A DNA stretch of 39,456 bases from assembly GCA_017475035.1 (NCBI GenBank), contig JAFVGK010000035.1, positions 1 to 39,456 of the forward strand. The letters are read 5' to 3'. Below are positions 1 through 39,456 of this stretch, in pieces. Origin of the DNA: Blautia sp. GTDB taxonomy: Bacteria; Bacillota; Clostridia; Lachnospirales; Lachnospiraceae. The translations under genes were made by a program, and so were the position numbers. Under the pieces are notes generated by a model, which was given only the letters and a program-made list of their open reading frames with translations, had not been told where the DNA came from and did no database searches. How positions within the stretch are numbered: position 1 is the first letter of the stretch; each line of letters starts with the position of its first letter.

Positions 1-139
1 GAATATAATCAACCTCAATAAATCCGTACCTTTTTGCCCACTTCTTGTTTATGCGCTTTTTATGGTGTTTTCTTCGCTGAACCTCTTTAGTGGCTATACG
101 GATAGGACAGCCCATTAGCAAGGCTTTATAATCTATCAT
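1..139 (-). CDS. Partial small basic phage protein (3' end outside window)
   Basis: A reading frame starts at an ATG at 139 that overlaps the stop of the upstream gene as ATGA and stays open to the window edge (46 residues seen). The visible part is rich in Lys, Arg and His and contains KKWAKRYGF. Short proteins with such a motif are common in Firmicutes phage early operons, but I know no function for them. The stop codon lies outside the window. The tight overlap argues for translation coupled to the upstream gene. Confidence 0.55.
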   Translation of the reverse strand, partial: MIDYKALLMGCPIRIATKEVQRRKHHKKRINKKWAKRYGFIEVDYI

Positions 140-408
140 TCTGCGCCCTCGCTTTCTGAAATACATCTACGTAGAGCGTCTAATTCTATAAGTCGATTAT
201 CTTGTAGGCTTCTAATATCAGCCTTTGTGAGTTTTATGGTGCATTGATGTTGATAGTTTTTTCTCTTTGTTTTTGAGATTGTGTGTATTATTCTTTTTAT
301 AGGATTTATCGTCTTTCCCTGTGCCTCAAAAAGTGCGTAAAGTTCCTCTTCGACTTCATCTATTCGTTTTTTGACACTGATATAAACATTTAACTCTTGC
401 TCCGTCAT
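136..408 (-). CDS. Hypothetical early protein, helical
   Basis: 90 residues. The N-terminal ~35 residues look like an amphipathic helix (VKKRIDEVEEELYALFEA), followed by a basic middle. Start and stop overlap both neighbours by four bases (ATGA), so it belongs to a coupled operon. The last residues, SESEGAE, are shared with the upstream gene because a purine-rich stretch there doubles as the ribosome site of the next gene. I do not recognise the family. Confidence 0.65.
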   Translation of the reverse strand: MTEQELNVYISVKKRIDEVEEELYALFEAQGKTINPIKRIIHTISKTKRKNYQHQCTIKLTKADIRSLQDNRLIELDALRRCISESEGAE

Positions 409-614
409 TCCGCGCCCTCGCTTTCTGCCAACTTTCTTACATGGCTTACCTTAAATGATGTATGTCCGATGTAAAAATAGTTTGGCTTACGATAATCGTG
501 CTTTGCCGAAAACTCGTCAACATATCCAAGTGTTCCGCATATACCTCTTTCTCCGTCTTTGAAATATACAAAAACCTTTTTACCAACTAATTTCATTAAA
601 TCTGCCTTGGTCAT
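405..614 (-). CDS. Hypothetical small beta-rich phage protein
   Basis: 69 residues, with alternating hydrophobic residues (KKVFVYFKDG...GTLGYVDEF) and a C-terminal FKVSHVRKL, which suggests a small beta barrel. Its stop overlaps the start of the next gene (ATGA). The function is unknown. Coupling with neighbours and a GAGG-type ribosome site support it being real. Confidence 0.65.
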   Translation of the reverse strand: MTKADLMKLVGKKVFVYFKDGERGICGTLGYVDEFSAKHDYRKPNYFYIGHTSFKVSHVRKLAESEGAE

Positions 615-642
615 GCCTGTTCCTCACTTTCCACATACCTGT

Positions 643-819
643 TCAAACACCTCTTCCATTTTTGGAATCGGTGTCTATGAATTCGTCCAATGCCGCCACG
701 ATTTCCATCAGCCTGTCCCTGGCTTCGATGATTTCTCCGTTTTCGTACTCCTGTTTTGCGGCGTATATGGATGCTGTGATTCGTTCGTCCTGAAGTTCTC
801 CGCGTATTATATAGTTCAT
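643..819 (-). CDS. Small acidic hypothetical protein
   Basis: 58 residues, beginning MNYIIRGELQDERITASIYA and ending NGRGV. Its ATG at 819 overlaps the stop of the upstream gene (ATGA) and is preceded by GGAGAGG at good spacing. It is mostly helical and acidic, with no recognised domain. The overlap with the upstream gene and the ribosome site are the main support. Confidence 0.6.
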   Translation of the reverse strand: MNYIIRGELQDERITASIYAAKQEYENGEIIEARDRLMEIVAALDEFIDTDSKNGRGV

Positions 820-992
820 TCGTTGTCCTCTCCGGCTTCCAGCAGCCCGGTCTTTATGAATTCCTGCTCCAGAATGTCTGATATCCTATTTGTGTCGACA
901 AGGACGGGGCTTTCCGGGTAATCATCCCCTATCTCGCAGGCTGAAAAGAGCCGCGCCACAAACCGTTGATACTCGTTAAAGGTCTTTTTCAT
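816..992 (-). CDS. Small acidic hypothetical protein
   Basis: 58 residues, beginning MKKTFNEYQRFVARLFSACE. A strong AGGAGG lies seven bases before the ATG at 992. It overlaps the next gene by four bases. The C-terminal part (RISDILEQEFIKTGLLEAGE) is helical and acidic. The function is not known. Confidence 0.6.
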   Translation of the reverse strand: MKKTFNEYQRFVARLFSACEIGDDYPESPVLVDTNRISDILEQEFIKTGLLEAGEDNE

Positions 993-1001
993 GCCGCCCT
1001 C

Positions 1002-1238
1002 CTATCTCTTGTACCTGACCGTGTTGCCGTCCTGCATCTCGATGTCTATCCAGTCCGGGTACTGGGATACTTCCCGGTATGCGAGGATCGGGTCCTTGCC
1101 GCTCTTGTACGGGTGAAACTTCATCTTCTTTGTCAGCTTCTTTGGCTTGATGTGCGCCGCTTCGCAGCTCTCGGCTTCTTTTCTGTCTGCGTACCGTTCC
1201 TTGCAAATCTCGCAGATGTAGAGCGTCGTTTCTTTCAT
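1002..1238 (-). CDS. Small zinc-finger-like protein
   Basis: 78 residues. The N-terminus carries ICEIC followed by EAESCEAAH, a Cys2...Cys-His arrangement that could hold one zinc ion, and the second half is beta-like. AGGAGGG precedes the ATG at the usual distance. Such one-finger proteins are common early phage products, often of unknown role. A second overlapping minus-strand frame at 976-1206 is an out-of-frame shadow. Confidence 0.65.
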   Translation of the reverse strand: MKETTLYICEICKERYADRKEAESCEAAHIKPKKLTKKMKFHPYKSGKDPILAYREVSQYPDWIDIEMQDGNTVRYKR

Positions 1239-1288
1239 GCTGTCACCCTCCTGTTACTGTATTTCTTCTTCAGTTCCTCAAGGTTCAT
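1235..1288 (-). CDS. Possible 17-residue coupling ORF
   Basis: ATG at 1288 overlaps the upstream stop as TGATG, and the stop at 1235 overlaps the downstream start as ATGA. The product would be MNLEELKKKYSNRRVTA. It bridges two genes exactly and contains the ribosome site of the gene after it, so it may only carry ribosomes across the gap. It could also be the remnant of a longer gene. Confidence 0.3.
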   Translation of the reverse strand: MNLEELKKKYSNRRVTA

Positions 1289-1488
1289 CACGGCTTTGCC
1301 CTCCAGTAATCCAGATGCTCTCCGCATCCGTCTTTTTCCTCTGTGTATTCGTCTTTCCATTCGGATTCATCGTTGTCGCAATAATGGGATCCTGTCACGC
1401 CGGATTTTCTCCAATATGCACAGGTTGCACACATATCTCGATGATCTTCCAGCCATTGATTACGTCTTGCTTCCATTTCCGTATCCAT
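1288..1488 (-). CDS. Cysteine-rich small protein (zinc-binding-like)
   Basis: 66 residues from the ATG at 1488, chosen because AGGAGGG lies seven bases upstream. The alternative ATG seven codons earlier has no ribosome site. The protein contains CATCAYWRK, HYC and GCGEH, which gives four or five possible metal ligands. The start overlaps the upstream stop as TGATG. The function is unknown. Confidence 0.65.
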   Translation of the reverse strand: MDTEMEARRNQWLEDHRDMCATCAYWRKSGVTGSHYCDNDESEWKDEYTEEKDGCGEHLDYWRAKP

Positions 1489-1841
1489 CAATGTACCCTC
1501 CTGTTCCATGCTTCTATTGCCTCAATCTCATAATGGTACAGCCCGCTTTCCGCTCCGCATCCTCCTTCGTTATAGTTGCAAAATACCGCATATCTATCCC
1601 GCCATCCGTCTTTTCCGCGAAATATCCTGATTGTTCCCTCGTTTCCGCAAAACGGGCAAGGTTTTATCCGTGGGTCTTGTGGTTCTTCTTTCTCCAAAAA
1701 CGGGCACCAACTCTCACTACATATTCCCCAGCTTGCCCCTTGTGGTACCTTCTTATGGCAAGCATTCTCTGGATCGTGATTCTCATCAAAGCTCATGGTG
1801 TAGTATTTACACACTTTGCGAAATACCTTAAAATCATCCAT
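1488..1841 (-). CDS. Lar-like zinc-ribbon protein
   Basis: 117 residues. The C-terminal half (about residues 60-117) has the pattern CPFCG...FCNYNEGGCGAES...AIEAWNRR seen in the Lar restriction-alleviation family. The N-terminal half has a second set of cysteines (VCKYY, ACHKK, GIC, WCPF). Lar of the Rac prophage modulates host type I restriction, but most phage members are uncharacterised, so an anti-restriction role is only a possibility. GGAGG precedes the ATG at 1841. Confidence 0.6.
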   Translation of the reverse strand: MDDFKVFRKVCKYYTMSFDENHDPENACHKKVPQGASWGICSESWCPFLEKEEPQDPRIKPCPFCGNEGTIRIFRGKDGWRDRYAVFCNYNEGGCGAESGLYHYEIEAIEAWNRRVH

Positions 1842-2010
1842 GATTCACCTCCGGCAGCTTCTTCCGCCTTGATTCCAGGAAGGCATCCCGGCGCTTCTGG
1901 ATCACTTCATCATGTATTCTCTTAAATAGGGTGCATGGATGAGAGCAGTATCTGTTCCGTCTGCATTCATTACACTTTGCTTCAAGGTTCCACTGGTCTG
2001 TCAGATTCAT
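1834..2010 (-). CDS. Small cysteine-rich protein
   Basis: 58 residues from the ATG at 2010. GAAGGAGG sits nine bases before it, whereas an ATG three codons earlier touches the ribosome site. It contains CNECRRNRYCSHPC, four closely spaced cysteines and a histidine that probably bind zinc, then a basic helix. Its end overlaps the Lar-like gene and its start overlaps the upstream gene. No function known. Confidence 0.6.
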   Translation of the reverse strand: MNLTDQWNLEAKCNECRRNRYCSHPCTLFKRIHDEVIQKRRDAFLESRRKKLPEVNHG

Positions 2011-2605
2011 CAGTTCCATCCTCCTTCATTTTTTCATCGATGAGATTTCGCATCCATGCCACGCCTGCTCTGAATCCGTCTTGATATGCTTTGTCATTAT
2101 TGCTATTCAAGCCTGCCTCATATCCGCTGTTGTAAACGTGTCTTACTCGATTCTCAATGGATCTCATAGCATCATCGATGGCTCGTTTCTTTCGGGCTTC
2201 GTATTCTGATGAATCCGGCATGGGTGATTTCCTCGCCAGATTGACTATCTTTATCAAATCTACGGGAACACCTTTTTCTTTTTCCCAACATGGACAGGTC
2301 TGGTGTTTTGGATCTTCTATATGGCACATGTAATAATCTGATATGGCGCAACTGCATTCTATTGAGTTTGTGCCCGGTATACCAGCAGACAAAAAAGCGC
2401 AATGTATGCATTTCCCAGCTGATTCCAGCTCATTGACGCCGTACCATGCCTGATAATCATTTGAATAATCTGCGGTGAATTTATATGTATATGGTGTATT
2501 GCTCTTGGTATCGGTATCCGTAATAGTTCCGGTCGATCCCGCCGGGATCCCGTGCCTTGCCACCTTTGTCCGGACACTGGATCCAATTCTGAAATATAAT
2601 GTCAT
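1982..2605 (-). CDS. Hypothetical protein with central cysteine cluster
   Basis: 207 residues from the ATG at 2605, which has AGAAAGGA upstream. The frame extends to an upstream TTG at 2698, but that part crosses a hairpin-rich spacer. The N-terminus (VRTKVARHGIPAGSTGTITD) resembles an SH3/KOW-like barrel. The middle has CIHCAF, CSC, YMC and CPCW. The C-terminus is charged and helical. I do not recognise the family. Confidence 0.6.
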   Translation of the reverse strand: MTLYFRIGSSVRTKVARHGIPAGSTGTITDTDTKSNTPYTYKFTADYSNDYQAWYGVNELESAGKCIHCAFLSAGIPGTNSIECSCAISDYYMCHIEDPKHQTCPCWEKEKGVPVDLIKIVNLARKSPMPDSSEYEARKKRAIDDAMRSIENRVRHVYNSGYEAGLNSNNDKAYQDGFRAGVAWMRNLIDEKMKEDGTDESDRPVEP

Positions 2606-2786
2606 ATCTTTTCCTTTCTCCCGGTGTTCCTGTCTCCGGCCTTTGTTACCAGAGACAGGTTCCGGGCTTGGCGGCTGTATGTTGTTGGTGTGCGCCAAAC
2701 AACAGGCAAGTTTCGGTTTGTGTGAAAACGCATCGTTAACAGTTACTTTTTATCCTTAACCCTGCCGCCGAAGGGTGTGGGATCAA
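2606..2786 (-). other. Hairpin-rich spacer below ssb
   Basis: No gene is seen here. It holds three potential stem-loops: 2629-2659 (8-bp stem CCTGTCTC/GAGACAGG), 2680-2704 (nine paired bases with one bulge) and 2758-2802 (9-bp stem AACCCTGCC/GGCAGGGTT, whose right arm overlaps the end of ssb). None is followed by a T-run on the minus strand, so they do not look like simple terminators. mRNA processing or regulation of the downstream gene is possible. Confidence 0.5.
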
Positions 2787-3209
2787 TTAAAAGGGCAGGG
2801 TTTCTTCAACGCCTTCCGGGATGTTCATAAAACCATCCTCATCTACCTGCTGCCCGGATGCCGCTCCCTGGCCACCGCCCTGGGAGTCCTTTTTGCCTTC
2901 TGCAAATTCCTGATCTTCAATAACCACATCCGTTGTGTATACCTTTTGACCGTCTTTGTTCGTATAACTTCCGGTCTGAATGTGACCTGTCACAGCTATC
3001 TTCAGACCTTTGCGGAAATACTTCTCCGCAAACTCTCCGGCCTTGCCGAAGGCCACACAGGATATGAAATCCGCTGATTGCTGATTGTCTTTCTTGAAAC
3101 GCCTGTCAACAGCCAGAGTGTATCTGGCAACAGCGGTCTGATTTTCGCCCTGGGAGTATCTGACTTCAGGATCCTTTGTCAGTCTTCCCATCAGAATCAC
3201 CTTGTTCAT
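2787..3209 (-). CDS. ssb: Single-stranded DNA-binding protein
   Basis: 140 residues. It begins MNKVILMGRLTKDPEVRYSQ, the canonical OB-fold start, and the fold spans about residues 1-105. A Gly/Gln-rich linker follows, and the protein ends in EETLPF, matching the acidic C-terminal tip that docks partner proteins. It coats single-stranded DNA during phage replication and recombination. The start lies inside the preceding NrdR-like gene (44-base overlap), so the two are coupled. It fits a replication module that includes the HUH Rep upstream. Confidence 0.96.
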   Translation of the reverse strand: MNKVILMGRLTKDPEVRYSQGENQTAVARYTLAVDRRFKKDNQQSADFISCVAFGKAGEFAEKYFRKGLKIAVTGHIQTGSYTNKDGQKVYTTDVVIEDQEFAEGKKDSQGGGQGAASGQQVDEDGFMNIPEGVEETLPF

Positions 3210-3453
3210 CGCTTTTGATTTCCTCCTTCTTCTTTGTTTTGACCATCAGGACAAATTCATGTGTCCTGTCAGAGCCTGTCGCGATCGGGATGAGTTTCAC
3301 CGTCTTCGTCCTGGTGGGATTGAACATCTTCTCAATCGTCGTATATCTCCCGCCGCATTGTGAACAGGCCTTCCGCCTCTTGATCGTGTTGTCTTTATAC
3401 GGGCGCACATCGATCACATAACATTTTTCGTGCCCGCAATATGGACAGATCAT
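3166..3453 (-). CDS. NrdR-type zinc-ribbon protein lacking the ATP-cone
   Basis: 95 residues. The first ~45 match the zinc-ribbon half of the ribonucleotide-reductase repressor NrdR: CPYCG, VIDVRPYKDNTIKRRKAC, SQCGGRYTTIE. Full NrdR is about 150 residues and has an ATP-cone. Here the ribbon is followed by a short unrelated charged tail, so nucleotide sensing is absent. It could bind DNA as a transcription regulator or as a competitor of host NrdR; both are inference. ATG overlaps the upstream stop (ATGA). Confidence 0.7.
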   Translation of the reverse strand: MICPYCGHEKCYVIDVRPYKDNTIKRRKACSQCGGRYTTIEKMFNPTRTKTVKLIPIATGSDRTHEFVLMVKTKKKEEIKSDEQGDSDGKTDKGS

Positions 3454-4838
3454 TCTTCGCCTTCTTCCTCATCGGCCTTCTGATCATGTTTCCAGTGCTG
3501 TTCCTGATAGCCGTCATCATCCCAGCGCTGCTTCAGATAGCCGGTCAGTTTCTCGCCTTCGTTCACCATCTTGTTCCACATCTCGTTTGTGTCAAAGAAC
3601 AGATCCTGCACATAGAGGTAATTGTGGTCGCGTGTCAGCTTCTCCAGCTTTTCCACATAATCTCTCAGATCGAGAGCACAGCGGTTGATCCGCTTCACCG
3701 TTTCATCGATGTAGTATTCTCTGGTCGACCTCGGAAGAGGCTCCTCGACTTCCGGAGGGTTCATGGCATCCTTGACCGGATCCGCAACTGCTGCCCCGTC
3801 GGCTTCAAAAGGAGCGTCATTCTCCACTTCGTGCGATTTTGTCTCGACATCAGGAGATTTTTTCTCGGTTTCGGGAGATTTCTTCTCCTTTTTCGTTTGC
3901 GCGGGCGCAATTTTCACTTTTTTCTCCGGTTTCTTCTCGGATTTCTTTTCGGGCTTCTCCGACGTTTTGTCGGATTTCTCCGGTTCATCCTTTTTGCCGG
4001 GGAACTTCTCTCCGTACAACTCCTCCCAGCAGCTCTTTATTGCTTCCTCTTCCGGCAGATCCTTTTCACTTCCACTGTGACCATCAGCCAGAACAGAGAA
4101 GCCATCGCGGACATCCCTCCACAAAACTTCTTCCTTGGTGTCGTTCCGGATCCCGACCAGTGTCGGCTGCATGGTCTCTCCCTTAAATGAGAGAAGATAT
4201 CTTCCTTCTCCCGGGATCCTCGCTTCAAGGATCGCTATGCCGGAGGGTGCGAGAGCATCCAGAACAACTCTTTTGTTCTCTTCGTCTCCCCATATCTCTG
4301 ACCAGTCCTTTGTGATCGCATTGAAGAAATCCCATGCGTGCTCTATCGGCCTGAAATACTCCTTGAAGAACTTCTGGAGGATGGGTGTTTCTTCATCATC
4401 AGTTTCGGCTTTCTCGATCGCGGCCTCTATGGGTGTGATCTGTTCCTCCGCCTTGACCTCGGCTTTCAGATCCCGGATCTCTTCTCTTGTGATATCCGGT
4501 GTCAGAACCTCATTGACGTGATCCGGAAGTGTCAGCATCTCGGAGAGCTTGCTGAAGCCGAACTGCTGCCACTGATCCATCAGTCTTCCTTCACCGTCTC
4601 CGAATCTTTCAGCGATTCCGATGAAGCGGGAGGTCTGATCTGCTGTCAGGCCGTATTCCTTCTGTGCGAACTCTCCCATTCCGGAATATCCTGACTCCTT
4701 CAGGATGTCTGTGTCCCTGGCCTGCTGGAGCAGATACCCGACTCTGACCATATTGTCAGCAGTATTGTTCAGCGCTATGTCCAGATTCTCCTTGAACTCC
4801 TCATAATCAAGGATCTGTGTTGATAGAAATGTGATCAT
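3450..4838 (-). CDS. DUF3102-like phage protein with long charged linker
   Basis: 462 residues from the ATG at 4838, which overlaps the upstream stop (ATGA) and has AAGGAGG nearby; upstream in-frame codons lie inside pcfJ. The N-terminal ~110 residues (LDIALNNTADNMVRVGYLLQ, then GYSGMGEFAQKEYGLTADQT) resemble helix-turn-helix DUF3102/ParB-like phage proteins. A middle domain is followed by a Lys/Glu/Pro-rich low-complexity segment around residues 285-350 and a helical C-terminus with an acidic tail. It may bind DNA, perhaps in replication or partition. The exact role is unknown. Confidence 0.55.
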   Translation of the reverse strand: MITFLSTQILDYEEFKENLDIALNNTADNMVRVGYLLQQARDTDILKESGYSGMGEFAQKEYGLTADQTSRFIGIAERFGDGEGRLMDQWQQFGFSKLSEMLTLPDHVNEVLTPDITREEIRDLKAEVKAEEQITPIEAAIEKAETDDEETPILQKFFKEYFRPIEHAWDFFNAITKDWSEIWGDEENKRVVLDALAPSGIAILEARIPGEGRYLLSFKGETMQPTLVGIRNDTKEEVLWRDVRDGFSVLADGHSGSEKDLPEEEAIKSCWEELYGEKFPGKKDEPEKSDKTSEKPEKKSEKKPEKKVKIAPAQTKKEKKSPETEKKSPDVETKSHEVENDAPFEADGAAVADPVKDAMNPPEVEEPLPRSTREYYIDETVKRINRCALDLRDYVEKLEKLTRDHNYLYVQDLFFDTNEMWNKMVNEGEKLTGYLKQRWDDDGYQEQHWKHDQKADEEEGEE

Positions 4839-6631
4839 ACTGCGATTCCCTCCTTTTTCATCGTTGCTGCGTTCTTCCTTACCTGCTGCATCCATCTGTT
4901 CAGCCAGTCTTTCACTGTTTCCTTATCGGGCTGGCGATCGTAGGCCGCATAATACTGCACTACGCTCTTGGTGGTTGCTTCGATCGTGTAATATGGTGTC
5001 TTCCGGTCATCGGTCTTTCTCATGAACAGGATGAAGCTCTCTCTTCTGGCCATCGCTGACATGTATCTGTCGGATGCTCCTACACAATGATGCTGAAGCT
5101 GTCCCTCTATCACTATGTCCTTATAGCTGCGCGGGATCTCGATGCAATATCCGTCCTTTTCCCAGGAGAACAGCTGCTTATTGATCTTGTAATCCTTCCG
5201 GATGCCGGCAAAGTGTGATTTCTTTGCTTCCAGTTCCTTCAGGCGCTGTGCGGCTCTTTCTGCATCCCGCATCGCATTGATCTCTTCCGTGTATCTGTCA
5301 TGGAACTCTTTCCACCGTTTATTCCGATATATGATCTCATCATGGATATCGCTTCCTCGCTGTTCAGCCAGGTCAAGATAATCTCTGTACATGGTCACGA
5401 CAGCCGCCGGTGTACGTCCGCCCTTGTTCTTTATGACCTTATAGATGTGCATGAAAGGGAGGCCCTTTCTCATGAGCAATTCCCAATTCTGCTTATTCCA
5501 GCTGTTCACGCACTTCTCGATGATCTTCAGATCCGCAGGCCGAAGCTTCTGGTTCTCATCCTCTTTCATCATGCAAAGGCTTCTCCATCCTCCGTTTGCT
5601 TCCTTGAGGTATACAAGCTGCTGGGGAGTGATCCCGAGATATCTGTCCAGGTGCTTTTCTCTGCGGTCAATGCCAGCCGGGATCTGTCCTTTGATGAACT
5701 CAACAGCCAGTTTATTCAATCCGGCCTTCAGGATGTGCTCAAGATCTTCGCTGTTCCAGACCGACCGCAGGACAAATGACCATCCTGTCTCCGGGCACAG
5801 TTCGGAGAGCTTTTTCAGAGTCTGTATCTGATGATCTTTATATCCGAGGGTGTCAAGATTGCCGGTGAAGAGATAATTGTTCTGCTTCAGCTGGTAAATG
5901 CAGGAATCGCCTTTTTTATCCGCCCACTTCTGATTGGCACCATAAAGGGAATAGCTGTATCCGTAAGCATAATTCTTTTCTTCCCAGAAGCCTCCGGGAA
6001 TATCTGCAATGCCTCTACAAATCTCTGTTACAATAACTTTGTCTTCGCGCTTGTCTACCAGGAACCGGCGCTCCATGAATCCGCCCTCGATCTTCTGTAC
6101 CATCTGGATCCCGGTCGCCCAATGGCCTGTTATGGGAGCGACCTTTTTACAGAATGCCGCAAAGCCTTTCGGAAGGTTTGGCGTGATGCTCCTGAACCTG
6201 TCTGTTATCCTCTTGATCTTCCTGTCCCTTGCAGCCAGTCTCTTGTCATCACTGACCTCATTCTCCATGCGGATGATGGCATAACTTATAGTGCCGTATA
6301 TCTTGCACTTATTTTTACCGCAGAACTTAATGACCGCATCCCGGTACATGGGATATTCTTTGTCCGGACGTCCGATTCCGCCCTGATATGGTTCTATGAG
6401 GGTTCCCAGCTTGCATTTGTCCCATTCGGTCGTGTTCTCGCAATATGTCCACCAGTTTTTCTTTGTGGCGAAGTGTCTGAAAACCAGCTTTCCCTTCTTC
6501 CAAACATCCGTCTCAATGACCTTGCCTTCACTGGTCTTGATGATCTTGCCCGTGAGGATGACACTGTTGCCTCTCGCATCCGCTTTCGTGATCATCACAG
6601 GAGGATTGGCCAGAAGTTCCGCTTTTTTCAC
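4835..6631 (-). CDS. PcfJ-like protein
   Basis: 598 residues. The C-terminal ~130 residues carry the PcfJ signature: GQLQHHCVGAS, then SFILFMRK, TPYYTIE and VVQYYAAYDRQP. PcfJ-like proteins are known from conjugative plasmids and many Clostridia mobile elements, with no firm biochemical role. The start is a GTG overlapping the upstream stop (GTGA), with AAGGAGG ahead. The neighbour upstream resembles PcfK/AcrIIA9 proteins, the usual genetic partner. The N-terminal ~450 residues carry no motif I recognise. Confidence 0.8.
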   Translation of the reverse strand: MKKAELLANPPVMITKADARGNSVILTGKIIKTSEGKVIETDVWKKGKLVFRHFATKKNWWTYCENTTEWDKCKLGTLIEPYQGGIGRPDKEYPMYRDAVIKFCGKNKCKIYGTISYAIIRMENEVSDDKRLAARDRKIKRITDRFRSITPNLPKGFAAFCKKVAPITGHWATGIQMVQKIEGGFMERRFLVDKREDKVIVTEICRGIADIPGGFWEEKNYAYGYSYSLYGANQKWADKKGDSCIYQLKQNNYLFTGNLDTLGYKDHQIQTLKKLSELCPETGWSFVLRSVWNSEDLEHILKAGLNKLAVEFIKGQIPAGIDRREKHLDRYLGITPQQLVYLKEANGGWRSLCMMKEDENQKLRPADLKIIEKCVNSWNKQNWELLMRKGLPFMHIYKVIKNKGGRTPAAVVTMYRDYLDLAEQRGSDIHDEIIYRNKRWKEFHDRYTEEINAMRDAERAAQRLKELEAKKSHFAGIRKDYKINKQLFSWEKDGYCIEIPRSYKDIVIEGQLQHHCVGASDRYMSAMARRESFILFMRKTDDRKTPYYTIEATTKSVVQYYAAYDRQPDKETVKDWLNRWMQQVRKNAATMKKEGIAV

Positions 6632-7074
6632 TTCTTCGCCTCCTTGTAGTTCTCAACGATCATCTTTGACAGGTCGCGATCCGTTCCGCACACACATCCG
6701 GATCCGCCGGACCGGTTCTTCCTTGCCATGTCTTCCATCGTCTTCCAGACTGTCTCCAGCCTCTTGCCCTTCATAGTGAACATAGTGCTGTGTGCGGGAT
6801 CTGCTGCCATTGTCTCGGCCATGCCGAAGATAACAACCTTCGCGTGCTCCGGCATCTTGCTCTCCTCACGCTCAACCTTCAGCCTTCCGAGGGCCGCCAT
6901 CGTGGGTGTGATGAACATTGTCACGCCATCAGCTGCTGCATCCTCGATATCGGAATACTCAAGCCCGTTTTCCTTGCAGAGCGTCTGAAGGCTCTCTTTG
7001 TCTCCCTCGTTCCAGAGGTTATGTGCCAGTGTATCCAGTTCCTGATAATCCATCTCTCCGAATTTCTCAAACAT
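6628..7074 (-). CDS. PcfK / AcrIIA9-like protein
   Basis: 148 residues from the ATG at 7074 (AAAGGAAAG upstream); the frame extends 12 codons further but without a ribosome site. The segment LCKENGLEYSDIEDAAADG followed by TPTMAALGRLKVERE matches, from memory, the core of PcfK-like proteins, some of which are labelled AcrIIA9-family Cas9 inhibitors. It sits directly before pcfJ with overlapping ends, as PcfK does. Cas9 inhibition is only a hypothesis, because most family members are untested. Confidence 0.55.
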   Translation of the reverse strand: MFEKFGEMDYQELDTLAHNLWNEGDKESLQTLCKENGLEYSDIEDAAADGVTMFITPTMAALGRLKVEREESKMPEHAKVVIFGMAETMAADPAHSTMFTMKGKRLETVWKTMEDMARKNRSGGSGCVCGTDRDLSKMIVENYKEAKK

Positions 7075-7110
7075 TTGCTTTCCTTTCCCCGCCGGATCTC
7101 CGGTCGGCAC

Positions 7111-7425
7111 TTAAAGATAATTTTTTCCAACTTCGCTCATCCATTCCTGCCTGCTGCCTCCGCGCTTCTCATATTCGCGCTGTGCTATCGCATGGAGCAT
7201 ACTGTCATAATTGTTGCAGTCAGGACGGTGCACATCGTCCTTTCCTTTCGCTCCGTGATGATCAAAGCAGAGATATACTTTCAGCCCCAGGCGCTCCGCA
7301 ACCTTCCGGTTGGCCGTGCCGTGAAGAATGTGGTGCTCTGTTGTGGGCTTCCGGCTGTAATCCTCATAAAGCAGCTTGCAGAGATAGCATGTGCCCTCTG
7401 TTTTGTCGTGAAGTATCGACTTCAC
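7111..7425 (-). CDS. HNH-like (His-Me finger) phage protein
   Basis: 104 residues. It contains CYLC, then TEHHILHGTANRKVAERLGL and VYLCFDHHG, an arrangement of cysteines and HH pairs typical of small HNH/recombination-endonuclease-like phage proteins. The start is a GTG overlapping the upstream stop (GTGA). It may act in recombination or DNA processing. Nuclease activity is inferred from the motif only. Confidence 0.55.
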   Translation of the reverse strand: MKSILHDKTEGTCYLCKLLYEDYSRKPTTEHHILHGTANRKVAERLGLKVYLCFDHHGAKGKDDVHRPDCNNYDSMLHAIAQREYEKRGGSRQEWMSEVGKNYL

Positions 7426-8051
7426 TTTTCAATCGTCCATGCAGCCATTCCGAATGCTGCTGCTAAGGCCTCGACCTGTCCTGCTGTCTCATCACCCTTG
7501 TAAAGCGCAAGCGGAGCTGCAGCATACCATGTATCATCGTTAAACCAGATGAAAAGAGGAGAGTGCTCACCCTTGCAAAGATACGGGCCTTGGATCTCCG
7601 TCTCACCATTGTCATAATCGATCTTTTCCGGATCAGGCACCTGGCAATAAATGTCCTGCACAAGATATGCCTCGGGGCCTGCATCGACCATCCTGTACTT
7701 CTTATCCTGGATCTCCACAAGGATATTCATCGGAGTGCATCTTGTGGCCGTTTCGACCTGGTCTCCGAATCTCTCCGGAAGCACATTGTGAGGGAAAATC
7801 ATCTCTATCTGGGTGCTCCTGTGCTTTCCATCCTTGCACACCCTCGCAGCTTCTCCCGTTGCCGGAATGTTCTTCACGACCTTGATCAGATCTCCAAGGT
7901 ATTCCGGTGGGATGTTCTGTGAATCATGGCACACGCACCAGCTGCCTCCGGCCACATACAGCCATCCGCTCTCTGTTTTGCCGATATGGACACCGGCGCC
8001 CTTAAAGCTCTGCTTTGTCAGTTTGTTCAATACCGATTCCTTATAAAACAT
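7422..8051 (-). CDS. Hypothetical early phage protein
   Basis: 209 residues from the ATG at 8051, with GGAG seven bases upstream; a further ATG two codons earlier is too close to it. The sequence is beta-rich (GKTESGWLYVAGGSWCVCHD) with no transmembrane segment and no motif I can name. It overlaps the antirepressor gene at its start and the HNH-like gene at its end, so it is part of the early operon. Confidence 0.6.
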   Translation of the reverse strand: MFYKESVLNKLTKQSFKGAGVHIGKTESGWLYVAGGSWCVCHDSQNIPPEYLGDLIKVVKNIPATGEAARVCKDGKHRSTQIEMIFPHNVLPERFGDQVETATRCTPMNILVEIQDKKYRMVDAGPEAYLVQDIYCQVPDPEKIDYDNGETEIQGPYLCKGEHSPLFIWFNDDTWYAAAPLALYKGDETAGQVEALAAAFGMAAWTIEK

Positions 8052-8808
8052 CTGCATTCTCCTTTTCTTCTTTTTTCTCCAAGTATGCGTTCAGTCTCTT
8101 CCGGATCCCGTCCACACCCTTCTGAAAAACCACTGTCTTTGTCGTCACCATCGTCTTTTCATGCTGGATATACGTCTGCTCAATCAGCTTGAACCATCCT
8201 CTATCGACATATTCCTGCATTGGCATGTTCCAGGAGTCCAAGATCTTCTCGCTCCGGAGAAACTTGAACAGATTGTTTTGTCCGTATCCCTTGACCGCGA
8301 GGATCTTCGCCACCTGCTGCATTGATATGGTGGTGGGAGAGTCCTTCACGGCATCAAAGAACTCGGCCTTGGGTGTCAGCTCCTCAATCTGCTTCTTCTG
8401 TCTGTTGATGATGTTCTGTGCGACGATCACGGCCTGTGCAACCAGATCCTCTTCAGACAGATTCTCCTGATTCTGAATGTATCCGCCATTCTTTCTGATG
8501 GAGGGAAGGACTTCGGATGTCACCCATTTCTTAAACTTCCTCGCGCCCTCCATCTTGCTCCCAAGGATTAAGGCATATAAACCGGACTCATTCACGATCA
8601 TGATCCTTCGGTTCTGGATGCCGTCAAAAATGGTCATGACGCTCCGGTCCTCTTCCTCAACATGACGGCATATATCTCGGGTACCGTTTCGGTACCCCAG
8701 GTTGTCAGCCAGATCCTGACCAACAAACCACGGTTTCCCTTCAAGTGTCAGAGTGCGTATCCTTGCACCTTCCGGGCTTTCAAATAACTGCAATTCGTTC
8801 TTTGTCAT
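8041..8808 (-). CDS. Phage antirepressor (BRO-N + KilAC)
   Basis: 255 residues. The N-terminal ~110 form a BRO-N domain (GKPWFVGQDLADNLGYRN, VNESGLYALILGSK, FKKWVTSEVLPSIRKNGGY). The C-terminal ~120 form a KilAC/ANT domain (ISMQQVAKILAVKGYGQNNL, QEYVDRGWF, TTKTVVFQKGVDGIRKRLNAY). Such proteins counteract the phage repressor or bind DNA during the switch to lytic growth. AAGGAG precedes the ATG. The phage repressor is encoded at 14105-14482 and is the likely functional target. Confidence 0.9.
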   Translation of the reverse strand: MTKNELQLFESPEGARIRTLTLEGKPWFVGQDLADNLGYRNGTRDICRHVEEEDRSVMTIFDGIQNRRIMIVNESGLYALILGSKMEGARKFKKWVTSEVLPSIRKNGGYIQNQENLSEEDLVAQAVIVAQNIINRQKKQIEELTPKAEFFDAVKDSPTTISMQQVAKILAVKGYGQNNLFKFLRSEKILDSWNMPMQEYVDRGWFKLIEQTYIQHEKTMVTTKTVVFQKGVDGIRKRLNAYLEKKEEKENADVL

Positions 8809-8865
8809 GGCTTCCTTCTCCTTAAACCTCGATAAACGCCTAAAAGATTACATGCGCCGATTTGG

Positions 8866-9471
8866 TCAATTTCCAGTTATGCTTATTTGCTGGTTTTCTG
8901 TTTTTTCAGAATTGCCATAAATGCCATGGTTACTACATGAGACATCCCCTGTCACAATCACCTTGTTCTGTTTTTCTGCGGGTTCTGTCTTTATCGAACC
9001 GACAGGAACGTTATTATTACTACATACAACGCGATTTATTTCTGAATAAATCCAGTTCTTATAAGGATTGACACCGTATAATCTCTTGAAAGTGACGGAA
9101 TGATTACATAAAGCGGCATCACATCTTTTCCACAGGTCAGCCCGGTATATTTCCTTCCCTTTTGCATTCTTCCAGTCGCTTTCTCTCCACTGATCGATCC
9201 AGCCCTGCTCCCATGCTGTCGGGATTGTCTCGGCCATGTATACCGGATCCATGATGATCTCAACCTCACAGGCCGTGTTCAAACGCTCCATAGCCTCGGA
9301 TATTGCTTCCAGTGCAAGATATCTGTCACAGGTATCATTCCTGGCGCCGGTTCCGGTCTTTGTCAAAGGATCTCCGTTGGGTCTGATGTATTCCAACACC
9401 CAGCCGAAGGCTCCATGCTGCTTCTTAGGACCGTGAGCCTCGATATAGACATAAAGTTTGATATTCGCCAT
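8866..9471 (-). CDS. RNase H-like fold protein
   Basis: 201 residues. It shows the RNase HI layout: a first strand YVYIEAHG, then ARNDTCDRYLALEAISEAME (the conserved acidic helix), VEIIMDPVYMAE (third strand, Asp present) and WKNAKGKEIYRADLWKRCDA. The first catalytic Asp expected in strand one is not obvious (Ile/Glu there), so activity is uncertain. It may act on RNA:DNA hybrids during replication, in keeping with the Rep gene just upstream. The C-terminal ~45 residues are an unrelated tail. Confidence 0.7.
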   Translation of the reverse strand: MANIKLYVYIEAHGPKKQHGAFGWVLEYIRPNGDPLTKTGTGARNDTCDRYLALEAISEAMERLNTACEVEIIMDPVYMAETIPTAWEQGWIDQWRESDWKNAKGKEIYRADLWKRCDAALCNHSVTFKRLYGVNPYKNWIYSEINRVVCSNNNVPVGSIKTEPAEKQNKVIVTGDVSCSNHGIYGNSEKTENQQISITGN

Positions 9472-9472
9472 C

Positions 9473-10339
9473 TCAATGCCCCTTTCTGATCAGCCCGAGG
9501 ATCGTATCTTTTATCCCTTTTATTGCATCGAGGATCCCCGGCTTTCGTTTCTTATTTCTGTTCGGCGGGATTTCCTCTGTATGCTCTTTTGAGGTTGCGC
9601 CCGCGCAATTTCCCACCTTTTTCATTCTGTAAAAGCGATACGGACGGCCTGTCACATCACTGACGCCCAATCTCACCGTATCTCTTTCCAGTGTCCATCC
9701 CGGAGGAGTGACGATGTCCTTCCGCAGCTCCCTCTCCCAGATGCGTTCGACCTCGATCACCGGCTTCTTCAGATTCTTGCTGCACTCATAGTTCCTCTTG
9801 ATCTCTTCTCCGGTCGTCTGCTCTGTCTTCACGATCCACGACTTGACCATGTAATTTGCAAGATCTTCATACTGGCCATCCGTGTTCAGAGGCTTGATGT
9901 TCACAACACCGTTCCAGCATCTCTGGAGAAACATCAAGGGAAGCTCTCCGGCATGAGATATCACAGCATGGATATGCCGGGATCCTCTCGGACCGATCTC
10001 GACCGCATAGATATACTTCAGCTCATATCCATGCAGCTTGTATTCATGCCGGAGCCGTCTCAGGAAGAGAGCTGCTGCCCCTTTCGTTTCCAGCAGTGTT
10101 TCGGGCTTCTTATCATCTTTTCCCCAAGAGAGTGTTACCAGAGCATCCCGGCCATCAACAAAATTCTCATTCATGAGCCATCTCAGATGCTTTTTCTTCC
10201 GCCTGATATATGCCTCTCTTGCCTGCTCCGGTGTCAGCTTCTCTTTCTTCTTTCTCTTGTCATGGATCCCCAGGCGATTGGTGAAGTATTCCTCAACTTC
10301 CATCGTTCCGCCTGTGTATATGGTTTTCCGTATATACAT
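9473..10339 (-). CDS. HUH-endonuclease replication initiator (Rep)
   Basis: 288 residues. Seen features are VTLSWGK, then YAVEIGPRGSRHIHAVIS with the HUH pair H122/H124, and LANYMVK with Y163 as the likely nucleophile in a YxxK setting. These match the three motifs of rolling-circle/HUH Rep proteins. The family nicks one strand at an origin and stays linked to the 5' end through the Tyr. GAGGG precedes the ATG at 10339. It lies directly below a ~1 kb repeat-rich non-coding region with a strong palindrome, a candidate origin. The basic C-terminus fits DNA binding. Confidence 0.75.
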   Translation of the reverse strand: MYIRKTIYTGGTMEVEEYFTNRLGIHDKRKKKEKLTPEQAREAYIRRKKKHLRWLMNENFVDGRDALVTLSWGKDDKKPETLLETKGAAALFLRRLRHEYKLHGYELKYIYAVEIGPRGSRHIHAVISHAGELPLMFLQRCWNGVVNIKPLNTDGQYEDLANYMVKSWIVKTEQTTGEEIKRNYECSKNLKKPVIEVERIWERELRKDIVTPPGWTLERDTVRLGVSDVTGRPYRFYRMKKVGNCAGATSKEHTEEIPPNRNKKRKPGILDAIKGIKDTILGLIRKGH

Positions 10340-10416
10340 AAACGCCCTCTTGTCTGTGTGGTCGGATTAATAATGCTCTAACCGCGTCGCAATATACAAA
10401 ATCTTGTGCTTTTTGC

Positions 10417-10445
10417 TTGACACCAGATCTGAAAGGCGCTATATT
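10417..10445 (+). promoter_or_regulatory. Near-consensus sigma-70 promoter, rightward
   Basis: TTGACA at 10417-10422, a 17-base spacer, and TATATT at 10440-10445. This is the best promoter match in the early region, yet it points to the plus strand, against all surrounding genes and into non-coding DNA. The predicted start is near 10452. It could drive a short RNA ending at the hairpin at 10485-10512, or a long RNA across the repeat region. Confidence 0.65.
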
Positions 10446-10476
10446 TAGATGTGGATGTATCTGTATATAGCGCTTT
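10432..10476. repeat. Large palindrome near rep (candidate origin or operator)
   Basis: Outer arms 10432-10444 and 10465-10476 pair over 12 bp with one bulged G. Inner arms AGAT/ATCT pair again around an 8-base loop. The palindrome covers the -10 box and start of the plus-strand promoter and ends about 95 bases before the rep start codon. An extruded hairpin of this kind is a plausible nick site for an HUH Rep, or it may be a repressor site. Confidence 0.6.
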
Positions 10477-10484
10477 CCGGATTA

Positions 10485-10512
10485 GCGTCTCTGTTATGGA
10501 GGCGCTTTTCTC
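10485..10512 (+). terminator. Terminator-like hairpin, rightward
   Basis: GCGTCTC (10485-10491) pairs with GAGGCGC (10499-10505) around a 7-base loop and is followed by TTTTCT. It lies about 35 bases after the predicted start of the plus-strand promoter at 10417, so together they would make a short RNA of about 60 bases or act as an attenuator for a longer one. Confidence 0.5.
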
Positions 10513-11408
10513 ATATCGGTTTCTCCATGAAGATCAAGATCTTCTTTGCCATTTCTCTTCTTCTCCACTTATTTCCCATCAATGCCGATGCATAACGAAT
10601 CGATTCTCAACTAAGCCTTGGCGTTTCCAGTCGGATCTGGACCACTCAATACCGTGCCATCGCGGTTCTGCTTCAGTCATCTCCCATCTATGCCTTCGCA
10701 ATCGAATCTGTTCTATGCCTCTCCGTAGCCACTCAATGCGCCACCGATCTCTACCGTTCCTTTGCTTCTCCGCTCCACTCCATGCCATTGCTGCACATCG
10801 CCAATCACTCTTCACCTAGCCTTTGCGGATCTCAGCGTACCAACTCTCTGCCTCTGCCTATCCTTGCGGTACATCGCCGTTGCTTCTCATGACTGCGCTA
10901 TGCCATAGTTCGCATGACTTTGCCATCGCCCATCGAGTCTGCGCCACTCCTCGCCTTTGCATCTTGGTTCCTATCGGTTCCTTCGCGTTACTTTTATGCG
11001 CTACGCCTCAGCTTGTCGGGGCTGAACTATTCAATTCCCCTGCTGTTCTGATCGGTGTTGTTCAGATCCTTTGCCAATCTGGGCCAGTCATTTCTAAACT
11101 CAGCCTTCGCGATACCTAACAGCTCAGTGCCATTGCCGGTCATACCATGCCATGCTTTTGCTGTGCCTTACCGATCGGTTCTCAAGTAATCGCCACAGTT
11201 CCTCTGCAATGCAGCTTCTATCTACGCCTCTCCAATGCCTTACTGAACCTCGCTGAACTTTTCCGACGCGATACGTCACTTCTCATGTCGTACCATGCCA
11301 TCGCTGACCGATTCTTTTTCACGCCTGTCCTAGCCTTTGCGGCTCAGTCGCTCTGATCCCATCGCCACCACGCTCTTGCTATGCTCTGCGCCAGAGTGCA
11401 TGTCGGAA
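10513..11408. repeat. Repeat-rich non-coding region (~0.9 kb)
   Basis: No convincing gene is present on either strand. A degenerate motif TGCCATYGC recurs (for example near 10583, 10655, 10783, 10921, 11128, 11296), alternating with RGCCTTYGCG (near 10614, 10691, 10818, 10951, 11102, 11332), mostly 25-45 bases apart. Two ~54-base stretches, 10783-10837 and 11296-11350, are alike, including CTAGCCTTTGCGG. The plus strand is C/T-rich and the minus strand is A/G-rich with many GCAAAGGC/GCAATGGCA units. Short frames here (for example 10579-10815, minus, Trp/Arg-rich) are probably by-products. It lies just upstream of the HUH rep gene: origin, spacer or large RNA. Confidence 0.6.
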
Positions 11409-12065
11409 CTACGCCTTTTCTTCTTCCTTTTTCTTCCGGCCTCTCTTAGGCTTTTCTTCGGTCGGCTCCGAATCTGACAGGTCCTTCCATGTGAAGCGTC
11501 CAGCACCGCTGTTGTGCCACTGTCCGATGCCGTTCAGCTTCCCGTAATTAAGCCACTCGACAACAGCCTTCATCAGATCATCCTTCAGAACCTGCACTGT
11601 GAATGTGATCTTGGTGCCGGCAGGGCATGTCTCGGAGTTGGCCAGGGCAATTCTTTCTCCCTGTGCCGTCTGTGCCCGGAGAGGTCTCTGAAGATTGCCG
11701 ACCTCACCCTCAAACTCAAGCGGGATCTTCCTCTCTTCGACAAATACCAGGCCGTCGATATACTTCTTGTATGACTTGATCTTCTCGGACTCTGTATCCT
11801 TGACATTGCGGAGCATCCCGCAGGCGTGCTTGACGAATCCCTTTATCTGGTAATCATAGAGAAACGGCTTTCCATCCTCTGTGCGAGGGAACACCGTCAT
11901 GTCTTTCTTTTCGACTTCCTCAGCTCCCAGAGCTGCGACCTCTTCCTCTTTGGTCTGTGCATCAGGTGCCTTGGATGCTATGAACTCCGAATGAAGTTCA
12001 GGATTGCCGGAGGCCGTTCCCAGAATGGCCTCCATGAATGTGATCTCGACTTTCATTTCTCTCAT
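11409..12065 (-). CDS. Conserved-looking early phage protein of unknown function
   Basis: 218 residues. Landmarks are MKVEITFMEAILGTASGNPE, FIASKAPDA, MTVFPR, FLYDYQIKGFVKHACGML, RPLRAQTAQGERIALANSE and GIGQWHNSGAGRF near the end, then a Lys-rich tail. I recall similar proteins in other Clostridia phages but no function. The Gly-rich C-terminal loop and the beta-alpha pattern are loosely like RAMP/Cas5-Cas7 proteins, which is a guess. AAAGGAAA precedes the ATG. It sits between the repeat region and the small early genes. Confidence 0.65.
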   Translation of the reverse strand: MREMKVEITFMEAILGTASGNPELHSEFIASKAPDAQTKEEEVAALGAEEVEKKDMTVFPRTEDGKPFLYDYQIKGFVKHACGMLRNVKDTESEKIKSYKKYIDGLVFVEERKIPLEFEGEVGNLQRPLRAQTAQGERIALANSETCPAGTKITFTVQVLKDDLMKAVVEWLNYGKLNGIGQWHNSGAGRFTWKDLSDSEPTEEKPKRGRKKKEEEKA

Positions 12066-12122
12066 TGTGCTTTCCTTTCCGGTGTGCTATAATGACACCA
12101 AACATAATCTGTCATAGTTTCT

Positions 12123-12152
12123 GAGCCGTTAGTGTTCCCAGCACTGCGGCTC
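12123..12152 (-). other. Stem-loop in intergenic region
   Basis: GAGCCG (12123-12128) pairs with CGGCTC (12147-12152), and an inner AGTG/CACT pairing extends the stem. It directly follows the stop codon of the upstream gene on the minus strand. There is no T-run after it, so it is not a clear terminator; mRNA processing or stability is possible. Confidence 0.45.
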
Positions 12153-12471
12153 ACCAATTTTCTTCATCCGGTTCAGGCACATTTGCGGGCCACATTCTCC
12201 CAACCTTCTTCCCGGTCTCCCTGTCACGGCCATATTCATCCGGAATCTTTGCGGCATCCGCCTGCTGCTCCATGTTTTCTGCATCCTCCGCGATGCCCTC
12301 CATGAACATCTGAATGTGCTCAAGGTTCTTCTGGATTTGCGCATTTATCTGCAACAGAAATATTTCAGTATTGAATCCTTCATTAGCAGCATCAGCTCGT
12401 CCCTTCTTGGTCATCTCCAGTGTCTCCGCTACAAGTTTCTTGGTCATTTCCACCGTCTTCGATAACTTCAT
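12151..12471 (-). CDS. Helical hypothetical protein
   Basis: 106 residues from the ATG at 12471, chosen because AAGGAGG lies six bases upstream. The sequence is mostly alpha-helical and charged (MKLSKTVEMTKKLVAETLEM) with a C-terminal Pro-rich end. No domain is recognised. It overlaps the end of the 3D-domain gene by about 80 bases in another frame. Confidence 0.6.
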   Translation of the reverse strand: MKLSKTVEMTKKLVAETLEMTKKGRADAANEGFNTEIFLLQINAQIQKNLEHIQMFMEGIAEDAENMEQQADAAKIPDEYGRDRETGKKVGRMWPANVPEPDEENW

Positions 12472-12826
12472 CTGTTCCTCCTTCTTCTGGTTCAAGGATC
12501 TCGATGTATCCTTGCTGAGTCATCTGGTAACATTCCTTTTTGGTCGGTCGCCAGATATCAACCGTTTTCCCCTGTCTGATTCTCTTGCCTCCGGTGTCGC
12601 AGATCTGGAACTCACCGATCAGCTCCATATTCGCGTTATAGATCCGGCAGGTCTTTCCAATGTCCTCCCTCCTGTATGCAACTGCTCCCTCATGAACTTC
12701 CTCACCGTTTGCCATTACGCCGGAGAGACAGTATCCCGTGATCTTGACCGGGATCACCTGCGGCTGCGGTACCTGTAATGGAGATACAAGCAACGCCACC
12801 GACAGGATCAGCGCAACGCACCTCAT
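12392..12826 (-). CDS. Secreted 3D-domain (beta-barrel) protein
   Basis: 144 residues from the ATG at 12826, with GGAGG just upstream. A signal peptide or membrane anchor is clear (CVALILSVALLVSPLQV). The following ~85 residues (VKITGYCLSGVMANG, GAVAYRREDIGKTCRIYN, FQICDTGG, KTVDIW) fit the 3D/RlpA-like double-psi barrel found in cell-wall-acting proteins. The protein would be exported. Its presence in an early operon suggests envelope modification or exclusion rather than lysis, which is inference. The acidic C-terminus overlaps the next gene. Confidence 0.7.
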   Translation of the reverse strand: MRCVALILSVALLVSPLQVPQPQVIPVKITGYCLSGVMANGEEVHEGAVAYRREDIGKTCRIYNANMELIGEFQICDTGGKRIRQGKTVDIWRPTKKECYQMTQQGYIEILEPEEGGTDEVIEDGGNDQETCSGDTGDDQEGTS

Positions 12827-13017
12827 ACATCCTCCGGAAGGATCCCTATGACGTACTTGAGCACCCATCCCACGGTTATGAGCACCAGGAAGCCTCCGAC
12901 AATCAACGCGATCTGTGACCACGTAAACACAGGCTTTGCCTCCATTCCGATTGCGATCAGTGCGATACCGAGCGCCGCAAGAATGCCATATACAGCAGGC
13001 TTAATCAGATTCTTCAT
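12823..13017 (-). CDS. Small membrane protein, two helices
   Basis: 64 residues from the ATG at 13017 (GAGAGGG upstream). Two hydrophobic segments (AVYGILAALGIALIAIGM and IALIVGGFLVLITVGWVLKYV) predict two membrane spans. The stop overlaps the start of the 3D-domain gene (ATGA), so the two are coupled and may act together at the envelope. Function unknown; superinfection exclusion is one idea. Confidence 0.6.
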   Translation of the reverse strand: MKNLIKPAVYGILAALGIALIAIGMEAKPVFTWSQIALIVGGFLVLITVGWVLKYVIGILPEDV

Positions 13018-13264
13018 TACTATTACCCTCTCCATAGACTGATGTGATGTTAAGTATCTCGCATAGATTCTCGGCTGTGCTTCTCGCATATCCGACCTTC
13101 TCCCAAGCCTCCGCCACGTCCATCTGATCCCCGGTGCGTGTGGTACACATTTCCCAGAAGAGCCGCTTAACCTGGTTGACTATCGCGTCATATCGCTCTT
13201 TGTTCAACGGTACACGCTCAGGCTTTTTGCGCTCCTTCGGATAGTCATGTTTGACCTTGTTCAT
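13001..13264 (-). CDS. Small basic hypothetical protein
   Basis: 87 residues from the ATG at 13264 with GGGAGAG upstream. It has a basic N-terminus (YPKERKKPERVPLNKERYD) followed by helices (VAEAWEKVGYARSTAENLCE) that might form a helix-turn-helix. It overlaps the membrane-protein gene at its end. A DNA-binding role is possible but unproven. Confidence 0.55.
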   Translation of the reverse strand: MNKVKHDYPKERKKPERVPLNKERYDAIVNQVKRLFWEMCTTRTGDQMDVAEAWEKVGYARSTAENLCEILNITSVYGEGNSNEESD

Positions 13265-13277
13265 CGTCTCTCCCTTC

Positions 13278-13475
13278 TTACTTGTCACAGACACATGCAG
13301 CCCGCCTTGCCTTTTCCAACTCATCCGTATCAAACAGGATCGGAGAGTTGATGGCATTGCTCATCTTCCATGCAATCTTCTGGTTCCGTCTTCTGTAGAT
13401 GCCAAGCAGGTATTCTTCGGGAAAGCCCATCTTCTTTAAATCAGACATCTTCATTACCTGTGCCGGATAGTTCAT
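13278..13475 (-). CDS. Small DNA-binding (excisionase-like) protein
   Basis: 65 residues from the ATG at 13475, preceded by CGGAGGAAAG. The sequence MKMSDLKKMGFPEEYLLGIY, then NQKIAWKMSN and ILFDTDELEKARR, has the layout of small winged-helix/AlpA-excisionase-like proteins: a start helix, a turn, then a wing and a final helix. It is the second gene of the lytic operon, a common site for excisionase or early regulators. The family assignment is tentative. Confidence 0.55.
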   Translation of the reverse strand: MNYPAQVMKMSDLKKMGFPEEYLLGIYRRRNQKIAWKMSNAINSPILFDTDELEKARRAACVCDK

Positions 13476-13504
13476 CTCGCTTTCCTCCGTTCGTCCGTGA
13501 CATT

Positions 13505-13702
13505 TCAATTTCCGTTTTCGGTCTTGCTTTTGAACACATCCATGCTTACTTCCAGATAATCCGCCACTTTCTGCAAATTATTGAAGGAAGGGCTTGATGT
13601 GCTCCACTTGCTGATTGAACCGTTGCTCAATCCGCAGGCTTTCTCCAGGTTGGGGATTGAGATTCCTTTTCTTTTTGCAAGTTCTCTTATCAGCTGGTAC
13701 AT
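13505..13702 (-). CDS. Cro-like XRE regulator
   Basis: 65 residues that form a single XRE helix-turn-helix (LAKRKGISIPNLEKACGLSN, then GSISKWSTSSPSFNNLQKVA). It is the first gene of the leftward lytic operon and is divergent from the repressor at 14105, the classic Cro/CI arrangement. It probably binds the palindromes in the 13703-14104 region. AAGG lies just before the ATG. Confidence 0.85.
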   Translation of the reverse strand: MYQLIRELAKRKGISIPNLEKACGLSNGSISKWSTSSPSFNNLQKVADYLEVSMDVFKSKTENGN

Positions 13703-14104
13703 ATCCTTACCTCATTTCTATCTGTTTCCGATTCTTTGAAAATCAAACAATACTCTGCTGTGTGGTCGTGAAGTGTCCGCTTTGCTGTCTTCGTCCGTAT
13801 TACCTGTTGGGTAAGTCTTTTAATATTTTCCTGTCAAGGAAAATATTCACGTGATATTCGTAGAATATCAGCGCGTTTTTCTTGACTTCCCCGCAAGGTT
13901 GTGCCGTGCGCCTTTTGTAGTGCTACATCTTGCGGTTGACGTGTAATAGATTATTTTCTATACTGTATTTGTCACGATACAAAAAGAATTTAATCTATTG
14001 CTCGCTCCGTTTATACTAGAACGAAATCTAGGGGATAATCAGAGTGTAGCGGATTATATTCTAGTTGTCAAGCATAATTTAGATTTTTTTCTATGAGGTA
14101 AATT
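13703..14104. promoter_or_regulatory. Divergent lysogeny/lytic control region
   Basis: 402 bases without a gene. It holds a perfect 26-base palindrome at 13822-13847 (10-bp arms around TTGACA on the minus strand), a perfect 8-bp inverted repeat at 13852-13870 (TGATATTC/GAATATCA), a long-range 7-bp stem CCGCAAG/CTTGCGG at 13891-13935, and CTAGA/TCTAG at 14016-14031. These are candidate operators for the repressor and Cro. The minus-strand lytic promoter probably overlaps the palindromes, but I see no good -10 box. Confidence 0.65.
13936..13964 (+). promoter_or_regulatory. Promoter for repressor operon
   Basis: TTGACG at 13936-13941, a 17-base spacer, and TATACT at 13959-13964, directed at the repressor gene. 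The long 5' leader (about 135 bases) contains the CTAGA/TCTAG repeat at 14016-14031, which may allow autoregulation. Confidence 0.6.
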
Positions 14105-14482
14105 ATGGAGACATCGGAAATAATCAGAACACTGTGTAAAGCAGAACATACCTCTGTAACCAAGCTGGAAGAGACTCTTGGTTTCTCTAACGGTTCCTTG
14201 ACCAAAAGCAAGGACATTGGATCAAGCCGTCTCTTTGTGGTGGCAAAGCACTTTGGCGTTTCTATGGAATATCTTATGACCGGAGAAGACGCGTCTGCTG
14301 CCTCGCGCCCGCACCCCATGCTTGATGGTTGTGCGCTGACTGCTGAAGAAATCGAACTTTTACGCGGATTCCGTGCTGCAATATATCCAGTGCGTAAAAC
14401 TATGCTATTCCAAGCAAATGAAGCTCTAAAAGGGGATATGGAGAAATCGTCAAGTTCCGCATCAAATGCTGAAACAGCATAG
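14105..14482 (+). CDS. XRE-family phage repressor (short, no peptidase domain)
   Basis: 125 residues. Residues 1-60 form an XRE helix-turn-helix (SVTKLEETLGFSNGSLTKSK, then LFVVAKHFGVSMEYLMTG). The rest is helical with a Ser-rich tail. The S24 self-cleaving peptidase domain of many CI repressors is missing, so induction probably depends on another factor, such as the KilAC antirepressor at 8041-8808. It is transcribed with the SWIM gene and integrase. GAGG precedes the ATG. Confidence 0.85.
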   Translation: METSEIIRTLCKAEHTSVTKLEETLGFSNGSLTKSKDIGSSRLFVVAKHFGVSMEYLMTGEDASAASRPHPMLDGCALTAEEIELLRGFRAAIYPVRKTMLFQANEALKGDMEKSSSSASNAETA

Positions 14483-14496
14483 AAAGGAGAGTCGTC

Positions 14497-15396
14497 ATGA
14501 GTACAGCACAAGAGATATGGGCAAAATGGGATCCTGCACAGCATGAGACAGAATACGCGCAAAAGCGCATAAAATCAGCCCAAAGCGCGAAGCTCACGCC
14601 AGTAAGCATTAACCGCGAGGAAATGTGCGGGCATTTTCAGGGAAGTTATGGGAGTTATGATACCTGGCTGACTGAATGTCAGTGCGTTGATTTTGCTAGG
14701 TCTCAGAAGCCATGCAAACATATATACCGTCTAGCAATGGAGCTGGGTGTATACTCGGCTAATTTTTCCACAAACAAGAACGCCATTCCAACTCAAGGCT
14801 CTCAGAAGAAGATCCCTCTTGAATATACTGTTGAGCTTATTGATAAACTCCCGATATCTGCTCAGGATGTTCTATATGATGTTGTTTTCAGATCCACCAG
14901 AGAACAGCCGGAATACTGGATTGAGCGCAACAGTGATTATACCGCTCTAATAGCATCTGATCTGGTTAGGGAATGTGCGCATGATCCCGCAGACCGCAGG
15001 TTCGCTTTTGGAAAAGTCAATGATCTGAAGCGCGAACTGAAGAGTCGAGGGCTGGAATATGATAAATCTTTGAAGAAAGAACCTCTCTGTAAGTTTTGTA
15101 CCGAGCACTATCCTGATGAAATGGCGAAGATTTATCCGGAGCTTTTCCCTGTGATGATCAATCCCGATTTTTCACGCACTCATATTCATAATTATCTGAG
15201 TCAAACGTCAACTGAAAGGTATTGGGCCGAGCATAAAGATGAATATATTGAGGACAGTATGCCAAGCGAATATGCTGACTGCCCCCAAAAATGGGGTGAG
15301 TGTTTTAATTGGCAAAGACTTGATGACCAGGAAGAGCAGAAGCCGCCCGTTCAGAAGCCGTCTTTGGTGAATCGGATACGCTCATTTTTTACTTGA
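14497..15396 (+). CDS. SWIM zinc-finger protein, lysogenic cargo
   Basis: 299 residues. A SWIM motif is visible: C61-x-C63 ... C73-x-H75 within ECQCVDFARSQKPCKH. Around residues 165-205 (FGKVNDLKRELKSRGLEYDK) there is a SAP-like helix pair. The C-terminus has further Cys/Trp residues. It lies 14 bases after the repressor with GAAAGGAG upstream, and before the integrase, so it should be expressed in the lysogen. The biochemical role is unknown. Genes in this slot often protect the lysogen from other phages, which is inference. AT content and codon use look higher in AT than in the structural genes. Confidence 0.75.
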   Translation: MSTAQEIWAKWDPAQHETEYAQKRIKSAQSAKLTPVSINREEMCGHFQGSYGSYDTWLTECQCVDFARSQKPCKHIYRLAMELGVYSANFSTNKNAIPTQGSQKKIPLEYTVELIDKLPISAQDVLYDVVFRSTREQPEYWIERNSDYTALIASDLVRECAHDPADRRFAFGKVNDLKRELKSRGLEYDKSLKKEPLCKFCTEHYPDEMAKIYPELFPVMINPDFSRTHIHNYLSQTSTERYWAEHKDEYIEDSMPSEYADCPQKWGECFNWQRLDDQEEQKPPVQKPSLVNRIRSFFT

Positions 15397-15430
15397 ATTA
15401 TCACTTGCGCCCGCGCAAATAGGAGAAATA

Positions 15431-16573
15431 ATGGCCAACACCAAGTATAAATTCAATGAGAAGCGGAAGGAATGGTATACGCTTGTCTGGGATGGAACCT
15501 ATGATGCCAAAGGCAAGAAGCATCGGAAATTCATCTCATCGAAGAAATCTTCCCGGGATCTGGAGGAAAAGGTCAATGCTATGAAGGCTGCGGTCAACTC
15601 CCGATCCGCAGTCGAGTATTCATCCATGAGCTTCTACGACTACGCCGTGGATTGGGTGAATATCTCAAAGGCCACCAAAGAGGAGTATACCAAAAAGCAG
15701 TATCTGGGAACCGTGAAATACTTCTCCAGCCTCGACAATATCAAGATTGGAGAGATCCGACATTCTCACTTCCAGAGGATCATCAACGAGAACGCAGAGC
15801 ATCCCCGGACCTGTCAGCTCATATCCATGACATTCAGACAGATTGTCAAGGCCGCCGCGCGTGACCATCTGCTCTCGCGTCTCGATGTGGATGATCTTCT
15901 CCAGGATGTATCCATGCCACACTACGAGCGAACTGAACGCAGGCCGCTCTCCACGATAGAGAAGGACGCCTTGATGAAAGCTGACTTTGATATGCGGAAT
16001 GAGGCTTTTGTCTTTATCCTGTATTATCTCGGTCTCCGGAAGTCAGAGGCCCTGGCTCTCATGCCGGAAGATTTTGATTGGGAGAATAAGGTCGTGCGGA
16101 TCCGCCGCGCGGTCATCTTTGTGAGCGGGAAGGGCACTGTCCGGGATTATCCCAAGAGCCACAATGGCATCCGGTCAGTTCCGATCCCGGATGCGATGAT
16201 CCCGCACGTCAAAGATTTTGTTGAGGCATCCGAGGGATTGATCTTCAGGAACCGCAGCGGGGATCCGATGTCCTTCTCCGGTTATGATCGGATGTGGGAC
16301 AGCATCATCACCACGCTCAATATCGCGGACGGATATAAGCCGAACGCGAAAAAAGACAGGAAGCCGCGCCGGATCACTGACCTCACCGCGCATATCTTCC
16401 GCCATAACTACTGCACAGAGCTTTGTTATATGGTACCGAAGGGCCATATCACCACGAAGAAGATCGCGCAGATATTCGGTGATACAGAAGAAATGGTCCT
16501 GAAGATCTACAGTCATATCGTTGAAGAAAAAGAGGATGCCGCCGGAGCTGTCAATGCAGCATTCCAAAACTGA
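15431..16573 (+). CDS. int: Phage tyrosine integrase
   Basis: 380 residues. The N-terminal ~60 residues are a beta-rich arm-binding domain (FNEKRKEWYTLVWDGTYDA). A core-binding domain covers about 65-165 and the catalytic domain 170-380, with R203 (GLRKSEAL), K242, H321-x-x-R324 (HIFRHNY) and Y360. The usual LGH box reads FGD, as in many phage integrases. It would integrate at the Thr-tRNA core at 16729-16773. The repeated TTGCTTACA boxes flanking that core are the likely arm sites. AGGAG lies before the ATG. Confidence 0.96.
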   Translation: MANTKYKFNEKRKEWYTLVWDGTYDAKGKKHRKFISSKKSSRDLEEKVNAMKAAVNSRSAVEYSSMSFYDYAVDWVNISKATKEEYTKKQYLGTVKYFSSLDNIKIGEIRHSHFQRIINENAEHPRTCQLISMTFRQIVKAAARDHLLSRLDVDDLLQDVSMPHYERTERRPLSTIEKDALMKADFDMRNEAFVFILYYLGLRKSEALALMPEDFDWENKVVRIRRAVIFVSGKGTVRDYPKSHNGIRSVPIPDAMIPHVKDFVEASEGLIFRNRSGDPMSFSGYDRMWDSIITTLNIADGYKPNAKKDRKPRRITDLTAHIFRHNYCTELCYMVPKGHITTKKIAQIFGDTEEMVLKIYSHIVEEKEDAAGAVNAAFQN

Positions 16574-16591
16574 CATTTTTCCCGCGATTTT

Positions 16592-16638
16592 TTGCTTACA
16601 AAATGCTTACATCTTGTTTTGCTTACACGTTGCTTACA
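16592..16638. repeat. Integrase arm-type sites, left of core (4 copies)
   Basis: Four direct copies of TTGCTTACA or ATGCTTACA at 16592-16600, 16603-16611, 16619-16627 and 16630-16638. They lie between the integrase stop and the attachment core, where phage arm sites occur. Confidence 0.75.
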
Positions 16639-16645
16639 TGTATTT

Positions 16646-16665
16646 TTGACCACTTTTGACCACTT
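16646..16665. repeat. Tandem 10-bp repeat in attP arm
   Basis: TTGACCACTT occurs twice in a row (16646-16655 and 16656-16665). The position between arm sites and core is where excisionase or bending proteins bind in other phages. Its role here is inferred. Confidence 0.5.
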
Positions 16666-16680
16666 CGACACACTACACAA

Positions 16681-16722
16681 AAAAGCGGGAACCCTTATTT
16701 TATCTAGGGTTCCCGCTTTTCT
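16681..16722. terminator. Bidirectional terminator next to att core
   Basis: A perfect 15-bp stem, 16681-16695 with 16706-16720, around a 10-base loop with T-runs on both strands. Rightward it ends integrase transcription. Leftward it lies right after the tRNA 3' fragment, so on integration it can serve as the terminator of the rebuilt tRNA gene. Confidence 0.85.
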
Positions 16723-16728
16723 TGGGAG

Positions 16729-16773
16729 AGCTGGAGACGAGACTTGAACTCGTGACCTACTGATTACGAATCA
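16729..16773 (-). other. attP core: 3' part of tRNA-Thr(CGT)
   Basis: On the minus strand this is the 3' portion of a tRNA: the anticodon CGT (16766-16768), the 3' side of the anticodon stem, a T-arm with ACGAG/CTCGT around TTCAAGT, and acceptor strand CTCCAGC. The 5' half of the tRNA is absent and the bases beyond 16773 do not pair properly. This is the pattern of a phage attachment core that restores the host tRNA upon integration. Integrase arm boxes lie on both sides, which marks it as attP. Confidence 0.85.
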
Positions 16774-16823
16774 ACAATAAAAAACCCGTTCCAACCCGAA
16801 AACAAGGCATTTTCCGCTTTATT

Positions 16824-16843
16824 TTGCTTACAAATTGCTTACA
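16824..16843. repeat. Integrase arm-type sites, right of core (2 copies)
   Basis: Two more TTGCTTACA boxes at 16824-16832 and 16835-16843, identical to those on the left side. Their presence on this side shows that both arms of attP are together here. Confidence 0.75.
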
Positions 16844-16898
16844 TGTTGTTTTTATACCGTATTAACTATACCAAAATACGGCACTTCATGCAAGCACA

Positions 16899-17894
16899 TC
16901 ACGCGACACACTGCTTGTACTCTGCATCTATCTTATCCTGGACAACCTTAGCGTAGATCAGAGTCGTGTCTGACTTTGAGTGTCCGAGTATGACCTGAAG
17001 CACGACCAGTTCCATTCCATGCGCGAGAGCATTTGTGGCAAAAGTATGGCGGAACCTGTGAGGGAACACATGATCGACGCCGGCACGGATCCCGATGTTC
17101 TTCACAATCTTCTCTATGCCCTCGCTGGTCAGAGGCTTATACGGTCTCCTGGTGCTTACCAAAACATGTGGATCCATATCTTTGCGCTCTGCAAAATATC
17201 TTTTTAGCGCGAGAACCGCAGCCGCATTGATAGGCACTGTCCGATGCTTTTTGCCCTTGCCATAAAGCTTGATCTTCCTGCGATGGAAGTCAATGTCTTC
17301 CTTCTTCAGGCCTGCCAGTTCAGAGACGCGACAGCCGGAAGCGAGAAGAGTCTCAACTATAGCTGACTCTCTCGCGGTCCGGCATCCATCCTTCAGGAGC
17401 TCCACCTCTTCATCAGAGAATGGCTCGCGCTCCTTTTCCTCGCACTTGATTGGACCGATGGCCGCCATCGGGTTCATCGGGATGTATCCTTCCGCGTGCG
17501 CCCATCCAAAGAATGAATTGAGAGCGTGCCTGCGGGAGTCGAGCGTCTTATCACAGATCTGCCGCTTCTCCTTCAGCTGGTACAGATAGACCCTCATATC
17601 ATTGGTAGTGATGTCTGCGAGATCCTTCTGAATGGTGGTCAGCATGTCCTCGATGATTATCTTGTATAGGTACAGAGTCTTCTCCGAGAGAGACTGGATC
17701 TTCTTACTGACCATATAAACCTTATAGGCCGCCGGGAATCCGTCATACACAGCCAGACGAGTCTCCTTCGGATGCACATCATAATCATGGAGCAGGACGC
17801 GCACTTCCTGGGAGACGGTGTCGAGATATTCATCCGGGATCCTTCCGCTCAGACGTATCATCAGACGATTAACGAGATTTGTACTGTTATCCAT
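16899..17894 (-). CDS. XerC/D-like tyrosine recombinase, candidate fibre-tip invertase
   Basis: 331 residues. All catalytic residues are present: R189 (ASGCRVSELAGL), a Lys in KGKKHRTVP, H279-x-x-R282 (PHRFRHTFAT), H305 (LGHSKSDTT) and Y314. It is unlike the integrase, with no arm-binding N-terminal domain. An extra ~60-residue N-terminus (NLVNRLMIRLSGRIPDEYLD) resembles recombinases common in Clostridia mobile elements. AAGGAGG precedes the ATG. It lies beside attP and ~4.2 kb from the invertible fibre tip. Possible jobs are fibre-tip inversion, dimer resolution or a second integration system. Recombinase identity is sure; the substrate is inferred. Confidence 0.92.
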   Translation of the reverse strand: MDNSTNLVNRLMIRLSGRIPDEYLDTVSQEVRVLLHDYDVHPKETRLAVYDGFPAAYKVYMVSKKIQSLSEKTLYLYKIIIEDMLTTIQKDLADITTNDMRVYLYQLKEKRQICDKTLDSRRHALNSFFGWAHAEGYIPMNPMAAIGPIKCEEKEREPFSDEEVELLKDGCRTARESAIVETLLASGCRVSELAGLKKEDIDFHRRKIKLYGKGKKHRTVPINAAAVLALKRYFAERKDMDPHVLVSTRRPYKPLTSEGIEKIVKNIGIRAGVDHVFPHRFRHTFATNALAHGMELVVLQVILGHSKSDTTLIYAKVVQDKIDAEYKQCVA

Positions 17895-17920
17895 GATTCT
17901 TCCCTCCTTTTTGGGTGTGA

Positions 17921-17949
17921 TGGACTAAGGCGAAGGATCATGATATAAT
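17921..17949 (+). promoter_or_regulatory. Rightward promoter with extended -10
   Basis: TGGACT at 17921-17926, 17 bases, then TATAAT at 17944-17949 preceded by TGA (extended -10). A 6-bp inverted repeat GATCAT/ATGATC (17936-17953) overlaps the -10 box and may be an operator. The promoter is divergent from the recombinase gene and no plus-strand gene follows. Confidence 0.55.
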
Positions 17950-17954
17950 GATCT

Positions 17955-18011
17955 CGCCCATGTGCATTAGAGAGCCGGACAATCTGCCAGGATAATCGGC
18001 TCTCTTTTTTC
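17955..18011 (+). ncRNA. Candidate small RNA (~55 nt)
   Basis: The predicted transcript starts near 17955 from the promoter at 17921-17949 and ends at the terminator hairpin at 17969-18005. It contains no reading frame. It is antisense to any message reading from the 18016-18201 gene toward the recombinase. Promoter and terminator are both well formed, but transcription is not shown. Confidence 0.45.
17969..18011 (+). terminator. Intrinsic terminator, rightward
   Basis: AGAGAGCCG (17969-17977) pairs with CGGCTCTCT (17997-18005), followed by a run of five or more T. The T-run is on the plus strand only. Confidence 0.7.
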
Positions 18012-18015
18012 ATGA

Positions 18016-18201
18016 TTATACTACAACCGGGACAGAGTCCGGCTGTAGTTCGGTCTTTGTTTCAATATAAAACGGTTCTTCGGGATTCTCGCTATCATAG
18101 CCGAAATCAGTTATTGTGGCCCAACTGTGCAGGATAGCCGCAAGCGTATCCGCGTAGTTCCACGCGGCCTGCTTGCTGTCGAAATATGTTCTTTGAGTCA
18201 C
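18016..18201 (-). CDS. Small hypothetical protein with its own promoter
   Basis: 61 residues, beginning TQRTYFDSKQAAWNYADTLA, acidic in the second half. The start is a GTG at 18201 whose ribosome site (GGAAGGAG) lies inside a folded leader. A strong promoter stands upstream and a hairpin lies beyond the stop. It therefore forms a stand-alone unit between LicD and the recombinase, typical of a 'moron' expressed from the prophage. No domain is recognised. It could also be a leader peptide affecting recombinase expression. Confidence 0.6.
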   Translation of the reverse strand: MTQRTYFDSKQAAWNYADTLAAILHSWATITDFGYDSENPEEPFYIETKTELQPDSVPVVV

Positions 18202-18307
18202 CTTACAGCTCCTTCCGCCCGTTTCCCCGCGGGCACGGGTGAGCTTCTGATGTAAGGTGTTTTCACGGAAGTGAGTATAATTATATGCTTAGTTCAACTA
18301 AAGTCAA
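18202..18307 (-). promoter_or_regulatory. Strong promoter and structured leader
   Basis: On the minus strand, TTGACT (18307-18302), a 16-base spacer and TATAAT (18285-18280). The leader can fold into a nested structure: CCTTAC with GTAAGG, AGCTC with GAGCT, and CCCGT with ACGGG. This encloses the AAGGAG ribosome site and the GTG start of the downstream gene. Such a fold would hold back translation until opened by a ligand, protein or temperature. The trigger is unknown. Confidence 0.6.
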
Positions 18308-18313
18308 GCGGGA

Positions 18314-19408
18314 TTATTTTAAGATTTGATCAAGATAACTCTGAAGTGCTTCTTTGTTTCCATCCTCGCATAGATCACAGGCGTGCTTGAGATAATCAGC
18401 AGCGAGATTTGGATCAGTACCGGCCATTATACGCGCCCCTACATAATAAATCTCATACCGACGGGGAAATTGTCGAAGATAAGATAAAACTCTCTTACAG
18501 GCTAAATCTGCCGCACCTCCGTCAAAGATAGCCTCGATCTCATTCACGGCCTTGCCGACCTTGTAATCCTCTATAAATTTATCCTGTGGAGCATAAAAAG
18601 GATATCCATGAGCACACTTGGCCTGTTGGGGGATATACCACTCCGGGCCGTATACGTCTTCAAGGATCCTCCGATACCCGGACGGGATCGGGATCTGAAT
18701 CATCTCAAAAGGAACCATGACCGGATTATCATACCATTCTATCTCGCGCCAGGGCTGGCCATAATGAGATATGACTGTGATATTACCAACACCTATCGCG
18801 TGCTCCCTGTCACAGGTCCGCGCCAGCTGCTCCGCCATGACACACAGATCCTTCTGCTGGACAGTCACCTGATCGCGCGGATAACCTCTCAATGCGATCA
18901 TCAGATTTTCATATACAGTCAGGATGTCATTCCTCATGTGGACATTGGCCGGGATGTAATCGAGAGGGTATATATCCAGTCCATCGACATAAGGGCTTCC
19001 ATACCACACATCCGTTATCACGGACTCACAGGCATCATCGCCGGTGTCAATGTTCCGCCGGTTATTTACATTTGACCATCCGCGCCAGAGATTGCTCTCG
19101 GTCCCGAAGCGCATCACCTGACATTCCTTCGGCAATTCTTCCGGAAGAATCTCCATTGCCTTGTCGTAATCTTCCCGGAGCATGGCAATGTCGATATCAT
19201 CATCCCAGGGGATGTATCCGGAATGACGCACAGCCCCCAGCAAGGTGCCATAATCTGCAAACCACCGCAGGCCATGCCGCTGACATATATCATCTATCAG
19301 AGACAGGAGCTTCAGCTGTACCGCCCAAGACCTTTTCATTTTCTCCGGGATGGTGAAGCCGTCCCGGATCTCTTCCTTCAAATATCCTTCAGATATCGCT
19401 ATTCTCAT
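18314..19408 (-). CDS. licD: LicD-family transferase, cargo gene
   Basis: 364 residues from the ATG at 19408. The frame runs 24 codons further upstream, but there it crosses a terminator-like hairpin. The LicD signature is clear: FADYGTLLGAVRHSGYIPWDDDIDIAM at about residues 50-77, split here across the DDDID metal site; YVDGLDIYPLDYIP follows. The family moves phosphocholine or similar phospho-groups onto surface glycans and teichoic acids in the cytoplasm. The C-terminal ~70 residues look TPR-like. It sits after the lysis genes, where cargo genes are common, and could change the host surface in the lysogen. Confidence 0.88.
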   Translation of the reverse strand: MRIAISEGYLKEEIRDGFTIPEKMKRSWAVQLKLLSLIDDICQRHGLRWFADYGTLLGAVRHSGYIPWDDDIDIAMLREDYDKAMEILPEELPKECQVMRFGTESNLWRGWSNVNNRRNIDTGDDACESVITDVWYGSPYVDGLDIYPLDYIPANVHMRNDILTVYENLMIALRGYPRDQVTVQQKDLCVMAEQLARTCDREHAIGVGNITVISHYGQPWREIEWYDNPVMVPFEMIQIPIPSGYRRILEDVYGPEWYIPQQAKCAHGYPFYAPQDKFIEDYKVGKAVNEIEAIFDGGAADLACKRVLSYLRQFPRRYEIYYVGARIMAGTDPNLAADYLKHACDLCEDGNKEALQSYLDQILK

Positions 19409-19424
19409 AACAAACCTATAAAAT

Positions 19425-19461
19425 AGGTGCGCCGCAAGGGGTATGCCCGAACAACGCACCT
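19425..19461 (-). terminator. Terminator-like hairpin after endolysin
   Basis: On the minus strand AGGTGCG (19461-19455) pairs with CGCACCT (19431-19425), followed by ATTTTAT. It lies between the endolysin stop and the chosen licD start. The T-run is interrupted, so it may only partly stop transcription. Confidence 0.55.
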
Positions 19462-19497
19462 TTAAGGAGAAATTACACATCCCCTCCCGGAAAGGGC

Positions 19498-20562
19498 TTA
19501 TTTACCGAGAAATACTTCCCGCTCTTTCTTCCTTCGTTTGATAAGAGCATCCTTGTACCTCTCCGCAGTTCCCCAATACTTCACAATCCCGTCCGCGTAT
19601 TCCTTGACAGAATGACAGTTCTGTGAGAGCTGCTGTATTCCCTTCGGACCACGATTATATGTATAACTGGTGAGAGCGTTCATCCTTGGCTGGGTGAGCA
19701 CGATCTCCGTGACGTACTTCTTCACGTAATTCTCAAACTTCTGGAGATCTATCTTCAGAAGCTCGTCAGCTCTCTCCTGTGATATTGTCATGTTCGGTAA
19801 CACATCGGCGCCGTAATGGCCATAACCGATCGTGTAATACTGTTCGCCTGCAAGCTGATACGCTTTCAGCTTACACTTCTCAAACTGCTTGATCAGCTCG
19901 ATTCCCTGTTTATCTACGTGCTGCACTGAAGCTTCACGATTGATGGCCGCCCTTATCGCGGCATAGTCATATCCTGCTGCCGAGAGTCTGTTCTGACGGT
20001 CAATCCCTGTTCCCCACAGACCGGCCTTGACTTCCTTCACAAGCTGCTCGATGGTCTTATACGGCTCACCCTCTATGACTATCACAGTATGACCTTTTGT
20101 CTTGGTCACAAGGATATCTCCTTCATGCAGGGTGATTCCCTTTTGATACTCCAGCTTGTCAAACAGCCCTGTTGCCATGAGCTTTGATGCTTCATTCGCG
20201 GTCGTGAAATCTCCGGGATCCTTGCCGGTTCCCTCTTTCACGCATACTCTGACAAGCAATGAGCAATCGCAATTCGTATCCACCTGGGATGCTGTGCCAT
20301 TCTTCAGGACGCCGTAACGGTTGCTCTGTGAATATCCCATGTGTGGATTATCACACGCCTGAGCCATCGCCTTTGCGATAGCCTTCGCGTGCTTCTTGTC
20401 CTTCGGACGCAGTATCACCCAACCGAGCTTATGGATATAGAACTGCTGCCTGGATACTTCGCCATTATAATCCGGTTTTGGTCCCTGCTTCTGGTCTCCT
20501 GGCTTGCCTCCGGAATACTTTCCGGACTCATCCACCCGCGCGGATCCGATTATGACTGACAT
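19498..20562 (-). CDS. Two-enzyme endolysin (NlpC/P60-like + CW_7 + GH24 lysozyme)
   Basis: 354 residues in three parts. Residues ~1-165 are a papain-like peptidase of NlpC/P60 type with DCS at C100 and H158 in KGHTVIVIEG. Residues ~172-208 are one Cpl-7-type wall-binding repeat (LWGTGIDRQNRLSAAGYDYA). Residues ~215-354 are a phage lysozyme (GH24) with E228 in KQFEKCKLKAY and YTIGYGHYG. It would cut both stem peptides and glycan strands of the host wall at the end of infection. There is no signal peptide, so release depends on the holin encoded just upstream. The genes abut. Confidence 0.9.
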   Translation of the reverse strand: MSVIIGSARVDESGKYSGGKPGDQKQGPKPDYNGEVSRQQFYIHKLGWVILRPKDKKHAKAIAKAMAQACDNPHMGYSQSNRYGVLKNGTASQVDTNCDCSLLVRVCVKEGTGKDPGDFTTANEASKLMATGLFDKLEYQKGITLHEGDILVTKTKGHTVIVIEGEPYKTIEQLVKEVKAGLWGTGIDRQNRLSAAGYDYAAIRAAINREASVQHVDKQGIELIKQFEKCKLKAYQLAGEQYYTIGYGHYGADVLPNMTISQERADELLKIDLQKFENYVKKYVTEIVLTQPRMNALTSYTYNRGPKGIQQLSQNCHSVKEYADGIVKYWGTAERYKDALIKRRKKEREVFLGK

Positions 20563-20771
20563 TATTCCTTCTCCTCGGGATCCACATGTGCCTTATCGAC
20601 TGCCGACTCACAGGCCGCATAAATGGCCGCCGAGAGCATACCACAGATGACGCCCGTGATCGTGATCCACTTTTCTTCCATTGCCAATCCGGCCACGGAT
20701 GCCGCGATGCTTCCGAGGAAGGCTGCAACCGAGATCCAAAATTTACGTGACATGAGTTTATTCCGTGTCAT
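20562..20771 (-). CDS. Holin-like membrane protein
   Basis: 69 residues with two hydrophobic segments (FWISVAAFLGSIAASVAGLA and ITGVICGMLSAAIYAACE) and a charged C-terminal end. It lies directly before the endolysin and overlaps it by one base. AGGAGG precedes the ATG. This size and position are typical of holins, which form the membrane holes that release endolysin. Confidence 0.75.
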   Translation of the reverse strand: MTRNKLMSRKFWISVAAFLGSIAASVAGLAMEEKWITITGVICGMLSAAIYAACESAVDKAHVDPEEKE

Positions 20772-20904
20772 TTTTGTACCTCCTGTCTCTGATCAACTCT
20801 ATTACAAGCCAGACTAAGGTTCCTGCGGATACCAGCCCTACATAGATCAATGCTATCCAGGCGATAATCCGAAGAAATGCCATCAATCCGCTAAAGTCCC
20901 ACAT
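20758..20904 (-). CDS. Small single-span membrane protein
   Basis: 48 residues, MWDFSGLMAFLRIIAWIALI onward, with one long hydrophobic segment and a charged tail (ELIRDRRYKNDTE). It overlaps genes on both sides (14 bases each) in other frames, which suggests coupling. It could be a second holin or an antiholin. The ribosome site is weak. Confidence 0.55.
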   Translation of the reverse strand: MWDFSGLMAFLRIIAWIALIYVGLVSAGTLVWLVIELIRDRRYKNDTE

Positions 20905-21106
20905 CGCTCGACTTCTTGAGCTTGAAAATCTTAATTAGGCAACACGCAAGGATTTCTCCACCGAATGCGCCGTATACTGCTGTAGTCAGGGTGTCGTGTG
21001 AGATCCCGGTTAAGGTAGAAAAGATAAATTCACAGATAGAATAGATCAGAAGTACGCATATACTGAAGATCACGTACTTATCCAGATCGTTCAGCTTCTT
21101 TTTCAT
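20891..21106 (-). CDS. Small membrane protein of lysis cluster
   Basis: 71 residues with two hydrophobic stretches (YVIFSICVLLIYSICEFIFS and AVYGAFGGEILACCLIKIF) and Lys-rich ends. It belongs to the block of small membrane genes before the endolysin. It may be a holin or antiholin. GGAGG precedes the ATG. Confidence 0.65.
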   Translation of the reverse strand: MKKKLNDLDKYVIFSICVLLIYSICEFIFSTLTGISHDTLTTAVYGAFGGEILACCLIKIFKLKKSSDVGL

Positions 21107-21156
21107 GCGACCTCCATCATGAGAAGAAATACCAGGATCAGCGCGACCGCCGTCAA
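21103..21156 (-). CDS. Possible 17-residue hydrophobic peptide
   Basis: A TTG at 21156 overlaps the upstream stop (TTGA) and the stop overlaps the next ATG (ATGA). The product would be MTAVALILVFLLMMEVA, a membrane-type peptide. It bridges the two neighbours without a gap but has a rare start codon, so it may only serve for coupling. Confidence 0.3.
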   Translation of the reverse strand: MTAVALILVFLLMMEVA

Positions 21157-21467
21157 TGGATTATCCCTGCTGAGATCAGGCCGAATAACAATCCGACCAC
21201 ACCGGCAATAACTGCTGCAATGACTGAATCCCATCTCTTCATGGGCCGTTCTTCCAGTTTCTCAAGACGCTGTCCCTGCTTCTCAAGAGTTTTGTTCATG
21301 CTCTCCATATTGGTGGCAAGCTTGCCAACATTGAGGGTCAGCGCTGTCAGATTATCCATAGCCTGCTCCAGCTTCTTTATCCGTTCGTTTTGCCTCTTAT
21401 TTTCATCATCTACGCGCCGCATGTGCTCCGCGCACACGCTTTCATCCACGTACTGCGTCTCCGCCAT
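21153..21467 (-). CDS. XhlA-like lysis-associated protein
   Basis: 104 residues: a long coiled coil (about residues 15-75, RQNERIKKLEQAMDNLTALT) followed by one C-terminal membrane span (VIAAVIAGVVGLLFGLISAG). This is the architecture of XhlA/hemolysin-type proteins that work with holin and endolysin in Gram-positive prophages. GGAGG precedes the ATG. Confidence 0.7.
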   Translation of the reverse strand: MAETQYVDESVCAEHMRRVDDENKRQNERIKKLEQAMDNLTALTLNVGKLATNMESMNKTLEKQGQRLEKLEERPMKRWDSVIAAVIAGVVGLLFGLISAGIIH

Positions 21468-21654
21468 CCTTTGCCTCCTTTCTCCGGTATTTCAGGTATT
21501 GCTTCTTAAATTCGTACACTTCCGCGATGTAATCATTTTCCCGCCATGTTTCCCGGTCAACCTCTCCCAGGAGCTGAGCGATTATCAAAACTCCCTCATC
21601 GAGTAAGTACCGCAGATGTTCAATGATCTCGTCGTCGGTAAGTGTACCATTCAT
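21442..21654 (-). CDS. Small acidic hypothetical protein
   Basis: 70 residues, helical, beginning MNGTLTDDEIIEHLRYLLDE and ending in a basic segment. The start overlaps the upstream stop (TAATG) and the end overlaps the XhlA-like gene. The position after the tail fibre is like XkdX-type small proteins, but there is no clear similarity. Confidence 0.55.
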   Translation of the reverse strand: MNGTLTDDEIIEHLRYLLDEGVLIIAQLLGEVDRETWRENDYIAEVYEFKKQYLKYRRKEAKDGGDAVRG

Positions 21655-21881
21655 TATTCAGCTGCTTCAGCCGGAACGTTCAGATAATAGCGCATACCGT
21701 CGACAACGTTCATATTCGCATCAACGACCTCAACGACAGCCTCACCACGGAAATCCGAGTCATTGTCCAGATCATTGCACTTGTTTCTCCAGTCAATACG
21801 CGCTCCCTTCTTGTTGTCGTTATTCCACTCGCTCTCGACCTTGAAGTTTCCATTGGTGCACTTGATAACTGCATAGTTCAT
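21654..21881 (-). CDS. Small hypothetical protein after the fibre region
   Basis: 75 residues with beta character (YAVIKCTNGNFKVESEW, then EAVVEVVDANMNVVDGMRYY). AAAGGAGG precedes the ATG at 21881. It is the first gene downstream of the invertible segment. The function is not known. Confidence 0.6.
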   Translation of the reverse strand: MNYAVIKCTNGNFKVESEWNNDNKKGARIDWRNKCNDLDNDSDFRGEAVVEVVDANMNVVDGMRYYLNVPAEAAE

Positions 21882-22138
21882 TTCTTCTTCCTCCTTTTAT
21901 GAAACGGGGTGATACTTCTTTTCTTGATTCTCTCACATCTTAAAGTGTCTTTTCGTGTCATCTTTTTATATACAGATGGCCGCCATATTGCGCTTCTCGG
22001 AGAGGCTTGGCGGACTTGTTCGGTTGTTTTTGGGCATATTTTGCAATTTTCGGGCATATTTTGCAAGTTTCTTGCAAAATCAGTGCCATTTTGGTCATTT
22101 TCCCCACATTTTTTCCATCACCTGATTGTTAGAAATAT
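21882..22138. other. Gap left of invertible segment, with repeats
   Basis: No convincing gene is seen; the minus frame 21878-22066 starts within repeats and lacks a ribosome site. The stretch GGGCATATTTTGCAA occurs twice, 20 bases apart (22032-22046 and 22052-22066), and TTTTGCAA/TTGCAAAA form a perfect 8-bp inverted repeat at 22059-22079. These might be protein sites for the recombinase or a late regulator, or signals ending fibre transcripts. Confidence 0.45.
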
Positions 22139-22151
22139 AGCGATTTAGCGT
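22137..22151 (+). repeat. Left inverted repeat of fibre-tip switch
   Basis: The plus strand holds TAGCGATTTAGCGT (22138-22151). The same sequence with one change, TAGCGATTTAACGT, lies on the minus strand at 22742-22755. It encodes Ser-Asp-Leu in both fibre tips in the same phase. It is the proposed left crossover site. Confidence 0.7.
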
Positions 22152-22405
22152 ACAAAGTTATCAATGCGGGTGTAGCAAATTCAGTAACGGTAACAAATTC
22201 TAGGTGGGTTCTCCCTAATACCGTACTAAACGGATATACAGGGAATTATTTATGTATATCAGGCTTGCCAGGTGGCGAAACGAACGCCGCTATATCTTAT
22301 AATAATTTAATCGGTATAGGCTGGACATTTAAGGACGCAAACGACCATTCTCCTACGACTTTTAGCGGCACTTATAATATAGCCTTTGCCATTATAAAGG
22401 TATAG
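22139..22405 (+). pseudogene. Silent alternative tail-fibre tip (no start codon)
   Basis: Open frame of 88 codons on the plus strand ending at TAG 22403-22405, with no ATG or ribosome site and a stop just upstream at 22130. It starts in the repeat (Ser-Asp-Leu) and reads AYKVINAGVANSVTVTNSRW, with later parts GNYLCISGLPGGETNAAISY and TYNIAFAIIKV. The beta-rich, Gly/Asn/Thr-rich composition is that of a fibre tip. Inversion of the segment between the two repeats would place it in frame after residue 353 of the fibre at 22461-23804. It is not decayed, so I regard it as a stored cassette, not a dead gene. Confidence 0.75.
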
Positions 22406-22460
22406 TCGGCTCGTTATCGTGCCGCTTATATGCGGTGCGTTTTCGGTGGTTTTCGGAGCA
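22406..22460. other. Spacer between the two convergent fibre tips
   Basis: 55 bases between the stop codons of the silent and expressed tips. It contains CCGC/GCGG with a 6-base loop near 22421-22435, followed on the plus strand by GCGTTTTC. A bidirectional terminator for whichever tip is active is possible but weak. Confidence 0.4.
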
Positions 22461-23804
22461 TTACGAAATTTGAATAACGTCAAATGTTCTACCAACATTC
22501 TCAATTTTGTAAACATGCCCGACATAATACCCGAAAGCAATTCCATGACCATAATTATTGTTGACGTTTTGCATTATTATGGTTAGCATATACAGCCCAC
22601 CAGCCCTTGCCGTAGAATAAACATTTATGATTTCTGTCCCCGCTTGGAACGTAATATTCGCGAGTAATTGCTGAATCGTAGTAGTGTTATCGGGGTCGAG
22701 CGAAGTGGTCAAGAATCGCGATCTAAATCCTGTCGTTAAGGACGTTAAATCGCTACTTATCGAAGATAGGTCATCGTCAACGGAAGCTTTTTCCAGGTTC
22801 GTACTGGTACTCATCGTCTCGTTGTATGCAATCGGGGCCGTAACCTTGTATCTCTGATCCGCGCACTCGATATAAACACGATCTCCCGTATCGTATCCAT
22901 CGGCGGCCGTGCATTTAAACTCGTGTTCTACATTGTCCGTAATGGACTTAACGCTTGCCTTGCGTGCAACTTCGTCCGATAATTCAACCTCTTCGCAATT
23001 CTTCCCGGCTCCTTCAGGAGTTATGGTAGATCCCGCTGCTATCTTCCCTTCACTCGCTCTGTAAAGCTTATTCTGATGGCCGAAATACCTACCGCCATTG
23101 ACCGGGATAAGCAACGTGTCCGGTTGATTGATCACTTCAGTTATTGCCCGGCTTGCCTGTGCGCCGAGTGTCTGTAATGCCAGGTCTGAAGTTTTAGACC
23201 ACGTACCGCCGTACTGTACTTTAAGAGTTCCGTCTTCACTGTCAAACTTGTCCGCGATCTCGTTGATAGCCTTGACAATATTGTCTTTGTCTGAAGTATC
23301 CAGGTCGTCCAGGTCTCCGAGTTCAGACTTAAGCGCATAGCTATCAGACTCAAGTGCGATTTGCACAACAAGATCATTTGCGGATGAAATTACGAAGCTC
23401 TGGACAATCTCTGCCGGAGATGTGCCATTGTAAGGAGGGAACCAGTCACCCTGAGAAGCTGCAACAACAGCGATATTGAACAGCACCTCTGTTGAGCTGT
23501 CGGATCCCTGTTGCGCATATAACCCCAGCTCGTTCATGTAGTATCCTGTTACAAGCGTCACATTGGAGATGACTGCTGTGATCTTGCAGGCATTTGCCAC
23601 CGCTCTCTTGCTTGACAATGATACTGACTGTTTCTGATTGATCAGCGCCGTCCTAACCTTCAGTGCCGCCGGTGTCTTGTCTGTGTGTACGCCGTCACCT
23701 GTGACAACTCTGGTGAATACTATCGGATCACCTGCTGCCTCGCAGGCCGCTATAAGGTTCACACCCGCATCTGTCACAACTGCATTGTTAAAAACCTGTG
23801 CCAT
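22461..23804 (-). CDS. Tail fibre (collar-type N-terminus, switchable tip)
   Basis: 447 residues. The N-terminal ~170 match the P2 gpH/tail-collar fibre start (NNAVVTDAGVNLIAACEAAG, YYMNELGLYA, VFTRVVTGDGVH). The middle is helical and beta-rich with DLDDLDTSDKDNIVKAINEI. The repeat TAGCGATTTAACGT falls at Ser351-Leu353. The last 94 residues (TSLTTGFRSRFLTTSLDPDN onward, ending FDVIQIS) are the currently expressed tip, in more AT-rich DNA than the shaft. It binds the host surface. The next gene upstream is gpI-like and overlaps by TAATG. A mate for the tip lies inverted at 22139-22405. Confidence 0.85.
   Translation of the reverse strand: MAQVFNNAVVTDAGVNLIAACEAAGDPIVFTRVVTGDGVHTDKTPAALKVRTALINQKQSVSLSSKRAVANACKITAVISNVTLVTGYYMNELGLYAQQGSDSSTEVLFNIAVVAASQGDWFPPYNGTSPAEIVQSFVISSANDLVVQIALESDSYALKSELGDLDDLDTSDKDNIVKAINEIADKFDSEDGTLKVQYGGTWSKTSDLALQTLGAQASRAITEVINQPDTLLIPVNGGRYFGHQNKLYRASEGKIAAGSTITPEGAGKNCEEVELSDEVARKASVKSITDNVEHEFKCTAADGYDTGDRVYIECADQRYKVTAPIAYNETMSTSTNLEKASVDDDLSSISSDLTSLTTGFRSRFLTTSLDPDNTTTIQQLLANITFQAGTEIINVYSTARAGGLYMLTIIMQNVNNNYGHGIAFGYYVGHVYKIENVGRTFDVIQIS
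22742..22755 (-). repeat. Right inverted repeat of fibre-tip switch
   Basis: Minus strand TAGCGATTTAACGT, inside the fibre gene at Ser351-Asp-Leu-Thr. It differs from the left copy at one base. The DNA between both copies is about 600 bases long and holds two convergent fibre tips. Confidence 0.7.
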
Positions 23805-24385
23805 TACTCTTCCTCCTCTTCATATTCAGGAATATCCGGTGCAATCAGTGATTGCTTCTGCTCAGCCCCGATGTGCATATAGTTATATATGGTCCACACA
23901 AAATCGATACCATCCATGATCGCGGATTGCCTTTTGACCTTCCGCAGGATCTCCACGAACTTGTCTGGGATCTCAATGTGGATGTCTTCAGAGAGAACAT
24001 TGACCTTGAAGTGTCCGGGAGTACCGCCGTACTCAAACCACTCCAGCACTTCCGAGTCACCATAATAGTCATTACAGACCTGCTCGACAGCCTTCTTGGT
24101 ACCGAGCTGCATGTGAACATTGGTCGCGCTCTTGATCAGGTTACGCTTGACATCAAGATCCGCGTCGGGATCATACCAGACAATGCCGTTCTCGACCGCC
24201 AGTACGTCTAGGATGTGCTCCGGGAGATTATCGACCATTGCTGTGACCTCTGACGCATCCGCGAGATCAATGATGGCCTGTACTGCTTTTTTTAAGGCAT
24301 AACTCAAGCACTCGGTGTCGATATCGCCTGAAAATGGCGTACCGAGCAAAATGTCATGCAGTTCACCATTGTACAGATCAATCAC
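23804..24385 (-). CDS. Baseplate/tail protein I-like
   Basis: 193 residues if started at the GTG at 24385, eight bases after GGAGG; an ATG at 24400 with a weak site is the alternative. It has LYNGELHDILLGTPF near the start and a WYDPDADLDVKRNLIKSATN block typical of P2 gpI-like proteins that link fibre to baseplate. It ends in an acidic tail. It lies between baseplate J and the tail fibre, in the P2 order J-I-H, and overlaps the end of J. Confidence 0.78.
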   Translation of the reverse strand: MIDLYNGELHDILLGTPFSGDIDTECLSYALKKAVQAIIDLADASEVTAMVDNLPEHILDVLAVENGIVWYDPDADLDVKRNLIKSATNVHMQLGTKKAVEQVCNDYYGDSEVLEWFEYGGTPGHFKVNVLSEDIHIEIPDKFVEILRKVKRQSAIMDGIDFVWTIYNYMHIGAEQKQSLIAPDIPEYEEEEE

Positions 24386-25520
24386 TTTCCAGTCCTCCAT
24401 AGTTGACCGTCTTTGTTCCGAGTCTTGCAACAGCTGTATCACCTACCGCTGTATGCACAGGGTATGTGATGACAACTCTCTTCGCGCCGGCATCCATGAC
24501 ACGTCTCACCAGCTCCGAAGGATTGATGTCAAGGCCTATCGTGCCGGTCTGCCATGCCACATAATCATTGATCGCCTGTGCGACCTCTGACTGGATTATC
24601 GTTGCCTGGGAACTGTCAGACTGTGCGATGTAATATGTCAGATCGATATTGAAACTGGTGGTAGTCGGTGACTTGACCGTCACATTATCTGTCAGCGGCC
24701 TCTTATCTTCCGATGACAGATACGCCTGACAGCCAGACTTAAACTCATTGGTCGGGAGGGATCCGTCTTCCATCAGAACATAAATATCAACATTGCAGGC
24801 CGAAGGTGTCTTGATGACGATGGAACCGACATCCGGAGAGTATGCTCTGACATGATATTCATAAGACTCAATGCTTCCTGCCGTGGAATAACTTCCCGGT
24901 GCATAATATACGCGCTCTGCAAGGTCTTCATCGTCTTCGATGTCGGCTCCGCCGGAAGACTCTGTGACATTGCTCACACTTGAGATATAAGGAACAGAAT
25001 CGGTCAGTGTGGTGATCTCACCGACGCCGTATCCGTTTCCATCCTCTCCGACCGTCTGACATGTGCAGGGCACATCGACATAAAGGTTTCCTGCCGTGAT
25101 CTCCTGGTATGAATCGGATGCGAAATACAGCTCATCGACCTTCACTCTCGTTCCGGCAGGGATCCCAACAGCGGACCCGAGAGCTTCGCCAATTGAAAAC
25201 CGCATTGTCACGGTTGCAGCTGTTGCAGGCTTCCTTGTCACGCCCTTCAGAGCAGCCATGTTATCAAGATACTCATCATAAGCATACTTCAGGAGATTCA
25301 GCTGACCACCACGGTTCACATAAAGCGCCAGCTGATAGAGCTGGACAGCACACGCATTGATCATCAGACCGGTGCGCTCACCCTGCTTGATCATGATCTC
25401 TTTTCCCGTCAGCTCACGGTATCTGTCCTTGTACCATGTGGTCAGATTGGCCTTCATGTTATCCAGGGACATGCCATCGATGAAACTAACCTCCGGCAGG
25501 TTTTCTATTGCTGCTATCAT
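24378..25520 (-). CDS. Baseplate assembly protein J
   Basis: 380 residues. The pattern MNACAVQLYQLALYVNRGGQ-like N-terminus, a central LTDSVPYISSVSNVTESSGG followed by DIEDDEDLAERV, and C-terminal YVAWQTGTIGLDINPSELVR match the Mu gp47/P2 J family. It forms the baseplate wedge with the gp25-like protein. GGAGGG precedes the ATG. It is followed by I and H in the P2 order. Confidence 0.92.
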   Translation of the reverse strand: MIAAIENLPEVSFIDGMSLDNMKANLTTWYKDRYRELTGKEIMIKQGERTGLMINACAVQLYQLALYVNRGGQLNLLKYAYDEYLDNMAALKGVTRKPATAATVTMRFSIGEALGSAVGIPAGTRVKVDELYFASDSYQEITAGNLYVDVPCTCQTVGEDGNGYGVGEITTLTDSVPYISSVSNVTESSGGADIEDDEDLAERVYYAPGSYSTAGSIESYEYHVRAYSPDVGSIVIKTPSACNVDIYVLMEDGSLPTNEFKSGCQAYLSSEDKRPLTDNVTVKSPTTTSFNIDLTYYIAQSDSSQATIIQSEVAQAINDYVAWQTGTIGLDINPSELVRRVMDAGAKRVVITYPVHTAVGDTAVARLGTKTVNYGGLESD

Positions 25521-25813
25521 TGTCTTCCCTCCACCTCTACACTTATAGCAAGATGACCGTCTGTGTCATACTCACCCTTCACTGACTTGATTATCACTTC
25601 CGGGACATACTTATCAGCCTTCTCCTGAAGCTCGATCGCGAAAAGGTTTATTGCCGCCGGAGAAGGTGTCGAAATAAACTCATCCGGCAATCCAAAATCT
25701 CTGGATCCGGGAAGAGTACCCTCTGCACACATCATCAGGTTGTCAAGCCTCTCCTGGATGCTCTCCATCCCCGTCGTGTTATCCATCCCACTAAAATTCA
25801 AGATTGCGCTCAT
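25517..25813 (-). CDS. gp25-like baseplate wedge protein
   Basis: 98 residues. The region LDNLMMCAEGTLPGSRDFGL is the conserved core of the T4 gp25/P2 W group, which starts sheath assembly at the baseplate. The position just before J and the overlapping ends (ATGA) support this. Confidence 0.85.
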   Translation of the reverse strand: MSAILNFSGMDNTTGMESIQERLDNLMMCAEGTLPGSRDFGLPDEFISTPSPAAINLFAIELQEKADKYVPEVIIKSVKGEYDTDGHLAISVEVEGRQ

Positions 25814-26196
25814 GCCAGTCCCTCTATGATTGCTTTAAGCGTGATACTTCCATGCTTATCTGTAAACGTGATCTCATCATCCACACAGCTGATGTATGCT
25901 TTTCCCGGTTCGCTTCCCAGTTCCTTCAGAAACTTTCCTTTTCCACTCACCGCAGGCTTGTTGTCCGCATCCCAGAACTTCCCTACGATCACGCCTGCCG
26001 AGGTTCCGTTTGAGAGATGACAGACAAGAACTTCATCGTTGATGTTAGGCATCCGGTATTCACCTGTGAGGGACAGCACCGGCAGGTATGCCGTGACCAT
26101 GTTGTCTCTGTCGGTGTATACAACTTTTGCCATGCCGTTATCATAATCAACGCTCGATATTTTCCCGATTCTTATCGTGTCAGATGAAATCGCCAT
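25810..26196 (-). CDS. Tail spike / gpV-like OB-fold protein
   Basis: 128 residues from the ATG at 26196 (AAGGGATGG upstream); the frame extends 54 codons further, but that part is Arg-rich and lies inside the GpU-like gene. RIGKISSVDYDNGMAKVVYT, then MPNINDEVLVCHLSNGTSAG is the OB fold of gpV/gp5-type spikes. It forms the membrane-piercing tip of the tail. It is short, so the helical needle part is small. Confidence 0.8.
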   Translation of the reverse strand: MAISSDTIRIGKISSVDYDNGMAKVVYTDRDNMVTAYLPVLSLTGEYRMPNINDEVLVCHLSNGTSAGVIVGKFWDADNKPAVSGKGKFLKELGSEPGKAYISCVDDEITFTDKHGSITLKAIIEGLA

Positions 26197-26836
26197 CGTT
26201 AACCCATCCCTTGACCTTGGTCTTCTTCTTATCAGTGGTCTTGATGTACCACGGATGCAGCTTCTTTTTCTGATACTTCGTGATCTTTGCCGGCCCTTGC
26301 TTTGCCTTCTTCGGCTTGCCCTTCTTGGTGGCCTTGGTGTAGTACACAGTCCCGACAAATGTCACAGCATCACCGACGATAAACTCCCAAGGCACGATCG
26401 TTGCTGTGGTCGGATCGTAGGCCGTGAGATTGCCCTGCTCGATGTATTCCGAAAAGGACAGGCTCACTGTGGCCTTGATCAGCACACCTTTTTCATAGAC
26501 CACATCCCAAGCCTCGCTCATGGATGCAAGCTTCATCTTCCCGGTGCCGATCTTCTTACCGCCGATATACAGATGCTCAACCTGGCCGCTCTCGACTGCT
26601 GCCTCCAGCTTCTCTATCATCTCCCTGGGATTCACACCGCGCATGGCATTGAACACACAGGAGAGAGACACATCAGACAGCGAAGCGCCCGCAAACTCAC
26701 TCAAAGGCTTCTGTCCGATGATCTCATGGTCTTTCCATCGTCCGGACACACTGCGATTCATGCTCTTGAATGTAAGCTCCTTATCGGCGCTCACTTCAAA
26801 CTGTATTGCAGATCCCCAATTTCCTATAACGCTCAT
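26180..26836 (-). CDS. GpU-like tail protein with SH3-like C-terminus
   Basis: 218 residues from the ATG at 26836. The N-terminal ~120 residues (IGNWGSAIQFEVSADKELTF, SGRWKDHEIIGQKPLSEFAG) fit the P2 GpU fold. The C-terminal ~70 (VGDAVTFVGTVYYTKATKKG, HPWYIKTTDK, KGWVNDGDF) form a small SH3-like domain known from other Firmicutes phage tails. It probably sits at the tail/baseplate junction. It overlaps the GpD gene by four bases. Confidence 0.75.
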   Translation of the reverse strand: MSVIGNWGSAIQFEVSADKELTFKSMNRSVSGRWKDHEIIGQKPLSEFAGASLSDVSLSCVFNAMRGVNPREMIEKLEAAVESGQVEHLYIGGKKIGTGKMKLASMSEAWDVVYEKGVLIKATVSLSFSEYIEQGNLTAYDPTTATIVPWEFIVGDAVTFVGTVYYTKATKKGKPKKAKQGPAKITKYQKKKLHPWYIKTTDKKKTKVKGWVNDGDFI

Positions 26837-27867
26837 ACTCGTCTGATCCTCTTGACCACCTTGTGCATGGTTACAGTCATAGTCGCGCCATTCCCTGCGA
26901 GATTGATGGTGCACTGCTCAACGAAATATTTTCCGTTTGGCTTCCCAAATCCGGTCACGCTCACAGTTGCGCCGGCGCAAATCTTCCCATCCGCCCATAT
27001 CGTGCCTGTCAGTTTTGTCGCATTCTCATTTGATGCGTTTATCTGTGCGACCGCCTGATACTTGGCATCCGCCTTGTTATTCGCGGTCTTTGATATCCGG
27101 AGCGTCCTGGCATCGTCTGCGGTCTCTTTGACAGTTCCCACATACATGCTCTTGGTCTTGGTGCTGTTCTTCGATGCTTTGTACGCGATCCGCGCTCCGT
27201 TATATGTCCCATCGAGAGAGTCTGTATAACTCCAGTCACCACCGATGAAGCTCATGGGTGTCAGAGTCGCGACCGGATCCTTCCTCTCAAGCTCACCGGG
27301 ATCATAAATAACCAGCTTATCGTCATACACCTTCATGCCAAGGTTGTATTCCTGGCAAAGGTTGTACAGGAAGGAGCTGTCATCTTCATCAGACTGCTCA
27401 AGTTCCGTGATGCTGATCTTCGGCGCCTGATACTGCAGTCTCAACCTGTACCGTCTTCCAATCGTGTACGCAATCTTCTCAATGGTGATCTTGCTCCAGC
27501 ACTTATTCCGGCGCTTCGTATTGAAGCTCGCATTTGCAGGAAGAGCCAGCCCGGAGAAAACAGCCGTTGACGGATTGCCGCTGAAAGATATCTCATCCAG
27601 GACAAACTTTCCGCAGTCTTTCTTGAAATTATCACCTTCACCGTTCCAGTTGGTGAAGATGAACCCGCAGCGCATGGAATCGCCTTTTGTCGGATACCAG
27701 TCATTCAGCCAGCGCTTATCGATATTTGAGAGTGTGATGGAAAGAGCGTCGCTTCTGTCCTTCGCTACATCCTCATAACTGATGTTTTTAAGGAAGGAAT
27801 TGATATTGCCGGTCACATTCTGACCGTTAAAAGATACGACCGCTTCACATTTCCGGCCTGTACTCAT
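26833..27867 (-). CDS. Late control D-like baseplate hub protein
   Basis: 344 residues. The segment ISYEDVAKDRSDALSITLSN and the later KITIEKIAYTIGRRYRLRLQ and SSFLYNLCQEYNLGMKVYDD match phage late control gene D/gp27 hub proteins. It forms the ring carrying the spike. It overlaps the X gene upstream and the GpU-like gene downstream, so the tail genes are coupled. Confidence 0.88.
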   Translation of the reverse strand: MSTGRKCEAVVSFNGQNVTGNINSFLKNISYEDVAKDRSDALSITLSNIDKRWLNDWYPTKGDSMRCGFIFTNWNGEGDNFKKDCGKFVLDEISFSGNPSTAVFSGLALPANASFNTKRRNKCWSKITIEKIAYTIGRRYRLRLQYQAPKISITELEQSDEDDSSFLYNLCQEYNLGMKVYDDKLVIYDPGELERKDPVATLTPMSFIGGDWSYTDSLDGTYNGARIAYKASKNSTKTKSMYVGTVKETADDARTLRISKTANNKADAKYQAVAQINASNENATKLTGTIWADGKICAGATVSVTGFGKPNGKYFVEQCTINLAGNGATMTVTMHKVVKRIRRV

Positions 27868-28166
27868 TCTTCTTCCTCTTCTTCCTGATCTTCGTCAGTC
27901 AGATCTTCATCATAATCACCTGTGACTTCATACTCATAGAAATCCTCTCCATCAGACACAGGCGTATCACTCTTCCAGAAGGGTGCATTATCAGCAGAGT
28001 CTTCCGGGATGTCCGGTACCGTCACTGTCACTCCGGCAGCGAAGACCAAAGTGTCAATCAGTCGGATGTTTGCCTGAGCGATCAGGCCCATATATTTTTC
28101 ACTGCCGTATACCTTAAAGGAGATCCCGTCCCAGGTATCACCCTGAATCGTTGTATATGTGCTCAT
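27864..28166 (-). CDS. Tail protein X (LysM-like)
   Basis: 100 residues. The N-terminal ~55, YTTIQGDTWDGISFKVYGSE and TLVFAAGVTVTVPD, is the P2 tail X/LysM fold. The C-terminus is very acidic with a run of Glu. It lies between the tape measure and hub genes, as in P2-like phages. Confidence 0.85.
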   Translation of the reverse strand: MSTYTTIQGDTWDGISFKVYGSEKYMGLIAQANIRLIDTLVFAAGVTVTVPDIPEDSADNAPFWKSDTPVSDGEDFYEYEVTGDYDEDLTDEDQEEEEEE

Positions 28167-31100
28167 GACCTACCCCATGCCGTGCGTGCGGTCTCTCTTT
28201 CATACTGCTGCTGGAATCTCTTAAACTGTGCGTATCCCTCATTGAGTGCCGCAGTCACATCATCTTTGCTTGCATTTCCTGCTATGTTGATAACCGGAGC
28301 ATAAGTTATGGTTGTCGTAGTTCCACTGGAGACAGAGAAGCCATCGAAGCGGCCTCTCATTCCCATCAGCTCTCCGGTGATATTGTAAAGATCCTGTGCT
28401 CTCTGGGATCCGTTCAGCGGTATGATTGCCTCCGGTCCGGCCTCACCAACCCATGACAGAGTCGGGGATGTGATGATATTACCGATGGCATTCTTTGCCG
28501 GTTCCTTGCCCTTGGTGGTCTTTGCCGCTTCTCCGAGGCTCTTTGACCTCTGCGCGATCTTTTCTTCAGCAGCCGCGACCGTACTCAAGTCTTCAGATAT
28601 CGCATACTGCAGCTCAAGATTAACCTCTGCGGTAAAGTTCCGACGCCCGAAGTGATCCGTGATGAATCTCTCCGCGTCATCTGCTGCCTTGGCCGCCGCT
28701 GAATTAAGAGGCTCGGTGTTCTCCATGCCTTCCGCGATCTTGACAACAGTGTTCTCACCTTCCTTGATGGCCGCTTCAAGCATCTCACGGCATTCAGGAT
28801 ATTCTTCTGACAAATAGAGTAATAACTGCTGATAGACGGCATCCTCATCACCTGTCAGAGCTTTGAGCATGTCATAATCCTTCATGCCGGAGACAAATCC
28901 TTCCGGCATCTTTATCCCGGCTTCTTCATATTTCTTCGCCAGGGCCTCGACGTCTTCAACCGTCGGTGCAAGAACATCTATCAGTTCAGATGCACCCTTT
29001 GCATCCGGATTATTCTTTATCGCATCAACGAGAGCCTGATGAAATCCGGTACCGTACAGAGTACCGTTCTCCTGAAGCGTTCCCTTTATAGCCTCATCCA
29101 GACCACCGAGATATTCTTCATCAAATTCCTGTACAAGCTGGCCGATGATAGACTGAAGATCTCCGCTGTACTTTTCCTTCAGCGTGTTGGTGCCGAATGA
29201 GAGAACCTTTTCCGCAGCCGTTCCAACCTTTTCCAGTTCTTCCGCAGCTGCGCTTCCATCAAGTTCCGAATAACTCTTGTTGATCATGGCCAGCTTTTCA
29301 GCAGCCTTGGCAAGTTCCTCTCCATCTTTGCTATGTTCAAGCACGTGCTGGAGCTGTTCACGCTCATACTTGTATCCGGCTGTTGCTTCGGCCATCGCAT
29401 CCACATAGACATCGCTTGCCGCTTTGCGGATCTCGGTTTCCTTCTCCACGACCGTTTCAAGCAGATCGGAGAAGGATTCAGCCGTCAGGTTTCCGAGGTT
29501 GGTCTGCTCAGCAAACCGCAGTTCCTTATCAAAGTCACTGTTTGCAAGTTCAGCCTGCAACCGTGACATCTTCGCTCTGATCTCTGCAATCTTCTGTGAT
29601 TCATCAAAATCGAGGAACCCATCTTCAAATGCATCGGTCATGGCATTGCTCAGCTCGGTACCCAGGCGCTCAAACTCGCTCACCTGGTGGCTGTAGTAAT
29701 CATTGACCCATGCCGTTGTGACAGATGTGAGATAAGGATCATTAAATCCGGACTGTGTCGCGGAGGATCCTGCATTCCATGCCTGAATGATGTACTCACG
29801 GACGCTTGCCACATAACTGTCTATCTGGCTCTGATATTCCTGCTGCTCGGAGTCGGACAACTTGATACCAAGTGAAAGCATCCAGTCAAGCTTATCGAGA
29901 GAATCCGCCGCGCTGTCAATGCTCTTGGATATCTCATCCAGCTGTGCATACTGATCAAGGACAGTGCGAAGCTCCTGAAGGGTTCCTTTGCCGACGATAT
30001 TGTCAGCAACATTGTCCAGTTCTTCCAGTGAAAGTGTGAGATCTCCGAAGTGCTCCGCGATGCTCTGATCAACAAGGTCACGCTGATGCTGTTTTATCTT
30101 TGCCACAGCTCCGACTACCACACCAACAGCCGCACCCACACCCATGATACCGAGTGCGAGAGGAGAGGCCGCCAGAGCAGAAAGAGCAGTCACAAGATGA
30201 ACGATATTGCTCACCATCTTGCCGGCAACAAGCGCGGATCCGATCCCCAGGAGAACACTGGTCACTGTGTCACCATGATCAAGGATCCATGTGAACACAC
30301 CGCCGATTCCCTTCAGAACAGGCTCAAGATACCGCTCATAATTCTTCTTTATATTGGGAAGTGCTTTCACGCCGCCATTAACAAGCTTCTCTATCTTTCC
30401 GGGAAGCTTCCTGGTCAGATCTCCGAGCATATCCGTTCCATACTGTACCAGCTCCCGGAGGCTCGGGCTTACCTTCTTAAAAATGGCAATCTCAAGACCT
30501 TCCAGAGCACTCTTGAAGATGGTCACATCACCGCTCAAGTTATCAAGCCTGACCTGTGCCATTCTTTCAGCCGCACCGGCGCTGTTATCTATAGAAGCGG
30601 AGAGCTTATTGAAATCTTCCTCGGATGCGTTTGCTATGGCAAGCAGACCGGACATCGCACGGGCACCGCCCAACATAGCAGCCGCTCTGGCTTTTTCAGC
30701 ACCTTCCGCGCCGAATGTCTCAAGGTTCAGTTCCTCAAGCTGCGCGTCGTACTTGCTCTGTGTAAGGATGCCGTCTTCCAGCATCTTATCCAGAGTATCA
30801 AGCCTTGATTCATATTCATCGAGGGGAACATTGATGTTCTTGAAGGATACCCGCAGCTGCTCCATGATCTCCCGGAGCGAATACATCTTGCCTTCATCGT
30901 CATACAGTGCAAGCCCGAGACGATCCATCGCCATGCTGCTCTCTTTTGTAGGCTTCGCCATCCTGGTGAACAGGTTTCTGAGGGAAGTACCGGCCATGTC
31001 CGCCTTGATTCCCGCATTGGCCATCAGACCGAGAGCAATAGCAACATCTTCAGCAGAGTATCCGAGAGCACCGGCAGGAGCTGCCGCGTACTTGAATGAC

Positions 31101-31693
31101 TCACCCAGCATCGAGACATTGGTATTTGCATTGGTGGCCGCGGCTGCGAGGATATCAGCAAATCGCCCGGAGTCTTCCGCCTTCATGCCGAACGCTGTCA
31201 GGGCATCTGTAACAATATCAGATACCATTCCAAGTTCTTCACCGGAAGCCGCCGCGAGATTCATGATACCTTCGACGCCGGAGAGCATCTGCCCGGATTT
31301 CCATCCGGCCATGCCCATGTATTCCATTGCTTCGCCAACTTCTGTTGCTGTGAACTGTGTGGTTTTTCCAAGTTCTTCCGCTTTTGCAGACAGTCTATCC
31401 ATCTCATCCGCTGTCGCGCCTGAGATTGCTTCTACTGTAGACATCTGGGATTCAAAAGAGGATCCGGCTTCGATCATCTGTTTTGTGAATATCGCCGCAG
31501 GGACAGAAGCTGCTGCAACTGCCCCTGCAACCTTTTTCACACCGCCGGCAATCTTATCATAGACTTTATCATAGCTCTGGAAAGACTTATCAAGTGACAT
31601 GAGCTTGCTCTTGGTCGAGCTGATACTCTTATCGACTGAAGCATCAACCTTTCCTGCGATTTCTATGAGCATTTTGTATGCTTTTCCGTTCAT
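28163..31693 (-). CDS. Tail tape measure protein
   Basis: 1176 residues, the longest gene in the window. Residues ~70-400 are the TP901-type tape-measure core (GSSFESQMSTVEAISGATAD, GKTTQFTATEVGEAMEYMGM, ALGLMANAGIKADMAGTSLR). Around 470-520 there are hydrophobic stretches, and the rest is mostly helical. Its length sets the tail length and it passes into the host at injection. It follows the tail chaperone, whose frameshifted end overlaps its first ~50 bases. Confidence 0.95.
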   Translation of the reverse strand: MNGKAYKMLIEIAGKVDASVDKSISSTKSKLMSLDKSFQSYDKVYDKIAGGVKKVAGAVAAASVPAAIFTKQMIEAGSSFESQMSTVEAISGATADEMDRLSAKAEELGKTTQFTATEVGEAMEYMGMAGWKSGQMLSGVEGIMNLAAASGEELGMVSDIVTDALTAFGMKAEDSGRFADILAAAATNANTNVSMLGESFKYAAAPAGALGYSAEDVAIALGLMANAGIKADMAGTSLRNLFTRMAKPTKESSMAMDRLGLALYDDEGKMYSLREIMEQLRVSFKNINVPLDEYESRLDTLDKMLEDGILTQSKYDAQLEELNLETFGAEGAEKARAAAMLGGARAMSGLLAIANASEEDFNKLSASIDNSAGAAERMAQVRLDNLSGDVTIFKSALEGLEIAIFKKVSPSLRELVQYGTDMLGDLTRKLPGKIEKLVNGGVKALPNIKKNYERYLEPVLKGIGGVFTWILDHGDTVTSVLLGIGSALVAGKMVSNIVHLVTALSALAASPLALGIMGVGAAVGVVVGAVAKIKQHQRDLVDQSIAEHFGDLTLSLEELDNVADNIVGKGTLQELRTVLDQYAQLDEISKSIDSAADSLDKLDWMLSLGIKLSDSEQQEYQSQIDSYVASVREYIIQAWNAGSSATQSGFNDPYLTSVTTAWVNDYYSHQVSEFERLGTELSNAMTDAFEDGFLDFDESQKIAEIRAKMSRLQAELANSDFDKELRFAEQTNLGNLTAESFSDLLETVVEKETEIRKAASDVYVDAMAEATAGYKYEREQLQHVLEHSKDGEELAKAAEKLAMINKSYSELDGSAAAEELEKVGTAAEKVLSFGTNTLKEKYSGDLQSIIGQLVQEFDEEYLGGLDEAIKGTLQENGTLYGTGFHQALVDAIKNNPDAKGASELIDVLAPTVEDVEALAKKYEEAGIKMPEGFVSGMKDYDMLKALTGDEDAVYQQLLLYLSEEYPECREMLEAAIKEGENTVVKIAEGMENTEPLNSAAAKAADDAERFITDHFGRRNFTAEVNLELQYAISEDLSTVAAAEEKIAQRSKSLGEAAKTTKGKEPAKNAIGNIITSPTLSWVGEAGPEAIIPLNGSQRAQDLYNITGELMGMRGRFDGFSVSSGTTTTITYAPVINIAGNASKDDVTAALNEGYAQFKRFQQQYERETARTAWGRS

Positions 31694-31847
31694 GCTCCCT
31701 CATCTCCTTGACTTCATCAAGTATTTCCAGTGCGTCATTGATCGGTAATGACATGTAATAATCAAGCCCGGTATTGGTAGCCATTGACAGGCTGATCAGT
31801 GCTTTTCGTAGTGGCTTTATGTCATGCGGTGAAAGCCCTACATTAAC
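31644..31847 (-). CDS. -1 frameshift extension of tail assembly chaperone (E')
   Basis: 67 codons without a start, entered by a -1 shift at the slippery TTTTTTG at 31847-31853. In the zero frame the codons read GGT TTT TTG, so the heptamer has the right phase (T TTT TTG). The extension begins VNVGLSPHDIKPLRKALISL and ends RNRRKG, overlapping the tape-measure start. The shifted product (E+E') is about 186 residues. Both forms are needed for tail assembly in lambda- and P2-like phages. Confidence 0.82.
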   Translation of the reverse strand, partial: VNVGLSPHDIKPLRKALISLSMATNTGLDYYMSLPINDALEILDEVKEMREHERKSIQNAHRNRRKG

Positions 31848-32203
31848 AAAAAACCCGTGACAGCAGCCCTCACAGCGATGCCGTCCTTCATCGGCAATAA
31901 CTCAAAAAATTCGATCGGCTGTTTTGCCGCCCTGGCCGCAAGCGCGATAGCAAACTCTGTTGAGGCTTCCGGTATAAGTGCGCTGGATCCTGTCACGCGT
32001 CCAACTTCACGATTGACCGCCTCAAGGTCTTTGGTGTTCATGTCTTCAAGACCGCTCAGGTCAATCTCGGTATATGTCTTTCCCTCAAACTTGTAAGGCT
32101 TGTTGAACTTTACAATGAGAGAGTTTTCTTCTCTGTTTACTGTTTCTCCTTCATCCTGCGGAAACTCTGTGATCTTTTCCGCCTCGATATTCTCCTTACC
32201 CAT
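31838..32203 (-). CDS. Tail assembly chaperone (E)
   Basis: 121 residues from the ATG at 32203 (AAAGGAGG upstream). FNKPYKFEGKTYTEIDLSGL, then MNTKDLEAVNREVGRV is the hallmark of the E/gp41 tail chaperone family. The gene ends at TAG 31838 right after the slippery heptamer. It binds the tape measure during tube polymerisation. The next gene upstream is the tail tube. Confidence 0.88.
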   Translation of the reverse strand: MGKENIEAEKITEFPQDEGETVNREENSLIVKFNKPYKFEGKTYTEIDLSGLEDMNTKDLEAVNREVGRVTGSSALIPEASTEFAIALAARAAKQPIEFFELLPMKDGIAVRAAVTGFLLM

Positions 32204-32245
32204 TGTGTTTTCCTCCTTTATGTGTATATTTCTCCCTTTAATAAA

Positions 32246-32282
32246 CAGGCACCACACACCCCGGAGGGTGTGTGTTTGCCTG
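32246..32282 (-). terminator. Hairpin between tube and chaperone genes
   Basis: CAGGCA/TGCCTG and CACACACCC/GGGTGTGTG pair into a long stem with a 4-base loop, followed on the minus strand by TTTATT. It probably lowers downstream transcription so that the abundant tube and sheath proteins are made in excess of the chaperone and tape measure. Confidence 0.65.
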
Positions 32283-32293
32283 TGTCTTGATTA

Positions 32294-32821
32294 TCAGGTG
32301 TACTGCCTGATCTGTGCCAGCAGGTCGACGCCGTTGGCAACGAACACGCTGTTAAGCTTGTCGTACTCAAGCATCGTCTTCCCGTCGATCTCGATGAGGA
32401 TGTACATCAGCTCAAGTGTGGCAGAAGCGTTCATCTGCTTGCCAAGCTCAAGCGTTCCCGCATCGAAGCTCTTCAGACGTCCGCGCTCCACAATCCTCAT
32501 CTGGTTATAAGCCAGAGCACCTGTTGACTTCACTGTGGACTGGTTCGCAGCCCTGAAGGTCAGGTCAACAAGCTCAGAGGGATTCATGATGCTGAAGATA
32601 TCCTTGTCAAGGATCCTGAAAGGCACTTCCTGTGCAAGGCTTGAATAGTGACCAGGGATGCTGGTCTCATAGCTGCCCAGGATGCCGGCGCCGCTCACTT
32701 CCTCCGTGATCGCCTCAAGGGAGGGAAGCTTGACAGAGCCGGATACGCCAACCATGTCGTTTCCGTTGTGGTACACACGGAAATTGTTGACAACTTCGGG
32801 GATGTTCGCGATCTCACTCAT
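32294..32821 (-). CDS. Major tail tube protein (FII-like)
   Basis: 175 residues. VNNFRVYHNGNDMVGVSGSV, LPSLEAITEEVSGAGILGSY and PGHYSSLAQEVPFRIL are typical of the P2 FII/Mu tube family. It polymerises into the inner tube of the contractile tail. It lies right after the sheath gene, with a hairpin downstream. Confidence 0.92.
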   Translation of the reverse strand: MSEIANIPEVVNNFRVYHNGNDMVGVSGSVKLPSLEAITEEVSGAGILGSYETSIPGHYSSLAQEVPFRILDKDIFSIMNPSELVDLTFRAANQSTVKSTGALAYNQMRIVERGRLKSFDAGTLELGKQMNASATLELMYILIEIDGKTMLEYDKLNSVFVANGVDLLAQIRQYT

Positions 32822-32823
32822 GT

Positions 32824-34275
32824 TTACTCACCTCCTAACGCGGTCTCGATCATCGAGGGATCGAACTCAAGGACATTGACAATGTCTTCCGCAGGCGTGT
32901 ACGGTGCAAGGTACTGACGGAATCTGATCTTTCCATCGAGCACGTTGCCGATCGGATTGTCTTCCTGTCTGTACTCCATGCGGATGCCAGCGCACTTGCC
33001 GGTTGAGACAAGCGCATTGCCTCTGACGTTCTCGCTGTCCACGATCGACTCAATGAGTCTGTAGTTGGCCGGATTGTCAACCTTTTCGAGATAGCTCTCG
33101 ATGAAGGTGTTGCCCCACCAGGAGAACATCCTGCGGCAGGCAATCCAACGATCCTTAGGATCTGTGACATCCGGATATGCAGCTGTGTTGTTGCCCCATG
33201 CCTTATAACCGTTGAGGTTAAGCACAGTCACAACACCAACAGCGTTCAGCGTGTTGGCCGCCAGCTTGTCCAGGTTGATAGCCTTGCCCGCAGCGTTGAC
33301 CGCTCCGGCAACTCTCAGAGGCCTGTTGGACGGATACAGCGACGGGGTGTTGTCGTTGTTGATGTCCGTGTATGTGACCATAGCCGCATACATCGCGGAC
33401 AAGAACATCTGCTGCCCGCCATACATGACCTTGGGCCATACCAGGATCATGTGAGGGCTTGTGTAACCCGCAGCGGACTTCTTGGTGGGTACATCGGTGT
33501 ACTTCGCCGCACCTGAAGAAGAGCTGTCAAGGTCTACCACACACTCACACTTCCACATGCCGTTGATGTCCTCGCACTTGAGAGCGAGAGCAGCGCCAAC
33601 AGTGGTGTTCTGTGACCAACCGGGAGCCAGCAGAAGAGACGGGAACCTTCCGGTCACAGGATATACATCTCTGATAACCTCGATACCGGTTGCTGTGTCG
33701 GTTGCTGCATCGATCGCACCAACAACATCTGCTGCTACGACTGCGCTGGGGGAAATCTTGTTTCCGGTAATGTCGATCGATGTCACGCCAGTCTTTGTCA
33801 CGGTGACAACAACCTTTTCCTCGGAGTCGAAGTCAAGGGTGTAATCTGTGCCCGGAATGAGAGTAGAGCTGTCGGAGTGATCCTTCACAACAATGCTGTC
33901 CAAGATCATGCCCGTCTCATCGATCTTGTATACACCGCTTGTCAGAGCCACATCGGATATGGCCGTGATAGCGGTCTTGTGTGTCGCGGGATCCAGAACG
34001 TTGACAAACACAACCGGACCGACGCCGAATGCCTTGAAGAAAGCATCCATTGCCTGACACAGCGTGAAGTTTGCATAATCATCCGAGTATCCCAGCTTTG
34101 CTTTGGCCTCCGCAAAGTTATTGCAGAGAACGGGCTTGTTCACAGCCGCTGCGACATCAGCAGCAAGGTTTACAGGGGAGGTACCGAAAACAACCGGCAC
34201 GCCTGCTGTGCTGCTTATGGGAGCGGGAAGTGAGGTTGCGTTTTCGAGAACGCGTATTCCATGCTCGTAAGCCAT
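32824..34275 (-). CDS. Tail sheath protein (FI-like)
   Basis: 483 residues. The N-terminal GIRVLENATSLPAPISSTAG and GVPVVFGTSP, plus the C-terminal MFSWWGNTFIESYLEKVDNP region, match contractile-tail sheath proteins of P2/Mu type. It makes the outer contractile layer, so the phage is a myovirus. Paired with the tube gene, three bases apart. Confidence 0.95.
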   Translation of the reverse strand: MAYEHGIRVLENATSLPAPISSTAGVPVVFGTSPVNLAADVAAAVNKPVLCNNFAEAKAKLGYSDDYANFTLCQAMDAFFKAFGVGPVVFVNVLDPATHKTAITAISDVALTSGVYKIDETGMILDSIVVKDHSDSSTLIPGTDYTLDFDSEEKVVVTVTKTGVTSIDITGNKISPSAVVAADVVGAIDAATDTATGIEVIRDVYPVTGRFPSLLLAPGWSQNTTVGAALALKCEDINGMWKCECVVDLDSSSSGAAKYTDVPTKKSAAGYTSPHMILVWPKVMYGGQQMFLSAMYAAMVTYTDINNDNTPSLYPSNRPLRVAGAVNAAGKAINLDKLAANTLNAVGVVTVLNLNGYKAWGNNTAAYPDVTDPKDRWIACRRMFSWWGNTFIESYLEKVDNPANYRLIESIVDSENVRGNALVSTGKCAGIRMEYRQEDNPIGNVLDGKIRFRQYLAPYTPAEDIVNVLEFDPSMIETALGGE

Positions 34276-34300
34276 TTCATTTACCTCCTGTTAGATTTGT

Positions 34301-34726
34301 TTAGATGCTTTTTGCGACAGCCACGAAAATCGCGCTTGCCGCGCTGTCCTTGTCCGAGAGCTGTTTTGCCATCTCCGGCATCTCTTCAACCGGGACAATC
34401 AGTCTGGACATAGCAGGCACTCTCTCAACAACAGCGCTCAAGCCCTCGGGCAGGGCGCCGTCCTGGAATACCGTCCCCTTCTGAACAACAAACGGGATCG
34501 ACGGTCCCATGTAGGCAACATTGGATTTCTCCTCCGTTTTTGACTTAGGCTCAGCCTTGGCACTGTCAGCCGCCTTTGTCGTGCCCTCTTTACCTGCTGT
34601 ATGTGAACCATCGGCTTCGCCTCCGATAGTGTCCACCTTCGTGTTCTCGACCGCGCTCTTCACGGTCTCCATTGCTGTCTTGGCTTCGCTTTTTGCCGTG
34701 ACCTTGACTTCTTCCTTCTTTTTCAT
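34301..34726 (-). CDS. Hypothetical tail-operon protein with low-complexity N-terminus
   Basis: 141 residues from the ATG at 34726, which overlaps the preceding stop; GGAGG lies 10 bases upstream. The first ~65 residues are Lys/Ala/Glu-rich and probably disordered. The rest (MGPSIPFVVQKGTVFQDGAL, VERVPAMSRLIVPVEEMPEM) is globular. The position before the sheath suggests a small tail or neck component, not identified. Confidence 0.6.
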   Translation of the reverse strand: MKKKEEVKVTAKSEAKTAMETVKSAVENTKVDTIGGEADGSHTAGKEGTTKAADSAKAEPKSKTEEKSNVAYMGPSIPFVVQKGTVFQDGALPEGLSAVVERVPAMSRLIVPVEEMPEMAKQLSDKDSAASAIFVAVAKSI

Positions 34727-35190
34727 ACCCAAGGATCCTCCCTCCTGATTGCCGGGATGTGGAAATCCATGACACACGCACCGATGAAATATGGATAATA
34801 GGTGCCATCCTGCACATCCCAATCAAATGCTCCGCTGTATACAGCTGTATTGTTCAAGCTCGGATCCTTGTGGAACCGAGCATATATTTTCTGAATTATT
34901 GCCAGGACATCGCGATATCCCTGCTTGTTGGGATCATCATCGTAAACCTCTGCGACTATAACCACAGTTACGGTGTTGAAGCTGTCCTTTTCTCCGGAAT
35001 CCTTTCCGCTATCAATCCTTACTATGAGATATGGAGACGGATCCGCGTCATCATATGACTGTTCCGCCGGCAGATCCTGTGCGTAAATATTCAGGGATAC
35101 ACGCTCCCCGCCTGTTGTCTTATACTTTTGATCCTTGAAGAGCTTCCCCAGCTCCTTTACCAGTTCATCTTGAAGATCGACGGCTGTCAT
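34723..35190 (-). CDS. Tail terminator-like neck protein
   Basis: 155 residues, mixed alpha/beta, including SPYLIVRIDSGKDSGEKDSF and VTVVIVAEVYDDDPNKQGYR, a layout of tail completion/terminator proteins that cap the tube. It overlaps the minor tail Z-like gene by four bases. Assigned mainly from position and fold pattern. Confidence 0.6.
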   Translation of the reverse strand: MTAVDLQDELVKELGKLFKDQKYKTTGGERVSLNIYAQDLPAEQSYDDADPSPYLIVRIDSGKDSGEKDSFNTVTVVIVAEVYDDDPNKQGYRDVLAIIQKIYARFHKDPSLNNTAVYSGAFDWDVQDGTYYPYFIGACVMDFHIPAIRREDPWV

Positions 35191-35828
35191 ACGGATCCTT
35201 TCTTTGCCAGCAGCTTTTCAACCTGCTCATTCATTGCCTTGGTCAATATTTGATCAGCCACAAGGCCGTCAATTTCATCCTTATAAATAATCTCGCCCAT
35301 CTTCGTTATGGATGGTGCATACAGATTCTTGATCGCTTCTCTTTGGGGCTTGCCCTTCATGTGTGAACCCATCACACGCTGAGCAACCGCAATATGTCCG
35401 CTCTTATACTGGACAACAAATGCCTTGTGCTTATCTCTGGGTTCTCCCGGTGCTAGGATCAGGCGCTTCAGATTGTTATCCTTTGCCACCTTGCCCTTTA
35501 TGAACTTGGGTGCTCCCTTGCCTCCCGGATACAGACCGTTCGGTGATACCTTAAATGAATACAGATCCCCGATCCGACTGTTGACCTTGATAGTTGCCAC
35601 CAGATCTGCAACTTTTGCACGCTTCAGGGTTATGGACTCCTTCACCTTGCCTCGCGTCTTCGATGACAGCTGATATCGGCCTTTGATACCCTTCTGCAAG
35701 CGCTTGTTGATCTCGGTTGCGGCCTTGTTTATGGCTCCCTTCAAAACTGCGCGGGACTCTTTCTTTGTCAGATCAAGCCCCGCTTCCAGCTCATTCAGGC
35801 TTGTGGGTTCGAGCCGTACTGTTATCAT
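35187..35828 (-). CDS. Minor tail Z / HK97 gp10-like protein
   Basis: 213 residues. TKKESRAVLKGAINKAATEI and RLQKGIKGRYQLSSKTRGKV near the start, with a basic middle, fit the minor tail Z family acting at the neck. It overlaps neighbours on both sides by four bases. Start ATG at 35828. Confidence 0.7.
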   Translation of the reverse strand: MITVRLEPTSLNELEAGLDLTKKESRAVLKGAINKAATEINKRLQKGIKGRYQLSSKTRGKVKESITLKRAKVADLVATIKVNSRIGDLYSFKVSPNGLYPGGKGAPKFIKGKVAKDNNLKRLILAPGEPRDKHKAFVVQYKSGHIAVAQRVMGSHMKGKPQREAIKNLYAPSITKMGEIIYKDEIDGLVADQILTKAMNEQVEKLLAKKGSV

Positions 35829-36151
35829 GTTTTGTTCAGCTCCATAGTGATCGAGTAAATGCCGCTTTCATCCACAGCATCGGTGACAACATAATTTTTC
35901 TTATCGAATATCACCAACCGGCCTATTGCAGGAAGCGCTCCAAAATCTTCAGCATTGACGAATATCATGAGCTGCTTCTTATAGACGCCGTCACTGTGCT
36001 CACCCTTCAGGTGCTTTTCCCTCTCAAGCAGCTCATAGTTGTCAACAGAGCAGGGCATATCCTTGTCATTGATGGTGTGGATGTCCGCAAACTCTTCCGG
36101 ATTCAGAAACACATTCCGGTTATCAACTTTTAACTGCTCTTTGAAAGTCAT
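35825..36151 (-). CDS. Head-tail joining protein-like
   Basis: 108 residues. LNPEEFADIHTINDKDMPCS, then MIFVNAEDFGALPAIGRLVI matches the small neck proteins of the phage attachment group (lambda FII/PF05354-like). It joins capsid to tail. The gene overlaps both neighbours. Confidence 0.7.
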   Translation of the reverse strand: MTFKEQLKVDNRNVFLNPEEFADIHTINDKDMPCSVDNYELLEREKHLKGEHSDGVYKKQLMIFVNAEDFGALPAIGRLVIFDKKNYVVTDAVDESGIYSITMELNKT

Positions 36152-36408
36152 TTCTTCGCGCGGCCTTTCTTCGGAATCCTTCCGATCCTCGCATCAGGAT
36201 CACCATCTGAACTGATCCCGGCTTTTCCTTCCGGTGGTGATACCGGCTCGGCCTTGGGTGCGGGTGTGGGGTTCTCGTCATCTACCCACTTGGCGCTCCC
36301 ATATTGCAGCCATGCGTCAACCATCACCTGATCGTCAGCCGGTAAGCGGTCTCCCGCCTTGTACTGCGTAGAGCGGTACAAGACGGGACGTGTCGCTATA
36401 AGTCTCAT
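36148..36408 (-). CDS. Small neck/head hypothetical protein
   Basis: 86 residues. The N-terminal half is compact (RPVLYRSTQYKAGDRLPADD, VDAWLQYGSAKWVDD); the C-terminal half is Pro/Gly/Lys-rich and probably disordered. It lies between the decoration and joining genes and overlaps both by four bases. Function unknown, perhaps a head-completion protein. Confidence 0.6.
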   Translation of the reverse strand: MRLIATRPVLYRSTQYKAGDRLPADDQVMVDAWLQYGSAKWVDDENPTPAPKAEPVSPPEGKAGISSDGDPDARIGRIPKKGRAKK

Positions 36409-36749
36409 GCGTTCAGGTTGACGAGAACTTTGGTGTCAGCCGAAAGCGCGGCCTGTGCCGCATAACCGGCAGGGGTGTTGCTTCCTGCGGTTGTGGTGAT
36501 GCCGGAATTGGCATCGACCGAAGACTTGTACCAGTAGACCTTCTGGCCCTGGTTGATGGCGCCGGTAATCTTGGGAAGTTCGAACACGCCCTTCACATGG
36601 ATGCTGCCGGTCTCGCCGTCTTCGATGTCTGTTCCAGCGATACCGATCACGTCACCCAGCTCAAGGATGGTGTTGGCGTCGATCTTCGCGCCGGAGCCGT
36701 TATTGTAATCAAGGCTCTCGCCCTGCTGCCAGTAATTTGCCTTTGCCAT
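36405..36749 (-). CDS. Capsid decoration protein (DUF2190-like)
   Basis: 114 residues. ANYWQQGESLDYNNGSGAKI, ELGDVIGIAGTDIEDGETGS and KVYWYKSS match DUF2190-type capsid cement proteins. These stabilise the expanded HK97-type shell. It lies directly after the capsid gene with its own AAGGAGG. Confidence 0.85.
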   Translation of the reverse strand: MAKANYWQQGESLDYNNGSGAKIDANTILELGDVIGIAGTDIEDGETGSIHVKGVFELPKITGAINQGQKVYWYKSSVDANSGITTTAGSNTPAGYAAQAALSADTKVLVNLNA

Positions 36750-36773
36750 TGTCTTATCCTCCTTCTCTCTCTA

Positions 36774-38252
36774 TCAGAGTGCTGCGCCGTCGTTACGGAC
36801 AAGGCCTCTGAAGTCACGCACGGAGATACCCCAATCAAGCCAGATATCCCATGTGTAACCGAGCGTTCCGGGAGCTTCCATCCTGCGGACGGTAGGAGTC
36901 TCCTGACCGTTGAGGTAGTCGACCTGGATGCCGCGCGCGCTTGCCTCATCAGCAACGAGGAACCACGGACAATCGTTGTTCCCTGCAAGGCCGTTCAGGA
37001 TAGGACTCTGAACGATCTCAAGCGGGTAATTGTACAGCGGGTTGATGTCGTTGTTGGCGGAGCCGACAACCTGTGCGCTGTGGAAGATGACCGCAAGGTC
37101 AAACTCATAGCCAACAGGGACAACGATCTTCGCAGGAGTCATGTAGATCGGATCACCAAACTGATCCGTCTGCATCTGCATCTTGAGGATCATCGCCTGG
37201 ATGGTAGCCTGTGAAGGCTTGCCCTTTGCGGAATCGCCGGTTGTGATGATGTTGCCATGTCCGGACGTGAACAGAGCCGTGCCGTCGAAGATTGTCGAGT
37301 TATCGAACAGGATCTTGTAGACCTGCTTGTCGATGGTCTTCTTCGCAGCTGTGGCATACAGCCCGGGAACCTGGGTCAGGAAGCCGATATCACCATTGAT
37401 GAATGCCTGACGGGTCATGCTGAACTGTTTGCCGTAGGTCTCCAGCTTGCGCTGAGGAAGAAGCTCGGTCTTGGGTGCGTCGGCCTTGATCTCACCGTTC
37501 TCAGGAACCTTGAGGAAGTCACCGACACCGCCGATCACGTACTCATGATCAGGCGTGGACTTGAAATCTGACAGACTGCCCTTCGTGGTGAAGCGCTGGA
37601 AGGTTGTGGGAACCTTATTGTACAGCTCCACGATGCTCTTCCTGATTGTGCCGTCCAGGATCGCCGGGAATGCAGCCGTAGGGTTGTAGAACTGTCTGGA
37701 AAGCATCGAAAACAGCTCGTCGTTCGACTTCCTGTTAAGATTGCTCTCACCTTCACGGCTAAGGCACTCGATGGCAAGATCACGGAGGCTGATCGCACGG
37801 AACTCCTGAGATCCCTCTGCGGGCTTCTCGACGGAGACACCAGCTCTCATAATGAGGCCATCGGTAGCCGCATCGCGGAACTTGTCAGCCTCATCGTTGA
37901 CCACGTCGAGAGATCCACGGGATGCGATGGGAGCATGATCTTTCATCAGCTCAGCCATGATAGCAGCCCTTGCGTTCTCAACGGTGGTTCCGTTGTCTAT
38001 GTAGCTCTTGGACTCCATGCCGAAATGATCGCACATAGCCTCGATCTCACGGATACGGGTCCTCTCTGCTTCCCTTACCGCATTGGCATCGACTGCCGGA
38101 GCGGGTGCGGGAGCGGGGGTGGCTTTGAGAGCATCAATCTGTGCTGTCAGACTGTCAAACTCTCTCTGCTCGTCCGCAGTAAGCTCTCTGTTTTCAGCTT
38201 CGGCCGCCTTAACAAGAGCTTCCTGCCTCTGGAGAAGTTCCTTCTGATTCAT
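36774..38252 (-). CDS. HK97-fold major capsid protein with N-terminal delta domain
   Basis: 492 residues. Residues ~1-110 are a coiled coil (MNQKELLQRQEALVKAAEAE, REFDSLTAQIDAL) that serves as built-in scaffold and is usually removed by the protease encoded just upstream. The rest has the HK97 fold features (RQAFINGDIGFLTQVPGLYA, NSTIFDGTALFTSGHGN, YPLEIVQSPIL). It builds the icosahedral shell. AGGAGG precedes the ATG. Confidence 0.93.
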   Translation of the reverse strand: MNQKELLQRQEALVKAAEAENRELTADEQREFDSLTAQIDALKATPAPAPAPAVDANAVREAERTRIREIEAMCDHFGMESKSYIDNGTTVENARAAIMAELMKDHAPIASRGSLDVVNDEADKFRDAATDGLIMRAGVSVEKPAEGSQEFRAISLRDLAIECLSREGESNLNRKSNDELFSMLSRQFYNPTAAFPAILDGTIRKSIVELYNKVPTTFQRFTTKGSLSDFKSTPDHEYVIGGVGDFLKVPENGEIKADAPKTELLPQRKLETYGKQFSMTRQAFINGDIGFLTQVPGLYATAAKKTIDKQVYKILFDNSTIFDGTALFTSGHGNIITTGDSAKGKPSQATIQAMILKMQMQTDQFGDPIYMTPAKIVVPVGYEFDLAVIFHSAQVVGSANNDINPLYNYPLEIVQSPILNGLAGNNDCPWFLVADEASARGIQVDYLNGQETPTVRRMEAPGTLGYTWDIWLDWGISVRDFRGLVRNDGAAL

Positions 38253-38268
38253 CTCTTATCCTCCTGTT

Positions 38269-38895
38269 TTAGTTGCAAGTTGCTTTGTTTTTGTTTATTT
38301 CCAGCCGCTTCTTGGCGAAGTATAAGCGGCGCGTGCCCTGATTTTCTTCCTGCTGTGACTCTTCCTGTGAACGTCCAACACCCACAGTCGGGTCAGCGGG
38401 AACACTCACGATCGACACCTCAAAGGGTGTCCACTTTGTTGCTATCTCACAAGGTCCCTGATGCTTCCCGTCAGATGATGTTGCACCGGGCTTGACCTCT
38501 TCCCAGCAGTCAACTCTGTATCCGACTGACACACCCTTCAGGGTGCCACCGGCAACCTTCTTCCGGATGATCTCGGATGCGTCATCATCATCGAACTCGA
38601 TCTCCGCCATGCCGCGCTCATTCTCAACCCATGCCTTCGTGATCTTGCCGATGACCGCATCCCGGTTGTGGTTATACAGGACCACTCCGATGGACTTCAG
38701 CCTGGAAAGATTGACAGCGCCTTCCTTGTGGGAAAGGATCTCGATGCCGAAATATCTCTCATACGGCTCCTCGGATGAAAACGACAGTGTGAACTTCCTC
38801 TCGTTTCCTTCGCCCTCAACCGCACGGATGGAGCAATCGACAAATCTCTCCAGATTGCCGTTCTTGTTATCCCTTGTTTCCGTTTCCATGTTCAT
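38269..38895 (-). CDS. HK97-type prohead protease
   Basis: 208 residues from the ATG at 38895 (GAGGAGG upstream); the frame runs nine codons further without a ribosome site. VVLYNHNRDAVIG has the catalytic His and PFEVSIVSVPADP the catalytic Ser of the U35 family. It cuts the scaffold domain from the capsid protein. Its start overlaps the portal end by about 30 bases. Confidence 0.93.
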   Translation of the reverse strand: MNMETETRDNKNGNLERFVDCSIRAVEGEGNERKFTLSFSSEEPYERYFGIEILSHKEGAVNLSRLKSIGVVLYNHNRDAVIGKITKAWVENERGMAEIEFDDDDASEIIRKKVAGGTLKGVSVGYRVDCWEEVKPGATSSDGKHQGPCEIATKWTPFEVSIVSVPADPTVGVGRSQEESQQEENQGTRRLYFAKKRLEINKNKATCN

Positions 38896-39456
38896 CCTGA
38901 ACCTCCTCAACAGGTGTGACATTGAACATGATCTGCATCATGTCGATGCCCTTCTCGTTACCGTAGTTGATAACCTCTGCTATATCGTCAACCTGATCCC
39001 GCCAATCTCTCCCGGCTTCAGCGGAGATCTGCTTGTATGTCTTCTGTCCGGTAAGCAGAGCAGTCTTGTTCGCGTTCGCTTCCTTCTGGGGATCTATCCA
39101 CGGCCTCGGCTCCTGAGTCCAGTCATGATCGAGATACTGGCGCTTGTTCTCCCAGAAGTTCTTAATCTCAACAAGCCCGCACTGCACAGCGGAGATGACA
39201 AATGTCTCATAAATCTCATCAAGGATCTCGCGCACCTGCTCCTTTTCTTCCAAATACGTCTGATCATCCTCAATCATGCCCTGGCGTGCGCTGGAATATG
39301 TCGCTTCAGACATATCGCGGCTTGTTGCCTCATAACTGATGCCCTGGCCGGCGCCGATCAGTCTCTGCTGAAGCTTTGTGAAGCTGGTCGCATCTGCTGC
39401 CTGTCCGGTCGGATTCACGACCTGTATCTCATCACCGACGTTCAGCTCCTTGATGA
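38867..39456 (-). CDS. Portal protein, C-terminal part (5' end outside window)
   Basis: The frame is open to the right edge, so the gene begins beyond the window; a GTG at 39418 is internal. Visible residues ELNVGDEIQVVNPTGQAADA, GAGQGISYEATSRDMSEATY and SARQGMIEDD are those of lambda-type portals. It forms the 12-part ring for DNA entry. The terminase genes should lie further upstream. Confidence 0.9.
   Translation of the reverse strand, partial: IKELNVGDEIQVVNPTGQAADATSFTKLQQRLIGAGQGISYEATSRDMSEATYSSARQGMIEDDQTYLEEKEQVREILDEIYETFVISAVQCGLVEIKNFWENKRQYLDHDWTQEPRPWIDPQKEANANKTALLTGQKTYKQISAEAGRDWRDQVDDIAEVINYGNEKGIDMMQIMFNVTPVEEVQDEHGNGNKG

Follow-up and report, generated by a model that had tools for sequence, protein, structure and literature searches.

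The best-known phages that switch receptors by inverting DNA use serine invertases; Gin, Cin and Min of Mu, P1 and p15B, for example, are serine recombinases that choose the fibre tip by inverting a segment. Diversity-generating retroelements are common in the receptor-binding proteins of gut phages. Tyrosine recombinases act in the Rin shufflon of Bifidobacterium and E. lenta prophages, whose sites are TTCCCTAACCC, with ttccgtat in E. lenta, according to the sections of the two reports used here (PMC6109161, PMC8778435). For the haloviruses phiCh1, phiH1 and ChaoS9, the passages at hand describe inversion of tail fibre genes by the tyrosine recombinase Int1 (PMC6471424), and excerpts on the pneumococcus describe inversion of hsdS by PsrA/CreX (PMC4948785, PMC6620402). 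Two surveys, each seen in extract, are relevant: one of invertible sites in bacteria, which counts hsdS and prophage tail fibres among its sites (PMC5903667), and one of gut invertons, which ties a Clostridia-dominated group to a single group of tyrosine recombinases (PMC11892184). The passages of a paper on a Clostridium clostridioforme prophage show no inversion (PMC11318856). Fibre switches run by tyrosine recombinases are already known from the Rin and halovirus systems, and the switch described here is a further variant.

The window, i.e. the whole stretch of DNA that was analysed, is 39,456 bp long and makes up one entire contig (C188) of an assembly of 5.08 Mb in 200 contigs. A first-pass annotation had proposed that a phage varies its receptor-binding tip there by means of an invertible segment, and this proposal is supported by a second phage, by relatives of the recombinase, by a shared site motif and by a cassette present at two loci of one genome. 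Judged from these sequence comparisons, segment 22138-22755 very probably constitutes a two-state invertible cassette for the fibre tip, flipped by a XerA-like tyrosine recombinase encoded on the same contig (Table 1).

Table 1. Features of the proposed fibre-tip switch, with one bracketed tip from another genome.
Feature	Position	Strand	Description
Tyrosine recombinase, proposed integrase	15431-16573	+	380 aa; PF00589, 48.7 bits; phrog_1 integrase, residues 7-376
Proposed attP	16578-16852		tRNA/tmRNA 3'-half-like core, direct repeats (proposed arm-type sites), hairpin
XerA-like tyrosine recombinase	16899-17894	-	331 aa; PF00589, 124.9 bits; NF040815 XerA, 223.5 bits (cut-off 220)
Inverted repeat, outer copy	22138-22151	+	TAGCGATTTAGCGT
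Stored alternative tip	22139-22405	+	88 codons, SDLAYK...AIIKV, without start codon
Spacer	22406-22460		55 nt between the facing stops of the two tips; partly palindromic
Tail fibre gene	22461-23804	-	447 aa; PF12571 tail-collar fibre N-terminus, 28.2 bits (cut-off 23)
Expressed tip	22464-22754	-	97 residues from Ser351, 94 past the common SDL
Inverted repeat, fibre-gene copy	22742-22755	-	At Ser351-Asp-Leu; reverse complement TAGCGATTTAACGT; proposed recombination site
Tail_P2_I baseplate gene, upstream of fibre	23804-24442	-
Baseplate_J gene, upstream of fibre	24378-25520	-
Bracketed tip, genome G119	L016 2399-3073 = L087 9229-9903

The anatomy on which the first-pass annotation had built its proposal could be recovered in full. 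The 14-bp inverted repeat with one mismatch was found again, its copies agreeing at 13 of 14 positions, and can be extended without gaps to 23 nt (22129-22151/22742-22764, 78%). Coordinates and reading frame place the right copy at Ser351-Asp-Leu of the fibre, as claimed, and an intact frame of 88 codons does run from the left copy on the opposite strand towards the stop of the expressed tip. Codon phase at the repeat is the same for both tips, and a recount returned the 94 and 85 residues that were said to be swapped, the stored tip having 88 residues when SDL is included. The constant part of the fibre gene spans approximately 22756-23804; GC content is 40% in both tips versus 49% in the fibre shaft and in the window. 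The switch thus defined comprises one expressed and one stored cassette, with two matches to the site core in the window. The stored tip had no match in Pfam, PHROGs, the viral_contigs pattern scans or the phage collection, and neither tip was matched in the latter at E values up to 1. The fibre N-terminus was matched in 20 of 299 same-family genomes, own genome included.

Mechanistically, the XerA-like enzyme would recombine the two short inverted repeats, and the resulting flip would join the constant shaft of 350 residues in frame to a tip of either 97 or 88 residues. The recombination site would fall within the codons of the linker that joins shaft and tip, with the crossover expected within TAGCGATTTA, and the stored tip would stay silent until inversion since it has no start codon. 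The two tips presumably bind different receptors, so the state of the switch could decide which host surface a phage lineage binds. A structural model of the expressed tip, computed with its homologue from the second phage, combines helices with beta strands (pLDDT 77, dropping below 50 over the first residues), the first helix lying at the repeat codons. Its structure matches were weak (viral matches at E=0.0025, uncharacterised, and E=0.014, a tail-collar fibre; best PDB match at E=0.41, phi812 baseplate). Modelled alone, the stored tip reached a pLDDT of 55, which makes the model unreliable and its structure matches uninformative.

The second phage, L002, is IMG/VR contig IMGVR_UViG_3300028797_000253, of which a stretch of 16.9 kb was examined. 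It shares with the window the gene order baseplate J, fibre, XhlA-like, LicD, XerA-like and integrase; the endolysin and Tail_P2_I proteins of the window had no match in it. Its fibre is 46% identical across residues 3-356, with homology ending near the repeat, and at the homologous codons it carries an inverted repeat of its own (9048-9071/9664-9687, 24 nt, 88%) that encloses 592 nt, compared with 590 in the window. The junction residues read Ser-His-Leu-Thr-Asp in L002 versus Ser-Asp-Leu-Thr-Ser in the window, and both tip frames of L002 are again in the same codon phase. The silent tip of L002 resembles the expressed tip of the window (39% over 70 aa, E=6e-12 as a single comparison; E=7e-6 by tblastn), so that homologous tips occupy opposite positions in the two phages; comparison of the expressed tip of L002 with the stored tip of the window detected no relation. 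Of the relatives in both orientations that the first-pass annotation asked for, L002 is an indirect case, sharing the arrangement but having the homologue of the window's expressed tip on the opposite strand. Aligned between the phages, the spacer scored 34 in the same orientation versus 27 when flipped, with shuffles reaching at most 26. This differs from the prediction of one clean flip and, like the lack of kinship between the other two tips, counts against a switch; with the spacer slightly better unflipped, one clean flip between the window phage and L002 is unproved, and tip replacement must also have occurred between them. In pattern scans of viral_contigs, the fibre, alignment A3 and the recombinase alignment A4 each returned only the L002 contig, while no contig was returned for the stored tip, for the L058 or L059 recombinase, or for the shaft stretch by itself. 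Scans of genome_contigs gave no match with A3 and one distant, partial locus (29%) with A4.

Both phages encode two convergent tyrosine recombinases, which are strongly conserved between them (90% identity for the XerA-like protein, 91% for the 380-aa protein); Pfam detected an arm-binding domain in neither. The first-pass annotation had tentatively named the XerA-like protein as the tip recombinase, and this fits better than the 380-aa protein, which we read as the integrase of the adjacent attP. The putative attP region includes 51 consecutive bases identical in the window and L002, and its core resembles tmRNA in the window (E=1.7e-4) and tRNA in L002 (E=0.036), both below the curated score. 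Repeated elements of the TGTAAGCAA type flank the core. In the window these elements resemble TGTAAGCAA, whereas their L002 counterparts (14359-14634) resemble TGTAACCAA, the same base differing in all six aligned copies, as if the putative arm sites had changed in concert. The fibre inversion site has a third match in L002, likewise beside attP (14411-14425, ATAGCCATTTGACGG, two mismatches), for which the site-core scan found no counterpart in the window. Since attP appears uninterrupted, the contig is probably an unintegrated phage; the attP core has no other match in the assembly, and host assignment of the contig is therefore provisional. The protein beside attP being probably the integrase, the XerA-like one is left for the switch, a division of labour that we infer from this arrangement. 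Elsewhere on the contig, an open frame at 9473-10339 encodes a REP_ORF2-G2P replication-protein domain (PF23343, 40.8 bits), and a LicD-family gene (PF04991, 18314-19480; 69% identical relative in L002 at 11946-12806) lies between the endolysin and the recombinase and is possibly a phage gene for modification of the host surface.

Relatives of the XerA-like recombinase were matched at E<=1e-30 in 63 of 397 same-family genomes, own genome included. We read 25 loci (L058-L082), namely 20 genome stretches, mostly best matches, and five records from phage and plasmid collections. Alternative tips bracketed by repeats, in tail or tip-like genes, occur at ten loci (L058-L064, L066, L068, L076), and hsdS lies beside the recombinase at seven others (L067, L071, L073, L074, L077, L081, L082), called by tblastn with the HsdS of pRV500 or, for L071, by likeness to L067. 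L075 has long repeats and was left out of both classes; neither bracketed tips nor hsdS were recognised at L065, L069, L070, L072 and L078-L080. Tail context was provided by the gene itself or its neighbours at L058, L059, L060, L063, L064, L066 (just below the PF12571 cut-off, with matches to tail families in PHROGs) and L076; L068 and L061 have weaker tail context, and the nearby genes tested at L062 yielded no tail genes. In 16 of 20 pairs, a set that includes the window and L002, both frames stay open for at least 70 codons and agree in phase; each of L061, L062, L064 and L066 contributes one miss. A tree of 24 recombinases, built without L060-L062, groups the window protein with those of L002, L058, L059 and L078 (95/96), four of these five being fibre-linked, and places the hsdS-linked proteins in a separate group (100/99) together with L070 and L072.

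Several of these loci depart from the two-state layout. More than two repeat copies are present at L064, L066, L068 and L076, and these loci may be shufflons with multiple cassettes, served by the same recombinase family. At L078, the fibre gene beside the XerA-like recombinase has a single inversion site (6285-6300); no second copy was found there, the partner cassette having perhaps been lost or not yet gained. A gene of the chloramphenicol acetyltransferase family (PF00302, 3950-4627) lies near the cassettes of L062.

The best evidence of inversion at such sites comes from L061 and L062 of genome G013. Their recombinases are 93% identical to each other (38% to that of the window) and the neighbouring cassettes 96% identical, yet the cassette is reversed relative to the recombinase, and the repeats are where the alignments break off (L061 8425 and 9501; L062 2191 and 2216). 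The two loci are at different places in the genome, so the contrast is between paralogues.

The bracketing repeats share an arm pattern, TAAAT-AGCN-ATTTA with variants at the fibre-type loci and TAAAY-4 nt-ATTTA at the hsdS-type loci. A matrix was built, without the window and L002, from 16 fibre-type sites of seven loci (L058-L061, L063, L066, L076), sites that are partly eye-picked and non-independent; L062, L064 and L068 were left out. Across both strands of the window, its top position was the fibre-gene arm (22746-22761, GATAAGTAGCGATTTA), with 14.25 bits versus 11.21 for the runner-up (13.3 versus 11.18 when weighted by locus). The fibre-gene arm also ranked first in the L002 stretch. 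A score as high as that of the window arm was reached in 31 of 100 simulated windows; it is therefore the position that counts and not the score. When each locus was left out in turn, a true site ranked first in five of seven, L060 and L061 being of deviating type, and the known arms of L064 and L068 were not ranked first by the matrix. With a matrix from hsdS sites only, the window arm ranked 13th. The PsrA/CreX core ATTATGGGAA was considered as a link and rejected, since the published sequence, as excerpted, differs.

Another enzyme might invert the segment, either the 380-aa integrase or a host invertase acting in trans, which we regard as unlikely. The XerA-like gene is beside attP, 4.2 kb from the cassette (3.6 kb in L002), with the XhlA-like, endolysin and LicD genes in between, and the fact that the recombinase adjoins the cassette in ten fibre-type relatives and not in the window counts against our reading of the switch. 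Candidates abound in the genome bin, with 23 PF00589 matches, of which two are on the contig, and 19 matches to the serine recombinase family PF00239. None of the latter is on the contig and none is in the L002 record, and a serine-invertase switch of the Gin/Cin/Min kind was rejected on these grounds. For bifidophages, a small inverted locus with no flanking recombinase is reported (PMC6109161). A further case, the only comparable one among 13 repeat pairs checked with frames at L003-L022, comes from genome G119, where a fibre relative at L016/L087 shares the N-terminal domain; a 19-nt imperfect repeat there flanks an alternative tip in the same phase (the two tips having 112 and 111 residues, common junction SSKIGH) with a site that differs from that of the window. 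The XerA-like recombinase had no match in the 11.2 kb available, which stop at the contig end, so that bracketed tips in fibres of this family do not depend on any single enzyme, and this may be a fibre switch with another recombinase. Against another enzyme stand the XerA relatives that adjoin such cassettes with a related site, and the 380-aa protein itself, an integrase-family match over nearly its full length that flanks an attP-like region with repeats. We infer that the window phage itself inverts the segment and that its XerA-like recombinase is the enzyme at work.

The switch could alternatively be decayed or frozen, the stored tip being the remnant of a tip exchange or duplication after inversion was lost. 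The left half of the motif is missing from the outer repeat copy in both the window and L002, which together with the unclear orientation of the spacer and the lone site retained next to the recombinase at L078 speaks for such decay. The stored frame is nevertheless intact over its 88 codons and in the right phase, where an 83-codon open run has a probability of approximately 0.003 at that sequence composition; L002 retains the arrangement despite diverged tips and shaft, and both window repeats have kept the common core. We consider a frozen remnant quite improbable.

Still less credible is a chance repeat between the fibre gene and an unrelated open frame. Comparable repeats are not scarce: 14-mer pairs spaced 200-2000 bp apart and differing at no more than one position account for 25 listings in the window, several of them shifted copies of one pair. 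A strict frame test required each repeat pair to open convergent frames of at least 75 aa that share a phase and do not overlap. Of 27 pairs in the window 4 passed (all but that of the cassette probably spurious), as did 1 of 12 in L002 and, across 21 control loci, 3 of 42; the test does not include the pairs of L063 (frames overlap slightly), L064 and L066 (second tip 70 residues). Repeat-plus-frame anatomy is hence not rare, and significance comes from the relatives and not from the window alone: coincidence is made highly improbable by L002, with the same architecture at the same codons and a homologous tip placed oppositely, and by a site motif derived from other loci. A diversity-generating retroelement acting on the fibre tip, of which the excerpt of PMC8778435 gives an E. 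lenta example, has a negligible claim, as none of the seven reverse transcriptase matches (PF00078) of the bin is on the contig and the two tips are unlike each other, whereas a template and its mutated copy would be alike.

An invertible cassette under the XerA-like recombinase would add a tyrosine-type fibre switch with its own site type, at several loci of one more bacterial family, alongside relatives that adjoin restriction specificity genes. It offers a site open to testing together with a candidate for the enzyme, and where fibre tips from metagenomes are used for host prediction, it gives reason to check both orientations. The literature covered, which does not extend to most subscription journals or bioRxiv, has neither this site type nor XerA-linked fibre tips recognised for Lachnospiraceae. 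We also advance, tentatively and with slightly more doubt than belief, that one XerA-like invertase lineage is a portable tool for swapping domains, its AT-rich palindrome (TAAAT-4 nt-ATTTA-like) doubling as a linker, used in phage tips and in hsdS of the same family. If true, phage attack and host restriction would diversify with the same machine, and the site would be planted at two-domain junctions of tips and of hsdS specificity subunits.

Among known systems, those acting on hsdS share with the XerA relatives a recombinase beside an inverted partial hsdS, the xerA of pRV500 being itself one of the loci read (L082), and the hsdS loci read have a TAAAY-4 nt-ATTTA palindrome similar to the fibre-type site. 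The targets differ, as the hsdS invertases act on a restriction specificity gene and the proposed target in the window is a PF12571 fibre adjoining baseplate genes. Int1 of the haloviruses, in the sections used, is likewise a tyrosine recombinase whose inversion changes the expressed fibre copy, as is proposed for the window; unlike in the window, its gene is central between two fibre genes, in archaeal viruses (PMC6471424). With Rin, as described in the available passages, the window shares a Xer-like phage tyrosine recombinase distinct from the integrase (PMC6109161, PMC8778435), a constant receptor-binding N-terminus with alternative C-termini in opposite orientation (a single alternative in the window), short crossover repeats and the size of the exchanged parts, the alternative C-termini of Rin having 95-100 residues and the window tips being similar. 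The sites themselves contrast, TAAAT-4 nt-ATTTA-like in the window versus those of Rin. Rin, finally, has several cassettes and a flanking recombinase according to the same passages, whereas the window has two states and a recombinase 4.2 kb off, beside attP.
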